Below, in pieces: positions 1 to 64,000 of a stretch of DNA of 64,000 bases. Positions within the stretch are counted from its first letter, which is position 1. Each line of letters opens with the position of its first letter. The notes beneath the pieces are model-generated. The model was not told the origin of the DNA and ran no database searches. It saw only the letters and a list, made by a program, of their open reading frames with translations. The translations under genes were made by a program, and so were the position numbers. The DNA is from Mycolicibacterium litorale. Lineage in GTDB: Bacteria > Actinomycetota > Actinomycetes > Mycobacteriales > Mycobacteriaceae. The stretch covers positions 3,286,001 to 3,350,000 of the forward strand of contig NZ_AP023287.1 of the NCBI RefSeq assembly GCF_014218295.1, given 5' to 3'.

Positions 1-696
1 ACCGGTGGTGGACAGCGGCCTGCGGCGCACGATCTCCTTGGCGATGCGCCCGGCGAAGCGCTCCTCGCCGTACTCGCGCAGGATGCGGGTCAGCTCCTTC
101 TCCGAGAAGGTGTTGACCACGTCGGCAGCGGTCAGCGGGGCGTCGGAGTCCATCCGCATGTCCAGCGGGGCGTCGGTGCTGTACGAGAAGCCGCGCTCCC
201 GGCGGTCGAGTTGCATCGACGACACGCCGAGGTCGAACAGGAATCCGCAGACGTCGCCGGCCCACGGACCCGATCGGGCCAGGGCGTCGTCGATGCCGTC
301 GTAGCGGGTGCGTACCAGCAGCACCCGGTCACCGAACGGCGCGAGCCGCTCGCCGGCGATCCGCAGGGCCAGCGGATCGCGGTCCAGGCCGATCAGGCGC
401 AGTCCGGGCAGTGCGGTCAGGAATCGGTGGGCGTGTCCGCCCGCGCCCAGGGTGGCGTCGACGAGAACCGCCCCGCTGCCGTCCGGGTTGCGGCGGGTCA
501 GCGCGGGGGTGAGCAGCTCGACGCAACGATCCAGCAGGACCGGAATGTGCTCCATCGCCACCCCCGGGCTGTGTGCCCCTGCAGCGAGGTCCCTGTCCGA
601 GGGGGCGGACCTGGCGTCGGGGAAGTACGCCAGGGCCGGTTCGGACAGAGGCCACGCTGCACGGGCCGGTTCAGATGATGTCGCGCAGAGTTTCAT
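1..696 (-). CDS. rsmH: 16S rRNA (cytosine-1402-N4)-methyltransferase RsmH (MraW), 3' end cut by window
   Basis: SAM-dependent methyltransferase that N4-methylates C1402 of 16S rRNA in the small-subunit P site. Only the N-terminal part is present; the gene continues past base 1. The SAM-binding stretch [14 protein letters not shown] and the family motif [12 protein letters not shown] are visible. I place the start at the ATG at 696-694, overlapping the end of mraZ by 26 bp. The translation between there and the internal ATG at 555 (ending [20 protein letters not shown]) resembles the N-terminal extension I remember in the M. tuberculosis protein. A shorter start at 555 is possible. Co-directional with mraZ at the head of the division/cell-wall cluster. 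Confidence 0.9.
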
Positions 697-1102
697 CAGT
701 CGCCGCGGAGAAGTTCTCTTCGTGGGCCTGCTGGTACTCCTGCCACGCCGCGGCGTCCCAGATCTCGAGGTAGTCGACCGAGCCGATCACCACGCATTCC
801 TTCGACAGGTTCGCGTAGCGGCGGTGGTCGGCCGACAGCGTGATCCGGCCCTGGGCGTCGGGATGCTGTTCGTCGGTCGCGGCCGCCAGATTTCGCAGGA
901 AGGCGCGCGCTTCCGGATTGCTCCGCGACGCCTGCGAGGCCCGACGGGCCAATTTCTCGAACTCCGCGCGCGGGTAGACGGCGAGGCTGTGGTCCTGGCT
1001 CTTGGTGACCATCAACCCTCCTGCCAGTGCGTCGCGGAACTTGGCGGGCAGTGTGAGCCGCCCTTTGTCATCGAGCTTCGGCGTGTAGGTGCCCAGAAAC
1101 AT
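671..1102 (-). CDS. mraZ: Transcriptional regulator MraZ
   Basis: 143-residue MraZ, a DNA-binding protein with two SpoVT/AbrB-like halves that represses its own dcw operon in other bacteria. Both halves are visible: the N-terminal repeat beginning [19 protein letters not shown] and a second around [16 protein letters not shown]. The start ATG at 1102 gives exactly the family N-terminus and is preceded by AGGAGGTGGCCAGG; the open frame runs 24 codons further upstream but that stretch is non-coding in character. The gene overlaps rsmH by 26 bp. The repeated GTGGGG motif at 1150-1174 upstream is the expected autoregulatory site. Confidence 0.96.
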
Positions 1103-1149
1103 CCTGGCCACCTCCTGCGCCACTGGGAGCCCCGGTTGCTCCGCTGCAC

Positions 1150-1180
1150 GCCACTTTACCCCACAATCCCCCACTTTGCG
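1150..1180 (-). promoter_or_regulatory. mraZ promoter with MraZ-type operator repeats
   Basis: On the minus strand three copies of GTGG(G/C) occur with exactly 10-bp spacing (ends at 1174, 1164 and 1154), and a fourth AAAGTGGGG lies at 1210-1218. MraZ of other bacteria binds TGGGN5-type direct repeats with this period. A TANNNT hexamer TAAAGT (1158-1153, minus) sits inside the array, so bound MraZ would cover the -10. Predicted transcription start is near 1146, giving a leader of about 44 nt. Direct observation plus family knowledge; binding is inferred. Confidence 0.7.
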
Positions 1181-1294
1181 TCATTGCTTGGGCGCCGATT
1201 CCCCCGTCGCCCCACTTTATGGGCGTCCGTGCGCTCGCAAGGCCCTCCGAAGCGGCGTTCTCGCACCGTCGAGCGGCCTGAAAGCGCAGCTCAA

Positions 1295-1327
1295 CCACCC
1301 GGGAGGGGTGGTGGGGCGTTGTGGGGG
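1295..1327. repeat. Hairpin plus GTGGGG pair between mraZ and the DUF3040 gene
   Basis: CCACCC-GGGAG-GGGTGG forms a 6-bp stem at 1295-1311. On the plus strand GTGGGG recurs at 1311 and 1321 with a 10-bp period, the same unit as the mraZ operator but in the opposite orientation. No gene occupies 1103-1410; besides this it holds the mraZ promoter and the terminator of the DUF3040 gene. Confidence 0.45.
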
Positions 1328-1349
1328 AAGTCCCCCGCATGTGGGCATG

Positions 1350-1384
1350 AAAAAAGGGGCAGCCCCGGGCTGGGGCTACCCCTT
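1350..1384 (-). terminator. Intrinsic terminator of the DUF3040 gene
   Basis: Read on the minus strand: GGGGTAGCCCC, loop AGCCC, GGGGCTGCCCC, then six T residues. The 11-bp stem has one G-U pair. It begins 27 bp after the stop of the DUF3040 gene and should isolate mraZ from upstream transcription. A hairpin with a clean U tract is uncommon in mycobacteria. Confidence 0.85.
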
Positions 1385-1410
1385 GCGCGTGTCAGCGCCT
1401 GTTTCGTCGC

Positions 1411-1815
1411 CTATTCGTCGAAGCGCCGGCGGAACCGGTCCTCCATACGGCTGGTGAACGAGCCACCCGAACCCTTGGAGCGCTTCTGCCGCGACCCGCC
1501 CACCGGCGGTGCCGAGCGGTCGCGGCCGCCGGCCACCCGCGGGCCGGTGATCGCGTAGACGACGCCACCGAACATCACGATGAAACCGATCACCGAGAGG
1601 ATCGGGAAGCTTCCGATCATCGTCGCCTTGAACGCGACACCGGAGACCAGCATCGCCAGGCCGAGCACGAACAGGGCCGCACCCTGGAGCCGGCGGCGGG
1701 CCGACGGCGCTCGCAGAGTCCCACCGCGCACACTCGACGCGAATTTGGGATCCTCGGCATAGAGCGCGCTCTCGATCTGATCGAGCATGCGCTGCTCATG
1801 ATCGGAGAGTGGCAT
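1411..1815 (-). CDS. DUF3040 membrane protein (Rv2169c-like)
   Basis: 134 residues starting MPLSDHEQRMLDQIE, the conserved opening of DUF3040 proteins. A cytoplasmic N-terminal segment is followed by two transmembrane helices (about residues 48-66 and 71-90, around ALFVLGLAMLVSGVAF and FPILSVIGFIVMFGGVVY). The tail is basic and Ser/Gly-rich and ends in RMEDRFRRRFDE. The ATG at 1815 is preceded by GAGGAGGGACGA, so I prefer it to the ATG 19 codons upstream. Function is not established. It stands alone, with its own terminator downstream. Confidence 0.85.
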   Translation of the reverse strand: MPLSDHEQRMLDQIESALYAEDPKFASSVRGGTLRAPSARRRLQGAALFVLGLAMLVSGVAFKATMIGSFPILSVIGFIVMFGGVVYAITGPRVAGGRDRSAPPVGGSRQKRSKGSGGSFTSRMEDRFRRRFDE

Positions 1816-2038
1816 TCGTCCCTCCTCGCCGCCTGCGGCCGTTCGTTCAAACTCGTATGTGCCCGCATTCACGGACCTCTAACAGTGATGATACGAGCTC
1901 GATCTGAGCCGTACCACCTACTTCGCCCCACGATTGTATGACCTCCGCCGCCCTCGGAAGGACACTGGCCGTTCGCGGAGATAATGGGATCGACCACACC
2001 CCGACCACACCCGCGCGACAGACCGAAGGGCAACGACA

Positions 2039-2632
2039 TTGGCGCCTCATCTCATCGATCTGTCGCCGACCGACATGGAGCGCCGACTCGGCGAAGCGCT
2101 CGGCATCTACGTCGACGCGATGCGCTATCCCCGCGGCACGGAGGAACAGCGCGCATCGATGTGGATCGAGCACACCCGCCGGCACGGCTGGAAGGCGGTC
2201 GCGGCGGTCGACACACCGGCCGAGCGGCCCGACACGCCGCACGACGACGGTGGTGCGCCGCTTCTCGGGGTGGCCTACGGCTACTGCGGCGCCCCGGATC
2301 AGTGGTGGCAGCAGCAGGTGGTGGCCGGCCTCAAACGGATCGGCGCCGACCAAGCCGACATCGACGCGTTGATGAACAGCTACTTCGAGCTGACCGAACT
2401 GCACATCGCACCGCACGCCCAGGGCCGCGGCCTGGGCGAGGCGCTGGCCCGCCGGCTGCTGAGCGGCCGCGACGAGAAGCACGTCCTGCTCTCGACACCC
2501 GAGATCAACGGGGAGGCCAACCGGGCCTGGCGGCTCTACCGGCGGCTCGGGTTCACCGACGTGATCCGCGGCTACCACTTCGCCGGGGACCCCAGGGCGT
2601 TCGCGATCCTGGGCCGCGCACTGCCGCTGTAG
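2039..2632 (+). CDS. GNAT-family N-acetyltransferase (Rv2170-like)
   Basis: 197 residues. The acetyl-CoA-binding signature of the GNAT fold is clear in LHIAPHAQGRGLGEALARRL (about residues 121-140), followed by the expected C-terminal strands with ANRAWRLYRRLGF. The start is TTG at 2039, with GAAGGG nine bases upstream; no ATG or GTG in frame fits better. In M. tuberculosis the counterpart has been reported to acetylate isocitrate lyase; whether that holds here is inference. A GATAAT hexamer at 1979-1984 may be the -10, giving a leader of about 50 nt. Confidence 0.87.
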   Translation: MAPHLIDLSPTDMERRLGEALGIYVDAMRYPRGTEEQRASMWIEHTRRHGWKAVAAVDTPAERPDTPHDDGGAPLLGVAYGYCGAPDQWWQQQVVAGLKRIGADQADIDALMNSYFELTELHIAPHAQGRGLGEALARRLLSGRDEKHVLLSTPEINGEANRAWRLYRRLGFTDVIRGYHFAGDPRAFAILGRALPL

Positions 2633-2648
2633 ACCCGCATCTGGCACG

Positions 2649-4438
<1,790 letters not shown>

Positions 4439-4439
4439 C

Positions 4440-5951
4440 ATGGTCACGCCCACCCCGACCGAGGCCCCGAGATCCGGTTTGGCCCAGCACATCTCGCGCC
4501 TCGTCGCGTTCGCATCGTCCGCGTCGGCCAAACCGGCGCTGCTCGGGTGCCTCGGCGCGGCACTGATCACGGCGGGTGGGCTCGGCGCGGGCAGCACCCG
4601 GCTGCACGACCCGCTGCTGGAATCGCTGCACCTGTCGTGGCTGCGGTTCGGGCACGGGCTCGTGTTGTCGTCGGTGCTGCTGTGGGGCGGTGTCGCCACC
4701 ATGCTGCTGGCCTGGCTGTGGTTGGGCCGCCGGGTGGTGGACCGCACCGCCGACGAATACACCATGGTCGCCACCACCGGGTTCTGGCTGGCGCCGCTGC
4801 TGCTGAGCGTCCCGGTGTTCAGCCGCGACACCTACTCCTACCTCGCGCAGGGTGCGCTGCTGCGGGACGGCTTCGATCCCTACGTCGTCGGCCCGATCGC
4901 CAATCCGAATCCGCTGCTCGACGACGTCAGCCCGATCTGGACCACGACGACGGCACCCTACGGGCCGGCGTTCATCATGGTCGCGAAGTTCGTCACCATG
5001 GTGGTCGGCGAGGACGTCGTGGCGGGCACGATGCTGCTGCGGCTTTGCATGCTGCCGGGTCTGCTCCTGCTGATCTGGGCGGCGCCGCGGGTGGCCCGCC
5101 ACGTCGGCGCCAGCGGTGCGGCGGCGCTGTGGATCTGCGTGCTCAACCCGCTGGTGATCATCCACCTGATGGGCGGGGTGCACAACGAGATGCTGATGGT
5201 CGGCCTGATGATGGCCGGGTTGGCGCTGCTGCTCGACAAGCATCCCGTGGCGGGCGTCGCCGTGATCGTCGTCGCCGTCGCGGTGAAGGCGACCGCCGGG
5301 CTGGCGCTGCCGTTCGCGGTGTGGATCTGGATGCGCCGGCTGCGCGACCGCCGCGGTTACCGTCCCGTTCCGGCCTTCGCGGCGGCCACCGGGGCCGCGG
5401 TCCTGATCTTCGTCGCGGTGTTCGCGGTGCTGTCGTGGGTCGCCGGCGTGGGCCTGGGCTGGCTCACCGCACTGGCGGCCGGCAACGTCAAGATCATCAA
5501 CTGGCTGACGTTGCCGACGGCCGCGGCGAATCTGACCAACGCGGTCGGCGGGCTGTTCCTGCCGGTGAACTTCTACGCCGTCATCGACGTCACCCGCATC
5601 GTGGGCATCGCGATCATCGCGGTCTCGCTGCCCCTGCTGTGGTGGCGGTTCCGCCACGACGACCGGGAGGCGCTGATCGGCATCGCCTCGGTGATGCTGG
5701 TGCTGGTTCTGTTCGTGCCCGCCGCGCTGCCGTGGTACTACACGTGGCCGCTGGCGGTGGTGTCGGCGCTGGCGCAGTCACGGCGGTCGATCGCGCTGAT
5801 CGCCGGCTTCTCCACCTGGATCATGGTGATCTTCAAACCCGACGGGGCGCACGGCATGTACTCGTGGGTGCACGTGCTGATCGCCGCGGGATGCGCTGTG
5901 CTGGCGTGGTATTCGTTGGCGAAGACGAGGGAGCCGGCCGCGGGTCGGTAG
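4440..5951 (+). CDS. mptA: Alpha-1,6-mannopyranosyltransferase MptA
   Basis: 503-residue polytopic GT-C glycosyltransferase with about 12-13 hydrophobic helices. MptA extends the alpha-1,6-mannan core of lipomannan and lipoarabinomannan on the periplasmic face, using polyprenyl-phosphate mannose. The GT-C feature is the acidic pair in the first large loop, visible in PVFSRDTYSYLAQGALL. ATG at 4440 is one base after the idsA2 stop. The pairing with a prenyl diphosphate synthase is sensible because the donor is a polyprenyl sugar. Confidence 0.92.
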   Translation: MVTPTPTEAPRSGLAQHISRLVAFASSASAKPALLGCLGAALITAGGLGAGSTRLHDPLLESLHLSWLRFGHGLVLSSVLLWGGVATMLLAWLWLGRRVVDRTADEYTMVATTGFWLAPLLLSVPVFSRDTYSYLAQGALLRDGFDPYVVGPIANPNPLLDDVSPIWTTTTAPYGPAFIMVAKFVTMVVGEDVVAGTMLLRLCMLPGLLLLIWAAPRVARHVGASGAAALWICVLNPLVIIHLMGGVHNEMLMVGLMMAGLALLLDKHPVAGVAVIVVAVAVKATAGLALPFAVWIWMRRLRDRRGYRPVPAFAAATGAAVLIFVAVFAVLSWVAGVGLGWLTALAAGNVKIINWLTLPTAAANLTNAVGGLFLPVNFYAVIDVTRIVGIAIIAVSLPLLWWRFRHDDREALIGIASVMLVLVLFVPAALPWYYTWPLAVVSALAQSRRSIALIAGFSTWIMVIFKPDGAHGMYSWVHVLIAAGCAVLAWYSLAKTREPAAGR

Positions 5952-5970
5952 GGCCGATGGGGCCGGTGGA

Positions 5971-6375
5971 TCAGTACGCCATCGCCTGGGCGCGGCGGAC
6001 CACCTCACGCGCCTGATGCGAGTGCAGTGCGTCGACGGGCCTGGCGTTGGACTGCCGCTCGGTGGACCCGTCCCGGCTGATCGTCAGGGACGGATCCGGG
6101 GTGAACAGCCAGCGCACGATCTCGGTGTCGCGGTAGCCGCCGTCGCGCAGCACCACCAGCAGCCCGGGCAGCGGTTTGACCACGTGACCGCCGTCGTCGA
6201 AGAAGATCTTGGGCACCACCAGCTTCCCGCCGCGCCGCACCGCCATCAACTGGCTCTGACGCAGCAGGTGGTGCACCCGCGTGACGGCCATACCGAGCAT
6301 GTCGGCGACCGTCGGCAGGTCGTAGACGGGCTCATCGGGGTCGAGGACGTCGTCGGCGGCCGGAATACTGCTCAC
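5971..6375 (-). CDS. Small DNA-binding protein, PknL substrate homologue (Rv2175c-like)
   Basis: 134 residues. A winged helix-turn-helix-like segment is visible in YDLPTVADMLGMAVTRVHHL, followed by a wing-like RRGGKLVVPKIFF and a C-terminal half with RDGGYRDTEIVRWLF. Start GTG at 6375 is supported by a leaderless promoter: TAGACT at 6388-6383 then 7 bases. It is divergent from pknL; in M. tuberculosis the counterpart is phosphorylated by PknL and loses DNA binding. Kinase and substrate appear to share a 45-bp promoter region here. Confidence 0.87.
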   Translation of the reverse strand: MSSIPAADDVLDPDEPVYDLPTVADMLGMAVTRVHHLLRQSQLMAVRRGGKLVVPKIFFDDGGHVVKPLPGLLVVLRDGGYRDTEIVRWLFTPDPSLTISRDGSTERQSNARPVDALHSHQAREVVRRAQAMAY

Positions 6376-6382
6376 CGCACTG

Positions 6383-6413
6383 AGTCTAGAGCCACGGCCG
6401 CGGCTCGTAACAT
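6383..6413. promoter_or_regulatory. Divergent leaderless promoters of the Rv2175c-like gene and pknL
   Basis: Minus strand: TAGACT (6388-6383), seven bases before GTG 6375. Plus strand: TAACAT (6408-6413), seven bases before GTG 6421. Both match TANNNT at the distance expected for leaderless mRNAs. The two -10 elements are 19 bp apart, so their -35 regions and polymerase footprints overlap. Confidence 0.7.
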
Positions 6414-6420
6414 GTGTTCG

Positions 6421-7626
6421 GTGGAGGCCTACCCGCAGTCGGACCCGCTCGTCGGCGCCGTACTCGACGGGCGGTACCGCGTCGACGCGCCGATCGCCAC
6501 CGGCGGGATGTCGACGGTGTACCGGGGCCTCGACGTCCGCCTCGACCGGCCGGTCGCGCTGAAGGTGATGGATCCGCGGTATTCGGGCGACGAACAGTTC
6601 CTCACGCGGTTCCAGCGCGAGGCGCGGGCGGTGGCACGGCTGAAGGATCCCGGCCTGGTCGCCGTCTACGACCAGGGCATCGACGGCCAATTTCCTTTCC
6701 TCGTCATGGAACTCGTCGAGGGCGGCACGCTGCGGGAGCTGTTGCGGGAACGCGGGCCGATGCCACCGCACGCGGCCGCGGCGGTCCTGGCGCCCGTGCT
6801 GTCGGGACTCGCCGTCGCACACCGTGCCGGGCTGGTGCACCGCGACGTCAAACCGGAGAACGTGCTGATCTCCGATGACGGCGAGGTCAAGATCGCCGAC
6901 TTCGGTCTGGTGCGCGCCGTCGCCGAGGCCAAGATCACCTCGACGAGCGTGATTCTCGGCACCGCGGCCTACCTGTCCCCCGAACAGGTCGGCACCGGCG
7001 ACGCCGGCCCGCGCAGCGATGTGTACTCCGTCGGCGTCATGGCGTTCGAGCTGCTCACCGGCGTCACCCCGTTCACCGGCGACACCGCACTCGCCGTGGC
7101 CTACCAGCGCATGGACAACGACATCCCGCCGCCGGGGTCGGTGATCTCCGGTGTGCCACCGCAATTCGACGACCTCGTCCTGCGCGCCACCGCCCGCGAC
7201 CCGGCCGACCGCTACGCCGACGCCCAGGAGATGGGCGACGATCTCGAGGAGATCGCCGAGGAGCTGCGGCTGCCGCCGTTCCGGGTGCCCGCACCGCGCA
7301 ACTCCGCCCAGCACGCCTCGGCGGCGCTCTACCACAGCCGAATGCACGCCGAGCGGGACACCACCGCCACCGGCGCCCGCCCACCGGAGCAGCCGCGCCG
7401 CCAGCACACCCGGGTGTTCAGCCGCGACCCCGAGTCGAACTCCGACTCCGGCGAGATCGCCTATCCCGCAAGCACTTTCGCGGGTATCGACATCGACGAG
7501 TTCTACTGGGCCCGCCAGCGCGCCCGGCGTGCACTGCTGCTCTGGGTGATCGCCGTCGTCACGCTGGCCGGTCTGCTGGCCGCCGCCGCCTGGACCCTCG
7601 GCACCAACCTGCCGAATCTGCTCTGA
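6421..7626 (+). CDS. pknL: Serine/threonine-protein kinase PknL
   Basis: 401-residue transmembrane Hanks-type kinase. Glycine loop ATGGMSTVYRG, catalytic Lys in VALKVMD, HRDVKPEN catalytic loop, DFG and the APE-equivalent LSPEQ are all present. The kinase domain ends near residue 280; a linker follows, and a single transmembrane helix near the C-terminus (about 366-390), with only a few residues outside, so there is no large sensor domain. I choose GTG 6421 over ATG 6412 because the TAACAT -10 is exactly 7 bases before it and MEAYPQSDPL resembles the M. tuberculosis N-terminus (VEAGTRDPL). It is divergent from its likely substrate gene. Confidence 0.94.
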   Translation: MEAYPQSDPLVGAVLDGRYRVDAPIATGGMSTVYRGLDVRLDRPVALKVMDPRYSGDEQFLTRFQREARAVARLKDPGLVAVYDQGIDGQFPFLVMELVEGGTLRELLRERGPMPPHAAAAVLAPVLSGLAVAHRAGLVHRDVKPENVLISDDGEVKIADFGLVRAVAEAKITSTSVILGTAAYLSPEQVGTGDAGPRSDVYSVGVMAFELLTGVTPFTGDTALAVAYQRMDNDIPPPGSVISGVPPQFDDLVLRATARDPADRYADAQEMGDDLEEIAEELRLPPFRVPAPRNSAQHASAALYHSRMHAERDTTATGARPPEQPRRQHTRVFSRDPESNSDSGEIAYPASTFAGIDIDEFYWARQRARRALLLWVIAVVTLAGLLAAAAWTLGTNLPNLL

Positions 7627-7634
7627 GGTGGGTT

Positions 7635-7680
7635 GTCGGACTCAACGCGGCTCGTCCCTCGCCGCTTGACCGTCGTCCGA

Positions 7681-7681
<1 letters not shown>
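7635..7681. terminator. Three-tier hairpin between convergent pknL and aroG
   Basis: Nested inverted repeats: GTCGGAC/GTCCGAC outside, TCAA/TTGA, then GCGGC/GCCGC inside with a 9-base loop. It fills the 54-bp gap between the converging pknL and aroG stops and overlaps the aroG stop by one base. Symmetric, so it could act in both directions; there is no U tract, so termination is inferred. Confidence 0.55.
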
Positions 7682-9147
<1,466 letters not shown>

Positions 9148-9218
9148 CTATTGCTCGGGTGCCGCGACACGTCGAGCGTGGATTTCGTCACAGCCGTCCA
9201 TCAGACAAGGAGCAGCCG

Positions 9219-9911
9219 ATGTCCACCGTCGACAAGCACAGGGCCGGGCCGCCGCTGATCGCGGCCGCCGCGGCGGTATGGGCGGCCGGTCTGTGCACCG
9301 CCGTCGTTCCCGCGCACGCGATGCCGCCCGTCCCGCTCGCCCCGGGCGACTGCCAGCAGTGGGGTTTTCCCGGGGGCATCGTCACCGTCGGGCAGGGCAC
9401 CGGCGAACAGCTCACCTTCACCGGGTCGAACGCGGCCGCGGTGAACTCCCCCGCCACCTGGCGCAAGACCAACGGACTCAACGATCAGGGGACGGTCCAG
9501 GGCGAGGTCCGCCCCGACGGCACCGTGCGGATCGTGTTCTCCGATGCCGGCAGCACGGTGCCGTTCGACGGGCGGGTGAACCCCGACGGATCGGTCACCG
9601 GCACCCGCCCCGGCGGAGACACTCCGGTGCCGTGGGACGCCCGGATCACCTGCGTCACGCAGGCGCCCAAAGCGGGGCCCACCATCTCCTTCGACCCGGT
9701 GATCGGCGGTCTGGTCGCCCACATCACGGACCGCAGCGGGGTGACCTCGCAGTGCGAGTACCGCTCCGACTTCTACACCCGCACGTTCCGCCTGGAGGCC
9801 AACTCCACGTTCGACCTGCGGATCGTGCCGGCCATCCCCGAGTTCCGCGACCGGCCCGTCGACATCACCTGCGACAACGGGACCGAGACGCACACCAGCA
9901 CGTTCTTCTAG
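9219..9911 (+). CDS. Secreted protein of unknown function
   Basis: 230 residues from the ATG at 9219, which follows AAGGAGCAGCCG; the frame also opens 20 codons earlier but without signals. An N-terminal signal peptide with hydrophobic core IAAAAAVWAAGLCTAVV and cleavage near AHA|MPP gives a mature protein of about 195 residues. It is rich in Gly, Thr and short beta-like stretches and contains four Cys that could form two disulfides. I recognise no catalytic motif. It may be an exported mycobacterial protein of the kind found in several paralogues, but I cannot name a family. Its 3' end overlaps RNase AS by 4 bp, tail to tail. Confidence 0.75.
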   Translation: MSTVDKHRAGPPLIAAAAAVWAAGLCTAVVPAHAMPPVPLAPGDCQQWGFPGGIVTVGQGTGEQLTFTGSNAAAVNSPATWRKTNGLNDQGTVQGEVRPDGTVRIVFSDAGSTVPFDGRVNPDGSVTGTRPGGDTPVPWDARITCVTQAPKAGPTISFDPVIGGLVAHITDRSGVTSQCEYRSDFYTRTFRLEANSTFDLRIVPAIPEFRDRPVDITCDNGTETHTSTFF

Positions 9912-10390
9912 GCCGAACCGGTCATCGTCCGGAAGCGCAGCAGGTTGTGCCGGGCGTCGACCAGCGCGTCGTGGGCGTCACGCGGCCGCGGCGGCATCCG
10001 GGGCGATCCCCGGTCCTCCCAAAACTGGCGCAGCTCGCGGGTGAAACGCGGAATCGCCGGCGGCAGCGCGGTCATCGGGCCCCACAGCTGGCAGAGCACC
10101 ACGTGGTCGTAGGCGCCGACCCACGCCCACAGCTCGATCGGCTCGTCGCCGTCGATGCCGAAGAAGTCCTCGAGATCGGAGCGGATCTCGCGGCGCGACC
10201 GCCACGACTTCGAGGCCGGCGACGGCAGTTTGGGCAGCACGTGTTTGCGCACCCACGTGCCGGCCCGCTCCGGGTCGAACTCGGTGGACACCGCGTAGTA
10301 CTCGCGGCCGTCCTCGGCGGCCACACCGATCGAGATGAGCTCGATGGTGTGGCCGTTGTCGATGAACTCGGTGTCGTAGAAATACCGCAC
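9908..10390 (-). CDS. 3'-5' exoribonuclease RNase AS (Rv2179c-like)
   Basis: 160-residue DEDDh exonuclease. The first acidic pair is in YDTEFIDNG (Asp6, Glu8), further acidic residues occur in the middle (AYDHVVLCQLWG), and the catalytic His/Asp in RDAHDALVDARHNLLRF. The M. tuberculosis enzyme is specific for polyadenylate. Start GTG at 10390 overlaps the upstream stop by one base (TAGTG), indicating translational coupling with the membrane protein gene. Confidence 0.9.
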   Translation of the reverse strand: MRYFYDTEFIDNGHTIELISIGVAAEDGREYYAVSTEFDPERAGTWVRKHVLPKLPSPASKSWRSRREIRSDLEDFFGIDGDEPIELWAWVGAYDHVVLCQLWGPMTALPPAIPRFTRELRQFWEDRGSPRMPPRPRDAHDALVDARHNLLRFRTMTGSA

Positions 10391-11265
10391 TACACGCCGG
10401 CCTTCTCGACCGCCGGCGCCTTCTGCGGCGCGGGGGCGGCGTGGATCTCTCGGTCCAACTGCTCATCGACCTTCGCATCGTCGGGGAACCTGGGCATCCC
10501 GGCGACGGCGTCCTGCACCCACAGTTTCGCCTGCACCACCGGTCTGCGCAGCCAGCGCTCCCGTTCGAGCGCCCTGTGCATCTTGCGCGGCCGGTTCGTA
10601 TAACGCCAACGCGCCCACGGCGCATGCGGACGCGACAGCCGCACCGCGCCGACGACCAGCAGCGGCGTGATGAACATACCCACCAGGCCGGTCCACACCT
10701 TGCCCTTCAGCAGCACCACCACGGCGAGCGCCAGGGTCGCCGCGGCCAGCGCGACGACGGTCGCCCGCGCCACCACGCTGTGGTCGTCGCGCCAGATCCC
10801 GATGTCGAAGAACGACAGCGGGTTGAAGCCGAGGATCAGCAGGCCGGCGACCGCGACGGCGGCGAACACCGCATCCACCGAGGTGCGGCCGTCCTCCGAC
10901 CAGTACACGTCCGACAGATGCAGGATAAGGGCGAACTCGTCGAGCACCAGCGCGGCACCTATGCCGAAAAGGATTGCCGCCGCCGTGAACTCGGGTACTC
11001 CCCCGTTGACGGCCAACGTGACCATGGTGAGTCCGGACACCATCACCAGGATCACCCCGATCACCACGTGATGGATGTGCGTCCCGCCCGTCCCGGCGAT
11101 GTTGCGGGGTTGCCACCACCGGCGGGGCGCGTCGCTGTCGGCGTGCCGCCTGATGTAGCGCACGATCGTGCGTGTCACGAAGAAGGTGAGGATGAAGGCG
11201 ACCAGGCAGCACAGCAGCGGGAGGCGATCTCGGGTGAGGAAGTCCAGCTGCAGGGTCAGGTGCAC
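10390..11265 (-). CDS. Polytopic membrane protein (Rv2180c-like)
   Basis: 291 residues from GTG 11265 (MHLTLQLDFLTRDRLPL). About six to seven transmembrane helices between residues 14 and 215; a conserved His pair occurs in GTGGTHIHHVVIGVILVM and acidic residues in LDEFALILHLSDVYW. The last 60 residues are cytoplasmic, basic and then Pro/Ala-rich. The His and Asp/Glu positions inside or beside helices suggest a metal or substrate site, but I know no assigned function. Coupled to RNase AS by a TAGTG overlap. Confidence 0.82.
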   Translation of the reverse strand: MHLTLQLDFLTRDRLPLLCCLVAFILTFFVTRTIVRYIRRHADSDAPRRWWQPRNIAGTGGTHIHHVVIGVILVMVSGLTMVTLAVNGGVPEFTAAAILFGIGAALVLDEFALILHLSDVYWSEDGRTSVDAVFAAVAVAGLLILGFNPLSFFDIGIWRDDHSVVARATVVALAAATLALAVVVLLKGKVWTGLVGMFITPLLVVGAVRLSRPHAPWARWRYTNRPRKMHRALERERWLRRPVVQAKLWVQDAVAGMPRFPDDAKVDEQLDREIHAAPAPQKAPAVEKAGV

Positions 11266-11334
11266 GCCCGAAAACTTACGCCGACCTGCGCGTGGCGCGA
11301 CCGGGATACCGGCCGACTCGCCGCAGGCCCCCGA

Positions 11335-11340
11335 TAGTCT
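11335..11340 (+). promoter_or_regulatory. mptC -10 element
   Basis: TAGTCT, nine bases before ATG 11350, giving a near-leaderless transcript. It lies in the 84-bp gap between the divergent Rv2180c-like gene and mptC. Confidence 0.55.
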
Positions 11341-11349
11341 GGTCGCGAC

Positions 11350-12633
11350 ATGAGTACTCGGCGGTCGCCTGCTTGGGCGCCAACCCTCGCCTGGCGGACG
11401 TTCTGCCTCCTCACCCTCGTCGCGCTCGGCTGGGCCGGCTGGCGGATGCTCGGACACACGCCCTACCGGATCGACATCGACGTCTACCGGATGGGCGGGC
11501 GGGCCTGGCTCGACGGTGCTCCGCTCTACGCCGACGGGGCGATGTTCGCCACCCAGGGCGGCCTCGACCTGCCGTTCACCTATCCCCCGCTCGCGGCGAT
11601 CATCTTCGCGCCGTTCGCGGTGATGTCGCTGCCGGCGGCCAGCGTGGTGATCACCGTGATCACCCTGCTCCTGCTGATCGTCGCGGTCCTGATCGTGCTG
11701 ACCCGCCTCGACGTCTGGGCCGTGTCGCGGGCCACGTCACAACCCGCGTGGTCGCGGCGGCTGTGGCTGGCCGCCGCCATCGTCGCCGTGGCGGTCGTGC
11801 ACTTCGAGCCGATCGAGGCCAACGTCGACTTCGGGCAGATCAACGTCGTGCTCATGACGCTGGTGATCGCCGACTGCGTGCCGCGGCGCACGCCGTGGCC
11901 GCGCGGCCTGCTGCTCGGGCTGGCGATCGCGCTCAAGCTCACCCCGGCGGTTTTCCTGCTGTACTTCCTGCTGCGCCGCGACATCCGCGCCCTGGTGGTG
12001 AGCGCGGCGTCGGTGATCGGGCTGACGCTGCTGGGCTTCGCGCTGGCCTGGCGGGACTCGTGGGAGTACTGGACCGAGACGGTGAGCAACACCGATCGCA
12101 TCGGCACGGCCACACTCAACACCAACCAGAACATCGCCGGCGCGCTGGCGCGGCTGGGCCTGGGCGAGGACCTCCGGTTCACGATGTGGGTGCTGGCATG
12201 CTTCGCCGTGCTGGGCCTGACGATCTGGGCGGCGCGTCGGGCCCTGCGGGCCGACGAACCGGTGCTCGCCCTGGTGTGCGTGGCGATGTTCGGGCTGGTG
12301 GTCTCACCGGTGTCGTGGTCGCACCACTGGGTGTGGTCGCTGCCCGCAGTGCTGGTGACCGCCGTGGTGGCCTACCGCACCCGGCACCGGGCGCTGGCCG
12401 TGGCCGGCGCGGTGGGGTTCGCGCTGATGGTGTGGTCGCCGATCACCCTGCTGCCCGAACACCGCGAGACCTCCGCGGCGCTGTGGCGCCAGGTGGCCGG
12501 CGGCTCGTACGTGTGGTGGGCGCTGTTGGTCGTCGTGGCGGCGGGCACGCTGTCCGCGCGGTCGACGCACCGGCCCGAACCGGTGGCGGCGGCTCAGCCG
12601 GCGGCGGCCTCGGGCAGTCGCGCGGCGGGCTGA
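11350..12633 (+). CDS. mptC: Alpha-1,2-mannosyltransferase MptC (Rv2181-like)
   Basis: 427-residue polytopic GT-C/GT87-type mannosyltransferase that in M. tuberculosis adds the alpha-1,2-mannose branches of lipomannan and LAM. About ten transmembrane helices. The GT-C acidic residues are in the first periplasmic loop ([18 protein letters not shown]), followed by FTYPPLAA. The gene converges on the acyltransferase gene and overlaps its 3' end by 40 bp, so its last 13 codons are read on both strands. Confidence 0.9.
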
Positions 12634-13313
12634 GCCACCGCGGTGCCCTCCTTGACGTCGGCCGCGTAGAGGTCGACGTACTCCTGACCCGACAGCTGCA
12701 TCAGCTCGTACATGACCTCGTCGATCACGGCGCGCTCGATGAAGCGGTTGCCGGCGAGGCCCTCGAACCGGCTGAAGTCCATCGGCTTGCCGAACTTCAC
12801 CTCGACCTTGCCGAAGCGCCACATCTTGCTGCCGGGCGGGTTGACCACGTCGGTGCCGATCATCGCGACGGGGATGACCGGCATCCCGGTCTCCAGCGCG
12901 AGCCGGGCCAGGCCGGTCTTGCCCTTGTACAGCCGGCCGTCGGGTGAGCGGGTGCCCTCCGGGTACATGCCGAGCAGTTTCCCCGAGTCGAGGATGCGCT
13001 TGGCGGTGTTCAACGCGCTCTGGGCGGAGTCGGCGTCGGTCCGGTCGATCGGCACCTGCCCGGCGACGGTGTAGAACCACCGCTGGAACCAGCCCTTGAG
13101 ACCGGTGCCGGTGAAGTACTCCGACTTGGCCAGGAAGGTGATCCGCCGGCTCACCACCAGCGGCAGGTAGAAGCTGTCGGCGACGGCGAGGTGGTTACTG
13201 GCCAGGATGGCCGCTCCCGAACGGGGAAGATATTCCAGCCCTTGCACTTTCGGCCGGCCGAGCAGGTACAGCAACGGACCCATGAAGATGTACTTGAACA
13301 GCCAATACCACAT
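12594..13313 (-). CDS. 1-acylglycerol-3-phosphate O-acyltransferase family protein (Rv2182c-like)
   Basis: 239-residue PlsC-type acyltransferase. Catalytic NHx4D block is in [14 protein letters not shown] and the glycerophosphate-binding block in [18 protein letters not shown] hydrophobic N-terminus ([19 protein letters not shown]) should sit in the membrane. I start at ATG 13313, preceded by GGAGGG, not at the in-frame ATG 14 codons earlier. The surrounding genes act on mannosylated phosphoinositides, so it may acylate one of these; that is inference. Confidence 0.88.
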
Positions 13314-13394
13314 GGGCCCTCCGCATCGGATGCACCGGCCGGTGCTCTGCGACAACTTTACCCAGGCGCTGTGGACGCGACCACAGCAGCGACG

Positions 13395-13781
13395 TCACTC
13401 CTGCACGGTCACCGGTATGTGCTGGTAACGACCTGGCCCGGGCGGCGGCGGAGGCGCGTCGTATGCACATGTGGGGCTGGGGGGGGACGGTTCGGGAGGG
13501 GACGGCGGACCGGCCGCGTCGATGTCGTCGACCAGCGCGCGCAACACGTCGAGCAATGCGACGCTGTGCTCGGCGACGATGTCGAGCAGCGGATGCTGCT
13601 GGCCCTGAACGAGCGCGGCCAGCGCACAGACCGGGCACCACACCTGCTGGCAGCTGCCCGCCCGGTCACCGCCGGCCGCGGCCCGGGCGGCGGCGAACCG
13701 GATCGCGGGGTCGACGCGGGCGAGTATCGCCTGGGCCAGCGCCTTGAGCTCGGGACCGAGGTCGGAATGATCAGCGCTCAC
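13395..13781 (-). CDS. Small conserved protein with CxxC motif and Pro-rich tail (Rv2183c-like)
   Basis: 128 residues. A helical N-terminal two thirds contains CQQVWCPVCALAALVQGQ, with a CxxC that could bind metal or be redox-active. The C-terminal 35 residues are proline-rich (SPPEPSPPSP, APPPPPGPG). Start GTG 13781 overlaps the stop of the ArsA-like gene in a GTGA tetranucleotide, so the two are translationally coupled. No function known to me. Confidence 0.8.
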   Translation of the reverse strand: MSADHSDLGPELKALAQAILARVDPAIRFAAARAAAGGDRAGSCQQVWCPVCALAALVQGQQHPLLDIVAEHSVALLDVLRALVDDIDAAGPPSPPEPSPPSPTCAYDAPPPPPGPGRYQHIPVTVQE

Positions 13782-15043
13782 GCCGGCCACACCTCCGGAT
13801 TCGGTCGAAATCGCACGGTCAGCTCGCTTCCCCGCAGTGCCGCGTCGGTGACGATGCACCTGCGCAACACGGATGCGAGTCGGACCCGGCGCCGCATCCC
13901 GCCTGCGCCGATGATCAGGTCGTCGTCGACCCGGCCCAGCGTGAGCCCGGCGGAGTCGACCTGTGGCAACTCTAGCCGCAGCCGGTACACCGCATCCAGG
14001 CCGGTTCCCGATTCCCGGTCGACGACCGGCCGCACGGGTGCCGGCGGTGCGGAACCGTCGCGCCGTCGCGCCGCGTCGAGCAGTTCACTGAGCGCCTTGG
14101 GCCCGATCGGCTCCCCCGCCAGGTGCGGCACCAGGACGAGCGCCACGTCGCCGATCGCGGTGTCGACGTGTTCGAGCACAGCCTTCTGCTCGGAGATGCG
14201 TTCGGCGTACCAGTCGAACGCCGGGTGTTCGGGAAGGTTGTGGTACTCGAACGAATCATCTTCGAGCAGAACCTGATTGACGATCAGCTCGGCCACCCGC
14301 ACGCCCATGAGCGCCAGCGAGCCCAGCGTGCGGGAAGCCTCCGCCGCCACCACCCGCTCGGGGGTGAGCACCAGGTGCGCGCCCACTCGTGACGAGTCGG
14401 TGAGCAACACACCCAGCCGCTGGGTGGCCGCGTCGATCCGCTCGACGAGGTCGACCATCGCCGCCGCCGCCGCATCGTCGGCCGCCCGCGACAGGCGGCG
14501 GTGCCGCGGCCAGGCCCGCTCCAGGTAGAGCGCGAGCGTGCCGGGCAGGGTCAGCATGCGCAGGGCGTCGGCGGTCGAGGCGCAGTCGACGACGACGTGC
14601 TCCCAGCGTCCGCTGTCCGCCAGCTCGGCCACCTCGTGCAGGCCGAGCACCTCCTGCACCCCGGGCAGCGCCGAGAGTTCTTCCGGCGCAACGTCTCCCA
14701 GGTCGGAGTCGGGGAACCGGGCACAGAGTGGCCCGGCGATCTCCCGCCAGCGCTCGGTCAGCAGCGCCAGCGTGTCCAGCGCCAGCGCATCGAGCGAGCC
14801 GCCGGCGTCCGGCGTGCCCGCGTCGAGTTCGGCGAGTATGCGGGTCGGCTCGCGCCTGCCGGTCGGGGTGACCGGGACGCCCAGCACGTCACCGGTGGAA
14901 TGGGCCTGGTCGGTCGAGACGATCAGCACCCGCGCGCCGGCCCGCGCCTCGCGTACGGCGGTCGCCGTCGCGAGCGTGGACTTGCCTACCCCGCCCTTGC
15001 CGACGAACAGGCTGATGCGGCCCGCGGCGCCACTCGAGTTCAC
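13778..15043 (-). CDS. ArsA/GET3-type ATPase (Rv2184c-like)
   Basis: 421 residues. A deviant Walker A GKGGVGKSTLA is at residues 14-24, followed by STDQAHSTGDVLG (switch I region) and VVVDCASTADALRMLTLPG (switch II). These mark the ArsA/GET3 family of P-loop ATPases; here they are cytosolic and lack the arsenite cysteines as far as I can see, so the arsenic label would be misleading. Start GTG 15043 overlaps the upstream stop (GTGA), and its own stop overlaps the next start, giving a tightly coupled run of 15477-13395. Confidence 0.88.
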   Translation of the reverse strand: MNSSGAAGRISLFVGKGGVGKSTLATATAVREARAGARVLIVSTDQAHSTGDVLGVPVTPTGRREPTRILAELDAGTPDAGGSLDALALDTLALLTERWREIAGPLCARFPDSDLGDVAPEELSALPGVQEVLGLHEVAELADSGRWEHVVVDCASTADALRMLTLPGTLALYLERAWPRHRRLSRAADDAAAAAMVDLVERIDAATQRLGVLLTDSSRVGAHLVLTPERVVAAEASRTLGSLALMGVRVAELIVNQVLLEDDSFEYHNLPEHPAFDWYAERISEQKAVLEHVDTAIGDVALVLVPHLAGEPIGPKALSELLDAARRRDGSAPPAPVRPVVDRESGTGLDAVYRLRLELPQVDSAGLTLGRVDDDLIIGAGGMRRRVRLASVLRRCIVTDAALRGSELTVRFRPNPEVWPA

Positions 15044-15477
15044 TCAGCCTCGGCCCGTTTCTTCAGATCCTTGAGCGCGGTCTCGGTCAGCCGGCGCTCC
15101 GCCTTGCGTTTGAGCAGGCCGATCATCGGGATCATCAGGTCGACCGCGAGCTCGTAGGTGACGTCGGTGCCCGAGCCCTTCGGAGTGAGCCGGTATGCGC
15201 CGTCGAGGGATTTCAGCAAAGAGCTCGACACCAGCGTCCACGTCACCGACTTCCGGTCGGCCGGCCACTGGTACGACAGCACCATGGTGTCCCTGAGGAC
15301 GGCGGCGTCGAGGACCAGTCGCGCCGTCTTGGGGTAACCCTCGGCGTCGGTCTCGAGCACCTCGGTCTCCCGGTACTCCTTGACCCAGTCGGGATAGGAC
15401 CCGATGTCGGCGATCACGTCCATCACCGTCGCAGGATCGGCATCGATGTAGATCGTCTGCGCCGTCTTGTCCGCCAC
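15040..15477 (-). CDS. SRPBCC / START-like lipid-binding protein (Rv2185c-like)
   Basis: 145 residues from GTG 15477 (MADKTAQTIYIDADP), which follows GAGGAGGACGGGGCAC. The sequence has the polyketide cyclase/dehydrase (SRPBCC) pattern: DVIADIGSYPDWVKEYRETEV, a central beta sheet, and a C-terminal helix with the basic MIGLLKRKAERRL. Such proteins have a hydrophobic cavity for lipids or polyketides. Coupling to an ArsA-type ATPase and a second SRPBCC gene suggests a shared lipid-handling role, which is inference. Confidence 0.86.
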   Translation of the reverse strand: MADKTAQTIYIDADPATVMDVIADIGSYPDWVKEYRETEVLETDAEGYPKTARLVLDAAVLRDTMVLSYQWPADRKSVTWTLVSSSLLKSLDGAYRLTPKGSGTDVTYELAVDLMIPMIGLLKRKAERRLTETALKDLKKRAEAE

Positions 15478-15533
15478 GTGCCCCGTCCTCCTCAAGCCGA
15501 AATGTACCCTCACGTCCGCGGCCCAACCCACCG

Positions 15534-15923
15534 TCAGGCCAGCCGCGACACCCCCACCGGCCGCGATGCCTCCAGGGTCCGCTTGAGCTCGAACGCCATC
15601 TTCTTACCCGCCACCCGCCGGTCGTGGTTGGCTTTGGCGAGCTTCCTCCAGGCCAGTTCCCTGGCCGAGGCACCCGCCGGTTCGGCGTGCAGGAAGTAGT
15701 GCAGCACCACCCCGTCCAGCACCGGCTCGAGCCAGACCTCCATGGTCCCGATCAGCGCCCCGGTCACCGTCCAGCGGTGCCCGACCGGGCCGCGATCCTC
15801 CACGACCGTCAGACGCAGATCCGGCCACCACCGCCGCCAGTTCGCCGGTTCGGCGACAGCGCGGCCCACCTCAGCGGGGTCGGCGGCAACGAACGTCTCG
15901 TCGGCGATCTGGATGCTGTTCAT
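15534..15923 (-). CDS. SRPBCC-family protein (Rv2186c-like)
   Basis: 129 residues starting [20 protein letters not shown], with GGGAGACG before the ATG at 15923. The helix-grip pattern is visible as [20 protein letters not shown], then beta strands with [17 protein letters not shown] and a long C-terminal helix ending [16 protein letters not shown]. Paralogous in fold to the next gene downstream, 56 bp away on the same strand. Ligand unknown. Confidence 0.85.
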
Positions 15924-15972
15924 CGTCTCCCAAGCTTCACACACGACCACCGGCCCGCGACCAGGGGCCGAC

Positions 15973-15978
15973 TACGCT
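15973..15978 (+). promoter_or_regulatory. fadD15 -10 element, leaderless
   Basis: TACGCT, seven bases before GTG 15986. It matches TANNNT and fixes the start of fadD15. Confidence 0.6.
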
Positions 15979-15985
15979 GAAGGGC

Positions 15986-17785
15986 GTGCCTGAGTTCAGT
16001 GTGCCCGCGCCGTTCACCGTCGGGGAACGCGACACCGTGGTGAGTGCCGTGTTCGACCACGAGCGCGACGATCCCGACCACGTCATCTTCCGTCGGTCGA
16101 TCGACGGCGTCTGGACCGATGTCACCTGCGCCGAGGCCGCCGCCCAGATCCGCGCGACCGCACTGGGTCTGATCGCGTCCGGCGTACAGCCGGGTGACCG
16201 CGTCGCACTACTGTCGGCGACCCGATACGAGTGGCCGATCATCGACTTCGCGATCCTGGCCGTCGGCGCACTGACCGTGCCCATCTACGAGACGTCCTCG
16301 GCCGAGCAGATCCGCTGGGTGCTGTCCGACTCCGGTGCGGTGCTCGCGATCGCCGAGAACGACGCCCACGCCGACAAGATCGAGCAGCTTCGCAAGGACC
16401 TGCCGGAGCTGCGCACGGTGCTGCGCATCGAGGGTTCGGGACAGGCCGCCCTCGACGCGCTGGCCGAGGCGGGCCGCGACCTGGCGCCGGAGGAACTCGA
16501 CAACCGGCTGGCCGGCATCCGCTCCGCCGAACCGGCCACGATGATCTACACCTCCGGCACCACGGGCCGGCCGAAGGGCTGCCAGCTCACCCACGCCAAC
16601 CTGGTCTACGAGATCCGGGGCGCCAAGAGCTGTTTCCAAACCCAGCTGAACAAGGGCGAGCGGATGCTGGTGTTCCTGCCGCTGGCGCACGTGCTGGCCC
16701 GGGCCATCACGATCGCGGCGTTCGCCAACAAGGTGACCCTCGGTTTCACCAGCGACATCAAGAACCTCGTCCCGATGTTCGGGGTCTTCAAGCCGACGCT
16801 GGTGGTGTCGGTGCCCCGGGTGTTCGAGAAGGTCTACAACACCGCCGAGCAGAACGCCCGCAACGACGGTAAGGGCCGCATCTTCGACATCGCCGCCGCG
16901 ACGGCGATCGAGTACAGCCGCGCTCAGGACGCCGGCGGGCCGGGTCTGCTGCTGCGTGCCCGCCACGCGCTGTTCGACCGGCTGGTGTACGGCAAGCTGC
17001 GCGCGGCACTGGGTGGCGAATGCCGTGCCGCCATCTCCGGCGGAGCACCGCTGGGCGCGCGCCTCGGACACTTCTACCGCGGTGTCGGCCTGACCATCTA
17101 CGAAGGCTACGGGCTGACCGAGACCAGCGCCGCGATCACCGTCAACCGCGTCGGCGACATCAAGATCGGTTCGGTCGGAAAGCTGTTGCCGGGCAACAGC
17201 ATGCGACTCGCCGACGACGGCGAGCTGCTGGTCTCCGGCGGCGTGGTGTTCGGCGGCTACTGGCGCAACGAGGAGGAGACCGCGAAGGTCTTCACCGACG
17301 GCTGGTTCCACACCGGCGACCTGGGCGCCATCGACAGCGACGGGTTCCTCACGATCGTCGGGCGCAAGAAGGAGATCATCGTGACCGCAGGCGGCAAGAA
17401 CGTCGCGCCCGCGGTCATGGAGGATCAGCTGCGGGCCCATCCGCTGATCAGCCAGGCCATGGCGGTGGGCGACGCCCGGCCGTTCGTGGGTGCGCTGATC
17501 ACCATCGATCCCGAAGCGTTCGAAGGCTGGAAACAGCGCAACGGCAAGGAGCCCGGCGCCTCAGTGGGCGACCTGGCCACCGACCCCGATCTGCTCGCCG
17601 AGATCGACACCGCCGTCAGACAGGCGAATCAGGCGGTGTCGAAGGCCGAGGCGATCCGCAAGTTCCGCATCCTGCCGGTGGACTTCACCGAGGACACCGG
17701 CGAGCTGACCCCGACGCTGAAGGTCAAGCGCAAGGTCGTCGTCGAGAAGTTCGCCGCCGACATCGAAGCCCTCTACACCGGCTAG
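15986..17785 (+). CDS. fadD15: Long-chain fatty-acid-CoA ligase FadD15
   Basis: 599-residue adenylate-forming enzyme that activates long-chain fatty acids to acyl-CoA via acyl-AMP. The AMP-binding motif [11 protein letters not shown] is at about 189-199; [11 protein letters not shown] and GWFHTGDLG with the hinge [17 protein letters not shown] follow. Length is typical of bacterial FadD15/AACS enzymes. GTG 15986 is leaderless-like. The 3' end overlaps the ureohydrolase gene by 4 bp, tail to tail. Confidence 0.94.
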
Positions 17786-18738
17786 CTAGGCGCCGCCGGG
17801 ACCATCAGCGACACCAGGTCGAACACGACGGTTGCCGCTGCAACGCAGGTGATCTCGGCGTGGTCGTAGGCGGGCGCCACCTCGACCACGTCACCGCCGA
17901 CGATGTTGAGCCCGTGCAGCCGGCGCAGCATCCGCAACAGTTCGCGGGCGGTGAGTCCGCCGGATTCCGGGGTGCCGGTGCCGGGCGCGAACGCCGGGTC
18001 CAACACGTCGATGTCGATGGACAGATAGACCGGGGCGTCGCCGACGCGGCGTCGCACGGTGTCCACCGCGGCGTCGATGCCGATGACGTCGAGGTCACCC
18101 GCCCGGATGATCTTGAAGCCCATCTCCGCGTCGTCGCGCAGGTCGATCTGGTCGTAGATCGGCCCCCGGATGCCGACGTGGATCGAGTGGTCCTCGACCA
18201 GCAGGCCCTCCTCGAACGCCCGGCGGAAGATCGTGCCGTGGGTGACAGGAGCGTTGAAGTAGGTGTCCCAGGTGTCGAGGTGGGCGTCGAAATGCACCAG
18301 CGCCACCGGGCCGTGCACCGCGTGCAGCGCCCGCAGGTTGGGCAGCGCGATGGTGTGGTCGCCGCCGATGGACACGATGCGGCGGGCGCCGCCACCGAGG
18401 ATGTCGGAGGCGTGGTTCTGGATCTGGCGGCACGCCTCGGCGATGTCGTAGGGCGTGACGGTGACGTCACCGGCGTCGACGACCTGCACCCGCTCCAGCG
18501 GGGCGACACCGAGTTCGACGTGGTAGCCGGGGCGCAGCGTGCGGGCGGCCTGCCGCACCCCCATGGGGCCGAACCGGGCGCCGGGCCGGTAGGAGGTGCC
18601 GCCGTCGAACGGGACGCCGAGGATGGCGATGTCGTAATCGCTGACCTCACCGATGTCGGCGATTCGGGCGAAGGTGCTCTTGCCGGCATAGCGCGGCACC
18701 TCGGTGGCGGGCACGGCGCCCAGGATGTGGTCGGTCAT
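17782..18738 (-). CDS. Ureohydrolase (agmatinase/guanidinobutyrase-type)
   Basis: 318 residues of the arginase superfamily, which hydrolyse guanidino compounds to urea and an amine using a di-manganese centre. All metal motifs are intact: GGDHTI (about 128-133), FDAHLDTWD and [19 protein letters not shown]. The last motif is the agmatinase-type form, but substrates such as agmatine, 4-guanidinobutyrate or guanidinopropionate cannot be separated by eye. Its start overlaps the transporter stop (ATGA), so transporter and enzyme are coupled. Confidence 0.88.
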
Positions 18739-20090
18739 GACGTCACTTTCGTGGTCGTGGTCTGGTCATCGGAGGTGGCGCAGTCGGTGAGCCCCACGTT
18801 GCGGGTCTCGGGGGCCATGAACACCGCGACCAGCAAGCCGACCAGCGTCACGGCGGCACCGATCCCCAGCGCGCCGCCCGGGCCGAGCGCGGTCAGCGCC
18901 ATGGGCATCAGGTAGGTGCCGCCGGCCGATCCGATTCGGCTCATCGCCGTGCCCACGCCGACCGCGGTGGCGCGGACCTCCGTCGGGAACAGTTCGTTGG
19001 GATAGACGATCTCCAGGAAGCTCGACGCCCCGGACGCGAGCGCGAACACCGCCAGGGCGAGGAAGAACACCAGAGGCGGGACGCCCGGTACGACGGCCGG
19101 GACGGCAAGGGCCACGGCGATGATCGCGAACGACCACACCAGCAGGGCGCGCCTGCCGATCCGCTCGACCAGGTACAGGCCCGGGATCCCGCCGACGACG
19201 AACAGCAGCGCGATGATCAGCGACCCGCCGTAGAGGTTCGAGTCCCCCTCCAGGCCGAACGAGGACATCAGCTCCGGTGCGAAGGTGTACACCGCGAACA
19301 GCGGGATCACCTGTGCGGTCCAGAACACCGACACGAACACCGTCCGACGCAGATACGGGCGTTTGAAGACCCGCGTGAACGAGGTGGTGGCGACGTTCTC
19401 CTCGGTGAGGTCGTCGACCCCGTACTGCGGGCCGAACGCCTGTTTGATGGCGGCATCGGCCTCCTCGCGCCGGCCCTTGGACAGCAGCCACCGGGGTGAC
19501 TCCGGGGTGCCGAGCCGGGCGATCAGCGTGATCACCGCGAACACCGCCGGACTCGCCAGCAGCAACCGCCAGGCGTCGGACCCGCAGTCGCGCAACAGGA
19601 ATCCGACCACGTAGGCGACCGCCGCGCCCAGCGCCCACACGACGAACATGCCGCCGAGGTACCGGCCACGCTGCTTCTTCGGCAGGAACTCGGCGAGCAG
19701 CGAGGTGGCGATCGGATAGTCCGCGCCGATCGCCACACCGAGCAGGAACCGCAGCACGATGATCTGCCACGGTTCACCGGCGAATGCGGACAGCACCGAG
19801 AACACCGCCAGCGCGAGCAGGTCGACGATGTACATCAGGTGGCGTCCGATGCGGTCGGTCAGGTACCCGAAGAGCCCGCCGCCGACGAAGATGCCGATCA
19901 GGCTGGCGGCACCGATGAGCCCGAGCTCGGTCGAGCTCAGATCCATCGCCGGCTGCAGGGTGATCAGGGCGACGCCGATGATCGACAGCGCGTAGCCGTC
20001 GATGAACGGTCCACCCGACGAGAACACGGTGAGTTTCCTGTGGAACGCGGTGATCGGCGCATCGTCGATCAGATGACCGGAATGGGGCAT
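18735..20090 (-). CDS. MFS transporter (metabolite:H+ symporter / sugar-porter-like)
   Basis: 451 residues with 12 predicted helices. The MFS loop 2-3 signature is GYLTDRIGRHLMYIVDLL and the loop 8-9 equivalent is LVERIGRRALLVW; IVYPNELFPTEVRATAVGVG is typical of the sugar/metabolite porter group. I start at ATG 20090 (MPHSGHLIDD); the frame is open for 177 further codons upstream but runs into the divergent regulator. Translational coupling to the ureohydrolase makes a guanidino compound or polyamine precursor the likely substrate (inference). Confidence 0.88.
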   Translation of the reverse strand: MPHSGHLIDDAPITAFHRKLTVFSSGGPFIDGYALSIIGVALITLQPAMDLSSTELGLIGAASLIGIFVGGGLFGYLTDRIGRHLMYIVDLLALAVFSVLSAFAGEPWQIIVLRFLLGVAIGADYPIATSLLAEFLPKKQRGRYLGGMFVVWALGAAVAYVVGFLLRDCGSDAWRLLLASPAVFAVITLIARLGTPESPRWLLSKGRREEADAAIKQAFGPQYGVDDLTEENVATTSFTRVFKRPYLRRTVFVSVFWTAQVIPLFAVYTFAPELMSSFGLEGDSNLYGGSLIIALLFVVGGIPGLYLVERIGRRALLVWSFAIIAVALAVPAVVPGVPPLVFFLALAVFALASGASSFLEIVYPNELFPTEVRATAVGVGTAMSRIGSAGGTYLMPMALTALGPGGALGIGAAVTLVGLLVAVFMAPETRNVGLTDCATSDDQTTTTKVTS

Positions 20091-20183
20091 TGGCTCAGCG
20101 TGCGGCCGGCCACCGGACGTGTCGAGTCGACGTTTGACACACTTCACAGATGATGTTTGAGCATCTGCACAAAGGGGCCGGGT
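20091..20183. promoter_or_regulatory. Divergent control region of the MFS-ureohydrolase operon and the PucR-type gene
   Basis: 93 bp between the two starts. It holds a consensus -35 TTGACA at 20134-20139 (plus) and an inverted repeat CAGATG-N9-CATCTG. The right half lies close to the regulator start, a plausible place for PucR binding. No consensus -10 is obvious on either strand. Confidence 0.4.
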
Positions 20184-21716
20184 GTGTCGATCACGGTCGG
20201 TGACCTCGTCGAGATGCCGCACCTCGGTCTTGAGGTGTTGTCGGGGGCGACCGGACTGGGCCGGGCGGTGTCCTGGACCCACACCTCCGACCTGCCCGAA
20301 CCGTGGCGGTGGATCACCGGTGGCGAACTGCTCATGACCAACGGGCTGTCGTTCCCGAAGACGGCCACCGACCAGGAGTCGCTGCTCACCCACCTCGACG
20401 AGTCCGGCGTCGCGGGGCTGGCGATCGGCGACAAGATGTACTGCCCGCGGCTGACGCAGCGGTTCACCCGCCGAAGCGACCGACTGGGATTCCCGGTGCT
20501 GCGGATCCGCTATCCCCTTCCGTTCGTGGCCATTTCGCGGGCGGTCGCCGAAGCGACGCTGCTCGACCAGTCGAGCCGGTTGTCGCGCACAATGCGGATC
20601 TACGATCTGCTGCGGCGGCACATCGGAAGCGCCTCCAGCTCAGCCGATCTCGTCGCGGCGCTGGCGCGCGAGCTGGGGTGCGAACTGCACGTCTGCGATC
20701 GCCGCACCGGTGATCCGTGGTTTCCGCACACGGCACCGCTGGACCCGCACCTGCGGGAGGCGGTCGTCGAGTTGTCGGACTCCTCGACCAACGTCGCGGC
20801 CGGGGTGTACGGACTGCCCGCCGGTGGCGCGCAGCAGGCGATGCTCACCGACATCCAGCGCCATCCCGAAGCCGCTCTGGTCGTCATCCCGCGCCGCGAC
20901 GACCGCGTCGATCCGATTCGCCTACAGCACACCGCGACCGTCATCAGCCTCGAGCTGTCGGAGGTGCAGTTGGTGCTCGAACACGAACGCCGTGAGCGCG
21001 CCGCACTGCTGGAACGGCTGCTGGAGAACCGGATCGATCGGCACGCGGTCGAGTCGCGGCTCGGCGAACTGCGCCTCGACCCCGCACGGACCGTCCTGGC
21101 CGCGGCCCGCAGCAGCGACGAGAGCCGGGCGCTGACCGTGCACAACTCGTTGTGGCGCAACGACATCCCCTATCTCTGCACACTGCGCGAGGGGCTGCTG
21201 TACGCGCTGGTGCCCGACCGGTCGGGTTTCGAAGCGGTGCTGTCGCGGGCGTTGGGGCCGTCGGCGCGTATCGGTGTCAGCGCGCGCCTCGGCTCGATCA
21301 GCCGCTTCCAGGAGGCGATCCGCGAGGCGTCGTGGGCGTGCTCACTGGCGAGCCGCCGCGATATCCCGGTCTCGCGGTACGGCAGTGAGGAACCCTGGCT
21401 CGGGCTGTCCAACGTCGGCGACGCCCAGGCCCTCGTCGACCGGGTGCTCGCCCCGTTGCGCACCTACGACGAACAGCATCAGTCCAACCTGGTCGCGACG
21501 CTCGACGCCTATCTGCGCAACCAGCGCTCCCTGCAACTGACCGCCACGGCGCTGTGCGTGCACCGCCAGACGGTGCTCTACCGGATGAAACGGATCGCGG
21601 ACCTGACCGGCCTCAACCTCGCCGAGACCGATGCGGTGGCCGCACTGTGGCTGGCGCTGCGCGCGGCGGCGCTGCTCGACGCCGAGGACGATTCGCGGCT
21701 GCCGCCCTACAGCTGA
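20184..21716 (+). CDS. PucR-family transcriptional regulator
   Basis: 510 residues from GTG 20184 (MSITVGDLVEMPHLG), chosen because AAAGGGG precedes it; a TTG nine codons earlier is also open. Layout: N-terminal PucR domain (about 1-125), a central GGDEF-like/CdaR region, and a C-terminal helix-turn-helix in LTATALCVHRQTVLYRMKRI. PucR/CdaR regulators usually activate catabolic genes in response to the substrate. Its divergence from the transporter-ureohydrolase operon points to that operon as the target (inference). The 3' end overlaps pimB' by 10 bp. Confidence 0.87.
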   Translation: MSITVGDLVEMPHLGLEVLSGATGLGRAVSWTHTSDLPEPWRWITGGELLMTNGLSFPKTATDQESLLTHLDESGVAGLAIGDKMYCPRLTQRFTRRSDRLGFPVLRIRYPLPFVAISRAVAEATLLDQSSRLSRTMRIYDLLRRHIGSASSSADLVAALARELGCELHVCDRRTGDPWFPHTAPLDPHLREAVVELSDSSTNVAAGVYGLPAGGAQQAMLTDIQRHPEAALVVIPRRDDRVDPIRLQHTATVISLELSEVQLVLEHERRERAALLERLLENRIDRHAVESRLGELRLDPARTVLAAARSSDESRALTVHNSLWRNDIPYLCTLREGLLYALVPDRSGFEAVLSRALGPSARIGVSARLGSISRFQEAIREASWACSLASRRDIPVSRYGSEEPWLGLSNVGDAQALVDRVLAPLRTYDEQHQSNLVATLDAYLRNQRSLQLTATALCVHRQTVLYRMKRIADLTGLNLAETDAVAALWLALRAAALLDAEDDSRLPPYS

Positions 21717-22840
21717 AGCAGTTCGGTCAGCCGGGCGGCGCGGGTGGACCACTGCCAGTTCTCGAGCGCCCACCTGCGGCCCTGCCCACCCATCGCGGCC
21801 GCGCGATCCGGGTCGGCCAGCAGGTCACCGACCGCGGTCGCGACCGCCCCGGTGTCGGTGCCGTCGACGACGAACCCGGTCTCGCCGTCGCGCACCGTTT
21901 CCGGGGCGCCCCCGGAGCGGCCCGCCACCACCGGCACCCCGCACGCCGACGCCTCCAGGTACACGATGCCGAGCCCCTCGACATCCAGGCCGGCGCCGCG
22001 GGTGCGGCACGGCATCGCGAACACGTCGGCCATCGCATGGTGGGCCGGCAGCTCCTCACCGGGCACGCCGCCGGTGAACCGCACGTGCTCGTCGACGCCG
22101 TGTTGCTGCGCCTGGCGTTGCAGCGCCGCGCGGTACGGCCCGCCGCCGACGATCACCAGCGCCGCATCCGGCACCCGGCGACGGATCGCGGGCAGCGCCC
22201 GGATCAGCATGTCCTGTCCCTTGCGGGGCACCAGCCGCGACAGGCACACCACCACCGGACGCTCACCCAGTCCGTAGCGGGCCCGCAACTCCGTCCGCGC
22301 GGCCGGGTCGGGGGCGAACCGGTCGGTGTCGACTCCGGGCGGCAGATGCTCCAGCGCCGCACGCGGGCCGAAGGCGGAGGCGAACCGGCCCCGGGTGTAG
22401 CGGCTGACGAACGTGACCACATCGGTGGTGTCGCCGATGCGGCGCAACGCCGTTCGGGCGACCGGCAGCATCGACCAGCCCACTTCGTGGCCGTGCGTGC
22501 TGGCGATCACCCGGCCGGCTCCCGCGCGCCGCGCGATCGGCGTGAGCAGGGCCAGCGGCGCGGCGGCGCCGAACCAGACGGTGTCGATGTCGCGGGCGGC
22601 GATCAGCCCGCGCATCCGGCCCGCCACCGACGGTTCCGGCAGCATGAGCGTGCCCGGGTGGCGCACCACCTCGAATGCGGCCGTCCGGTCGTAGTCCTCG
22701 GCGTTCTTCCACGTCGGCGCGTACACGGTGACCTCGTGCGCCCCCGCCGCCACCACATGCTCGACGAACGCCTCGAGATAGTTCTGGATGCCGCCGGCGC
22801 GCGGCGGAAAGTCGTTGGTGACGAGCAGGACGCGGGCCAT
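21707..22840 (-). CDS. pimB': GDP-mannose-dependent phosphatidyl-myo-inositol-monomannoside alpha-1,6-mannosyltransferase PimB'
   Basis: 377-residue GT4 (GT-B fold) enzyme that adds the second mannose to PIM1 on the cytoplasmic face of the membrane. N-terminal MARVLLVTNDFPPRAGGIQ is the acceptor-side Rossmann start; donor-side motifs are CLSRLVPRKGQD and the EX7E-type EGLGIVYLEASACGVPVVAG. ATG 22840 is the only sensible start. It sits among other PIM/LM/LAM genes (mptA, mptC) in this window. Confidence 0.93.
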   Translation of the reverse strand: MARVLLVTNDFPPRAGGIQNYLEAFVEHVVAAGAHEVTVYAPTWKNAEDYDRTAAFEVVRHPGTLMLPEPSVAGRMRGLIAARDIDTVWFGAAAPLALLTPIARRAGAGRVIASTHGHEVGWSMLPVARTALRRIGDTTDVVTFVSRYTRGRFASAFGPRAALEHLPPGVDTDRFAPDPAARTELRARYGLGERPVVVCLSRLVPRKGQDMLIRALPAIRRRVPDAALVIVGGGPYRAALQRQAQQHGVDEHVRFTGGVPGEELPAHHAMADVFAMPCRTRGAGLDVEGLGIVYLEASACGVPVVAGRSGGAPETVRDGETGFVVDGTDTGAVATAVGDLLADPDRAAAMGGQGRRWALENWQWSTRAARLTELLQL

Positions 22841-22850
22841 CGAGCTCAGA

Positions 22851-23657
22851 TTAGCCCTGCGGCCAGTGCCGCCATCCGGCCAGCACCGCGTCGAGGTCGG
22901 CGCCCAGCGTCTCGCGCACGGCGGTGGCCACATCGGAATGGCCAGGGCCGCAGGCGTGCACGTACAGAGCCCGCAGCCGCTGCGGGCCGTACCGGTCGGC
23001 GACGTATGAGGCGAACCGCCAGGCCCGGTCGTACGCCAGCGACCGGGCGGGCCCTGGGGTGTCGAGGTCGGTGTCGGACGGCAACGCGGTCCGCGGATCG
23101 GGGGCAGGCGCCGCGTCCGGCGGGCGCGCCAGGTAGTCGGCGACACCCTCGGTCAGCCAGCGCGGCGCGTCGGCGGCGGTGACGTCGCGCACGGCGTGGT
23201 GAAACAGCTCGTGGCGCACCACGATCCGCAGCGGATCGTCGGTCATGGCGGCCGCACCGGGGGCGAATACGATGCGATCGGCGGTGGTCGCGGCGGCGAT
23301 GTCGGCTCCCCCGCCGGCGAGCGCGGCGAACTGCGGGTCGGAGGCCGTCGCCACGACCACGACCTCGCGCCGCCAGTCCGGACCCCAGAAGGCGCTCACC
23401 GCGTCGGCGGCGGCCGGGAGCTCGGCGGCGATCCGGTTGAGCAGCGGTGCGCTGTGCGCGCCGCCGAGCGCGATGAGCTCCGCGTGCCTGCCGTCGGGCA
23501 GCTGCATCGTGGTGCTCGCAGGGCCCGCCGCGGCCGGCGGGTCGGCGACCGCCGCGAGCGGCGGCGACGGCGAGGTCGGTCCGGAACGGCCGAGCAGCAG
23601 GACCGCGGAGAGGAACTCGGCCAGTAACAGGCCGAGCAGTAGTCGTCGCGGCCTAAT
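22851..23657 (-). CDS. Exported HExxH metallopeptidase-like protein (Rv2189c-like); start uncertain
   Basis: From the first standard start (ATG 23507) there are 218 residues with HELFHH at about residue 99, a gluzincin-type zinc motif, and a downstream EGVADYLA whose Glu could be the third ligand. The frame stays open for about 50 more codons upstream and encodes a convincing leader, RPRRLLLGLLLAEFLSAVLL, then a Pro/Ser stretch. No ATG, GTG or TTG precedes it; the nearest possible initiator is ATT at 23657-23655, which would overlap the stop region of the neighbouring hydrolase gene only slightly downstream of it. I give the long form. It could be a peptidase acting on envelope proteins. Confidence 0.6.
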   Translation of the reverse strand: MRPRRLLLGLLLAEFLSAVLLLGRSGPTSPSPPLAAVADPPAAAGPASTTMQLPDGRHAELIALGGAHSAPLLNRIAAELPAAADAVSAFWGPDWRREVVVVATASDPQFAALAGGGADIAAATTADRIVFAPGAAAMTDDPLRIVVRHELFHHAVRDVTAADAPRWLTEGVADYLARPPDAAPAPDPRTALPSDTDLDTPGPARSLAYDRAWRFASYVADRYGPQRLRALYVHACGPGHSDVATAVRETLGADLDAVLAGWRHWPQG

Positions 23658-23668
23658 GGCGGCCGGTC

Positions 23669-24790
23669 CTAATAGCGGCGCACGTTGTGGATCGGCGCGT
23701 TGTTGACGGGGGCGACGCGTACCGGCGTGCCGTAGGTCGACGCGTGCACCATCATTCCGTCGCCGATGTAGATGCCGACGTGCGAGGCGTCCGAATAGTA
23801 GGTGACGAGGTCACCGGGCTGCATCTGGTCCATCGACACCGGCTGCCCGCCGCGGGCCAGCGCCTGACTGGAGTGCGGCAGCGAGATGCCCTCCTGTTGG
23901 AAGGCCCACATCACCAGGCCGGAGCAGTCGAACGCGTTCGGACCGGATCCGCCCCACGAGTACGGCGAGCCGATGCGGCTGAGCGCGGCCTGTACGGCGA
24001 CGGCGCGCGTCGGCCCACCCGGAGGCGGAGCAATGTCACCGGGAGGAATCGCCCCCGGCGGGGCGGCCAGCACACCGGGATCGTTGGCGGGCGGCACCGC
24101 GACCGGCGGCGCGGGCACCGGGGGCGCGGGCGGCAGGGCGGCGAGCGCCTCGCGCTGGTTGGGGGTGAGCGACTCGTACTGTGCCTTCACCACGGCGATC
24201 TGGGTCTGCAGGCGGCTCTGCTTGTTCTGCAGGTCGGCCCGCACCTGCGCGGCCTGCTCGGCGGCGGTCTTGGCGTCGGCCGCGGACTTCGCGGACGCCA
24301 CCTCCGCGGCGGCGGCCCGTGCGCTCACGTCACGGAAGCCGGCCATGCGGGCGGCCATCTCGCCGGCCATCACCCGCTGCACCGACAGCTGGTCGATGAA
24401 CTGCTGCGGGGAGTTTGCCGTGAGGATGGCACTCATACCGTCGGTGCGGCCGCCCATGTACTGGGTGGCGGCCACCTTGTTCACCGCGGTCTGGAACGTC
24501 GCCAGCTGGGACTTGGCCTCCTCGGCGGCGGCGAGGTCGGCGGCGTGCCGCGCCTCGGCGGCCTGTTGGGCGGCCAGTTTGTCGTTGAGGTCGAGCTGGG
24601 CCGAGTGCATGGCCTCGGTGGTCTGCTCGGCCTGGCGCGACAGCTCGTTGAGCTTTGCCAGCGCGTCGTCGGCTGGATCGGCGAAAGCACTGCCGGCCAG
24701 CAGCGAGGAGAACATGGCCAGAGCCGTTATCGCACCGACGGCGGGTCGCTTAAGAACACGGATGCCCCACTGCGCGCGAACGAGCCTCAA
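23669..24790 (-). CDS. NlpC/P60 peptidoglycan endopeptidase (Rv2190c-like)
   Basis: 373 residues. Signal peptide (hydrophobic core [16 protein letters not shown], cleavage near AFA|DPA), a long coiled coil (about 45-215) rich in Ala, Glu and Gln, a Pro-rich linker, then a C-terminal NlpC/P60 domain with the catalytic Cys in [14 protein letters not shown] and His in [13 protein letters not shown]. It cleaves stem peptides in the wall. I start at TTG 24790 because GAAGGA lies 7 bases before it and [19 protein letters not shown] resembles the M. tuberculosis N-terminus; a TTG five codons upstream has no such signal. Confidence 0.88.
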
Positions 24791-24841
24791 GATTGCGTCC
24801 TTCAACTGGCGTAACGAGCCGCCTCGAACTGCTCAAAGGTC

Positions 24842-24877
24842 TCAGACAGGTTACGAAACGGCATCGGGCTTGTCCAA
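24842..24877 (-). promoter_or_regulatory. Candidate promoter and leader of the NlpC/P60 gene
   Basis: Minus strand TTGGAC (24877-24872), 18-bp spacer, TAACCT (24853-24848). This predicts a transcript start near 24842 and a leader of about 50 nt. CGTAAC at the -10 and GTTACG about 35 bases downstream form an inverted repeat across the start site. I compared the leader with c-di-AMP (ydaO) riboswitches, which control wall hydrolases in other actinobacteria, and did not see that fold. Confidence 0.45.
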
Positions 24878-24941
24878 CAGGAGAGCCAAATTTAACAGGT
24901 GCAATGGGCGTTTTTCTTCCGCACCTCCGCCCCGACGACGC

Positions 24942-25190
24942 TCAGGCAACCCCCGAGTTCTTTTGCCGGTGAATCGGAACGAGGCGCAGTCGCGGTGCCA
25001 ATCCGGCCTCGGCCAGCACTTCGAGCGCGCGGCGTTCGTCGACGAGCAACGTGTCGGGCACCCCGAGCAGCACACTCACGACACAGTCGCGACACCCCGG
25101 TCCCCGCACCGCGCAGTCGTCGCAGTCGATGATGACCGGGTCGGTGTCCGCGACCGGCTCCGCTCCGTGCGCTGGGTTGTCCTGTGGCAT
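24942..25190 (-). CDS. Small Cys-rich protein, possible zinc-binding
   Basis: 82 residues. The core is [19 protein letters not shown], i.e. C-x2-C-x6-C-x2-C, which can coordinate one zinc. It is followed by VSVLLG and a helix ([17 protein letters not shown]). The acidic N-terminus lacks a signal peptide. Start ATG 25190 follows GAGAGGACGGCAG. It lies between the NlpC/P60 gene (same strand, 151 bp downstream) and the divergent exonuclease gene. I know no assigned function. Confidence 0.72.
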
Positions 25191-25289
25191 CTGCCGTCCT
25201 CTCGATCGGTGGTTGCCCGCACGCTAGCGACGGCCACCGACAGACCCGTCCGCCGCGCGTGGCACCGTCGCGATGTCGGTGCCGTTCCC

Positions 25290-25295
25290 TACGTT
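25290..25295 (+). promoter_or_regulatory. -10 element of the exonuclease/GIY-YIG gene, leaderless
   Basis: TACGTT, six bases before ATG 25302, matching TANNNT. It supports a start far downstream of the long open frame that extends leftwards. Confidence 0.5.
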
Positions 25296-27041
25296 TCTCG
25301 CATGGGTCAGCGCAGTGCCGGTGCCGTGGGAGAACCGGCCGAACAGCTGGCGTTCGACATGGAGTCGCTGTCGCTGCGGGACACCACGTTCGTCGTCGTC
25401 GACCTCGAGACCACCGGTGGGCGGGCCACCGGCGAGCGCCCCGACGCGATCACCGAGATCGGTGCGGTGAAGGTCCGCGGCGGTGAGGTGCTCGGCGAGC
25501 TGGCCACCCTCGTCGACCCGGGTCGGGCGATCCCGCCGCAGATCGTGGCGCTCACCGGCATCACCACGGCGATGGTGTGCGCCGCACCGCGCATCGAATC
25601 GGTGATGCCCGCATTCCTCGAATTCGCCCGCGGCGCCGTCCTGGTCGCCCACAACGCCGGTTTCGACATCGGCTTCCTGCGGGCGGCCGCCGAACAGTGC
25701 CGACTGACCTGGCCCCGCCCCCCGGTGCTGTGCACGGTCAAACTCGCCCGCCGGGTGCTCACCCGTGAGGAGGCGCCCAGCGTGCGGTTGTCGGCACTGG
25801 CCCAGTTGTTCCGCGCGACGACGACCCCCACCCACCGGGCACTGGACGATGCCCGGGCGACCGTGGACGTGCTGCACGGGCTGATCGAGCGGATCGGCAA
25901 CCAGGGGGTGCACAGCTACACCGACCTGCGCGCGTATCTGCCCGACGTGACGCCGGCGCAGCGCCGCAACCGCCGGCTGGCCGAGGGGCTGCCGCACCGG
26001 CCCGGGGTGTACCTGTTCCGCGGCCCCGGCGACGAGGTGCTCTACGTCGGCACCGCGGTGGACCTGCGCCGCCGCGTCGGGCAGTACTTCACCGGAGCCG
26101 ACCCGCGGACGCGGATGAAGGAGATGGCGTCACTGGCCACCCGCGTCGACCATGTCGAATGCGCCCACGACCTCGAGGCCGGGGTGCGGGAGTTGCGCCT
26201 GCTGGCCGCCCACGCCCCGCCCTACAACCGCCGCTCCAAGTTCCCGCAGCGCTGGTGGTGGGTGGTGCTCACCGACGAGGCCTTCCCGCGGTTCTCGGTG
26301 GTGCGCGCCCCGCGCCACGCCTCCGCGGTCGGGCCGTTCCGTGCCCGCGCCGACGCCGTGCAGACCGCCGAACTGCTCGCCCGGTTCACCGGGGTGCGGA
26401 CCTGCGCCACCCGGTTGGGGCGCGCCGCCCGCCACGGGGCGGGCTGCGCGGAGCGCGAACTGTCACCGTGCCCGGCGCCGCGCGACATCGATGCGGCGGC
26501 GTACGGACCCGCGCCGCGGCGGGCCGCCGACCTCATCGAGGGGCGCGACCATTCGGCGCTGGGCGCGGTGGTCGACGGGATCGCGGCGCTGGCCGCGGTC
26601 AACCGATACGAGACGGCGGCGCGGCTGCGCGACCACGCCGCCATGGGCATCGAGGTGCTCTGGCGTGGGCAGCGGCTGCGCGCACTGGCCGACCAGACCG
26701 AACTGGTCGCCGCCCGGCCCGACGGCGGCGGCGGGTGGCATCTCGCGGTGGTGCGCTACGGCCGCCTCGCCGCCGCCGGCTGTGCGCGCCGTGGCGTGCC
26801 GCCGATGCCGGTCGTCGACGCGCTGACCGCCGCGGCGCAGACCGTGCTGCCGGAGTCGGCGCCGCTGGGTGGCGCGCTGGTCGAGGAGACTGCGCTCATC
26901 GCCCGCTGGCTGGCTCAGCCCGGTGTGCGCATCGTGCGGTGCGATCCCGGCTACGCGACGCCGATCGGCGCCGCGGGCCGCTGGCTGGAGTGGGCCGAGA
27001 CCGCCCGCTCCGCGCGGTTGGCCGCCGAACAGACCGACCGC

Positions 27042-28829
<1,788 letters not shown>

Positions 28830-28903
28830 TCGGCAAGCCGATGCGTTCGACGAGCACAGGGCCGAAAAGCTCACAGGATCCTCAGCCGACGAGAAGGGGT
28901 TCG

Positions 28904-29707
28904 ATGACCAGCAAGTCCCGCCGACGGTTCCGCCGGCGCCTGTCGGCAGCGGTGCTGCTGCTGGCCGGACTTGGCGTCGCGGGTGGCGTCGCCGCCACGC
29001 TGACGCCCGCACCGCAGGTCGCCGTGGCAGACGAGTCGCAGTCGGCGCTGCTGCGCACCGGTAAGGAGCTGTACGACCTGTCCTGCGTGAGCTGCCACGG
29101 CAGCAACCTGCAGGGTGTGGCCGATCGCGGCCCGAGCCTGGTCGGTGTCGGCGAGGCCGCGGTGTACTTCCAGGTCTCGACGGGCCGGATGCCCGCGCGG
29201 CGCAACGAGGCTCAGGCGCCGGACAAGCCGGCCGACTTCGACGAGGCACAGATCGATGCGCTCGGCGCCTACGTGCAGGCCAACGGCGGCGGCCCGGTCG
29301 TCCCCCGCGACGAGAACGGCGAGATCGCCAGCCAGTCCCTGATCGGCGACAACGTCGCCCGCGGTGGTGACCTGTTCCGCCTGAACTGCGCGTCGTGCCA
29401 CAACTTCACCGGCAGGGGCGGCGCACTGTCGTCGGGCAAGTACGCACCCGAACTCGAGGCCACGCCCGCGCAGATCTACACCGCGATGCAGACCGGCCCG
29501 CAGAACATGCCGAAGTTCTCCGAACGTCAGCTCAGTCCCGAGGAGAAGCGGGACATCATCGCCTACGTCGAGGAAGCCCGCGACACCCCGCCCCCCGGCG
29601 GGTACGGCCTCGGCGGCTTCGGGCCGACGTCTGAAGGCATGGCGGCGTGGATCATCGGCATGGTGGCCGTCATCGGTGCGGCTCTCTGGATCGGGGCACG
29701 GGCGTGA
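28904..29707 (+). CDS. qcrC: Diheme cytochrome c subunit of the bc1 complex (QcrC)
   Basis: 267 residues. Two class I cytochrome c modules with heme motifs CVSCH and CASCH, the fused c-type cytochrome that passes electrons directly from the bc1 complex to the oxidase in actinobacteria, so no soluble cytochrome c is needed. An N-terminal signal/anchor helix (about 12-36) and a C-terminal anchor helix (about 243-265) hold it at the membrane. ATG 28904 follows GAGAAGGGGT. It overlaps qcrA through GTGA. Confidence 0.96.
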
Positions 29708-30972
29708 GTGACGAACGGATGAATGACGAACTGAGCGACGACGAGCGCCGGGCGGCTGCCAACACGCCCGGTGACGCACCCAAGGGCACCGACGCACCCG
29801 GCCACGCCGGCGTGCCGGGTCAGCCCACCGACGCCGAACTGGCCACCATGTCGCGTGAGGAGCTCGTCGAACTCGGCGGCAAGCTCGACGGCGTCGAGAC
29901 CGTCTTCAAGGAGCCGCGCTGGCCGGTTCCGGGGACCCGCGCCGAGAAGCGTGCGGAGCGTTCGGTCGCGACGTGGCTGCTGATCGGCGGCGTCGCCGGC
30001 CTCGTGCTGCTGCTGGTGTTCCTGTTCTGGCCGTGGGAGTACAAGCCCTACGGCTCCGAGGGTGAGTTCCTGTACTCGCTGGCCACTCCGCTGTATGGCC
30101 TGTTCTTCGGGTTGTCGATCCTGGCGATCGGTATCGGCGCGGTGCTCTACCAGAAGCGCTTCATCCCCGAGGAGATCTCGATCCAGGACCGCCACGACGG
30201 CCGCTCCCCCGAGATCCAGCGCAAGACGGTCACCGCGCTGTTGGGTGACTCCCTCGAGGGATCGACGATCCGGCGCCGCAAGATGATCGGACTGTCGCTG
30301 GGTGTCGGGCTCGGCGCGTTCGGCCTCGGCACGGCGGTGGCGTTCATCGGCGGCCTGATCAAGAATCCGTGGAAGCCGGTGGTGCCGACGGCGGAAGGAC
30401 CCAAGGCCGTGCTGTGGACCTCCGGGTGGACCCCGCGGTACCAGGGCGAGACCATCTATCTGGCGCGGGCGACCGGAAACACCGGGCACGGCGGCACGTT
30501 CGCGAAGATGCGCCCGGAAGACCTCGACGCCGGCGGCATGGAGACGGTGTACCCGTGGCGCGAATCCGACGGTGACGGCACCACGGTGGAGTCCAGCCAC
30601 AAGAACACCGAGATCATCATGGGTGTGCGGAACCCGGTGATGCTCATCCGTCTTCGCACCGAAGACATGGCGAAGGTGGTCAAGCGGCAGGGTCAGGAGA
30701 GCTTCAACTTCGGCGAGCTGTTCGCCTACACGAAGATCTGCTCGCACCTGGGCTGCCCCGCATCGCTGTACGAACAGCAGACCAACCGCATCCTCTGCCC
30801 GTGCCATCAGTCGCAGTTCGATGCGCTGCAGTACGCGAAACCCATATTCGGTCCGGCTGCGCGCGCCCTCGCGCAGTTGCCCATCACCATTGACCAGGAC
30901 GGGTACCTGGTCGCCAACGGCGACTTCATCGAACCCGTCGGGCCGGCATTCTGGGAACGGAAGACATCATGA
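29704..30972 (+). CDS. qcrA: Rieske iron-sulfur subunit of the bc1 complex (QcrA)
   Basis: 422 residues. A long acidic N-terminal extension, three transmembrane helices (the actinobacterial form), and a C-terminal Rieske domain with CSHLGCP and CPCHQSQFD as the [2Fe-2S] ligands. Start GTG 29704 overlaps the qcrC stop and its own stop overlaps qcrB (ATGA), so the three subunits are translationally coupled. Confidence 0.96.
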
Positions 30973-32636
30973 GTGCACAGAGTGGTTCCAAAATGGCCGC
31001 CCGGCTAGCGGCTCAGGGTGATGCGATCGATTCGCGCTACCACCCGTCGGCGGCGGTGCGCCGGCAGCTGAACAAGGTCTTCCCCACCCACTGGTCGTTC
31101 CTGCTGGGTGAGATCGCCCTGTACAGCTTCATCATCCTGCTGATCACGGGCGTCTGGCTGACCCTGTTCTTCGACCCGTCGATGGCCGAGGTCGTCTACG
31201 ACGGCGTGTACCAGCCGCTGCGCGGCGTGGAGATGTCGCGGGCCTACGCCTCGGCGCTCGACATCAGCTTCGAGGTCCGCGGCGGCCTGTTCGTCCGCCA
31301 GATCCACCACTGGGCGGCGCTGCTGTTCGCGGCGTCGATCATGGTCCACCTGGCGCGCATCTTCTTCACCGGCGCGTTCCGCCGCCCGCGTGAGGCTAAC
31401 TGGGTGATCGGCTCGCTGCTGCTGATCCTGGCGATGTTCGAGGGCTTCTTCGGCTACTCGCTGCCCGACGACCTGCTGTCGGGCACCGGTCTGCGGGCCG
31501 CGCTGTCGGGCATCACGATGGGCATCCCGGTGGTCGGCACATGGATGCACTGGGCGCTGTTCGGCGGCGACTTCCCGGGCACGATCATCATCCCGCGGCT
31601 CTACGCGCTGCACATCCTGCTGATTCCGGGCATCATGCTCGCGCTCATCGCGGCCCACCTGGCGCTGGTGTGGTTCCAGAAGCACACCCAGTTCCCCGGG
31701 CCGGGACGCACCGAGAAGAACGTCGTCGGCGTGCGCGTCATGCCGGTCTTCGCGGTGAAGTCCGGTGCGTTCTTCGCGGTCACGGTCGGCATCCTCGGCC
31801 TGATGGGCGGTCTGCTGCAGATCAACCCGATCTGGGTCCTGGGCCCTTACAAGCCTTCTCAGGTGTCGGCGGGCAGCCAGCCGGACTTCTACATGATGTG
31901 GACCGACGGCCTGATCCGCCTGTGGCCGGCGTGGGAGTTCTACATCGGCAACTACACGATCCCGCAGCCGGTGTGGATCGCGGTGCTGATGGGCCTGATC
32001 CTCGGGTTGCTGACGGTGTATCCGTTCCTGGAGAAGAAGATGACCGGGGACGACGCCCACCACAACCTGTTGCAGCGTCCGCGTGACGCTCCGGTCCGCA
32101 CGGCGATCGGCGCGATGGCGATCTCGTTCTACATCCTGCTGACCTTCGCGTGCATGAACGACATCATCGCGCTCAAGTTCCACATCTCGTTGAACGCGAC
32201 GACGTGGATCGGCCGGATCGGCATGGTCGTGCTGCCGGTGATCGTCTACTACGTGACCTACCGCTGGGCGGTGTCGCTGCAGCGCAGCGACCGCGAGGTG
32301 CTCGAGCACGGTATCGAGACGGGCATCATCAAGCGGCTGCCGCACGGTGCCTACATCGAGCTGCACCAGCCGCTCGGACCGGTCGACGACCACGGGCACC
32401 CGATTCCGCTGGAGTACCAGGGCGCTCCCCTGCCCAAGCGGATGAACAAGCTCGGCTCGGGCGGCGCCCCGGGCAGCGGCAGCTTCCTCAAGGCCGACCC
32501 GCTGGTCGAGCACGAGGCGTTGACCGAGGCCGCACACGCCTCACATCGGCGGGCGCTCCTCGCCTTGCGCGAGCGGCAGGACGACACCAACGGTTCTGCC
32601 AACGGGCACGGCAACGGCTCCAACGGGCACCACTAG
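30969..32636 (+). CDS. qcrB: Cytochrome b subunit of the bc1 complex (QcrB)
   Basis: 555 residues with eight main helices. Heme-ligand histidines lie in [20 protein letters not shown] and further in the fourth helix ([15 protein letters not shown]). The Qo-site loop is present. The C-terminal extension of about 120 residues, ending in a Gly/Asn/Ser/His-rich tail, is typical of actinobacteria. QcrB is the target of Q203 (telacebec)-type inhibitors. Last gene of the operon; a strong terminator follows 13 bp later. Confidence 0.97.
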
Positions 32637-32648
32637 ACGTTCGACGAG

Positions 32649-32698
32649 GCGGCCGCCGCGGTCCTCCCACGGGAGGTCGCGGCGGCCGTTTCGTTTCG
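32649..32698 (+). terminator. Intrinsic terminator of ctaE-qcrCAB
   Basis: Stem GGCCGCCGCG/CGCGGCGGCC continued by CCTCCC/GGGAGG around a 3-base loop, with a small internal loop, followed by TTTCGTTT. It is the strongest hairpin I see in the window. Confidence 0.85.
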
Positions 32699-32725
32699 GC
32701 GCCGTCCCACTCCCCTACCCCACCG

Positions 32726-33110
32726 GTGGCGTTTCTGCCGATGGCTGCCGGCATCGGCTTGGCGGCGGCGGTGGCCAACGCGCGGTTGGTGCCCCGCGTC
32801 GGCCCCCGTCTCCTGATTCCGGTCGGCCTGGTGCTGGCGGCCGGCCGGGATGGCGTGGCTGGGGCAGATCACCATGGAATCCACTTACGCCCACGATGTT
32901 CCCGGACCGATCCCCGTGCTCGGCGTGAGCACCCGCAACAGGTCGGCGGCGCGGTCGGTACCGCCGCTCTGTCCACCATCTTCGCCGCCACGGTCACCCG
33001 GTACGTCGAAGGCGTTCCACATCGCGTGCGGCCTCTTCCTCGTCGGGACGGTCGCGACCACGCTGATCCTGCGCAGCCGTCGCCCGCAGGTGTCGGCACG
33101 TACCGGTTAC
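32726..33110 (+). pseudogene. Decayed MFS (DHA2/EmrB-QacA-type) transporter remnant
   Basis: Three pieces in shifting frames resemble the last third of a 14-helix drug-efflux protein. Piece one (from 32726) reads VAFLPMAAGIGLAAAVANAR. Piece two (from 32850, other frame) reads MAWLGQITMESTYAHDVPGP. Piece three reads QQVGGAVGTAALSTIFAATV in the first frame, followed by AFHIACGLFLVGTVATTLI in the second. At least three frame changes and internal loss make it non-functional, and the first two thirds are missing. It sits between qcrB and the DUF2561 gene. I see nothing I can support as a gene in 33137-33351. Confidence 0.75.
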
Positions 33111-33351
33111 CGGAATCGGTGGGCTCGGAAGCGTAGAGATGTTCGGGCGGCTGCCTTTTGGGGCGTCACCGCCGGTTCGCCTGTCTCGCCGTCGACGCTC
33201 GAGTGCCGTCACGGTCCTGATCATCAGTGACGAGCCGAAGTGGTGGTGTCGGCCGAACGGCGGTCTCTCGAAGGGCCGCATAATCGAGATCTTCTACGAC
33301 GGAATGAAGGCGGGTCCCGCGTGACTCCGCGGACGGCATTGAGCTAGCGCG

Positions 33352-33972
33352 TCAGGCAGCCGGTTGCTCGACGGCGCGCAGCTCGCGCAGATACCACCAC
33401 GGCGCCACCGGCATCGCCAGCGTGATCAGCGCCGTCAATGCGTAGAGCACCCAGGAGATCGTGTCGCTGCCCACCGCCATCAGGTAGGTCGCGGCCCCGA
33501 TGGCGATCATCGCGACGCCCATCGCGATGCCGAGCACCAACGCGCACTGCAGCCACAACCGGTCGATCTCCGGCGTCGGTAACCCCGGATCCAGCCGGCT
33601 CGGCACCTGTTGCACCACCGGAGTGACACGCAGCTTCTCCGTCGCGGGTTCGTCTGTCGCCGCGGCCCTTTCGCGGGGGACGACCACCGGTTCCGGCTCG
33701 GCCTGCGCCGTCTGGCGCGCCCGCAGCAGCAGCGGTACGGCGCCGATGATGACGACGGCCGACACCCCGATGACGGTGTACAGCAACCACGGCGTGTCGC
33801 CGTCGGAGGAAACGGCCGGCCGGCTGCGGCCGAGCTCGGTGAGCGCGACGGTCGCCGCCACCGCGGCGCCGAGTGCGATCAGCCAGACGGCCGCACACAC
33901 GCCGAGCAGGATGCGGTTCAGGTTCTCGGCCGCCGCACCCGTACGGGCGGCGGCCATGTCGCGGTATGCCAT
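33352..33972 (-). CDS. DUF2561-like four-helix membrane protein (Rv2197c-like)
   Basis: 206 residues. Two transmembrane helices in the first 85 residues (around LLGVCAAVWLIALGAAVAAT and YTVIGVSAVVIIGAVPLLL), a cytoplasmic linker, and two more (around 145-190). No catalytic residues stand out. Its ATG at 33972 overlaps the mmpS3 stop by one base (TGATG), so it is translationally coupled to mmpS3. Confidence 0.82.
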   Translation of the reverse strand: MAYRDMAAARTGAAAENLNRILLGVCAAVWLIALGAAVAATVALTELGRSRPAVSSDGDTPWLLYTVIGVSAVVIIGAVPLLLRARQTAQAEPEPVVVPRERAAATDEPATEKLRVTPVVQQVPSRLDPGLPTPEIDRLWLQCALVLGIAMGVAMIAIGAATYLMAVGSDTISWVLYALTALITLAMPVAPWWYLRELRAVEQPAA

Positions 33973-34868
33973 CAGCAGCTGGTCTGGGCGGCGTTACCGG
34001 TGTTCGACGACAACACCGTTCCGTCACTGGTCGTGATCGAACAGTTCAGCCGGCTGACGAGGAACAGGCTCGACGCCTGCACCGAGCCGACCTCGGACTG
34101 CGAGATCGGGGTGACGGTCAGCGACCACGGGATGTACACGTTGCGCTGGGTACGCCGGCGGCCGGACGCATCCACGTAGGTCACGGTGATGATGTCTCCT
34201 GGTGCCTTCGTTCCGGTCACCGAGTAGGTCACCTGCCGCGGTCCCGCCGGCGTGGTGGTGGTCGGCGGTGGGGGCGGCTGGGTCGTCGTCTGCTCCGGCG
34301 GGGGCGGCGGCGCTTCGCTCGTCGGGGGCGGAGGCGGCGGTGGCGGTTCCGTCACCGTCACGGTCTCCGGCGGCGGAGGCGGTGGTGGAGGTTCCGTCGT
34401 CGTCGGCGGGGGCGGAGGCGGCGGCGGTGTCGTCGTGGTGATCTCGTCCTGCACCGGCGGGGGCGGCGTCGTGGTAGTCGTCGCCGGGGTGGCCAGCTGG
34501 TCGGTGTCGGTCCTGGTCACCAGCAGCGCCACCGACACGACCAGCGAGATCGCGGCGATGATCGCGGTCACCCCGACAACCCACGGCCAGCGCGGGGGGC
34601 CCTGCTCCTCGACCAGGTCGGCCGGCTCGTAGCTGTCGTAGTCGTACAGCGCCGGGTCCGCCGGCACGTATGGTCCGCTGCTGAACTGTTCGGATTCCGG
34701 GGCGGAGTACGCCTGGGAGTAGAACTCCGTCTCACCCGTGGCGGGGGCCGGTTCCTCGACGGCGCCGACCTGTTCGGTCGCGTCGTCGGGTGCCGAGTGC
34801 CTGCCGCCCTCCCGCTCGGGTTCTTCCGGTCCCGGCGAGTCCGGCCCTGGGGGATTCGGCCCGCTCAT
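33972..34868 (-). CDS. mmpS3: MmpS3 membrane protein
   Basis: 298 residues. An acidic/Pro-rich cytoplasmic N-terminus, one transmembrane helix (about 92-114, [20 protein letters not shown]), a long extracytoplasmic Thr/Pro linker (about 125-210) made of runs of 5-8 prolines separated by Thr/Glu, and a C-terminal MmpS-type beta domain (about 212-298; [20 protein letters not shown]). Unlike other mmpS genes, mmpS3 is not paired with an mmpL; none is nearby here. It precedes the DUF2561 gene in a coupled pair. Confidence 0.9.
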
Positions 34869-35036
34869 CTACGCCTATCCTTCTCGACTGCGTCACCGGC
34901 GCGGGCATGCCGCCGCAAACGGCTCACCGCGCCCCGGCAACACTACCCAACGACGGGAGACCGGCGACCGTCACAGCGCGGTTCGCCGGTCAAGTGTTGC
35001 CCGATTCGTGATCTTCCCGCCCGTGACGGCCGTGGG

Positions 35037-35456
35037 TCAGTGCTTCTCGGGACCCCAGTAGTACTCGAACACCAGTCCGCCGGCCGACGCCAGGACGAAC
35101 ACGATGCCCGCCACGATCAGCCACGGCAACCACAGTGCGGCGCCCACCGCGGCGGTGGAGAAGGACAGCGCGATCATGATCGGCCACCAGCTGTGCGGCG
35201 CGAAGAAACCGAGTTCGCCGGCGCCGTCGCTGATCTCGGCGTCCTCGTAGTCCTCGGGCCGGGTGTCGAGGCGACGGGCGACGAAGCGGAAGAACGTGCC
35301 GGTGATGAGCGTCAGGCCGGTGGTCAGCACGAGCGCGGTGGTGCCCGCCCACTCGACGCCGCCGCCGCCGAACATCGCGGTCAGCGTGGCGTACACCACG
35401 GCCGACAGGGCGAAGAACGCCGTCAGGAACTCGAACAACCTGGCTTCGATGTGCAT
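35037..35456 (-). CDS. ctaF: Cytochrome c oxidase subunit IV (CtaF)
   Basis: 139-residue actinobacterial subunit IV with four transmembrane helices; it starts [20 protein letters not shown] and ends EYYWGPEKH. It belongs to the aa3 oxidase of the supercomplex. It starts nine bases after the ctaC stop, so the two are one operon; ctaD is elsewhere. Confidence 0.94.
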
Positions 35457-35465
35457 CGCGAAGTC

Positions 35466-36524
35466 CTACCTGCTCGCTTGCGGGGCCATCTCACCGCGCC
35501 GCGTGTCGAACGGCTTGGTGGTGACGGCGGTGGGTGACTGGTTGATGGCGATCAGCGCTTCGGCGTTCGTCTTGCCCGCCTGACGCTGGCTCAGGTACGC
35601 CTTGAAGTCGTTCGGCGGAACGACGCGGACCTCGAAGTTCATCATCGCGTGGTAGGTGCCGCACAGCTCCGCGCAGCGGCCGACGAACGCACCGGTCTGC
35701 GTGATCTCGCTGATCTGGAAGATGTTGTCGGAGTTGTTCTGCTCGGGGTTCGGGTACACGTCCCGCTTGAACAGGAACTCCGGCACCCAGAAGGCGTGCG
35801 CGACGTCGGCCGAGGCGAGCCGGAACTCGATGCGCTTCTCCGAGGGCAGCACCAGGATCGGGATCTCGTTGCTGGTGCCGAGCGTCTCGATGTCGTCGAA
35901 CGCCAGGTAGCTGCGGTCCTCGGGGTTCTGTCCGGCGATCGCGCCGTGCTCGGTGTGCGACGCACCTTCCTCACCGACCGCACCGGCACCCTCTTCGGCC
36001 GGGCTGGACATGACGGCGGCGTTGCGCTCCTCGTCCACCCCGTCGTAGGTCATGGTGCCGTCGGCGAAGTTGACCTTGTTGTAGCCGAACTTCCAGTTCC
36101 ACTGGAAGGCGGTCACGTCGATGACGACCTCGGGGTTGTCCTCCTTGGCCAGCATCTGCTCCTGGACCACGACGGTGAAGTAGAACAGCACCGAGATGAT
36201 CAGGAAGGGGATGACCGTGAGGACCAGCTCCAGCGGCATGTTGTAGCCGAACTGGCGCGGCAATTCGGTGTCGGAGGCCTTCTTCCGGTGGAAGGCGCTC
36301 GTCCAGAAGATCAGCACATAGACGATGCCGCCGACGGCCAGCGCGGCGATCATGGAACCGATCCACAGTTCCCGGTTGAGATGCGCCTCGGGCGTGATGC
36401 CCTTCGGCCAACCCAGACCGAGCACGTCTGACCAGCTGCAGCCACTGAGCACCAGTGCGGTGGCACCCAGAACCACCACCAGTGCGGCTTTTCGTGCCAC
36501 CGCCTTCAGCCCGCGAGGGGTCAC
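35466..36524 (-). CDS. ctaC: Cytochrome c oxidase subunit II (CtaC)
   Basis: 352 residues. A lipoprotein signal ends in LSGC (Cys about 28), then two transmembrane helices and a periplasmic cupredoxin domain. The CuA site is intact in [14 protein letters not shown], with the upstream His in [13 protein letters not shown]. The insertion rich in Glu, Gly and His between strands (about 165-205) is characteristic of the actinobacterial form. Divergent from asnB. Confidence 0.96.
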
Positions 36525-36553
36525 GTTGGCGCCTCCTAGAAGTCCGCTAAGCC

Positions 36554-36598
36554 GACCGCTGTGCGGTCAATGCCACCGTTGAATACTACGCAGCGTAG
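36554..36598 (-). promoter_or_regulatory. ctaC promoter and palindromes
   Basis: Two perfect palindromes lie in the ctaC-asnB gap: GACCGC-TGT-GCGGTC (36554-36568) and CTACG-CAG-CGTAG (36586-36598). A minus-strand TAGTAT (36588-36583) overlaps the second one and is a good -10 for ctaC, with a leader of about 50 nt that contains the first palindrome. So one palindrome could be an operator and the other a leader hairpin. Confidence 0.5.
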
Positions 36599-36670
36599 AC
36601 CACGCCGGGGTGGGGCTCTCGACACACCCGACCTTTGTGTGCCGTCGTGCCCGATCGCCGCCGCGTTGGG

Positions 36671-36676
36671 CATACT
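36671..36676 (+). promoter_or_regulatory. asnB -10 element, leaderless
   Basis: CATACT, seven bases before GTG 36684. The spacing is that of leaderless mycobacterial genes, and an N-terminal Cys after the initiator confirms this start. Confidence 0.5.
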
Positions 36677-36683
36677 TGGCGCC

Positions 36684-39604
<2,921 letters not shown>

Positions 39605-39689
39605 TCACCCTTCGTTTTCGTTAACTCGACTACACGACTCGACTACCCGACTTTAGCGGCCGGTCCCGGCACCCCGTCGTCCCCGGGCG

Positions 39690-39712
39690 GCGCACCGATG
39701 GTGCGCTAACCT
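39690..39712 (+). promoter_or_regulatory. Palindrome plus -10 upstream of the Rv2203-like gene
   Basis: GCGCACC-GAT-GGTGCGC is a perfect 7-bp inverted repeat at 39690-39706, followed immediately by TAACCT (39707-39712), a TANNNT -10. The palindrome therefore lies in the promoter spacer, a classic repressor position. The same gap holds a 9-bp direct repeat TCGACTACa/c near 39630-39652. Confidence 0.5.
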
Positions 39713-39784
39713 GCGTACAAGTGCCCGCGGGGTCACTGTAGACAGGTGATCTGACCTCACAATTCCTTTGGAGCGACATTCTTG

Positions 39785-40423
39785 ATGGCTGGTCCGTACC
39801 CCTATCCGGAGTCCTATCCCCAGCAACCGCTTCCGCCGCAGCAAGGTGCACCGCAACCTTATCCGGGTCAGGTGCCTGCGGCATATCCGGGCATGTTGCC
39901 GCCGCCGGTGCAGTATCCGAAGCGGGGCCGCAAACGGCTGGCGTGGGCGCTGGTGGCGGCGGTCGTGGTGGCGGCGGTCGTGGCCGCGGTGGTCTTCGCG
40001 ACGCGCGACAGCGGCGAGCCGCAGACCGCGGGACCGCTCACCGATGCGACGGCCCGTACCGCCATCCAGGGATATCTCGACGCGCTCGCCAACGGCAACG
40101 ACGAACAGATCGCCCGGCATGCGCTGTGCGGCCTGTTCGACGCGGTGAAGGACAAGAAATCTGATCTCGCGCTGGCGGGTCTGGCCGGCGATGCGTTCCG
40201 CAAGCAGTTCAGTCGTGCGGAGGTGACGTCGGTCGACACGATCGTGCCGTGGTCGGCCAACCAGGCTCAGGTGCTGTTCACGATGCGGGTGGCGCCCGCC
40301 CGCGGGTCAGCCCGCGGGCAGCAACCCCCCAACGAGGAGGAGCAGGCGGTCGCCCAGCTGCTCATCCGGGACAACGAGGTGCTGGTCTGCTCGTACCTGC
40401 TGCGCACCGGCAGCCAGTACTAG
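39785..40423 (+). CDS. Membrane protein with Pro/Tyr-rich N-terminus (Rv2203-like)
   Basis: 212 residues. A cytoplasmic N-terminus of YP and PQQ repeats (about 1-45), a basic patch KRGRKRLAW, one transmembrane helix (about 50-72, valine/alanine-rich), and an extracytoplasmic domain of about 130 residues resembling the NTF2/DUF4878-like fold (YLDALANGNDEQIARHALCG). ATG 39785 is chosen over TTG 39782. Function unknown. It converges tail to tail on the Fe-S carrier gene, four bases away. Confidence 0.85.
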   Translation: MAGPYPYPESYPQQPLPPQQGAPQPYPGQVPAAYPGMLPPPVQYPKRGRKRLAWALVAAVVVAAVVAAVVFATRDSGEPQTAGPLTDATARTAIQGYLDALANGNDEQIARHALCGLFDAVKDKKSDLALAGLAGDAFRKQFSRAEVTSVDTIVPWSANQAQVLFTMRVAPARGSARGQQPPNEEEQAVAQLLIRDNEVLVCSYLLRTGSQY

Positions 40424-40427
40424 CCGA

Positions 40428-40790
40428 TCAGTTGAAGGAGTCGCCGCAGGCGCAGGAGCCGGTGGCGTTCGGGTTGTCGATGGTGAAGCCCTGCTTCTCG
40501 ATGGTGTCGACGAAGTCGATCGTGGCGCCCTGCACGTAGGGGGCGCTCATCCGGTCGACGGTCAGCGTGACGCCGCCGAACTCCCCGGTCAGGTCGCCGT
40601 CGAGGGTCCGGTCGTCGAAGAACAGGTTGTAGCGCAGGCCGGCGCATCCACCCGGCTGCACGGCGATGCGCAGCGCCAGGTCGTCACGACCCTCCTGGTC
40701 GAGCAGGGCCTTCGCCTTGGCGGCCGCGGCGTCGGTGAGCAGCACACCGTGGGTTGCGGTGGCGGTCGCCGACTCGTCCTGAACAGTCAT
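40428..40790 (-). CDS. A-type iron-sulfur carrier (IscA/ErpA/HesB family)
   Basis: 120 residues. The three cluster-ligand cysteines are present: QPGGCAGLRYNLFFDD and, at the C-terminus, GSCACGDSFN (CxC). It delivers Fe-S clusters to target enzymes. The start ATG 40790 (MTVQDESATA) fits the family length; the frame opens 23 codons earlier without support. Its presence in a window with LipA and the Rieske protein is natural, though they are not in one operon. Confidence 0.92.
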   Translation of the reverse strand: MTVQDESATATATHGVLLTDAAAAKAKALLDQEGRDDLALRIAVQPGGCAGLRYNLFFDDRTLDGDLTGEFGGVTLTVDRMSAPYVQGATIDFVDTIEKQGFTIDNPNATGSCACGDSFN

Positions 40791-40933
40791 TGCTCTCCCT
40801 TTGCATCCCTGCTGTGGTTTTGTGGGGGAACCGCACGACGACATCCGTGGGCAGTCCACTACCTCAACGGTACCTTGCTTTCGCCCTATTCCCCTTGTGA
40901 CTCCCGCCCGCCCGGGGCGGCCCGAACGGCAAG

Positions 40934-40939
40934 TAATCT
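40934..40939 (+). promoter_or_regulatory. -10 element of the DUF3043 gene, leaderless
   Basis: TAATCT, seven bases before GTG 40947. Confidence 0.6.
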
Positions 40940-40946
40940 GGCGGGT

Positions 40947-41624
40947 GTGAAACTGCTGGGCCGGAAAAACGAGGACGAGCGACCCGAGGACGCCGCGGTG
41001 ACCGCGTCACCGGCCACTTCCGCGACAGAATCCGAGACCAGGGAGCGCAGGACCGCCCCCAAGGGCAGGCCCACCCCGAAACGGGACGCCGCCAAACGTC
41101 GCGGCCCGGTGGCACCCGCCCCGCTGACCGCCGCCGAGGCGCGCAAACGCCGCAAGGAGCTGCGCGGACCCAAACTCAGCAAGGAAGAGCGCAAGGCCGA
41201 GAAGCTGGAACGCCGCGCCGCGATGGCCGAGCGCCGCGAGAAGATGATGGCCGGGGACGACGCCTACCTGCTGCCGCGCGACAAGGGGCCGGTGCGGCGT
41301 TACGTGCGCGACCTGGTCGATTCCCGGCGCAATGTGCTCGGCCTGTTCATGCCGGCCGCGCTGGCGCTGATCTTCATCATGCTCGCGGTGCCGTCGGTCG
41401 AGGTGCAGCGGCTGCTGTCACCGGCGATGCTCGTCCTGGTGTTGATCATGATCGTCGACGGCTTCATCGTGGGCCGCAAGGTCAACCGCCGCGTCGACGA
41501 GAAGTTCCCGAACAACACCGAATCGGGTTGGAAGCTCGGCTTCTACGCGGCCAGCCGGGCGTCGCAGATGCGCCGGATGCGGGCACCGCGACCGCAGGTC
41601 GAGCGCGGCGCCAAAGTCGCCTGA
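40947..41624 (+). CDS. DUF3043 membrane protein (Rv2206-like)
   Basis: 225 residues. A long, highly charged cytoplasmic N-terminus rich in Lys, Arg and Glu (about 1-115, with KGRPTPKR and GPKLSKEERKAEKLERR), the conserved YLLPRDKGPVRRYVRDLVDS, two transmembrane helices (about 130-170), and a basic C-terminal tail. The basic, coiled N-terminus suggests nucleic-acid or membrane surface contact; no function is known to me. Leaderless start at GTG 40947. Confidence 0.86.
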   Translation: MKLLGRKNEDERPEDAAVTASPATSATESETRERRTAPKGRPTPKRDAAKRRGPVAPAPLTAAEARKRRKELRGPKLSKEERKAEKLERRAAMAERREKMMAGDDAYLLPRDKGPVRRYVRDLVDSRRNVLGLFMPAALALIFIMLAVPSVEVQRLLSPAMLVLVLIMIVDGFIVGRKVNRRVDEKFPNNTESGWKLGFYAASRASQMRRMRAPRPQVERGAKVA

Positions 41625-41638
41625 GGCGACCGCAGGCG

Positions 41639-42169
41639 GTGCGCACCCTCGTCCTCGGCGGGATCCGTTCGGGTAAATCGCAGTGGGCGGAAACCGAGAT
41701 CGCCGCGACCGCGCCGGGCGGTCCGGTCCGGTATGTGGCCACCGGCGCGGCGCCCGGTGCCGACGATGAGTGGGCCCGCCGGGTCGCCGCACACCGTCAG
41801 CGCAGGCCGGAGGACTGGCTGACCACCGAGACCGTCGACGTGGCCGCTGCCCTGCGCGACGATCCCGCCACAGCGACGCTGGTCGACGACGTCGGTGGCT
41901 GGCTGACCGCGGCGATGGACCGATGCGGAGCGTGGACGGGGGGCTCGGTGTCCGATGCGGCCGACGCGCTCGTGACGGCGGTGGAGGCGTTCACCGCTCC
42001 CCTGGCCCTGGTCAGTCCGGAGGTCGGGTTGACCGTGGTGCCTGCGACCGCAGCAGGGCGCCGATTCGCCGACGAGCTCGGCGCACTCAACCAGCGGCTG
42101 GCGGCGACATGCGAGCGCGTCGTGCTGATCGTCGCCGGCCAGCCCCTCACCGTGAAGGAGCCGTCGTGA
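41639..42169 (+). CDS. cobU: Adenosylcobinamide kinase / guanylyltransferase CobU
   Basis: 176 residues. N-terminal P-loop in [16 protein letters not shown] and the family RYVATG and [10 protein letters not shown] stretches, where the His is the guanylylation site. It converts adenosylcobinamide to its GDP derivative, the substrate of CobS. GTG 41639 lies 14 bp after the DUF3043 gene; the stop overlaps cobT (GTGA). In M. tuberculosis I recall cobU as located elsewhere, so its presence here completes a cobU-cobT-cobS operon. Confidence 0.9.
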
Positions 42170-43203
42170 ACTTCGCCGATGTGGTGCCACCGGACGCGGG
42201 CGCCGCGGCCGAGGCGCGGGCCCGCCAGGGCCGGCTCACCAAACCGGCGGGATCGCTCGGCCGGCTCGAGGAGCTGTCGGTGTGGGTGTCGTCCTGTCAG
42301 GGCGTGTGCCCGCCGCGTCAGTTCACCCGCCCGCGGGTGGTGGTCTTCGCCGGTGACCACGGCGTCGCCGCGGCCGGGGTGTCGGCGTACCCGCCGGAGG
42401 TCACCGCGCAGATGGTCGCCAACATCGCCACCGGCGGCGCGGCGATCAACGCGCTGGCCGAGACGGCGGGCGCAAGCGTGCGCATCGTCGACGTGGCGGT
42501 GAACTGCGACGAACCGCTGACCCCGGCGATCGGCGCGGTGAAGGTGCGCCGCGGCAGCGGCAACATCGCGCTCGAGGACGCACTGAGCGACGACGAGACG
42601 CAGGCCGCACTCGACGCGGGCCGCCGGCTCGCCGACGAAGAGGTCGACTCGGGCGCCGACCTGCTGATCGCCGGCGACATGGGTATCGGAAACACCACGG
42701 CCGCAACGGCTTTGATTGCGATCCTGACCAATTCCGAACCCGTCGTGGTGGTCGGCCGCGGTACCGGTATCGACGACGCGGGCTGGGGTCGCAAGACGGC
42801 GGCGGTCCGCGACGCCATGCACCGGGCGCGCACGGTGGCGGCCGATCCCGCTGCGCTGCTACGGATCTGCGGTGGGGCGGATCTCGCCGCGATGGCCGGG
42901 TTCTGCGCGCAGGCCGCGGTGCGCCGCACTCCGGTGTTGCTCGACGGTCTGGTGGTGACCGCGGCCGCGTTGGTGGCCGACCGACTGGCCCCGGGCGCGC
43001 GGCAGTGGTGGCAGGCCGGGCACCGCTCCCCCGAGCCCGGGCACACGCTCGCCCTCGACAGCCTCGGCCTGACACCGATCCTCGACCTGGGAATGCGGCT
43101 CGGCGAGGGCACCGGCGCGGCGGTCGCCCTGCCGGTGGTGCGCGCCGCGGTCGCCGCACTGGCCGGGATGGCCACCTTCGACGAGGCCGGCGTCTCGTCG
43201 TGA
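42166..43203 (+). CDS. cobT: Nicotinate-nucleotide-dimethylbenzimidazole phosphoribosyltransferase CobT
   Basis: 345 residues; makes alpha-ribazole phosphate for the lower ligand of cobalamin. Conserved [34 protein letters not shown] and the catalytic-Glu motif [14 protein letters not shown] are present. It begins with GTG 42166 overlapping cobU and ends overlapping cobS (GTGA both times), so the three are translationally coupled. Confidence 0.95.
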
Positions 43204-43946
43204 TCCGTTCGCTGGCAGGGGCATTCGCGTTCGGGACGGTGCTGCCGGTGCCCGCAGCGCGGACCGCAACGCTGGGTCGCGGCGTGCTTACCGCCCTGCC
43301 TGCGGTCGGACTCGCGCTCGGGGCGCTCGCCGCCGCGGTGCTGTGGGCCGGATCGTGGGCGTTCGGACCGCACAGCGTGCTGGCGGGCCTGCTGGCGGTG
43401 GCCGTGCTGCTGCTGACGACCCGCGGTATGCACATCGACGGGTTGTCCGACACCGTCGACGGCCTGGGGTGTTATGGCCCGCCGGAGCGCGCACTGCGGG
43501 TGATGCGCGACGGGTCGGCGGGTCCGTTCGGAGTGGCCGCGGTGGTGGTCGCGGTTGGTGTCCAGGCGTCGGCGTTCGCGCTGATGGCCGACGGGTGGGC
43601 GGGCGCCGCCGGGACCGTCACGGCAGTGGCGGCGGGCCGGGTCGCCGCGCTGGTGGCGTGCCGGCGCGGGATCCCGGCCGCCGACGGCAGCGCACTCGGC
43701 GGTAGCGTGGCCAGCAGCCAACCGGTCTGGGTGATCGCGGTGTGGACCGTCGCTGTTGCCGCGCCGGCAGCCGTGGCCACCGAACGGATCTGGCAGGGCC
43801 CGCTGGTGGTGCTGGCGGCGGTGGGTGCGGTCGCGCTGCTGGTGCGGCACTGTGTGCGCCGCTTCGGCGGGATCACCGGGGACGTTCTGGGCGCCGCGAT
43901 CGAGGTGACGACGACGCTGGTGGCGGTCGGTCTGGTGATCAGATAG
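43200..43946 (+). CDS. cobS: Adenosylcobinamide-GDP ribazoletransferase (cobalamin synthase) CobS
   Basis: 248-residue integral membrane enzyme with about seven helices. The metal-binding acidic motif is [18 protein letters not shown], followed by [11 protein letters not shown]. It joins adenosylcobinamide-GDP and alpha-ribazole phosphate in the last steps of B12 assembly. It is the last conserved gene before the accessory island that starts at about 43947. Confidence 0.94.
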
Positions 43947-44095
43947 CGGCGAGTGTGCCGCCACGGCGTCCACTTCCCGTGATGCGAACGTGCGCACTGC
44001 GAGCGTCGACCATCGCCCAGGATCTTCACAATGGTCGCACCGCCGCAGGACCTGTGCTGCCGTACTCGATGCGAAGTCGAGAGGCAGTCGCGCGG
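43947..44095. other. Intergenic junction between cobS and the accessory island
   Basis: 149 bp without a gene. GGCGAGTGTGCCGCC follows the cobS stop at once and shares the GCGAGTGTG word with the ilvE terminator at the other end of the island (51312-51346). I see no tRNA or attachment-like repeat. Confidence 0.4.
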
Positions 44096-44362
44096 CTACG
44101 CGGGCGACATCTTCAGCGTTTTTGATTTTGCGTCAGCCACCGCACCCAAGACGGCTTTGAACAGGTCCCTAGGATCCGATACGACGGCCTGCGCCCCCCG
44201 CCGTTCGCATTCTGCTATGAAGTCTTCTGACTTAGGGGTCGAGTAAATGAAAATTGGAACATCAGAATTGAACTCACGCACGGCATCGATGAGAACCAAG
44301 CCCTCGTGCTCGCCTTCGGCACGCCCCATATCGGAGATGATTGCTACGAATTTGTGCCTGTG
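44096..44362 (-). pseudogene. 3' fragment of an interrupted receiver-domain gene
   Basis: The C-terminal part of the gene whose 5' part is at 45740-46389. It encodes KFVAIISDMGRAEGEHEG, where the Asp of ISDM is the equivalent of the receiver phosphoacceptor, then VPIFIYSTPKSEDF with the conserved Ser/Thr, and a final helix ending KTLKMSPA before TAG at 44096. It lacks its own start because the IS256-family element lies directly upstream. Bases 44355-44362 are the duplicated target. Confidence 0.85.
44355..44362. repeat. Left target-site duplication of the IS256-family element
   Basis: TGCCTGTG, identical to 45740-45747. Eight bases is the usual duplication length for the IS256 family. Confidence 0.9.
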
Positions 44363-45739
44363 GGGACTGTCTGAATAACGGTGGATCTGGTTCTGGTCTG
44401 ACACGCCGGGCGTGAGCTTGGCGGGAAGGACTGATGATGTCCGAAACACTGGAATCCGTGGCGATCGACGTTGATCACAAGCAGCTCGCCGAGCAACTGC
44501 TCGCGCAAGCCAAGGAACACGGCGTGGAACTGGTAGGCCCAAACGGCCTGCTCAATCAGCTCACCAAGAATGTCCTCGAAACCGCCCTAGATGCCGAAAT
44601 GACCGAGCACCTGGGCTACGACAAGCACGACCCGTCCGGGCGCGGCAGTGGCAACTCCCGCAACGGCACCCGATCCAAGACGGTGTTCACCGAGATCGGC
44701 CAGGTGGAGCTCGACGTACCGCGCGACACCAACAGCACCTTCGACCCGGTGATCGTGAAGAAGCGGCAACGTCGGCTGACCGGCATCGATGAGATCGTGT
44801 TGTCGCTGACCGCCAAAGGCCTCACCACCGGGGAGATCGCCGCCCACTTCGCCGATGTCTACGGCGCCACGGTCTCCAAGGACACCATCTCCCGAATCAC
44901 CGACAAGGTCATTGAGGAAATGACTGAATGGTGTAACCGGCCGTTGGAGTCGGTGTATCCGGTGGTGTTCATCGATGCGATCTACGTCAAAGTCCGCGAC
45001 GGTCAGGTCGCCAACCGGCCCATCTACGTCGCGATCGGCGTGACCTGCGCCGGCGAGCGTGACATCCTCGGACTGTGGGCCGGCGACGGCGGCGAGGGCG
45101 CGAAGTTCTGGCTGTCGGTGCTCACTGAGATCAAGAATCGCGGCAGCGCCGATGTGTGCATCGTGGTCTGCGACGGTCTCAAGGGACTGCCCGATGCGAT
45201 CAACACCGTATGGTCCCGCGCGGTCGTCCAGACGTGTGTGATCCATCTGTTGCGCAACACCTTTCGATACGCGTCTCGGAAGTATTGGGATCAGATCGCC
45301 AAGGACATCCGCCCGGTCTACACCGCAGCTACCGAGGCCGCGGCCAAGGAACGCTTCGCCGAGTTCACCGCCAAATGGGGAGCTGCGTATCCGGCGATTA
45401 CCCAGTTGTGGGAGAACGCCTGGAGTGAGTTCGTGCCGTTCTTGGATTACGACGTCGAGATCCGCCGCGTCATCTGTTCGACGAACGCGGTGGAATCCTT
45501 GAATGCCCGCTACCGGCGGGCGATTCGGGCCCGTGGGCACTTCCCGACCGAGCAGGCCGCGATGAAGTGCCTCTACTTGGTGACCCGATCCCTGGACCCC
45601 ACCGGCCGCGGTAAGGCACGATGGGCAATGAGGTGGAAGCCCGCGCTGAATGCGTTCGCAATCACCTTCAACGGCCGGATCACTCCGACTGGCACCTAAC
45701 CAATGCCAGGATCAGATCCACCGTTTACCTGACAGCCCC
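44363..45739 (+). mobile_element. IS256-family insertion sequence, 1377 bp
   Basis: Bounded by imperfect terminal inverted repeats: GGGACTGTCTGAATAACGG at the left and, read inward from the right, GGGGCTGTCAGGTAAACGG, both continuing into GGTGGATCTG (27 of 34 positions match). It is flanked by an exact 8-bp duplication. One transposase gene fills it. Insertion splits a receiver-domain gene. The intact duplication and open transposase indicate a recent, probably active element. Confidence 0.93.
44434..45699 (+). CDS. IS256-family transposase
   Basis: 421 residues, a DDE transposase of the mutator/IS256 type. Family features: LGYDKHDPSGRGSGNSRNG near the N-terminus, the first catalytic Asp in VVFIDAIYVKVRDG, the second in VVCDGLKGLPDAI, and the terminal Glu in STNAVESLNARYRRAIR. 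The frame is intact and of full length. It starts with ATG 44434 (or 44437), close after GGAAGGA. It reads opposite to the gene it interrupts. Confidence 0.95.
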   Translation: MMSETLESVAIDVDHKQLAEQLLAQAKEHGVELVGPNGLLNQLTKNVLETALDAEMTEHLGYDKHDPSGRGSGNSRNGTRSKTVFTEIGQVELDVPRDTNSTFDPVIVKKRQRRLTGIDEIVLSLTAKGLTTGEIAAHFADVYGATVSKDTISRITDKVIEEMTEWCNRPLESVYPVVFIDAIYVKVRDGQVANRPIYVAIGVTCAGERDILGLWAGDGGEGAKFWLSVLTEIKNRGSADVCIVVCDGLKGLPDAINTVWSRAVVQTCVIHLLRNTFRYASRKYWDQIAKDIRPVYTAATEAAAKERFAEFTAKWGAAYPAITQLWENAWSEFVPFLDYDVEIRRVICSTNAVESLNARYRRAIRARGHFPTEQAAMKCLYLVTRSLDPTGRGKARWAMRWKPALNAFAITFNGRITPTGT

Positions 45740-45747
45740 TGCCTGTG
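45740..45747. repeat. Right target-site duplication of the IS256-family element
   Basis: TGCCTGTG, the partner of 44355-44362. Confidence 0.9.
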
Positions 45748-46389
45748 CAGCAGCTCGAGCGCTTCCTGCGTATTGGTAACCCTGGAGAAACGAATGCCCA
45801 TGGCTTCGAATGCTCGTCGCTCGTGAGCGTTGGCCTGCGGACGGTCGTCAACCCAGAGGATGTGGTCATGCCAATCTGTGTCCTCCTTCATTACCGAAGG
45901 AAGCGCCGCTTGTACCGCCACGTCAACGATCTGATCGATGTCACTGCCTTGGAGTTCCTGCCCACCCGCCGAGGACTTCAATGTGGCAATCGACAAAGAA
46001 GCTGCGGTTTTCGCCGCTTTTTCCGCGTCCAACTTACTGCGTGCCTCTAGGAATTTCAGATAGTCCTCCAGAGTGAGGAACTCGGTTGGAGCGTAGACCT
46101 TGTCGTTGTGGGCAGTGACCAGCCAGGCAAATACACCCAAGATGATCACGGGAAAGGCCACGATGAAGATCACCAGCAGCAATTTCTCGGCGTCGCCCAA
46201 CGAAGAGGCGTAAAGAGCTGGTGCGAGCGCTGCTATGCCGTACACCAAGACTACGAACAGAGCGATGATCCCAAGCGGGCTACGTGACAGTTTCGTTGCC
46301 GTGTCGGTGAACGACTTGATGTCGCCTTCCATGTAACCCCCGTCCAGCGCAGCCGGTTTGGTCAGCATTGGGACGTCAGTATCACCCAT
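45740..46389 (-). pseudogene. 5' fragment of an interrupted membrane-anchored receiver-domain gene
   Basis: Starts ATG 46389 (MGDTDVPMLTK). A short cytoplasmic lead is followed by two transmembrane helices (about 38-60 and 69-91; LGIIALFVVLVYGIAALAP and LLLVIFIVAFPVIILGVFAW), a helical linker with Ala/Glu/Lys (about 105-165), and the start of a receiver-like fold, HDHILWVDDRPQANAHERRA, whose two Asp form the acidic pocket. Translation runs into the IS and stops at 45712. Joining 46389-45740 to 44354-44096 gives 909 nt, 303 codons, with no break in frame. No histidine kinase is near. Confidence 0.85.
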
Positions 46390-46405
46390 GGCGAGTCCCC
46401 GATAC

Positions 46406-46428
46406 TGAGTCCACCCGGTTCTAGAGTC
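46406..46428. repeat. Left terminal inverted repeat of the IS3-family element
   Basis: TGAGTCCACCCGGTTCTAGA followed by GTC. Pairs with 51028-51050. Confidence 0.8.
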
Positions 46429-46447
46429 GGGTTGGTTTGATCCGTTC

Positions 46448-46672
46448 TCAGTTGATGCTGCAGGCCACCGGGGTGTGGGTGCACCTGCAGGCGGCAGCGT
46501 ACTCGACCGGGGTGCGGTAGCCCAGGGCTGAGTGGCGGTGTCGGTGATTGTGTTCGTGCTTGAAGTCGCCGATGACCACGCGGGCCTCGAAGAGGGTGTT
46601 CCAGTAGTTGCGGTTGAGGCACTCCTTGCGCAGGCGGTTGTTGAACGATTCGATGTAGCCGTTGTCCCATGG
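46448..46672 (-). pseudogene. IS3 orfB, 3' fragment
   Basis: Reads (W)DNGYIESFNNRLRKECLNR and then HNHRHRHSALGYRTPVEYAA to a TGA at 46450-46448. This holds the last catalytic Glu (YIESF) and C-terminus of an IS3-family DDE transposase. It is the continuation of the orfB fragment at 50067-50715; the join GCP-WDNG is restored if the intervening 3397 bp are removed, with 3 bases (TGG) shared by the two junctions. Confidence 0.9.
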
Positions 46673-46685
46673 TTATCCGGCTAAT
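46673..46685. repeat. Left end repeat of the Tn554-like element
   Basis: TTATCCGGCTAAT; 12 of 13 bases match the inverted copy at 50051-50063. Confidence 0.8.
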
Positions 46686-46718
46686 CTGGGCCGAGTCGGC
46701 GGCGGGTCCGGGGGTTGT

Positions 46719-47018
46719 CTAGCTTTTCTGTTGTCGTAGGCGGCGGATTTCTTCTTCGTGGCGCCGGACGGTGGTGGCGAGGGCATCCATCGCAATGCGC
46801 AGGTGGGCGATCTCGGTTGTGAGTCCGGTCAGGGTGTGTGCTTCCTTGCCGCGGGCTCGATGCTCTTCGATGATCTGTCGTAGGTCACCGTTGCGGTAGA
46901 GGGTGGCTCGACCAAGTCCGGTGCGGGCCGCAACGTCATCGAAGGTCACCTGTCTGCCGGCGAGAATAATTACTGCGCAGGCATCTTCGACTTGCTGACG
47001 CCGTTGTTGGGGTGTCAT
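46719..47018 (-). CDS. TnpC-like accessory protein of the Tn554-like element
   Basis: 99 residues. An N-terminal helix-turn-helix like those of TetR proteins (ILAGRQVTFDDVAARTGLGR then ATLYRN) is followed by a coiled coil ending EEEIRRLRQQK. Tn554 TnpC proteins have a similar small size and influence orientation and frequency of transposition. ATG 47018 overlaps the tnpB-like stop by 4 bp. Assignment rests on position, size and the coiled coil. Confidence 0.75.
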   Translation of the reverse strand: MTPQQRRQQVEDACAVIILAGRQVTFDDVAARTGLGRATLYRNGDLRQIIEEHRARGKEAHTLTGLTTEIAHLRIAMDALATTVRRHEEEIRRLRQQKS

Positions 47019-48928
47019 CCGGTCTGTGTCTGACTGATGTGGGCGTCCAGGCGTGCGATGAGTCGACGGTGGCGTTCGGCTTCCTCGGTCCAGCCACGGG
47101 CTTCGGCGTCGCGAGCCAGCGTTTCGGTGTCAGCGCGCTGAGCGGCCAGGACGGGCAGATAGCCGGTGTCGGTGCGGAAGTTGGGACAGTGCTCGCAGAT
47201 GTTGGCGTAGGCGCACGGGCCTTGGACTTGGGCACGGATGCAGAAACCCCCGGCCAGGCGGGCCTTAATGGCTGGTGCGTCTTTCCAGTCGCCGTCGACG
47301 ATCGGCAGCGAGGTCTGGCCTTGTGGCGGATCAGTGGGCAGGGTTCCCAGATGGGCCTTCGCCGCGGTCAGCGCACGTTCGTATTCGGTGCGCACGGTCG
47401 CGTCGAAGAGACGTCCGTAGCGCAGACTCATCTCAGCCGAGACGTGCCCGAGCAGAGCCATCAGACTCTGCAGCGAGACACCAGCGTTGACCAAGGCAGT
47501 GGCGTAGGTGTGGCGCAGTTGGTGCGGGGTGATGTGCGGCAGGTTGGCGTCGGTGGTCACGCGGCCCAGCACGTCGCGGATGTGATCGACGGTCAGGCGC
47601 CGACCGTGGTGGGTGAACAAATAGTCGGTAGGGCGTGCTGTGCGTGGGTGCGGTAGCGGCCGCCCAAGCGAGCGGTGGGCCACGATCCGATCGATGAGGG
47701 CAACGGTGTCGTCGTCAAGGGGCACCATCCGTTCGGTATTGAGCTTTCCCAGTGGGATTTTCAGCCATGCGCCTTGGCCGGGGATTTCGTGGACGCTGTC
47801 GAGTTCGAGGTCGACGAGCTCACCGATACGCAATCCGGTTGCCCGTTGCAACAGCAGTGCGTCAGCCGGCAGCCGGTCTGGCCAGGCCTGCAGTGCCTGA
47901 GTCAGCCGCCGGTCCAGGTCCGGGGTGAGGTAGCGCGGTAGGGCTCGGGGAAGCTTGGGGATGTCGGAGCGGAATACCAGCCGCCGTGGTGGTGCCTCCG
48001 GCCAACCCCACTCAGCGATGTCGTTGAGAAGGCAGTGCACTGCCAAGACCCGACCGCGACGCTCTGAGGCTTGAATCGGTGCGCCCGTACGCGAATTGGT
48101 TGCCTCGGCGGTAGCGGTCAGGTAGGTCTCGATGTGGCGGCGTCGGTCCAAATTGGCCAGACTTGCCAATGTCGGATCAACCGCATACAGGTGGGCGGCG
48201 AAGTGGTTGAGCCGGGTTGCGGTGCCAGCGACCGTGCCGCGGCTATGGGTGGCGGTCAACCGATCGAGGTAGGCCACAAACGAGCCGCGCAGTGACGGAC
48301 TCGCATCCCGCATCCGCTGGGCAAAGCTTTGCCGCAGCAGGCTGGTCGCGTTGACCGGCTGGTCGGTGAACACACCGAGGTGAAACATCACCTGCCGGGC
48401 GGTGTGGGCACCGCTGCTGTAGTGGCGGCTGGGTTTATCAGCGCCGCGGCGAGCCGCACTTGCAGCTAGTAGATCATCAAAGTCGTTGTTGGTCAGGGCA
48501 TCCAGTCGTCTTCCTGTCTGAATGAGGAGCCTGCCGATGACCTGCGACGCGGATGCGCTGCGGGTGCGTTCGGTGAAGCCGAGTTCTTCGGCGGCGCCCA
48601 GGAACCGGGCAAGGTCCTGGGCAAGCAGCCCGGGCGGCAGGTGGCGCCAAAAGACGGACAGTTTGCGGCAGATCAGGTAGTCGTATCCGGGCCGCAGGTG
48701 CCCGGCCAGCATCAGGAACGTCACAAAGCAGCGGGTGGTATGCGACGCCGACAACTGTGTCTGTAGTGGTTCCCCGGCCCATTGTTGTGGATCGGGCCAG
48801 CATCGCAGGAACGTTCGTGCTGCCGACCGGAGGTTCCTACTGGTCAATCCCAGCCGGGTGCAATGCGCGTCGTAATCGGTGAGCAGGTCAGCATCAGGAG
48901 CGGGAACGTAAGCGAGCACGGGCGGCAT
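47015..48928 (-). CDS. Tyrosine recombinase, TnpB-like
   Basis: 637 residues from ATG 48928 (MPPVLAYVPAPDADLLT); the frame opens 20 codons earlier, deeper in tnpA. A large N-terminal region is followed by the phage-integrase catalytic domain: Arg in QRATGLRIGELVDLEL, HQLRHTYATALVNAG, LLGHVSAEM and Tyr in SLRYGRL. After it comes a Cys-rich tail, CIRAQVQGPCAYANICEHC, a likely zinc ribbon. It overlaps tnpA by 35 bp and tnpC by 4 bp. Confidence 0.88.
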   Translation of the reverse strand: MPPVLAYVPAPDADLLTDYDAHCTRLGLTSRNLRSAARTFLRCWPDPQQWAGEPLQTQLSASHTTRCFVTFLMLAGHLRPGYDYLICRKLSVFWRHLPPGLLAQDLARFLGAAEELGFTERTRSASASQVIGRLLIQTGRRLDALTNNDFDDLLAASAARRGADKPSRHYSSGAHTARQVMFHLGVFTDQPVNATSLLRQSFAQRMRDASPSLRGSFVAYLDRLTATHSRGTVAGTATRLNHFAAHLYAVDPTLASLANLDRRRHIETYLTATAEATNSRTGAPIQASERRGRVLAVHCLLNDIAEWGWPEAPPRRLVFRSDIPKLPRALPRYLTPDLDRRLTQALQAWPDRLPADALLLQRATGLRIGELVDLELDSVHEIPGQGAWLKIPLGKLNTERMVPLDDDTVALIDRIVAHRSLGRPLPHPRTARPTDYLFTHHGRRLTVDHIRDVLGRVTTDANLPHITPHQLRHTYATALVNAGVSLQSLMALLGHVSAEMSLRYGRLFDATVRTEYERALTAAKAHLGTLPTDPPQGQTSLPIVDGDWKDAPAIKARLAGGFCIRAQVQGPCAYANICEHCPNFRTDTGYLPVLAAQRADTETLARDAEARGWTEEAERHRRLIARLDAHISQTQTG

Positions 48929-49988
48929 CGAACTCCTCACGCAGAAACGTTGGGGCCAAATGGATGTAGGCGGCGGCGGAATCAGCATGGTCGTGGCCCA
49001 TCAGTGCTTGGATCACCGACAGATCGACCCCGGCTTCAGCCAGCGCGGTGCCGAACGAATGCCGTAACGCATGTGGATGCCCGGCGCTGACGCCGGAGCG
49101 TTCACGGTGATAGCGAAATACCGTGCGCAGTCCCGCCGCGGTCAGCGGCTGTCCGCGATGAACGCCCTTGGCGACGACGAACAACGCCTCGGCATCTGTC
49201 TCGGGTCGCTCGACCAGTAGATAAGTTTGGATCGCGCCGGCAACGTCGGTGTCGATCGGTACGGACCGTTCCTTGCTTCCCTTGCCGAGCACCCGAACCC
49301 AGCGTCGGGCGATATCCACATCGGCAACGCGCACTGATAGGACTTCAGTTGACCGCAACCCCGACATCAGCATCAAGCCCCCGATGGACCGATCGCGCCA
49401 GCTCCGGAAGCTGCCTAGCAGCGCCGCAGACTCCTGTCGGGTCAACCCGCGCGGCAGCCGCCGCTGCTCACGGACCCTCAGCTGGGAACGTGACTTCGGC
49501 TTGGCGATATGGGCCAACAGGCCGGAACGTTCTCCACGCGAACGCAATCGGGCCGAACGACCCCCACTGACCGGGTTTCGCGCGTCGGGGTCGCGCATCT
49601 CCTGGAATGCGAACAAACTGGAGATCGCCGCCAGTCTCCGATTAATCGTTGCAGGTGCATAACCTTGATTGCGGCCATCGCGGATCGAATACACGTTGCC
49701 ACCCGGTCGGCCCGGCAGCGTCGCCTCCCGACACGCAGTCAGGAACCGAAGCAGCACATCAACATTGACCTCTGCCAGGTCCACCTGCTCGTCAATCAGC
49801 CACCGCGTGAACGCCAGCAGGTCGTACGCGTAGGCCCGGCAGGTATGGACCGAGAAGTTGCGGTCAGCCAGATGTGCCAGAAAGTCGTTGACCAATCCGA
49901 ACCGCTCGGCGGCCGGCCCACGCAACTGCCACACACCGCCATCGACGGCTGCAGACAGCTCTTTCGTCATGAGATGTGCATATCGCAT
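48894..49988 (-). CDS. Tyrosine recombinase, TnpA-like
   Basis: 364 residues. N-terminal SAM-like core-binding domain (FLAHLADRNFSVHTCRAYAY) and catalytic domain with Arg in LMSGLRSTEVLSVRVADVD, HALRHSFGTALAEAG, LMGHDHADS and the nucleophilic Tyr in AAAYIHLAP. All catalytic residues are intact. The ATG at 49988 follows GGGAG; a second ATG six codons later is possible. An inverted repeat GAGATG-N9-CATCTC covers the start region and could be a binding site for the element's own proteins. Confidence 0.9.
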   Translation of the reverse strand: MRYAHLMTKELSAAVDGGVWQLRGPAAERFGLVNDFLAHLADRNFSVHTCRAYAYDLLAFTRWLIDEQVDLAEVNVDVLLRFLTACREATLPGRPGGNVYSIRDGRNQGYAPATINRRLAAISSLFAFQEMRDPDARNPVSGGRSARLRSRGERSGLLAHIAKPKSRSQLRVREQRRLPRGLTRQESAALLGSFRSWRDRSIGGLMLMSGLRSTEVLSVRVADVDIARRWVRVLGKGSKERSVPIDTDVAGAIQTYLLVERPETDAEALFVVAKGVHRGQPLTAAGLRTVFRYHRERSGVSAGHPHALRHSFGTALAEAGVDLSVIQALMGHDHADSAAAYIHLAPTFLREEFDAARARLRSRS

Positions 49989-50050
49989 CTCACTCCCGCT
50001 CGGGGCATAACCGCAGGAAAAGGGCCATTCCAGCCGTCGGACTCAGCAGC

Positions 50051-50063
50051 ATTAGCCGGTTAA
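50051..50063. repeat. Right end repeat of the Tn554-like element
   Basis: ATTAGCCGGTTAA, the inverted partner of 46673-46685. Three further bases separate it from the IS3 sequence. Confidence 0.8.
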
Positions 50064-50066
50064 GTG

Positions 50067-50715
50067 TGGGCAGCCCGGCGGGATGTAGACCATTCCGGTC
50101 TTGTTCTCGCAGAACCGTTGCAGCGCTCGGGAAACCATTTCCGGACCGTTGTCGAGGCGTAGTACTTTCGGCGGGCCGCTGGCCGCGGCGAACACCTTGG
50201 TCAGTTCCTCGACCAGATGCTCGCCGGTGATGGAACGCTCCACCAGGTTCAGCAGGGACTCGCGGGTGTGTTCGTCGATCATCGAGGCGATCTTGATGGC
50301 CTTGCCATCGATGGTGGAGTCGAACTGGAAGTCGATTGCCCACACCACCTTCGGCGCATCGGCGATGACCGGCGGCACCGAGGAAACACCGGCCCGCTTC
50401 CGAGCCGAGACGACCTTGACCTGCAGGCCCTCTTCGCGCCACAGTCGGTGGATCTTCTTCTTGTTGACCTCACGGCGCTCGTCGTAACGCAGCGCCGCCC
50501 AGGCGCGCCGGAACCCATGGCAGGGGTGTTTGGTGGCGTAGGCGCGAAGCCAGGCCCTCATTTCGTCGTCCGGATCGGTCGGGGTCTGTGACAGTGGCAG
50601 GCGGCGGTAGGTGGAGCGGGCCAGCCCAACGGCTCTGCACGCTAACCGTTCCGACATACTCAGTGTCTCCTTGAGCATGTCGACGGCGCGGCGCTTGGCA
50701 GCTGGGCTCAGAATT
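50067..50715 (-). pseudogene. IS3 orfB, 5' fragment
   Basis: IS3-family transposase with the HTH_21 segment (GFRRAWAALRYDERREVNKK) and the first two catalytic Asp in VVWAIDFQFDSTIDGKAIK and VLRLDNGPEMVS. It is cut after YIPPGCP by the Tn554-like unit; reading into the unit adds only HLTG before a stop. With the fragment at 46448-46672 the complete orfB has about 278 codons from MLKETL. Expression would depend on a -1 frameshift from orfA. Confidence 0.9.
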
Positions 50716-50989
50716 TTCCCTTGGCGACCTCCCGCAGGGCGTCTTTCTCCAGCTCGGCGTCGGCCAGCAGCCGTTTGAGGCGGGCGTTCTGCTCACGCAG
50801 CTCCTTGAGTTCCTTGGCCGCGTCGGTGTCCATGCCGCCGTAGGTACGGCGCCAGTTGTATAGCGTCGCCGGCGAGACCTGCAGCTCGGCAGCGATCTGT
50901 TCGCCGGTCTTGCCCTCGGCGGCCAGTTCATCCGCCCGGCGCAGCTTGCGCACGATGTCCTCCGCGGAATTCCGCTTCCGACCAGCCAT
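50708..50989 (-). CDS. IS3 orfA
   Basis: 93 residues from ATG 50989 (MAGRKRNSAEDIVRKL). Helix-turn-helix (TGEQIAAELQVSPATLYNWR) followed by a leucine-zipper-like coiled coil (ELREQNARLKRLLADAELEK). Near its end is the slippery sequence G-GGA-AAA (50720-50714) just before TGA, the standard IS3 signal for making the OrfAB fusion by -1 frameshifting. Confidence 0.92.
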   Translation of the reverse strand: MAGRKRNSAEDIVRKLRRADELAAEGKTGEQIAAELQVSPATLYNWRRTYGGMDTDAAKELKELREQNARLKRLLADAELEKDALREVAKGKF

Positions 50990-51027
50990 GTGTTCATCGT
51001 CCCTTCTGACCCGACATCGGGCCACAG

Positions 51028-51050
51028 GACTCTAAAACTCGTTGGACTCA
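51028..51050. repeat. Right terminal inverted repeat of the IS3-family element
   Basis: Inverted copy of the left end; read inward it begins TGAGTCCAACGAGTTTTAGA. Confidence 0.8.
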
Positions 51051-51311
51051 TTCACCGGGAACACGCCACCCAAGCAGACGGGAAATGCGCGCGATAGCGG
51101 CATCACGTGCTTTGGGGCCGAACCCTCAAGAACTCCTTCATGTGCCGAAGCCACTACCCAGCCCCGCTGCTCCACGGTCAGGAGTTCTTACAGAGAAGCG
51201 AGCATACGAGGGATGCGAAACAACGCCGCCCGCGAAGCCGAGCACGCTACGTCGTCCACCGGCGTCAACAGCTGAACGCCGAATTGAGGACGGACAGGCC
51301 TGAGTGGGAAA
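51051..51311. other. Gene-free stretch between the IS3 end and ilvE
   Basis: About 260 bp. Short open frames exist on both strands, but none has a ribosome site, a family resemblance or the codon bias of the neighbours. I see no repeat, tRNA or known regulatory motif. Confidence 0.5.
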
Positions 51312-51346
51312 GCGAGTCACACTCGGCGCCGGGAGTTCACACTCGC
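51312..51346 (-). terminator. Hairpin downstream of ilvE
   Basis: On the minus strand, four bases after the ilvE stop: GCGAGT ... ACTCGC enclosing ACTC/GAGT, then TTTCCC. The word CGAGTGTGA occurs twice inside. A likely terminator of ilvE. Confidence 0.6.
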
Positions 51347-51350
51347 GACG

Positions 51351-52457
51351 CTAGTTGAGCTTGGCCATCCAGCCGTGGGTGTCGGCGAACGTCCCGCGCT
51401 GGATGCCGGTGAGCGTGTCGCGCAGCGCCATCGTGACCTCACCGGGTTCGCCGTCGGCGATGGTGAACTCACCCTCGGTGTGCTTGACGTGGCTGACCGG
51501 CGTGATGACCGCGGCGGTGCCGCACGCGAACACCTCGCTGATCTCGCCCGCGGCGGCCTTCTTCTGCCACTCGTCGACGTCGATCTTGCGCTCTTCGACC
51601 GCGAAGCCGGCGTCGGTCGCCAACTGCAGCAACGAGTCTCGCGTGATGCCGGGCAGCAACGACCCGCTCAGCTCGGGCGTGACCAACCGGGCCGAACCGC
51701 CGCTGCCGAACACGAAGAAGAGATTCATTCCGCCCATCTCCTCGACGTAGCGGCGTTCGATCGCGTCGAGCCACACCACCTGGTCGCAGCCGTTCTCCGC
51801 GGCCTGCGCCTGCGCGAGCAGCGACGCCGCGTAGTTCCCGCCGAACTTCGCCGCACCGGTGCCGCCCGGGCTGGCCCGCACGTACTCGTGGGACAGCCAC
51901 ACGCTGACCGGTTTGATGCCGCGCGGGAAGTACGCCCCGGCGGGCGAGCCGATCAGCAGGTAGCGGTACTCGTTGGCCGGGCGGACGCCGAGGCCGGGCT
52001 CGGTCGCGATGACGAACGGCCGCAGGTACAGCGACTCCTCGCCGCCGGCCGGGGGCACCCACTGTTCGTCGACGGCGATGAGCTGGCGCAGCGATTCGAG
52101 GAACACCTCGTCGGGCAGTTCCGGGATGGCCAGCCGCCGGGCCGAAGCGCGCAGGCGCGCCGCGTTGGACTCCGGACGAAACGACACCACCGAACCGTCG
52201 GCCCACCGGTACGCCTTGAGCCCTTCGAAGATCTCCTGCGCGTAGTGCAGCACGACCGCCGACGGGTCGAGTTCGATCGGGCCGTAGGGCAGCACCTGCG
52301 CGTTGTGCCAGCCGGCGTCGACGGTGTAGTCGACCGACACCATGTGGTCGGTGTGGAAACGGCCGAAACCCGGGTTGGCCAGGATGCCGGCCCGTACCTC
52401 GTCGGTCGCCGGTTCCCCGTTGCGGTGAACGGTGAACGAAAGGGGGCCGTCAGTCAT
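51351..52457 (-). CDS. ilvE: Branched-chain amino acid aminotransferase IlvE
   Basis: 368 residues, fold type IV PLP enzyme that interconverts branched-chain amino acids and their 2-oxo acids. The PLP lysine is in [27 protein letters not shown] and [12 protein letters not shown] are family motifs. ATG 52457 is leaderless: TACAAT lies 7 bases before it. An open frame 23 codons longer has no support. This is the first conserved gene after the accessory island. Confidence 0.95.
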
Positions 52458-52464
52458 GGAAGGA

Positions 52465-52470
52465 ATTGTA
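52465..52470 (-). promoter_or_regulatory. ilvE -10 element, leaderless
   Basis: TACAAT on the minus strand, 7 bases before ATG 52457. Confidence 0.65.
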
Positions 52471-52480
52471 TCTCCGGTGG

Positions 52481-53575
52481 CTAGCGGGTTTTCGCCGCGA
52501 CGAACGGCGGTTTGACGACCTCGCACTCGATGCGCCGGCCGCGCACGTCGACCTCCACTCGGCTGCCGTCGGCGACGTCCGCGGCCGTGTCGATCAACGC
52601 GAGCGCGATGCCGACTTTGAGGCTCGGCGAGAAGGTCCCCGACGTGGTCAACCCGACCACGGTGTCACCGTCGAACACCGTCAGATCCGGTCGCAGCACG
52701 CCGCGTCCGACCGCGCGCAGCCCGCGCAGCAGACGCTTGGGGCCGGCCTCCTTCTCTGCCAGCAGCGCCTCGCGTCCCCAGAAGGCGTCCTTGCGCCATC
52801 CGACCGCCCACCCGCACCGGGCCTGCAGCGGCGAGATCTCCGGCGACAGTTCGTGGCCGTGCAGCGGGTAGCCCATCTCGGTGCGCAGCGTGTCCCGCGC
52901 CCCCAGGCCGGCCAGCTCACCGCCGGCGTCGCGCACCGCGGCCACCAGCGCGTCGAACACCGCGGGGGCGTCGTCCCAGGCAGGCAGCAGCTCGTAGCCC
53001 TGCTCCCCCGTGTAGCCGGTCCGGCACACCCGCACACCGACGCCGCCGAGGTCGGCGTCGGCGTAACCCATGTAGTCCATGTCGGCGGGCAGGCCCAGCG
53101 CGCCGAGCACGTCGGCCGACTTCGGTCCCTGAACCGCCAGCACGGCGTACGACCGGTGCTCGTCGGTGACGCTCACCCCGTCGGGGGCGCGTTCGGCGAG
53201 CGCGGCGACCACCGCCGCCGTGTTCGCGGCGTTGGGCACCAGGAAGATCTCGTCGTCGGCGACGTAGTAGGCGATCAGATCGTCGATGACTCCGCCGGAG
53301 TCGTTGCAGCACAACGTGTACTGCGCCTTGCCCGGTCCGATGCGGTTGAGGTCGTTGGTGAGCGCGGAGTTGACGTAGGCGGCCGCGCCCGGCCCCCGCA
53401 CCAGCGCCTTGCCGAGGTGGCTGACGTCGAACAACCCGACCGTGGTGCGGGTCGCGGTGTGCTCGCTGACCGTGCCCGCATACGACACCGGCATCAGCCA
53501 GCCGCCGAACTCGGCGAAGGACGCGCCGTGTTCGCGGTGCCGGTCTTCGAGGGGGCCGTGGAGAGGTTCGCTCAC
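52481..53575 (-). CDS. gcvT: Glycine cleavage system T protein (aminomethyltransferase) GcvT
   Basis: 364 residues; takes the aminomethyl group from the H protein and releases ammonia while forming methylene-tetrahydrofolate. [29 protein letters not shown] and [17 protein letters not shown] are family stretches. Two GTG starts are possible: 53584 ([10 protein letters not shown]) and 53575 (MSEPLHG). I prefer 53575 because TAAGGT is exactly 7 bases before it, but the longer form resembles the annotated M. tuberculosis start. Divergent from the aminopeptidase gene. Confidence 0.93.
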
Positions 53576-53582
53576 GCCTGAC

Positions 53583-53592
53583 ACCTTAGGGT
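53583..53592. promoter_or_regulatory. Bidirectional -10 shared by gcvT and the aminopeptidase gene
   Basis: The decamer ACCTTAGGGT contains TAAGGT on the minus strand (53588-53583, 7 bases before GTG 53575) and TAGGGT on the plus strand (53587-53592, 8 bases before GTG 53601). The two hexamers overlap by two bases. Confidence 0.6.
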
Positions 53593-53600
53593 GGATTCCC

Positions 53601-55115
53601 GTGAGCTCCGATCCCGGCTACCAGGCCCCAGTCGTCACCGTCAGTTCCTCCATACCGCGCCGCGGTGTGGGCGAGACCGTGCTGGTCGTGCCCGTCGTCA
53701 CGCGCGACGATGCCGCGGCGGTGCTCGCCTCGGCACCGTTCCTCGCCGATGACGCGATCACCGAGATCGAGACCGGGCTGGCAGCGCTCGGCGCGACCGG
53801 CGGTGAAGGCCAGATCCACCGCCTGGTGGTGGCCTCGCTGCCGGTGGCCAGCGTGCTGACCATCGGCCTGGGCAAGGACCGCGACGAGTGGCCCGCCGAC
53901 ACCGTGCGCCGGATGGCCGGCAACGCGGCCCGGTCGCTCGACAAGGTGGGCGCGGTGCTCACCACGCTGTCGGCACTCGACCTCGAGGCGGCGATCGAGG
54001 GGCTCATCCTCGGTTCCTACCGCTTCACCGAGTTCCGCAGCGCCAAGACGGCCCCGAAGGACGGCGGGCTGCGCGCAATCACCGCGCTGTCGCAGGAGTC
54101 CAAGAGCCGCGCCCGCGACGCCGCGCGGCGCGCCACCGACATCGCGACGGCCGTCGCGACCGCCCGGGATTTCGTGAACACCCCGCCCAGCCACCTCTAC
54201 CCCGACGAATTCGCCCGCCGCGCAAAGGCATTGGGTGAAGCGGCCGGGCTGAGCGTCGAGATCCTCGACGACAAGGCGCTGGCGAAGAACGGGTACGGCG
54301 GCATCGTCGGCGTCGGTAAGGGGTCGTCACGGCCGCCGCGGCTGGTTCGCCTGACCCACAAGGGCGCCAAGCGGAAAGGCAAGACGGTCGCGCTCGTCGG
54401 CAAGGGCATCACGTTCGACACCGGCGGCATCTCCATCAAGCCGGCCGCCAACATGCACCACATGACCTCCGACATGGGCGGTGCCGCCGCGGTCATCGCC
54501 ACCGTCGTGCTGGCCGCCAAACAGAACTTGCCGCTCGACGTGATCGCCACCGTGCCGATGGCCGAGAACATGCCGTCGGCGACTGCGCAGCGGCCCGGCG
54601 ACGTGCTCACCCAGTACGGCGGCACCACTGTCGAGGTGCTCAACACCGACGCCGAGGGCCGGTTGATCCTGGCCGACGCGATCGTGCGGGCGTGCGAGGA
54701 CAACCCCGACTATCTGATCGAGACGTCGACGCTGACCGGCGCGCAGACCGTCGCGCTCGGTGCGCGCACCCCGGGTGTGATGGGCAGCGACGCGTTCCGT
54801 GACCGGGTGGCGGCGCTGTCGCAGCAGGTCGGCGAGAACGCGTGGGCGATGCCGCTGCCCGAGGAACTCAAGGACGACCTCAAGTCGACGGTGGCCGATC
54901 TGGCGAATGTCAGCGGCTCGCGGTACGCGGGCATGCTGGTCGCGGGCACCTATCTGCGCGAGTTCGTCGCCGACGGCGTCGAGTGGGCGCACATCGACGT
55001 GGCGGCCCCGGCGTACAACTCCGGCGGTCCGTGGGGTTACACGCCCAAGGGCGGCACCGGGGTGCCGACGCGGACGATGTTCGCGGTCCTCGAGGACATC
55101 TCGAGGGCAGGCTAG
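53601..55115 (+). CDS. pepA: Leucyl aminopeptidase (M17 family)
   Basis: 504 residues (Rv2213-like, also called pepB). Cytosolic di-metal exopeptidase. Metal and catalytic motifs [20 protein letters not shown] and the signature [12 protein letters not shown] are intact. GTG 53601 follows the shared -10; the frame opens much further upstream in gcvT without meaning. It ends with a 4-bp tail-to-tail overlap with ephD. Confidence 0.95.
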
Positions 55116-56878
55116 AGCACCCGGCCGCGGGCGGTGCTGCGCAGCGCCTGCGGCAGCACCCGGGAGACGCCGTAGACGAAGTGCGCCTCGGGGGCGACGG
55201 GCCGGATGGCCCTGCCCTTCTTCACCGACGACACGATCGCCTTGGCCACCTTGTCGGGGCCGTAGCGGCGCACCGCGAACATCTTCTCCAACTGGGCGCG
55301 GCGCCCCGCCACGTCCTGCGAGCGGCCCTCGGGGGCGTGGATGCGGGTGTTGCGCACGATCGGCGTGTCGATGACGCCGGGGCAGATCGTCGTCAACCCG
55401 ACGCCCGCCTCGTCCAGTTCGGCGCGCAGACAGTCGGAGAACATGTACACCGCGGCCTTGGACGTGCAGTAGGCGTTCAGCGACTGCAGCGGCGCGTACG
55501 ACGCCATCGACGCGACGTTGACGATGTGGCCGCCGGTGCCACGTTCGACGAGCCGGCGCGCGAAGGCCCGGCAGCCGTTGACCACCCCGCCGAGGTTCAC
55601 CTCCAGCACCCGGTCCCACTGGTCACGCGGGGTGTCGAGGAAGCGGCCGGCCTGGCCGACACCGGCGTTGTTGACGACGATGTCGGGCACCCCGTGCGCG
55701 GCGCAGACCTCGTCGGCGAACCGGTCGACGGCGTCCGCGTCGGAGACGTCGAGGACGTAGGCGTGGGCCACGCCGCCGCGCGCCTCGATCGCGTTCGCGG
55801 TCTCCTTCGCGGCGGCCTCGTCGATGTCACTGACCACCAGCTCGGCGCCTTCGCGCGCGAAGGCCAGCGCGGTCTCGCGGCCGATGCCGCTGCCCGCGCC
55901 GGTCACCGATACCAACATGTCCGAGAAGTGTTCGCGCGGCCCGCCGACCCGGGCCCGGCGCAGCTCGCGGGTGGCCGGCCGGCCGTCGATGTGATCGACG
56001 AGTTCGGCGACGGCGCGGGCGATCACGTGCGCGTGCGACATCGGCGACCAGTGGCCGGCACGCAGTTCGCGGCGCCACAGCGTCGGCACCCACTGGGCGA
56101 TCTCGTCGTACACGTAGGGCCGGATGAACGCGTCGCCGGTGTTGACGATCAGCTGCACCGGGACGTCGATCGTGGCCGCGGTGCGCCGGGACAGGATCGA
56201 CGGGAAGTAGTTGGCGCGGTACACCTTCACGCTGCGGGCGGCGTCGGCCCGGTAGGTGTCGGAGTGCAGCAGCCGGTCGGCCGGGATGCCCTCGCCGAAC
56301 CGCTGGTACTGCCGCAGGCCCTCGGCGATGAACGCGCGCACCGAGAGCGGCGCGATCACCGGGATGGACAGGAAGATCATGTAGCTCAACCGCGCGAACT
56401 GGTTCAGCGCGCGGCCGAGGCGCCGGAGCCGGTAGGGCCGCTTCAGCCCGTCCAGGACGTACCGGTAGACGTGGTCGACGCTCGGCCCCGACAACGAGGT
56501 GAACGACGCGACGCGGTCGGCGGCCTCAGGCCGCGACAGGTACTCCCACATGCCCGACGACCCCCAGTCGTGGGCCACCACGTGCACCGGCTTGCCCGGT
56601 GCGACGGCGTCGGCGACCGCGGCGAAGTCGTCGGCGTAGCGGGCGGTGGTGTAGGCGGATGCGCGTTTCGGCGCGGACGTCGGGCTGACCCCGCGGTTGT
56701 CGTAGCGCACCAGGTGGAACCGGTCGGCGAGTTCGGCGACGACGCTGTCCCACACCACGTGGGAATCGGGCCAGCCGTGTACGAGGATCAGCGTGGGACC
56801 GTCGGGGTTGCCCTCTTCGTAGACCGCGACGCGTGCGCCGTCGGCGCTGTCGACGAAACGGGGGGCGGGTCGGGTCAT
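55112..56878 (-). CDS. ephD: EphD: alpha/beta hydrolase (epoxide hydrolase-like) fused to a short-chain dehydrogenase
   Basis: 588 residues in two domains. N-terminal alpha/beta hydrolase (about 1-300): oxyanion region LVHGWPDSH and nucleophile Asp in [15 protein letters not shown]-terminal SDR (about 320-588): cofactor motif [21 protein letters not shown], Ser in [12 protein letters not shown] and YCTSK. In M. tuberculosis EphD has been linked to mycolic acid composition. ATG 56878 is taken over an upstream ATG 22 codons away. Confidence 0.92.
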
Positions 56879-56885
56879 GGCGGTG

Positions 56886-57236
56886 TCACCCTTCGAGTTC
56901 GCGGCGTGCGGCGCGTTTGCGTTCGATGCGGCGCCGGGCGTCATAGTCGCGCATGCGCTGCGGATAGCCCACCTTCTGCACGTCGTAGACCGGGATCTTG
57001 AGCCGATCGGACAGCCGGCGGGCGCCGGCGTCTCCTCCGGCGCGTCGGCGCGTCCACTCGCCGTCGGCGGCGACGAGCACCACCGTCACGTCGGTGACGG
57101 TGGTCTTCGGCTCGATGTACGCCTCGACGCCGCGGTGTTCGGCGACCCATTGCCTCAGATAGCGCAAGTCGGCCGCGGGGTCGCGGCCGTCGGCGCGCGC
57201 GGAGCGTCGACCCCGCAACCTGTCGAACAGTCCCAC
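56886..57236 (-). CDS. Small conserved basic protein of unknown function
   Basis: 116 residues from GTG 57236, preceded by GAGGGAGACG. It reads MGLFDRLRGRRSARADGRDP, then a compact alpha/beta part (VEAYIEPKTTVTDVTVVLVA, RLSDRLKIPVYDVQKVGYPQ) and a basic coiled tail (RRIERKRAARRELEG). I do not recognise a family. It ends 7 bases before the ephD start, so the two are probably co-transcribed. It is divergent from dlaT (148-bp gap, in which I see only the dlaT ribosome site). Confidence 0.8.
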   Translation of the reverse strand: MGLFDRLRGRRSARADGRDPAADLRYLRQWVAEHRGVEAYIEPKTTVTDVTVVLVAADGEWTRRRAGGDAGARRLSDRLKIPVYDVQKVGYPQRMRDYDARRRIERKRAARRELEG

Positions 57237-57384
57237 CGTCTCCCTCGGCTCTCGTCAGACCCCATTCGATAGTGCCAGAGCGGCGGTTGCCGAGTCTCTC
57301 GACGAATGTGAGGGGCGGACATGGAAGGATGGGTTGTGACGTTCGCCCACCCCTGCGACTGATCGTTCGAAGGAGCCAACACAC

Positions 57385-59175
57385 ATGGCCGTCTCTGTTC
57401 AGATGCCCGCTCTCGGTGAGAGCGTCACCGAAGGCACCGTCACCCGGTGGCTCAAGCAAGAGGGTGACACGGTCGAACAGGACGAGCCGCTGCTCGAGGT
57501 GTCGACGGACAAGGTCGACACCGAGATCCCCTCGCCCGCCTCGGGGGTGTTGCAGAAGATCGTCGCGCAGGAGGACGACACCGTCGAGGTCGGCGGCGAG
57601 CTCGCCGTGATCGGTGACGCCGGTGAGGATTCGGGCGCGTCCGGCGATTCGTCCGACGAAGAGGAGAAGCCCGCCGAGGAACCGTCCGCGCAGCCCGAGC
57701 CGGCCGCGGAGGACACCGAGAGCGAGCCGGAACCCGAACCGGAGCCCGAGCCCAAGAAGGAGTCGAAGCCGAAGTCCTCGGGTTCGGCGACGCCGGTCAA
57801 GATGCCCGAACTCGGCGAGTCCGTCACCGAGGGCACGGTCACCCGCTGGCTGAAGAAGGTCGGCGACAGCGTCGAGGTCGATGAGCCGCTGCTCGAGGTG
57901 TCCACCGACAAGGTCGACACCGAGATCCCCTCGCCGGTGGCGGGCACGCTGCTCGAGATCATCGCTGAAGAGGACGACACGGTGGAGGTCGGTGGCGAGC
58001 TGGCGCGGATCGGCGACGCCGACCAGTCCGAAGCCGAGCCGGAACCCGAACCCGAGCCTGAGCCGGAACCCGAGCCCGAACCCGAACCCAAGAAGCAAGC
58101 GAAGGCCGAGCCCAAGGAAGAGGCCAAGCCGGAGCCGAAGCCCGAGCCCAAGCAAGAGGCCGAGGAAGAGCCGAAGCAGGAGGCCAAACCGGAGCCGGAG
58201 CCGTCGGACGGCAGCGGTCCGTACGTCACGCCGCTGGTGCGCAAACTGGCCGCCGAACACGACGTCGACCTGAGTTCGGTCAAGGGCACCGGCGTCGGCG
58301 GCCGCATCCGCAAGCAGGACGTGCTCGCGGCGGCGGAGGCGAAGAAGGCGCCGGCGTCGAAGACCGAGGACGCCGCCGAGGCACCCGGTAAGGCACCCGC
58401 CGCGGCGATGGCCTCCGCGAACGCCAACGCCGCCGACGCCCCGCTGGCACACCTGCGCGGCACCACGCAGAAGGCCACCCGCATCCGTCAGCTGACGGCG
58501 AAGAAGACGCGCGAATCCCTGCAGGCGACAGCGCAGTTGACCCAGACCCACGAGGTCGACATGACCAAGATCGTGGCGCTGCGGGCCCGGGCGAAGGCGG
58601 GGTTCGCCGAACGCGAGGGTGTGAACCTGACCTACCTGCCGTTCATCGCCAGGGCGGTCATCGACGCGCTGAAGATGCACCCGAACGTCAACGCCAGCTA
58701 CAACGAGGACACCAAGGAGATCACCTACTACGACGCCGAGCACCTCGGCTTCGCGGTCGACACCGAGCAGGGTCTGCTGTCGCCGGTGATCAAGAACGCC
58801 GGCGACCTGTCGCTGGGCGGGCTGGCCCGGGCGATCTCCGACATCGCGGCGCGCGCCCGTTCCGGTGACCTCAAACCCGACGAACTGTCCGGCGGCACGT
58901 TCACGATCACCAACATCGGCAGCCAGGGCGCGCTGTTCGACACGCCGATCCTGGTCCCGCCGCAGGCGGCGATGCTGGGCACCGGCGCGATCGTCAAGCG
59001 GCCGCGGGTGATCGTCGACGAGTTCGGTAACGAGTCGATCGGTGTGCGGTCGGTGTGCTACCTGCCGCTGACCTACGACCACCGGCTCATCGACGGTGCG
59101 GACGCGGGTCGCTTCCTGACCACCATCAAGCGGCGGCTGGAAGAGGGTGCGTTCGAGGCCGATCTGGGGCTCTAG
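57385..59175 (+). CDS. dlaT: Dihydrolipoamide acyltransferase E2 (DlaT/SucB)
   Basis: 596 residues. Two lipoyl domains with lipoylated lysines Lys43 and Lys176 (both in [14 protein letters not shown]), a peripheral subunit-binding domain from about residue 280 ([17 protein letters not shown] ... [12 protein letters not shown]), and a C-terminal acyltransferase core with catalytic His566 and Asp570 in [14 protein letters not shown]. In M. tuberculosis DlaT serves pyruvate dehydrogenase and peroxynitrite reductase. The linkers are long Glu-Pro repeats, not the more usual Ala-Pro. ATG 57385 follows AAGGAG. LipB and LipA, which supply its cofactor, lie just downstream. Confidence 0.95.
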
Positions 59176-59180
59176 CCGCA

Positions 59181-60089
59181 GTGTCTGATGCTGTCATCGC
59201 GATAGCGGGCTCCTCCGGGCTCATCGGTTCAGCGCTGATCTCCGCGCTGCGCTCGAACGACCGCCGGGTGCTGCGGATCGTGCGCCGGGCGCCGTCGAAC
59301 GCCGACGAGCTCTACTGGAACCCCGACACCGGTGAGTTCGACGCCGGGGCGCTGCGCGGGGTGGACGCCGTGGTGAACCTGTGCGGCGTCAACGTCGGCC
59401 AGCGGCGCTGGTCGGGGGCGTTCAAGCAGAGCCTGCGCGACAGCCGTATCGCGCCGACGGAGGTGCTGGCCAACGCGGTCGCCGACGCCGGGGTGCCGGT
59501 CCTGGTCAACGCCAGCGCCGTCGGCTACTACGGCGACACCCGCGGCCGGGTCACCGATGAGACCGGACCCGCCGGTGAGGGCTTCCTCGCCCAGATGTGC
59601 GTCGACTGGGAGGCCGCGACGGCCGCCGCGGCCGACGGCGGCGCGCGGGTGGTGCTGCTGCGCACCGGGCTGGTCCTGTCCCCCGCCGGCGGGCTGCTGG
59701 CCCGGATCAGACCGCTGTTCAGCCTGGGCCTCGGCGCCCGGCTGGGCAACGGCAGGCAGTACATGCCGTGGATCAGCCTGGAGGACCAGGTGCGCGCGGT
59801 GCTGTTCGCGATCGGGCGCGACGATTTGTCGGGACCGCTGAACGTGACCGGCCCGGCGCCTGTCACCAACGCGGAGTTCACCGCAGCGCTGGGCCGCGCC
59901 CTCAACCGGCCCACCGCGCTGATGGTGCCCGGCTTCGCCCTGCGCACCCTGCTGGGCGAATTCGCCGACGAGGGTCTGCTCGGCGGCCAGCGCGCGATCC
60001 CCGCCGCGCTGGAGCGGGCCGGTTTCGCGTTCCACCACGACACCGTCGGTGAGGCGCTCGCCTACGCCACCGGCCCGCGCGACGCCTGA
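59181..60089 (+). CDS. TIGR01777-type NAD(P)-binding protein (epimerase-like, Rv2216-like)
   Basis: 302 residues. An extended SDR with [20 protein letters not shown] as the nucleotide-binding loop, NLCGVNVG and [13 protein letters not shown], and a C-terminal DUF1731-type segment ([20 protein letters not shown]). Substrate unknown; often called a sugar epimerase without proof. GTG 59181 is five bases after the dlaT stop, so it is probably co-transcribed with dlaT. Confidence 0.87.
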
Positions 60090-60092
60090 CGG

Positions 60093-60098
60093 TAGCGT
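60093..60098 (+). promoter_or_regulatory. lipB -10 element, leaderless
   Basis: TAGCGT, six bases before ATG 60105, so lipB-lipA may have its own promoter inside the dlaT operon. Confidence 0.5.
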
Positions 60099-60104
60099 TG
60101 AGCC

Positions 60105-60803
60105 ATGGCGATTTCCATCAGGTCGTCGACCGGTCCCGTCGACGTTCAGCGATTGGGCACCGTCGACTACCTCGACGCCTGGGACCGGCAGCGCCGGCTC
60201 GTCGACGCCCGGGTGGCCGGCGGTCCCGACACGCTGCTGCTGCTGCAGCATCCGTCGGTGTACACGGCCGGTAAACGCACCGAGGCCCACGAGCGCCCCG
60301 TGGACGGGACGCCGGTCGTGGACACCGACCGCGGCGGCAAGATCACCTGGCACGGCCCCGGCCAGCTCGTCGGCTATCCGATCGTGGGGCTCGCCGAACC
60401 GCTCGACGTGGTGAATTTCGTCCGCCGCATCGAGGAGGCGCTGATCGCGGTATGCACCGGGCTCGGACTGGGCGCCGGCCGGGTGGACGGCCGCTCCGGG
60501 GTGTGGCTGCCCGCCGACGGGCTCCGTCCGGCCCGCAAGATCGGCGCGATCGGCATCCGGGTGTCACGCGGTACGACGCTGCACGGCTTCGCACTCAACT
60601 GCGACTGCGACCTGTCGGCGTTCTCGGCGATCGTGCCGTGCGGGATCGCCGACGCGGGGGTCACGTCCCTGAGCGCTGAGCTGGGCCGTCGCGTCACCGT
60701 GGCCGAGGTCACCGACGCCGTGGCCGAGCGGGTGTGCGACGCCCTCGACGGGCGCCTCCCGGTCGCTGCGAACGCGGCCGCGGGCGTAGCATCGACACAG
60801 TGA
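60105..60803 (+). CDS. lipB: Octanoyl-[acyl-carrier-protein]:protein transferase LipB
   Basis: 232 residues. Transfers octanoate from ACP to lipoyl domains. Catalytic Cys is in [17 protein letters not shown] and the paired Lys in [19 protein letters not shown]; the [17 protein letters not shown] motif is intact. The stop overlaps the lipA start in GTGA. Confidence 0.95.
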
Positions 60804-61744
60804 CAGTCACGCCTGAGGGTCGCAAGCTGCTGCGCCTGGAGGTCCGCAACGCCCAGACGCCGATCGAGCGCAAACCGCCGTGGATCAAGACCCGCGCGAA
60901 GATGGGTCCGGAGTACAAAGAGCTCAAGGCGCTGGTCAAGCGCGAGGGCCTGCACACGGTGTGTGAAGAAGCCGGGTGCCCCAACATCTTCGAGTGCTGG
61001 GAGGACCGCGAGGCGACGTTCCTGATCGGCGGCGAACAGTGCACGCGGCGCTGCGACTTCTGCCAGATCGACACCGGTAAGCCGGCCGACCTCGACCGCG
61101 ACGAACCGCGCCGGGTCGCCGAGAGCGTCCAGGCCATGGGCCTGCGGTACTCGACGGTCACCGGCGTCGCCCGCGACGATCTGCCCGACGGTGGCGCGTG
61201 GCTGTACGCCGAGACGGTGCGTGAGATCAAGCGGCTCAACCCCAACACCGGCGTGGAACTGTTGATCCCCGACTTCAACGGCGACCCCGCGCTGCTCGCC
61301 CAGGTCTTCGAATCGCGTCCGGAAGTGTTGGCGCACAACGTCGAAACCGTGCCGCGCATCTTCAAGCGGATCCGCCCGGCGTTCCGGTACGAGCGCAGCC
61401 TCGGCGTGCTGACCGCCGCGCGCGACGACGGCCTGGTCACCAAGAGCAACCTGATCCTCGGCATGGGCGAGACCCCCGACGAGGTGCGCGTCGCGCTGGC
61501 CGACCTGCACGAGGCGGGCTGCGACATCGTCACCATCACGCAGTATCTGCGGCCGTCGCCGCGCCACCATCCGGTGGAGCGCTGGGTGAAGCCCGAGGAG
61601 TTCGTCGAATTCGCCCAGTACGCCGAGGACCTCGGATTCGCCGGGGTGCTGTCCGGTCCGCTGGTGCGCTCGTCGTACCGCGCCGGACGGCTGTACGCGC
61701 AGGCCGCACGGCTGAAACCGGCCGCCGCCCCACCCGTATCCTGA
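60800..61744 (+). CDS. lipA: Lipoyl synthase LipA (radical SAM)
   Basis: 314 residues. Inserts two sulfurs into octanoyl-E2 domains. It has both clusters: the auxiliary cluster cysteines in [12 protein letters not shown] and the radical SAM motif CTRRCDFC. The C-terminal Ser for the auxiliary cluster is in [12 protein letters not shown] 60800 overlaps lipB. Confidence 0.96.
61737..61742 (+). promoter_or_regulatory. -10 element of the DUF4191 gene, leaderless
   Basis: TATCCT, seven bases before ATG 61750, inside the end of lipA. Confidence 0.5.
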
Positions 61745-61749
61745 GAGCC

Positions 61750-62499
61750 ATGGCGAAGACCCGCAAACCCGCTGACAAGGCCGCCAAGGCCGAGGCGAAG
61801 GCCGCCCGCAAGGCCGCCTCGAAGCAGCGTCGCAGTCAGCTGTGGCAGGCGTTCCAGATCCAGCGCAAAGAGGACAAGCGGCTGCTGCCGTACATGATCG
61901 GCGCATTCATCGTCATCGTGGCGGTGTCGGTGACGATCGGTGTCCTCGCGGGCGGGTTCGCGATGTACACGCTGATCCCGCTCGGCGTGGTGCTCGGCGT
62001 GCTGGTCGCGTTCATCATCTTCGGCAGGCGGGCCCAGAAGTCGGTGTACCGCAAGGCCGAGGGCCAGACCGGCGCGGCCGCGTGGGCACTGGACAACCTG
62101 CGCGGACGGTGGCGTGTCACGCCGGGTGTCGCCGCGACCGGCCACTTCGACGCCGTCCACCGGGTGATCGGCCGTCCCGGCGTCATCTTCGTCGGCGAGG
62201 GCAACCCGGGCCGCGTCAAGCCGCTGCTCGCCCAGGAGAAGAAGCGCACCGCCCGCCTGATCGGCGACACCCCGATCTACGACGTCATCGTCGGCAACGG
62301 CGAGGGTGAGGTGCCGCTGTCCAAGCTCGAGCGCCACCTCAACAAGCTGCCGGCCAACATCACCGTCAAGCAGATGGACGCCCTGGAATCGCGGCTCGCC
62401 GCGCTGGGCACCAAGATCGGCCCCGCGGCGATGCCGAAGGGACCGATGCCCGCTCAGGCCAAGATGCGCGGCGTCCAGCGCACCGTGCGCAGGCGGTAG
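61750..62499 (+). CDS. DUF4191 membrane protein (Rv2219-like)
   Basis: 249 residues. A Lys/Ala-rich N-terminus (about 1-30), a conserved QLWQAFQIQRKEDKRLLPYM, two transmembrane helices (about 50-95), and a cytoplasmic domain of about 150 residues (SVYRKAEGQTGAAAWALDN, VIFVGEGNPGRVKPLLAQEK) ending in a Met/Pro/Arg tail. Function unknown. It has its own leaderless promoter. Confidence 0.88.
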   Translation: MAKTRKPADKAAKAEAKAARKAASKQRRSQLWQAFQIQRKEDKRLLPYMIGAFIVIVAVSVTIGVLAGGFAMYTLIPLGVVLGVLVAFIIFGRRAQKSVYRKAEGQTGAAAWALDNLRGRWRVTPGVAATGHFDAVHRVIGRPGVIFVGEGNPGRVKPLLAQEKKRTARLIGDTPIYDVIVGNGEGEVPLSKLERHLNKLPANITVKQMDALESRLAALGTKIGPAAMPKGPMPAQAKMRGVQRTVRRR

Positions 62500-62534
62500 C
62501 GGCGCGCCGCGGTCGGATCCGCGCCGCCACCGGC

Positions 62535-62540
62535 CATACT
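62535..62540 (+). promoter_or_regulatory. -10 element of the amidohydrolase gene, leaderless
   Basis: CATACT, seven bases before ATG 62548. Confidence 0.45.
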
Positions 62541-62547
62541 TCCGCGG

Positions 62548-64000
62548 ATGTGCACTGCGTGTGAGTGGGCGCCGCATTTCGCCTCCTTCGGGAGTCGCAC
62601 CACCCGTCGGACCGCGTTGCGCGCCGCCGCGACGGTCCTCGCGGTGACCGCGGCGACCGCGTGCACCGCCCAGTCGCAGTCCCCCGCCCCGGGCACTTCG
62701 CCAGGTGCACCAGACGACGACGCCGACTTCGTGTTCCGCAACGGCCGCGTCCACACCGTGGCCGGGCCGGCGCCGTGGGCCGAGGCCGTCGCGGTCAAGG
62801 GCGACACCATCATCCACGTCGGCGACGAGGCGGGTGCGATGGCGCTCGCCGGAACCTCCACCCGGGTGGTCGACCTCGACGGCCGACTGCTGATGCCCGG
62901 GTTCGTCGAGGGCCACACCCATCCGTTCCTCGGCGCGTTCCTCACCTCCGGCGTCGATCTGCAGGTGCCGACGCGGGCCGACGCGATCGGCGCGATCGAG
63001 CGATACGCCAAGGACAATCCGGCCGGCGCGATCCGCGGATTCGGTTGGCGTGTGGACATGTTCGGGCCCGACGGGCCCACACGGGTCGACCTCGACCGCA
63101 TCCTGCCGGACCGGCCCGCGTTCTTCTTCGCCATCGACGGCCACAGTCTGTGGGCCAACAGCAAGGCCCTCGAGATGGCCGGCGTGACACGCGAGACCCC
63201 CGATCCGATACCGGGTTTCAGCTACTACGCCCGCGACGCGAACGGTGACCCGACCGGCTACATCCTCGAGGTGAACGCGGTCCTCGGCGTCGTCAACGCC
63301 GTCGAGCCGATCTCCCCGGACACCATGGGGACGCTGATGCAGGGGTGGCTGCCGAAGGCCTCCGCGGCGGGCATCACCTCGGTCTTCGACGCCGGTGTGC
63401 CGCCGATCGGCGACGACCAGGCCGCGCTGCTGCGCCTTTACACCGACGTCGAGCGGCGCGGCGAGCTGCCGTTCCGCGTGGTGGCGTCGTATTCGGTGCG
63501 CTCGGCGCCGGTCGACGGTGCGGTGGCGGCGCTCGACGAGATCCGCCGGCAGGTCTCCGGGGATCTGGTGTCGGTCGACGTCGTCAAGATCGTCGGCGAC
63601 GGCACCCAGGGCGGGTACACCGCCTGGCTCGTCGAACCCTACGCCGACAAACCGGACTCCACCGGCGGGTCACCGTTCACCGAGGAGCAGTGGCACCGGC
63701 TCATCGGCGCAGTCGACGCCGCGGGATACGACGTCCACGTCCACGCCTGCGGGGAACGCACCGCACGCGTCGCGCTCAACGGCATCGAACGGGCGATCGC
63801 CGCCAATCCCCCGCGCGACCGTCGCCACGCCATCGCCCACCTGGTGTTCGTCGAGGACAGTGACAACCCCCGGTTCGGTGAGCTGGGCGTCGTCGCGCAG
63901 TTCTCGGCGAACTGGATGTCGGCCGATCCCGACACGATCGAGAACATGGGGGCGCGCTACGGCTCGCCGCGCAAGGACCTGATGTACCGGCCGCAGGCGG
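62548..64000 (+). CDS. Amidohydrolase family 3 (YtcJ-like) protein, Tat-type lipoprotein signal, 3' end cut by window
   Basis: 484 codons are visible and the frame is still open at base 64000. The N-terminus has a twin-arginine motif RRTALRA, a hydrophobic core AAATVLAVTAATA and a lipobox TAC, so the protein is probably exported folded and lipid-anchored. The metal-dependent hydrolase signature GFVEGHTHPFLG, a second cluster in HVHACGERTARVALNG and AHLVFVEDSD follow the Amidohydro_3 pattern. Substrate unknown. A start at ATG 62548 is supported by CATACT 7 bases upstream. Confidence 0.85.
   Translation, partial: MCTACEWAPHFASFGSRTTRRTALRAAATVLAVTAATACTAQSQSPAPGTSPGAPDDDADFVFRNGRVHTVAGPAPWAEAVAVKGDTIIHVGDEAGAMALAGTSTRVVDLDGRLLMPGFVEGHTHPFLGAFLTSGVDLQVPTRADAIGAIERYAKDNPAGAIRGFGWRVDMFGPDGPTRVDLDRILPDRPAFFFAIDGHSLWANSKALEMAGVTRETPDPIPGFSYYARDANGDPTGYILEVNAVLGVVNAVEPISPDTMGTLMQGWLPKASAAGITSVFDAGVPPIGDDQAALLRLYTDVERRGELPFRVVASYSVRSAPVDGAVAALDEIRRQVSGDLVSVDVVKIVGDGTQGGYTAWLVEPYADKPDSTGGSPFTEEQWHRLIGAVDAAGYDVHVHACGERTARVALNGIERAIAANPPRDRRHAIAHLVFVEDSDNPRFGELGVVAQFSANWMSADPDTIENMGARYGSPRKDLMYRPQA

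Follow-up and report, generated by a model that had tools for sequence, protein, structure and literature searches.

The 3397-bp element that interrupts an IS3 transposase gene in the window (the whole 64,000-nucleotide stretch of Mycolicibacterium litorale DNA analysed here) very probably belongs to a clade of Tn554-related elements from actinobacteria. Members carry tnpA and tnpB, and in the window's branch also tnpC, and are predicted to integrate at highly conserved transposase codons, for the most part shortly before the catalytic glutamate of rve- or Mutator-type DDE transposases. The element family itself was already known; what is new is its probable specialisation on transposase active-site codons. 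These codons of the catalytic centre, entered with a precision of one nucleotide, are a ready target in many unrelated transposons, each of which is broken by the insertion.

The sequence-only reading had placed a three-gene unit resembling tnpA, tnpB and tnpC within an IS3 orfB, and we find three co-directional genes there (364, 657 and 99 aa as opened; Table 1). Seven codons separate the insertion point from the catalytic glutamate in orfB, and the N-terminal host frame continues for a few codons into the element, to a stop at 50052. The tnpB product has a Phage_integrase match and the boxes GLR, HQLRH and LGH followed by Tyr. The near-terminal inverted repeats noticed earlier are present (TTAACCGGCTAAT versus TTATCCGGCTAAT), as is the TGG common to both junctions on the forward strand, where one junction reads CCATGG and the other GTGTGG (coding strand CCACAC). 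The limits first given, 46406-51050, fall slightly short of the IS ends at 46389 and 51068.

Table 1. Features of the interrupted IS3 and of the element within it (window coordinates)
Feature	Position	Strand	Remarks
Host IS3-family insertion sequence, interrupted	46389..51068	-	Terminal inverted repeats TGGCGAG.../...CACGCCA
4-bp CCCA repeats flanking host IS3	46385-46388 and 51069-51072		
orfA of host IS3	50708..51025	-	HTH_Tnp_1
Host orfB, N-terminal part	50070..50678	-	rve; broken just before catalytic Glu
Host orfB, C-terminal part	46451..46672	-	rve_3, rve_2; catalytic Glu is residue 8
Tn554-related element, 3397 bp	46673..50069	-	tnpA-tnpB-tnpC unit in host orfB
tnpA, 364-aa tyrosine recombinase	48894..49988	-	Phage_integrase, Phage_int_SAM_1; HALRH and LMGH boxes, Tyr
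tnpB, long tyrosine recombinase	47015..48928	-	ORF from 48988; length of 637 aa judged from relatives
tnpC-like small protein, 99 aa	46719..47018	-	DUF6262, E 1.9e-7
tnpA-side 6-bp core CCACAC	50064..50069	-	Element-borne
tnpA-side arm TTAACCGGCTAAT	50051..50063	-	
tnpC-side arm ATTAGCCGGATAA	46673..46685	-	
Target core CCATGG (Pro-Trp codons)	46667..46672	-	Part of host gene

Natural empty copies bear out the claim that removal of the 3397 bp restores orfB. Of 23 rows comparing the window's IS with copies in other genomes (N-half identity 75-90%), 20 run uninterrupted across the site with both halves contiguous, and the remaining three (L155, L156, L158) stop short of spanning it. Because the empty copies carry CCGTGG mostly and CCATGG once (L141), the CCATGG at the tnpC end can be ascribed to the target and the CCACAC at the tnpA end to the element. 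The same arrangement holds more widely, with a tnpA-side core that is nearly constant within a clade and the target 6 bp at the tnpC side. Natural empty sites were found for four host ISs, all with contiguous halves and no loss or duplication and, judged from these alignments, insertion is a process in which nothing is lost or duplicated wherever an empty copy allowed the comparison. Inverted arms of the TTAACCGG type lie at the ends of the elements read, and the insert measures 3148-3510 bp in 46 of the 50 places with both flanks, which leaves little room beyond the recombinase genes. The window's element had been thought a minimal form; it indeed has no cargo, but in this it is nothing special. 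The IS256-site relatives L125, L126 and L128 have no tnpC-like gene in their annotation.

Among 8000 candidates scored, 3018 were TnpA homologues at E<=1e-10. Relatives of TnpA are uncommon, occurring in 40 of 397 related genomes and in 6 of 396 genomes of a phylum sample; a phage collection gave one weak phage record, and two viral scans gave no locus and one locus. Because the pattern that yielded most places was built on TTAACCGG-type ends, elements that end otherwise are under-represented; L068, which has TTATGTGG, and L070 were read by eye. We counted 76 places with a readable flank, of which 26 have one flank only or short flanks (only 16 bp at L103). The window (WIN) was counted once, and L074/L077, L115/L119 and L082/L083/L084 were taken as separate places. 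Left out were repeats (L003, L063, L080, L191, L132, L131 and L223, with L213 also uncounted), loci where the contig ends at or near the element ends (L042, L044, L045, L046, L055, L066, L069, L078, L100, L112, L133, L136, L186 and L187), fragments (L071, L072, L079) and L090-L092, which have another end type. Choosing the host frame as the longest open one proved unreliable in GC-rich DNA, being wrong even for the window, and frames were therefore set by eye from motifs and then checked with Pfam, run with the two host halves kept separate. IS family names beyond Pfam or annotation were also set by eye. Pfam gave no match in five of ten extra pieces (L166, L090, L184, L189, L188), and because of this L184 and L189, which are among the 73 transposase assignments given below, were placed by motif only; the host of L058 was assigned from weak HTH matches.

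Transposase genes are the assigned host in 73 of the 76 places and catalytic-Glu codons the assigned site in 60; in the remaining three, L105 lies in a non-transposase gene and L064 and L068 are without a host assignment. Pfam matches were rve (35) and Transposase_mut (18) among the N-halves (n=59), and rve_3 (25), rve_2 (23), Transposase_mut (16), Mu-transpos_C_2 (6) and DDE_3 (1) among the C-halves (n=52). The C-half alignment, made without L050 (one extra base at the right junction) and L127 (two N-halves), has a single nearly invariant column, the Glu at residue 8; the N-half alignment was made without L051 (16 aa). In a target-site logo taken alone, host conservation is inseparable from recombinase recognition. 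Elements with 99% identical TnpA sit at homologous codons in IS21- and IS481-type transposases besides the window's IS3, and deeper relatives add IS30-type, 'QGRGK' rve-type and IS256 hosts. Sister clades use IS256 at two sites, plus other positions in transposases, and TnpA clades differ in target motif with few exceptions: in a FastTree tree, L058/L065 (at the IS3 orfA/orfB border) and L105 appear nested in clades with other targets. A parB-like gene, assigned by eye, is the host of two distant relatives, L161 and L162 (TnpA about 30%), and several other distant relatives are unreadable. These results uphold the earlier view of a Tn554-type, cargo-free, site-selective unit that lands in multicopy insertion sequences, and they widen its target: IS3 orfB codons are used repeatedly, but so are IS21-, IS481- and IS30-type and other rve transposases and, in sister clades, IS256. 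CCATGGG, proposed as the recognised core unless copies without it turned up elsewhere, has to be abandoned, since of the 6-bp core the window's clade keeps only CC, together with the codon frame that leads up to the catalytic Glu, and the IS21-, IS481- and IS30-type sites do not contain CCATGGG.

Loci fetched after this rule was formed gave seven new readable places, and all seven agree with it (L267 and L271, each on one side, and L268, L269, L272, L273 and L274; in L271 tnpA follows the arm at a distance of about 1.75 kb). Two more fit but are uncounted repeats, L258 of L106 (99.9% over 3.0 kb) and L270 of L121; L270, at an IS3 site, is the element on plasmid pBD2. Also uncounted were L260 and L266 (unreadable), L259 and L265 (the window's copies), L261 and L263 (in genomes already seen), and L262 and L264 (shorter loci of L267 and L268).

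It could be argued that each IS lineage was entered once and that the composite of IS plus element then spread and diverged, so that many places are not separate hits. The window's own composite is present twice in its genome, the second copy (C1:1011xxx) being identical and flanked by 4-bp repeats of CCAG instead of CCCA, and in several pairs of places the alignment extends over both element and IS (L115/L119 at 99%, L272/L274 at 93%, L268/L073 at 82%, and L273 with both L125 and L128 at 88-89%). Descent from one composite is likely for some pairs and possible for the window's own, and the 76 places are not all independent events; no weight was put on binomial tail probabilities, which presuppose independence. 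As a general account this is nonetheless improbable, and as the only source of copies it is ruled out by the near-identical TnpA in three IS types and by two genomes with repeated hits. In G083, four of the 15 IS256 copies read are filled, all at one nucleotide, and every filled copy is closer to an empty copy than to another filled one; in G140, two of the ten IS3 copies read are filled, one of them having a SNP in common with an empty copy, and near-identical elements occupy four different IS3 hosts. Furthermore, the host DNA is diverse, with 60 N-halves falling into 45 clusters at 80% identity and 51 C-halves into 35. The two genomes also supply repeated insertion at the same codons, which the sequence-only reading had proposed to search for at IS3.

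We likewise doubt that the target is a short DNA palindrome or a mimic of the element arm, such as CGGC, with the tie to transposases a mere effect of base composition. The genomes are GC-rich and target arms do resemble the element arm, but the likeness is weak, at 1-7 matches out of 13 per side, which makes arm similarity a poor candidate for the cause of target choice. Short matches of this kind are expected throughout a GC-rich genome, yet nearly all places were assigned to transposase genes, and sister clades with similar TTAACCGG arms use different transposase motifs. It is very unlikely that insertion is wide and merely persists in dispensable transposase genes, since this, although loss of IS genes is neutral and TnpA relatives are uncommon, predicts scatter along IS genes and intergenic DNA instead of the single nucleotide hit in G083 and the homologous codons hit across transposase families.

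The targeting of active-site codons, which we prefer, suggests a simple scheme. TnpA and TnpB would release a circle, by excision or by copying, whose arm, 6 bp and arm form attP, and this would pair with a degenerate attB built of active-site codons; after strand exchange at both edges of the 6-bp core, the element's own core would remain at the tnpA end. Under selection for transposase function, attB would be preserved across unrelated IS families and, we propose, thereby provide targets that are abundant, horizontally spread and harmless to the cell if lost. Because insertion separates the catalytic Glu from the transposase, that IS copy should be silenced. With less assurance, we lean towards a broader reading in which a whole radiation of tyrosine-recombinase elements has evolved to recognise, as attB, the codons for protein active sites of other transposons. 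One clade would target rve-type transposases of at least five IS types, at the codons that precede their catalytic Glu, and others the IS3 DN-E codons, IS256 NNPxE, IS256 CxxH, the IS3 orfA/orfB border, the first Asp of IS630, or the catalytic-Tyr codons of fellow elements' tnpB; they would be hyperparasites that ride on ISs, disable one copy after another and, through recombination between nested copies, rearrange replicons. By recognising codons with little freedom to change under selection, the elements would turn unrelated transposons into one large, mobile and expendable target. They may thus naturally restrain IS activity in mycobacteria and rhodococci, and they account for a set of broken transposases otherwise taken for degraded ISs. 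Recombinases that have sites with 6-bp spacers and a clade-specific specificity also allow direct comparison.

Inteins, group I and II introns and homing endonucleases also use conserved active-site codons as wide targets, and they splice out and spare the gene. In contrast, the window's element has no visible splicing part and its host gene is broken. RIT elements (recombinase trios) are, like it, built of tyrosine recombinases only, and one has been found in a Tn6049-like transposon, within the transposase gene; this insertion was reported from a single genomic location, with no site preference claimed (Van Houdt et al., 2012; PMC3414803). They have three recombinases of ordinary size (315-410 aa in the archetype; PMC10214605), where the window's element has two and a DUF6262 protein. 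The strand-biased circularizing integrative element SE resembles ours in its two tyrosine recombinases, one of them large, its TnpC-like fourth protein, a 6-bp spacer between inverted motifs and its few preferred sites (PMC10214605). SE has four genes (intA-tfp-intB-srap), and in it the target 6 bp end up on the side near intA and the left 6 bp of the donor on the opposite side, whereas the window's element has three genes, receives the target 6 bp at the tnpC-proximal side and keeps its own core at the tnpA side. The passages on SE in that paper mention one insertion into insJ of IS3 and do not present transposases as a target class. The closest relatives are the actinobacterial Tn554-related transposons, a family known since 2012, which occur in the same genera and pair a typical tyrosine recombinase with one that is abnormally long, frequently accompanied by a TnpC-like protein; pBD2, which carries one of the elements found here, is in Table 2 of the paper describing them (Van Houdt et al., 2012; PMC3414803). 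Similarity to Tn554 proteins is reported there as data not shown, and the defining section (section 10) names no target and is silent on an active-site target, the ends, a 6-bp core and empty sites. The present work addresses the insertion site, a point which that section left open.

By gene architecture, recombinase boxes and junctions, the window's element is assigned as Tn554-related. Its adjacent recombinases of 364 and 637 aa, with catalytic boxes, correspond to the family's pair of about 360 and 630 aa; a third small co-directional gene of the TnpC type follows, and insertion is site-specific at a conserved position, with a 6-bp junction core and no target duplication or loss. The radC target of that family was not seen here: 73 of 76 places were assigned to transposase genes, and by eye none of the other three was recognised as radC. 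With the target 6 bp at the tnpC side and a nearly constant tnpA-side core, we file the element as Tn554-related and not as a canonical Tn554 member. Tn6188 (TnpA 361, TnpB 637 and TnpC 121 aa) carries a tolerance gene, where the window-type insert has room for little cargo (PMC3788773). Its insertion at one conserved radC position, kept despite 45-60% protein identity and with 6-bp junction sequences, is a precedent for the targeting of conserved codons (PMC3788773). In Tn554, Tn558 and Tn6188 of Firmicutes that target is the cellular radC gene (PMC3788773), whereas the elements described here use mobile elements of several families.

Transposase genes are the assigned host at 73 of the 76 places at which elements of the TTAACCGG-ended clade have a readable flank (repeats removed; both flanks readable at 50). 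Insertion falls in the codons just before the catalytic Glu of DDE transposases (the E-site) in IS3 (23 places) and IS256 (15), with further places in a 'QGRGK' rve type (8), at a CxxH motif of IS256 (8), in IS21 (5), IS30 (5) and IS481 (4), at the IS3 orfA/orfB border (2), in IS630 (2) and in an IS4/IS1634-like gene (1). These family names are ones that we assign from motifs, save where Pfam or the record annotation names the family. Pfam backs most of the transposase assignments, with rve (35) and Transposase_mut (18) found among 59 host pieces before the insert (N-halves), and rve_3 (25), rve_2 (23), Transposase_mut (16), Mu-transpos_C_2 (6) and DDE_3 (1) among 52 pieces after it (C-halves). 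The remaining three places comprise two with no host assignment (L064, L068) and L105, which lies in another gene. The latter is the sole clear non-transposase insertion, in a small gene (DDWTVDDLRGRAKELGI..., by eye) whose flank has only a few bases in common with the IS256 target and is reminiscent of a secondary site. One element, L124, is reversed at the IS256 E-site.

The element of the window opens with CCACAC-TTAACCGGCTAAT; its other end is ATTAGCCGGATAA, after which comes the CCATGG of the host gene. The host frame is broken after Gly-Cys and the piece beyond the insert opens Pro-Trp-Asp-Asn-Gly-Tyr-Ile-Glu, so the truncated transposase is left without its third catalytic residue; this Glu, residue 8, is the single nearly invariant column of the C-half alignment. 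Nearby, an IS256-family-like transposase gene (44434-45699, 421 aa, by eye) lies between two gene pieces (45712-46389 and 44096-44542) that, when translated, resemble the two parts of one receiver-like protein.

Features of the interrupted IS3-family element in the window
Feature	Position	Strand	Length
IS3-family host element, interrupted	46389-51068	minus	
Inserted unit	46673-50069	minus	3397 bp
tnpA, in the inserted unit			364 aa
tnpB, in the inserted unit			637 aa going by relatives (frame opens earlier)
DUF6262 protein, in the inserted unit			99 aa

Natural uninterrupted copies were found for four host ISs. For the window IS, 20 of 23 rows from related genomes pass through the insertion site with no bases lost or gained. 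A search of the M. litorale genome with the orfA/orfB N-half returned no uninterrupted copy, only both interrupted copies and two adjacent partial matches (88 and 81%). The second IS-plus-unit, at C1:1011xxx, is identical to the first, and the two differ in the sequence outside the IS and in their 4-bp flanking repeats (CCCA and CCAG). The halves of the L074 host are contiguous in eight of ten rows, four of which match them at 100/99% identity; in L200 the site is likewise uninterrupted but the C-half match is on a neighbouring copy, and L197 has a one-base offset. Contiguity was also seen in 14 of 15 rows for the L088 host (L213 is itself interrupted) and in 11 of 15 for the L043 host, where L220 and L223 each have an element at the identical position and neither L228 nor L229 extends across the site. 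The 6 bp adjoining the tnpC end match those of the target, and the 6 bp on the tnpA side are nearly constant per clade regardless of target (in the IS3-only elements mostly TGCCTG, with AGCCTC in L101, TCCCTC in L122 and AGCCTG in L268).

The places are not all separate events. Several pairs align through both element and IS and could descend from a common composite ancestor; clustering at 80% DNA identity reduced 60 N-halves to 45 clusters and 51 C-halves to 35. Copies in two genomes are direct evidence of repeated hits. In G083, one IS256 gave 17 matches; four of the 15 copies read are filled, all at one nucleotide, and each filled copy has fewer base differences from an empty copy (2, 3, 5 and 3) than from any other filled one (7, 5, 7 and 5). 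In G140, one IS3 gave 11 matches; two of the ten copies read are filled, one having a SNP in common with an empty copy, and elements 99.65-100% alike occupy three further IS3 hosts. When new loci were fetched once the target rule had been written down, all seven new places with readable junctions lay at the predicted codons, three in IS256 at NNPxE (L272, L273, L274) and four in IS3 (L267, L268, L269, L271), some resembling earlier composites (L272/L274 93%, L273 88-89%, L268 82%). Outside these seven, L258 and L270 also obey the rule but duplicate places already counted, and L260/L266 is one unreadable locus. At L271 the IS3-side arm lies ~1.75 kb ahead of tnpA, and something may therefore have inserted between them.

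The linear plasmid pR1CP1 (NZ_CP009112.1) carries two oppositely oriented copies, L116 and L269, ~0.7 Mb apart and with swapped host halves: L116 pairs an N-half of the L118 type (89%) with a C-half of the L114 type (97%), and L269 shows the reverse combination (88%, 97%). Such a swap is the expected trace of recombination between nested inverted copies and would correspond to an inversion of ~0.7 Mb. Elsewhere, L127 is flanked on both sides by IS256 N-halves, which points to rearrangement between copies.

Relatives of TnpA occur in 40 of 397 related genomes (E<=1e-30), at 34 loci of a species-representative collection, in 51 plasmid records (E<=1e-20) and, in a phylum-wide sample of 396 genomes (E<=1e-40), in six, one of which is the genome of the window. 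Elements whose TnpA is 99% identical to that of the window occupy the homologous codon of IS21-type (L039, L040) and IS481-type (L041) transposase genes. Seven draft-genome contigs of 3.2-3.4 kb (L042, L044, L045, L046, L100, L112, L186) consist of the element and a few bases each side, suggesting that several copies were merged in these assemblies. In a FastTree phylogeny of 91 TnpA sequences, clades have distinct target motifs (rve E-site in many IS types, IS3 E-site only, IS256 E-site, IS256 CxxH and the IS3 orfA/orfB border), the exceptions being L058/L065 and L105, nested within clades of other targets. Beyond these clades, where targets come from few loci and several more are unreadable, elements were placed by eye at the tnpB catalytic-Tyr motif of fellow elements (L169, L188), in IS21 (L166) and in parB-like genes (L161, L162), and L164 lies in Tn3 (DDE_Tnp_Tn3, E 5.4e-24). 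L169 and L134/L188 have another end type (TGATATGCGGGTGATC) and sit, by eye, at SAEMxLRY codons (the catalytic Tyr region) of tnpB-like recombinase genes, their hosts being elements of their own kind; the short L188 piece had no match in Pfam.

Actinobacterial Tn554-related transposons were defined by Van Houdt et al., 2012 (PMC3414803), section 10 of which gives no insertion target for them. Firmicutes Tn554-like elements use one conserved radC position (PMC3788773), and published cases include one strand-biased circularizing integrative element (SE) inserted in insJ of IS3 (PMC10214605) and one recombinase trio (RIT) inside a transposase gene (PMC3414803). Among the matches listed from the open-licence literature, outside which most subscription journals and preprints fall, no title or abstract opening presents transposase genes as a target class of such elements. 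We envisage that the circle would hold a dyad, ATTAGCCGGWTAA-6 bp-TTAACCGGCTAAT, resembling a tyrosine-recombinase core site; a degenerate site in a transposase gene would be its partner, brought together with it by TnpA and TnpB, and strands would be exchanged at the edges of the 6 bp. The 6 bp of the element remain at the tnpA end, which reverses the polarity of the rule that PMC10214605 reports for SEs and Tn554.
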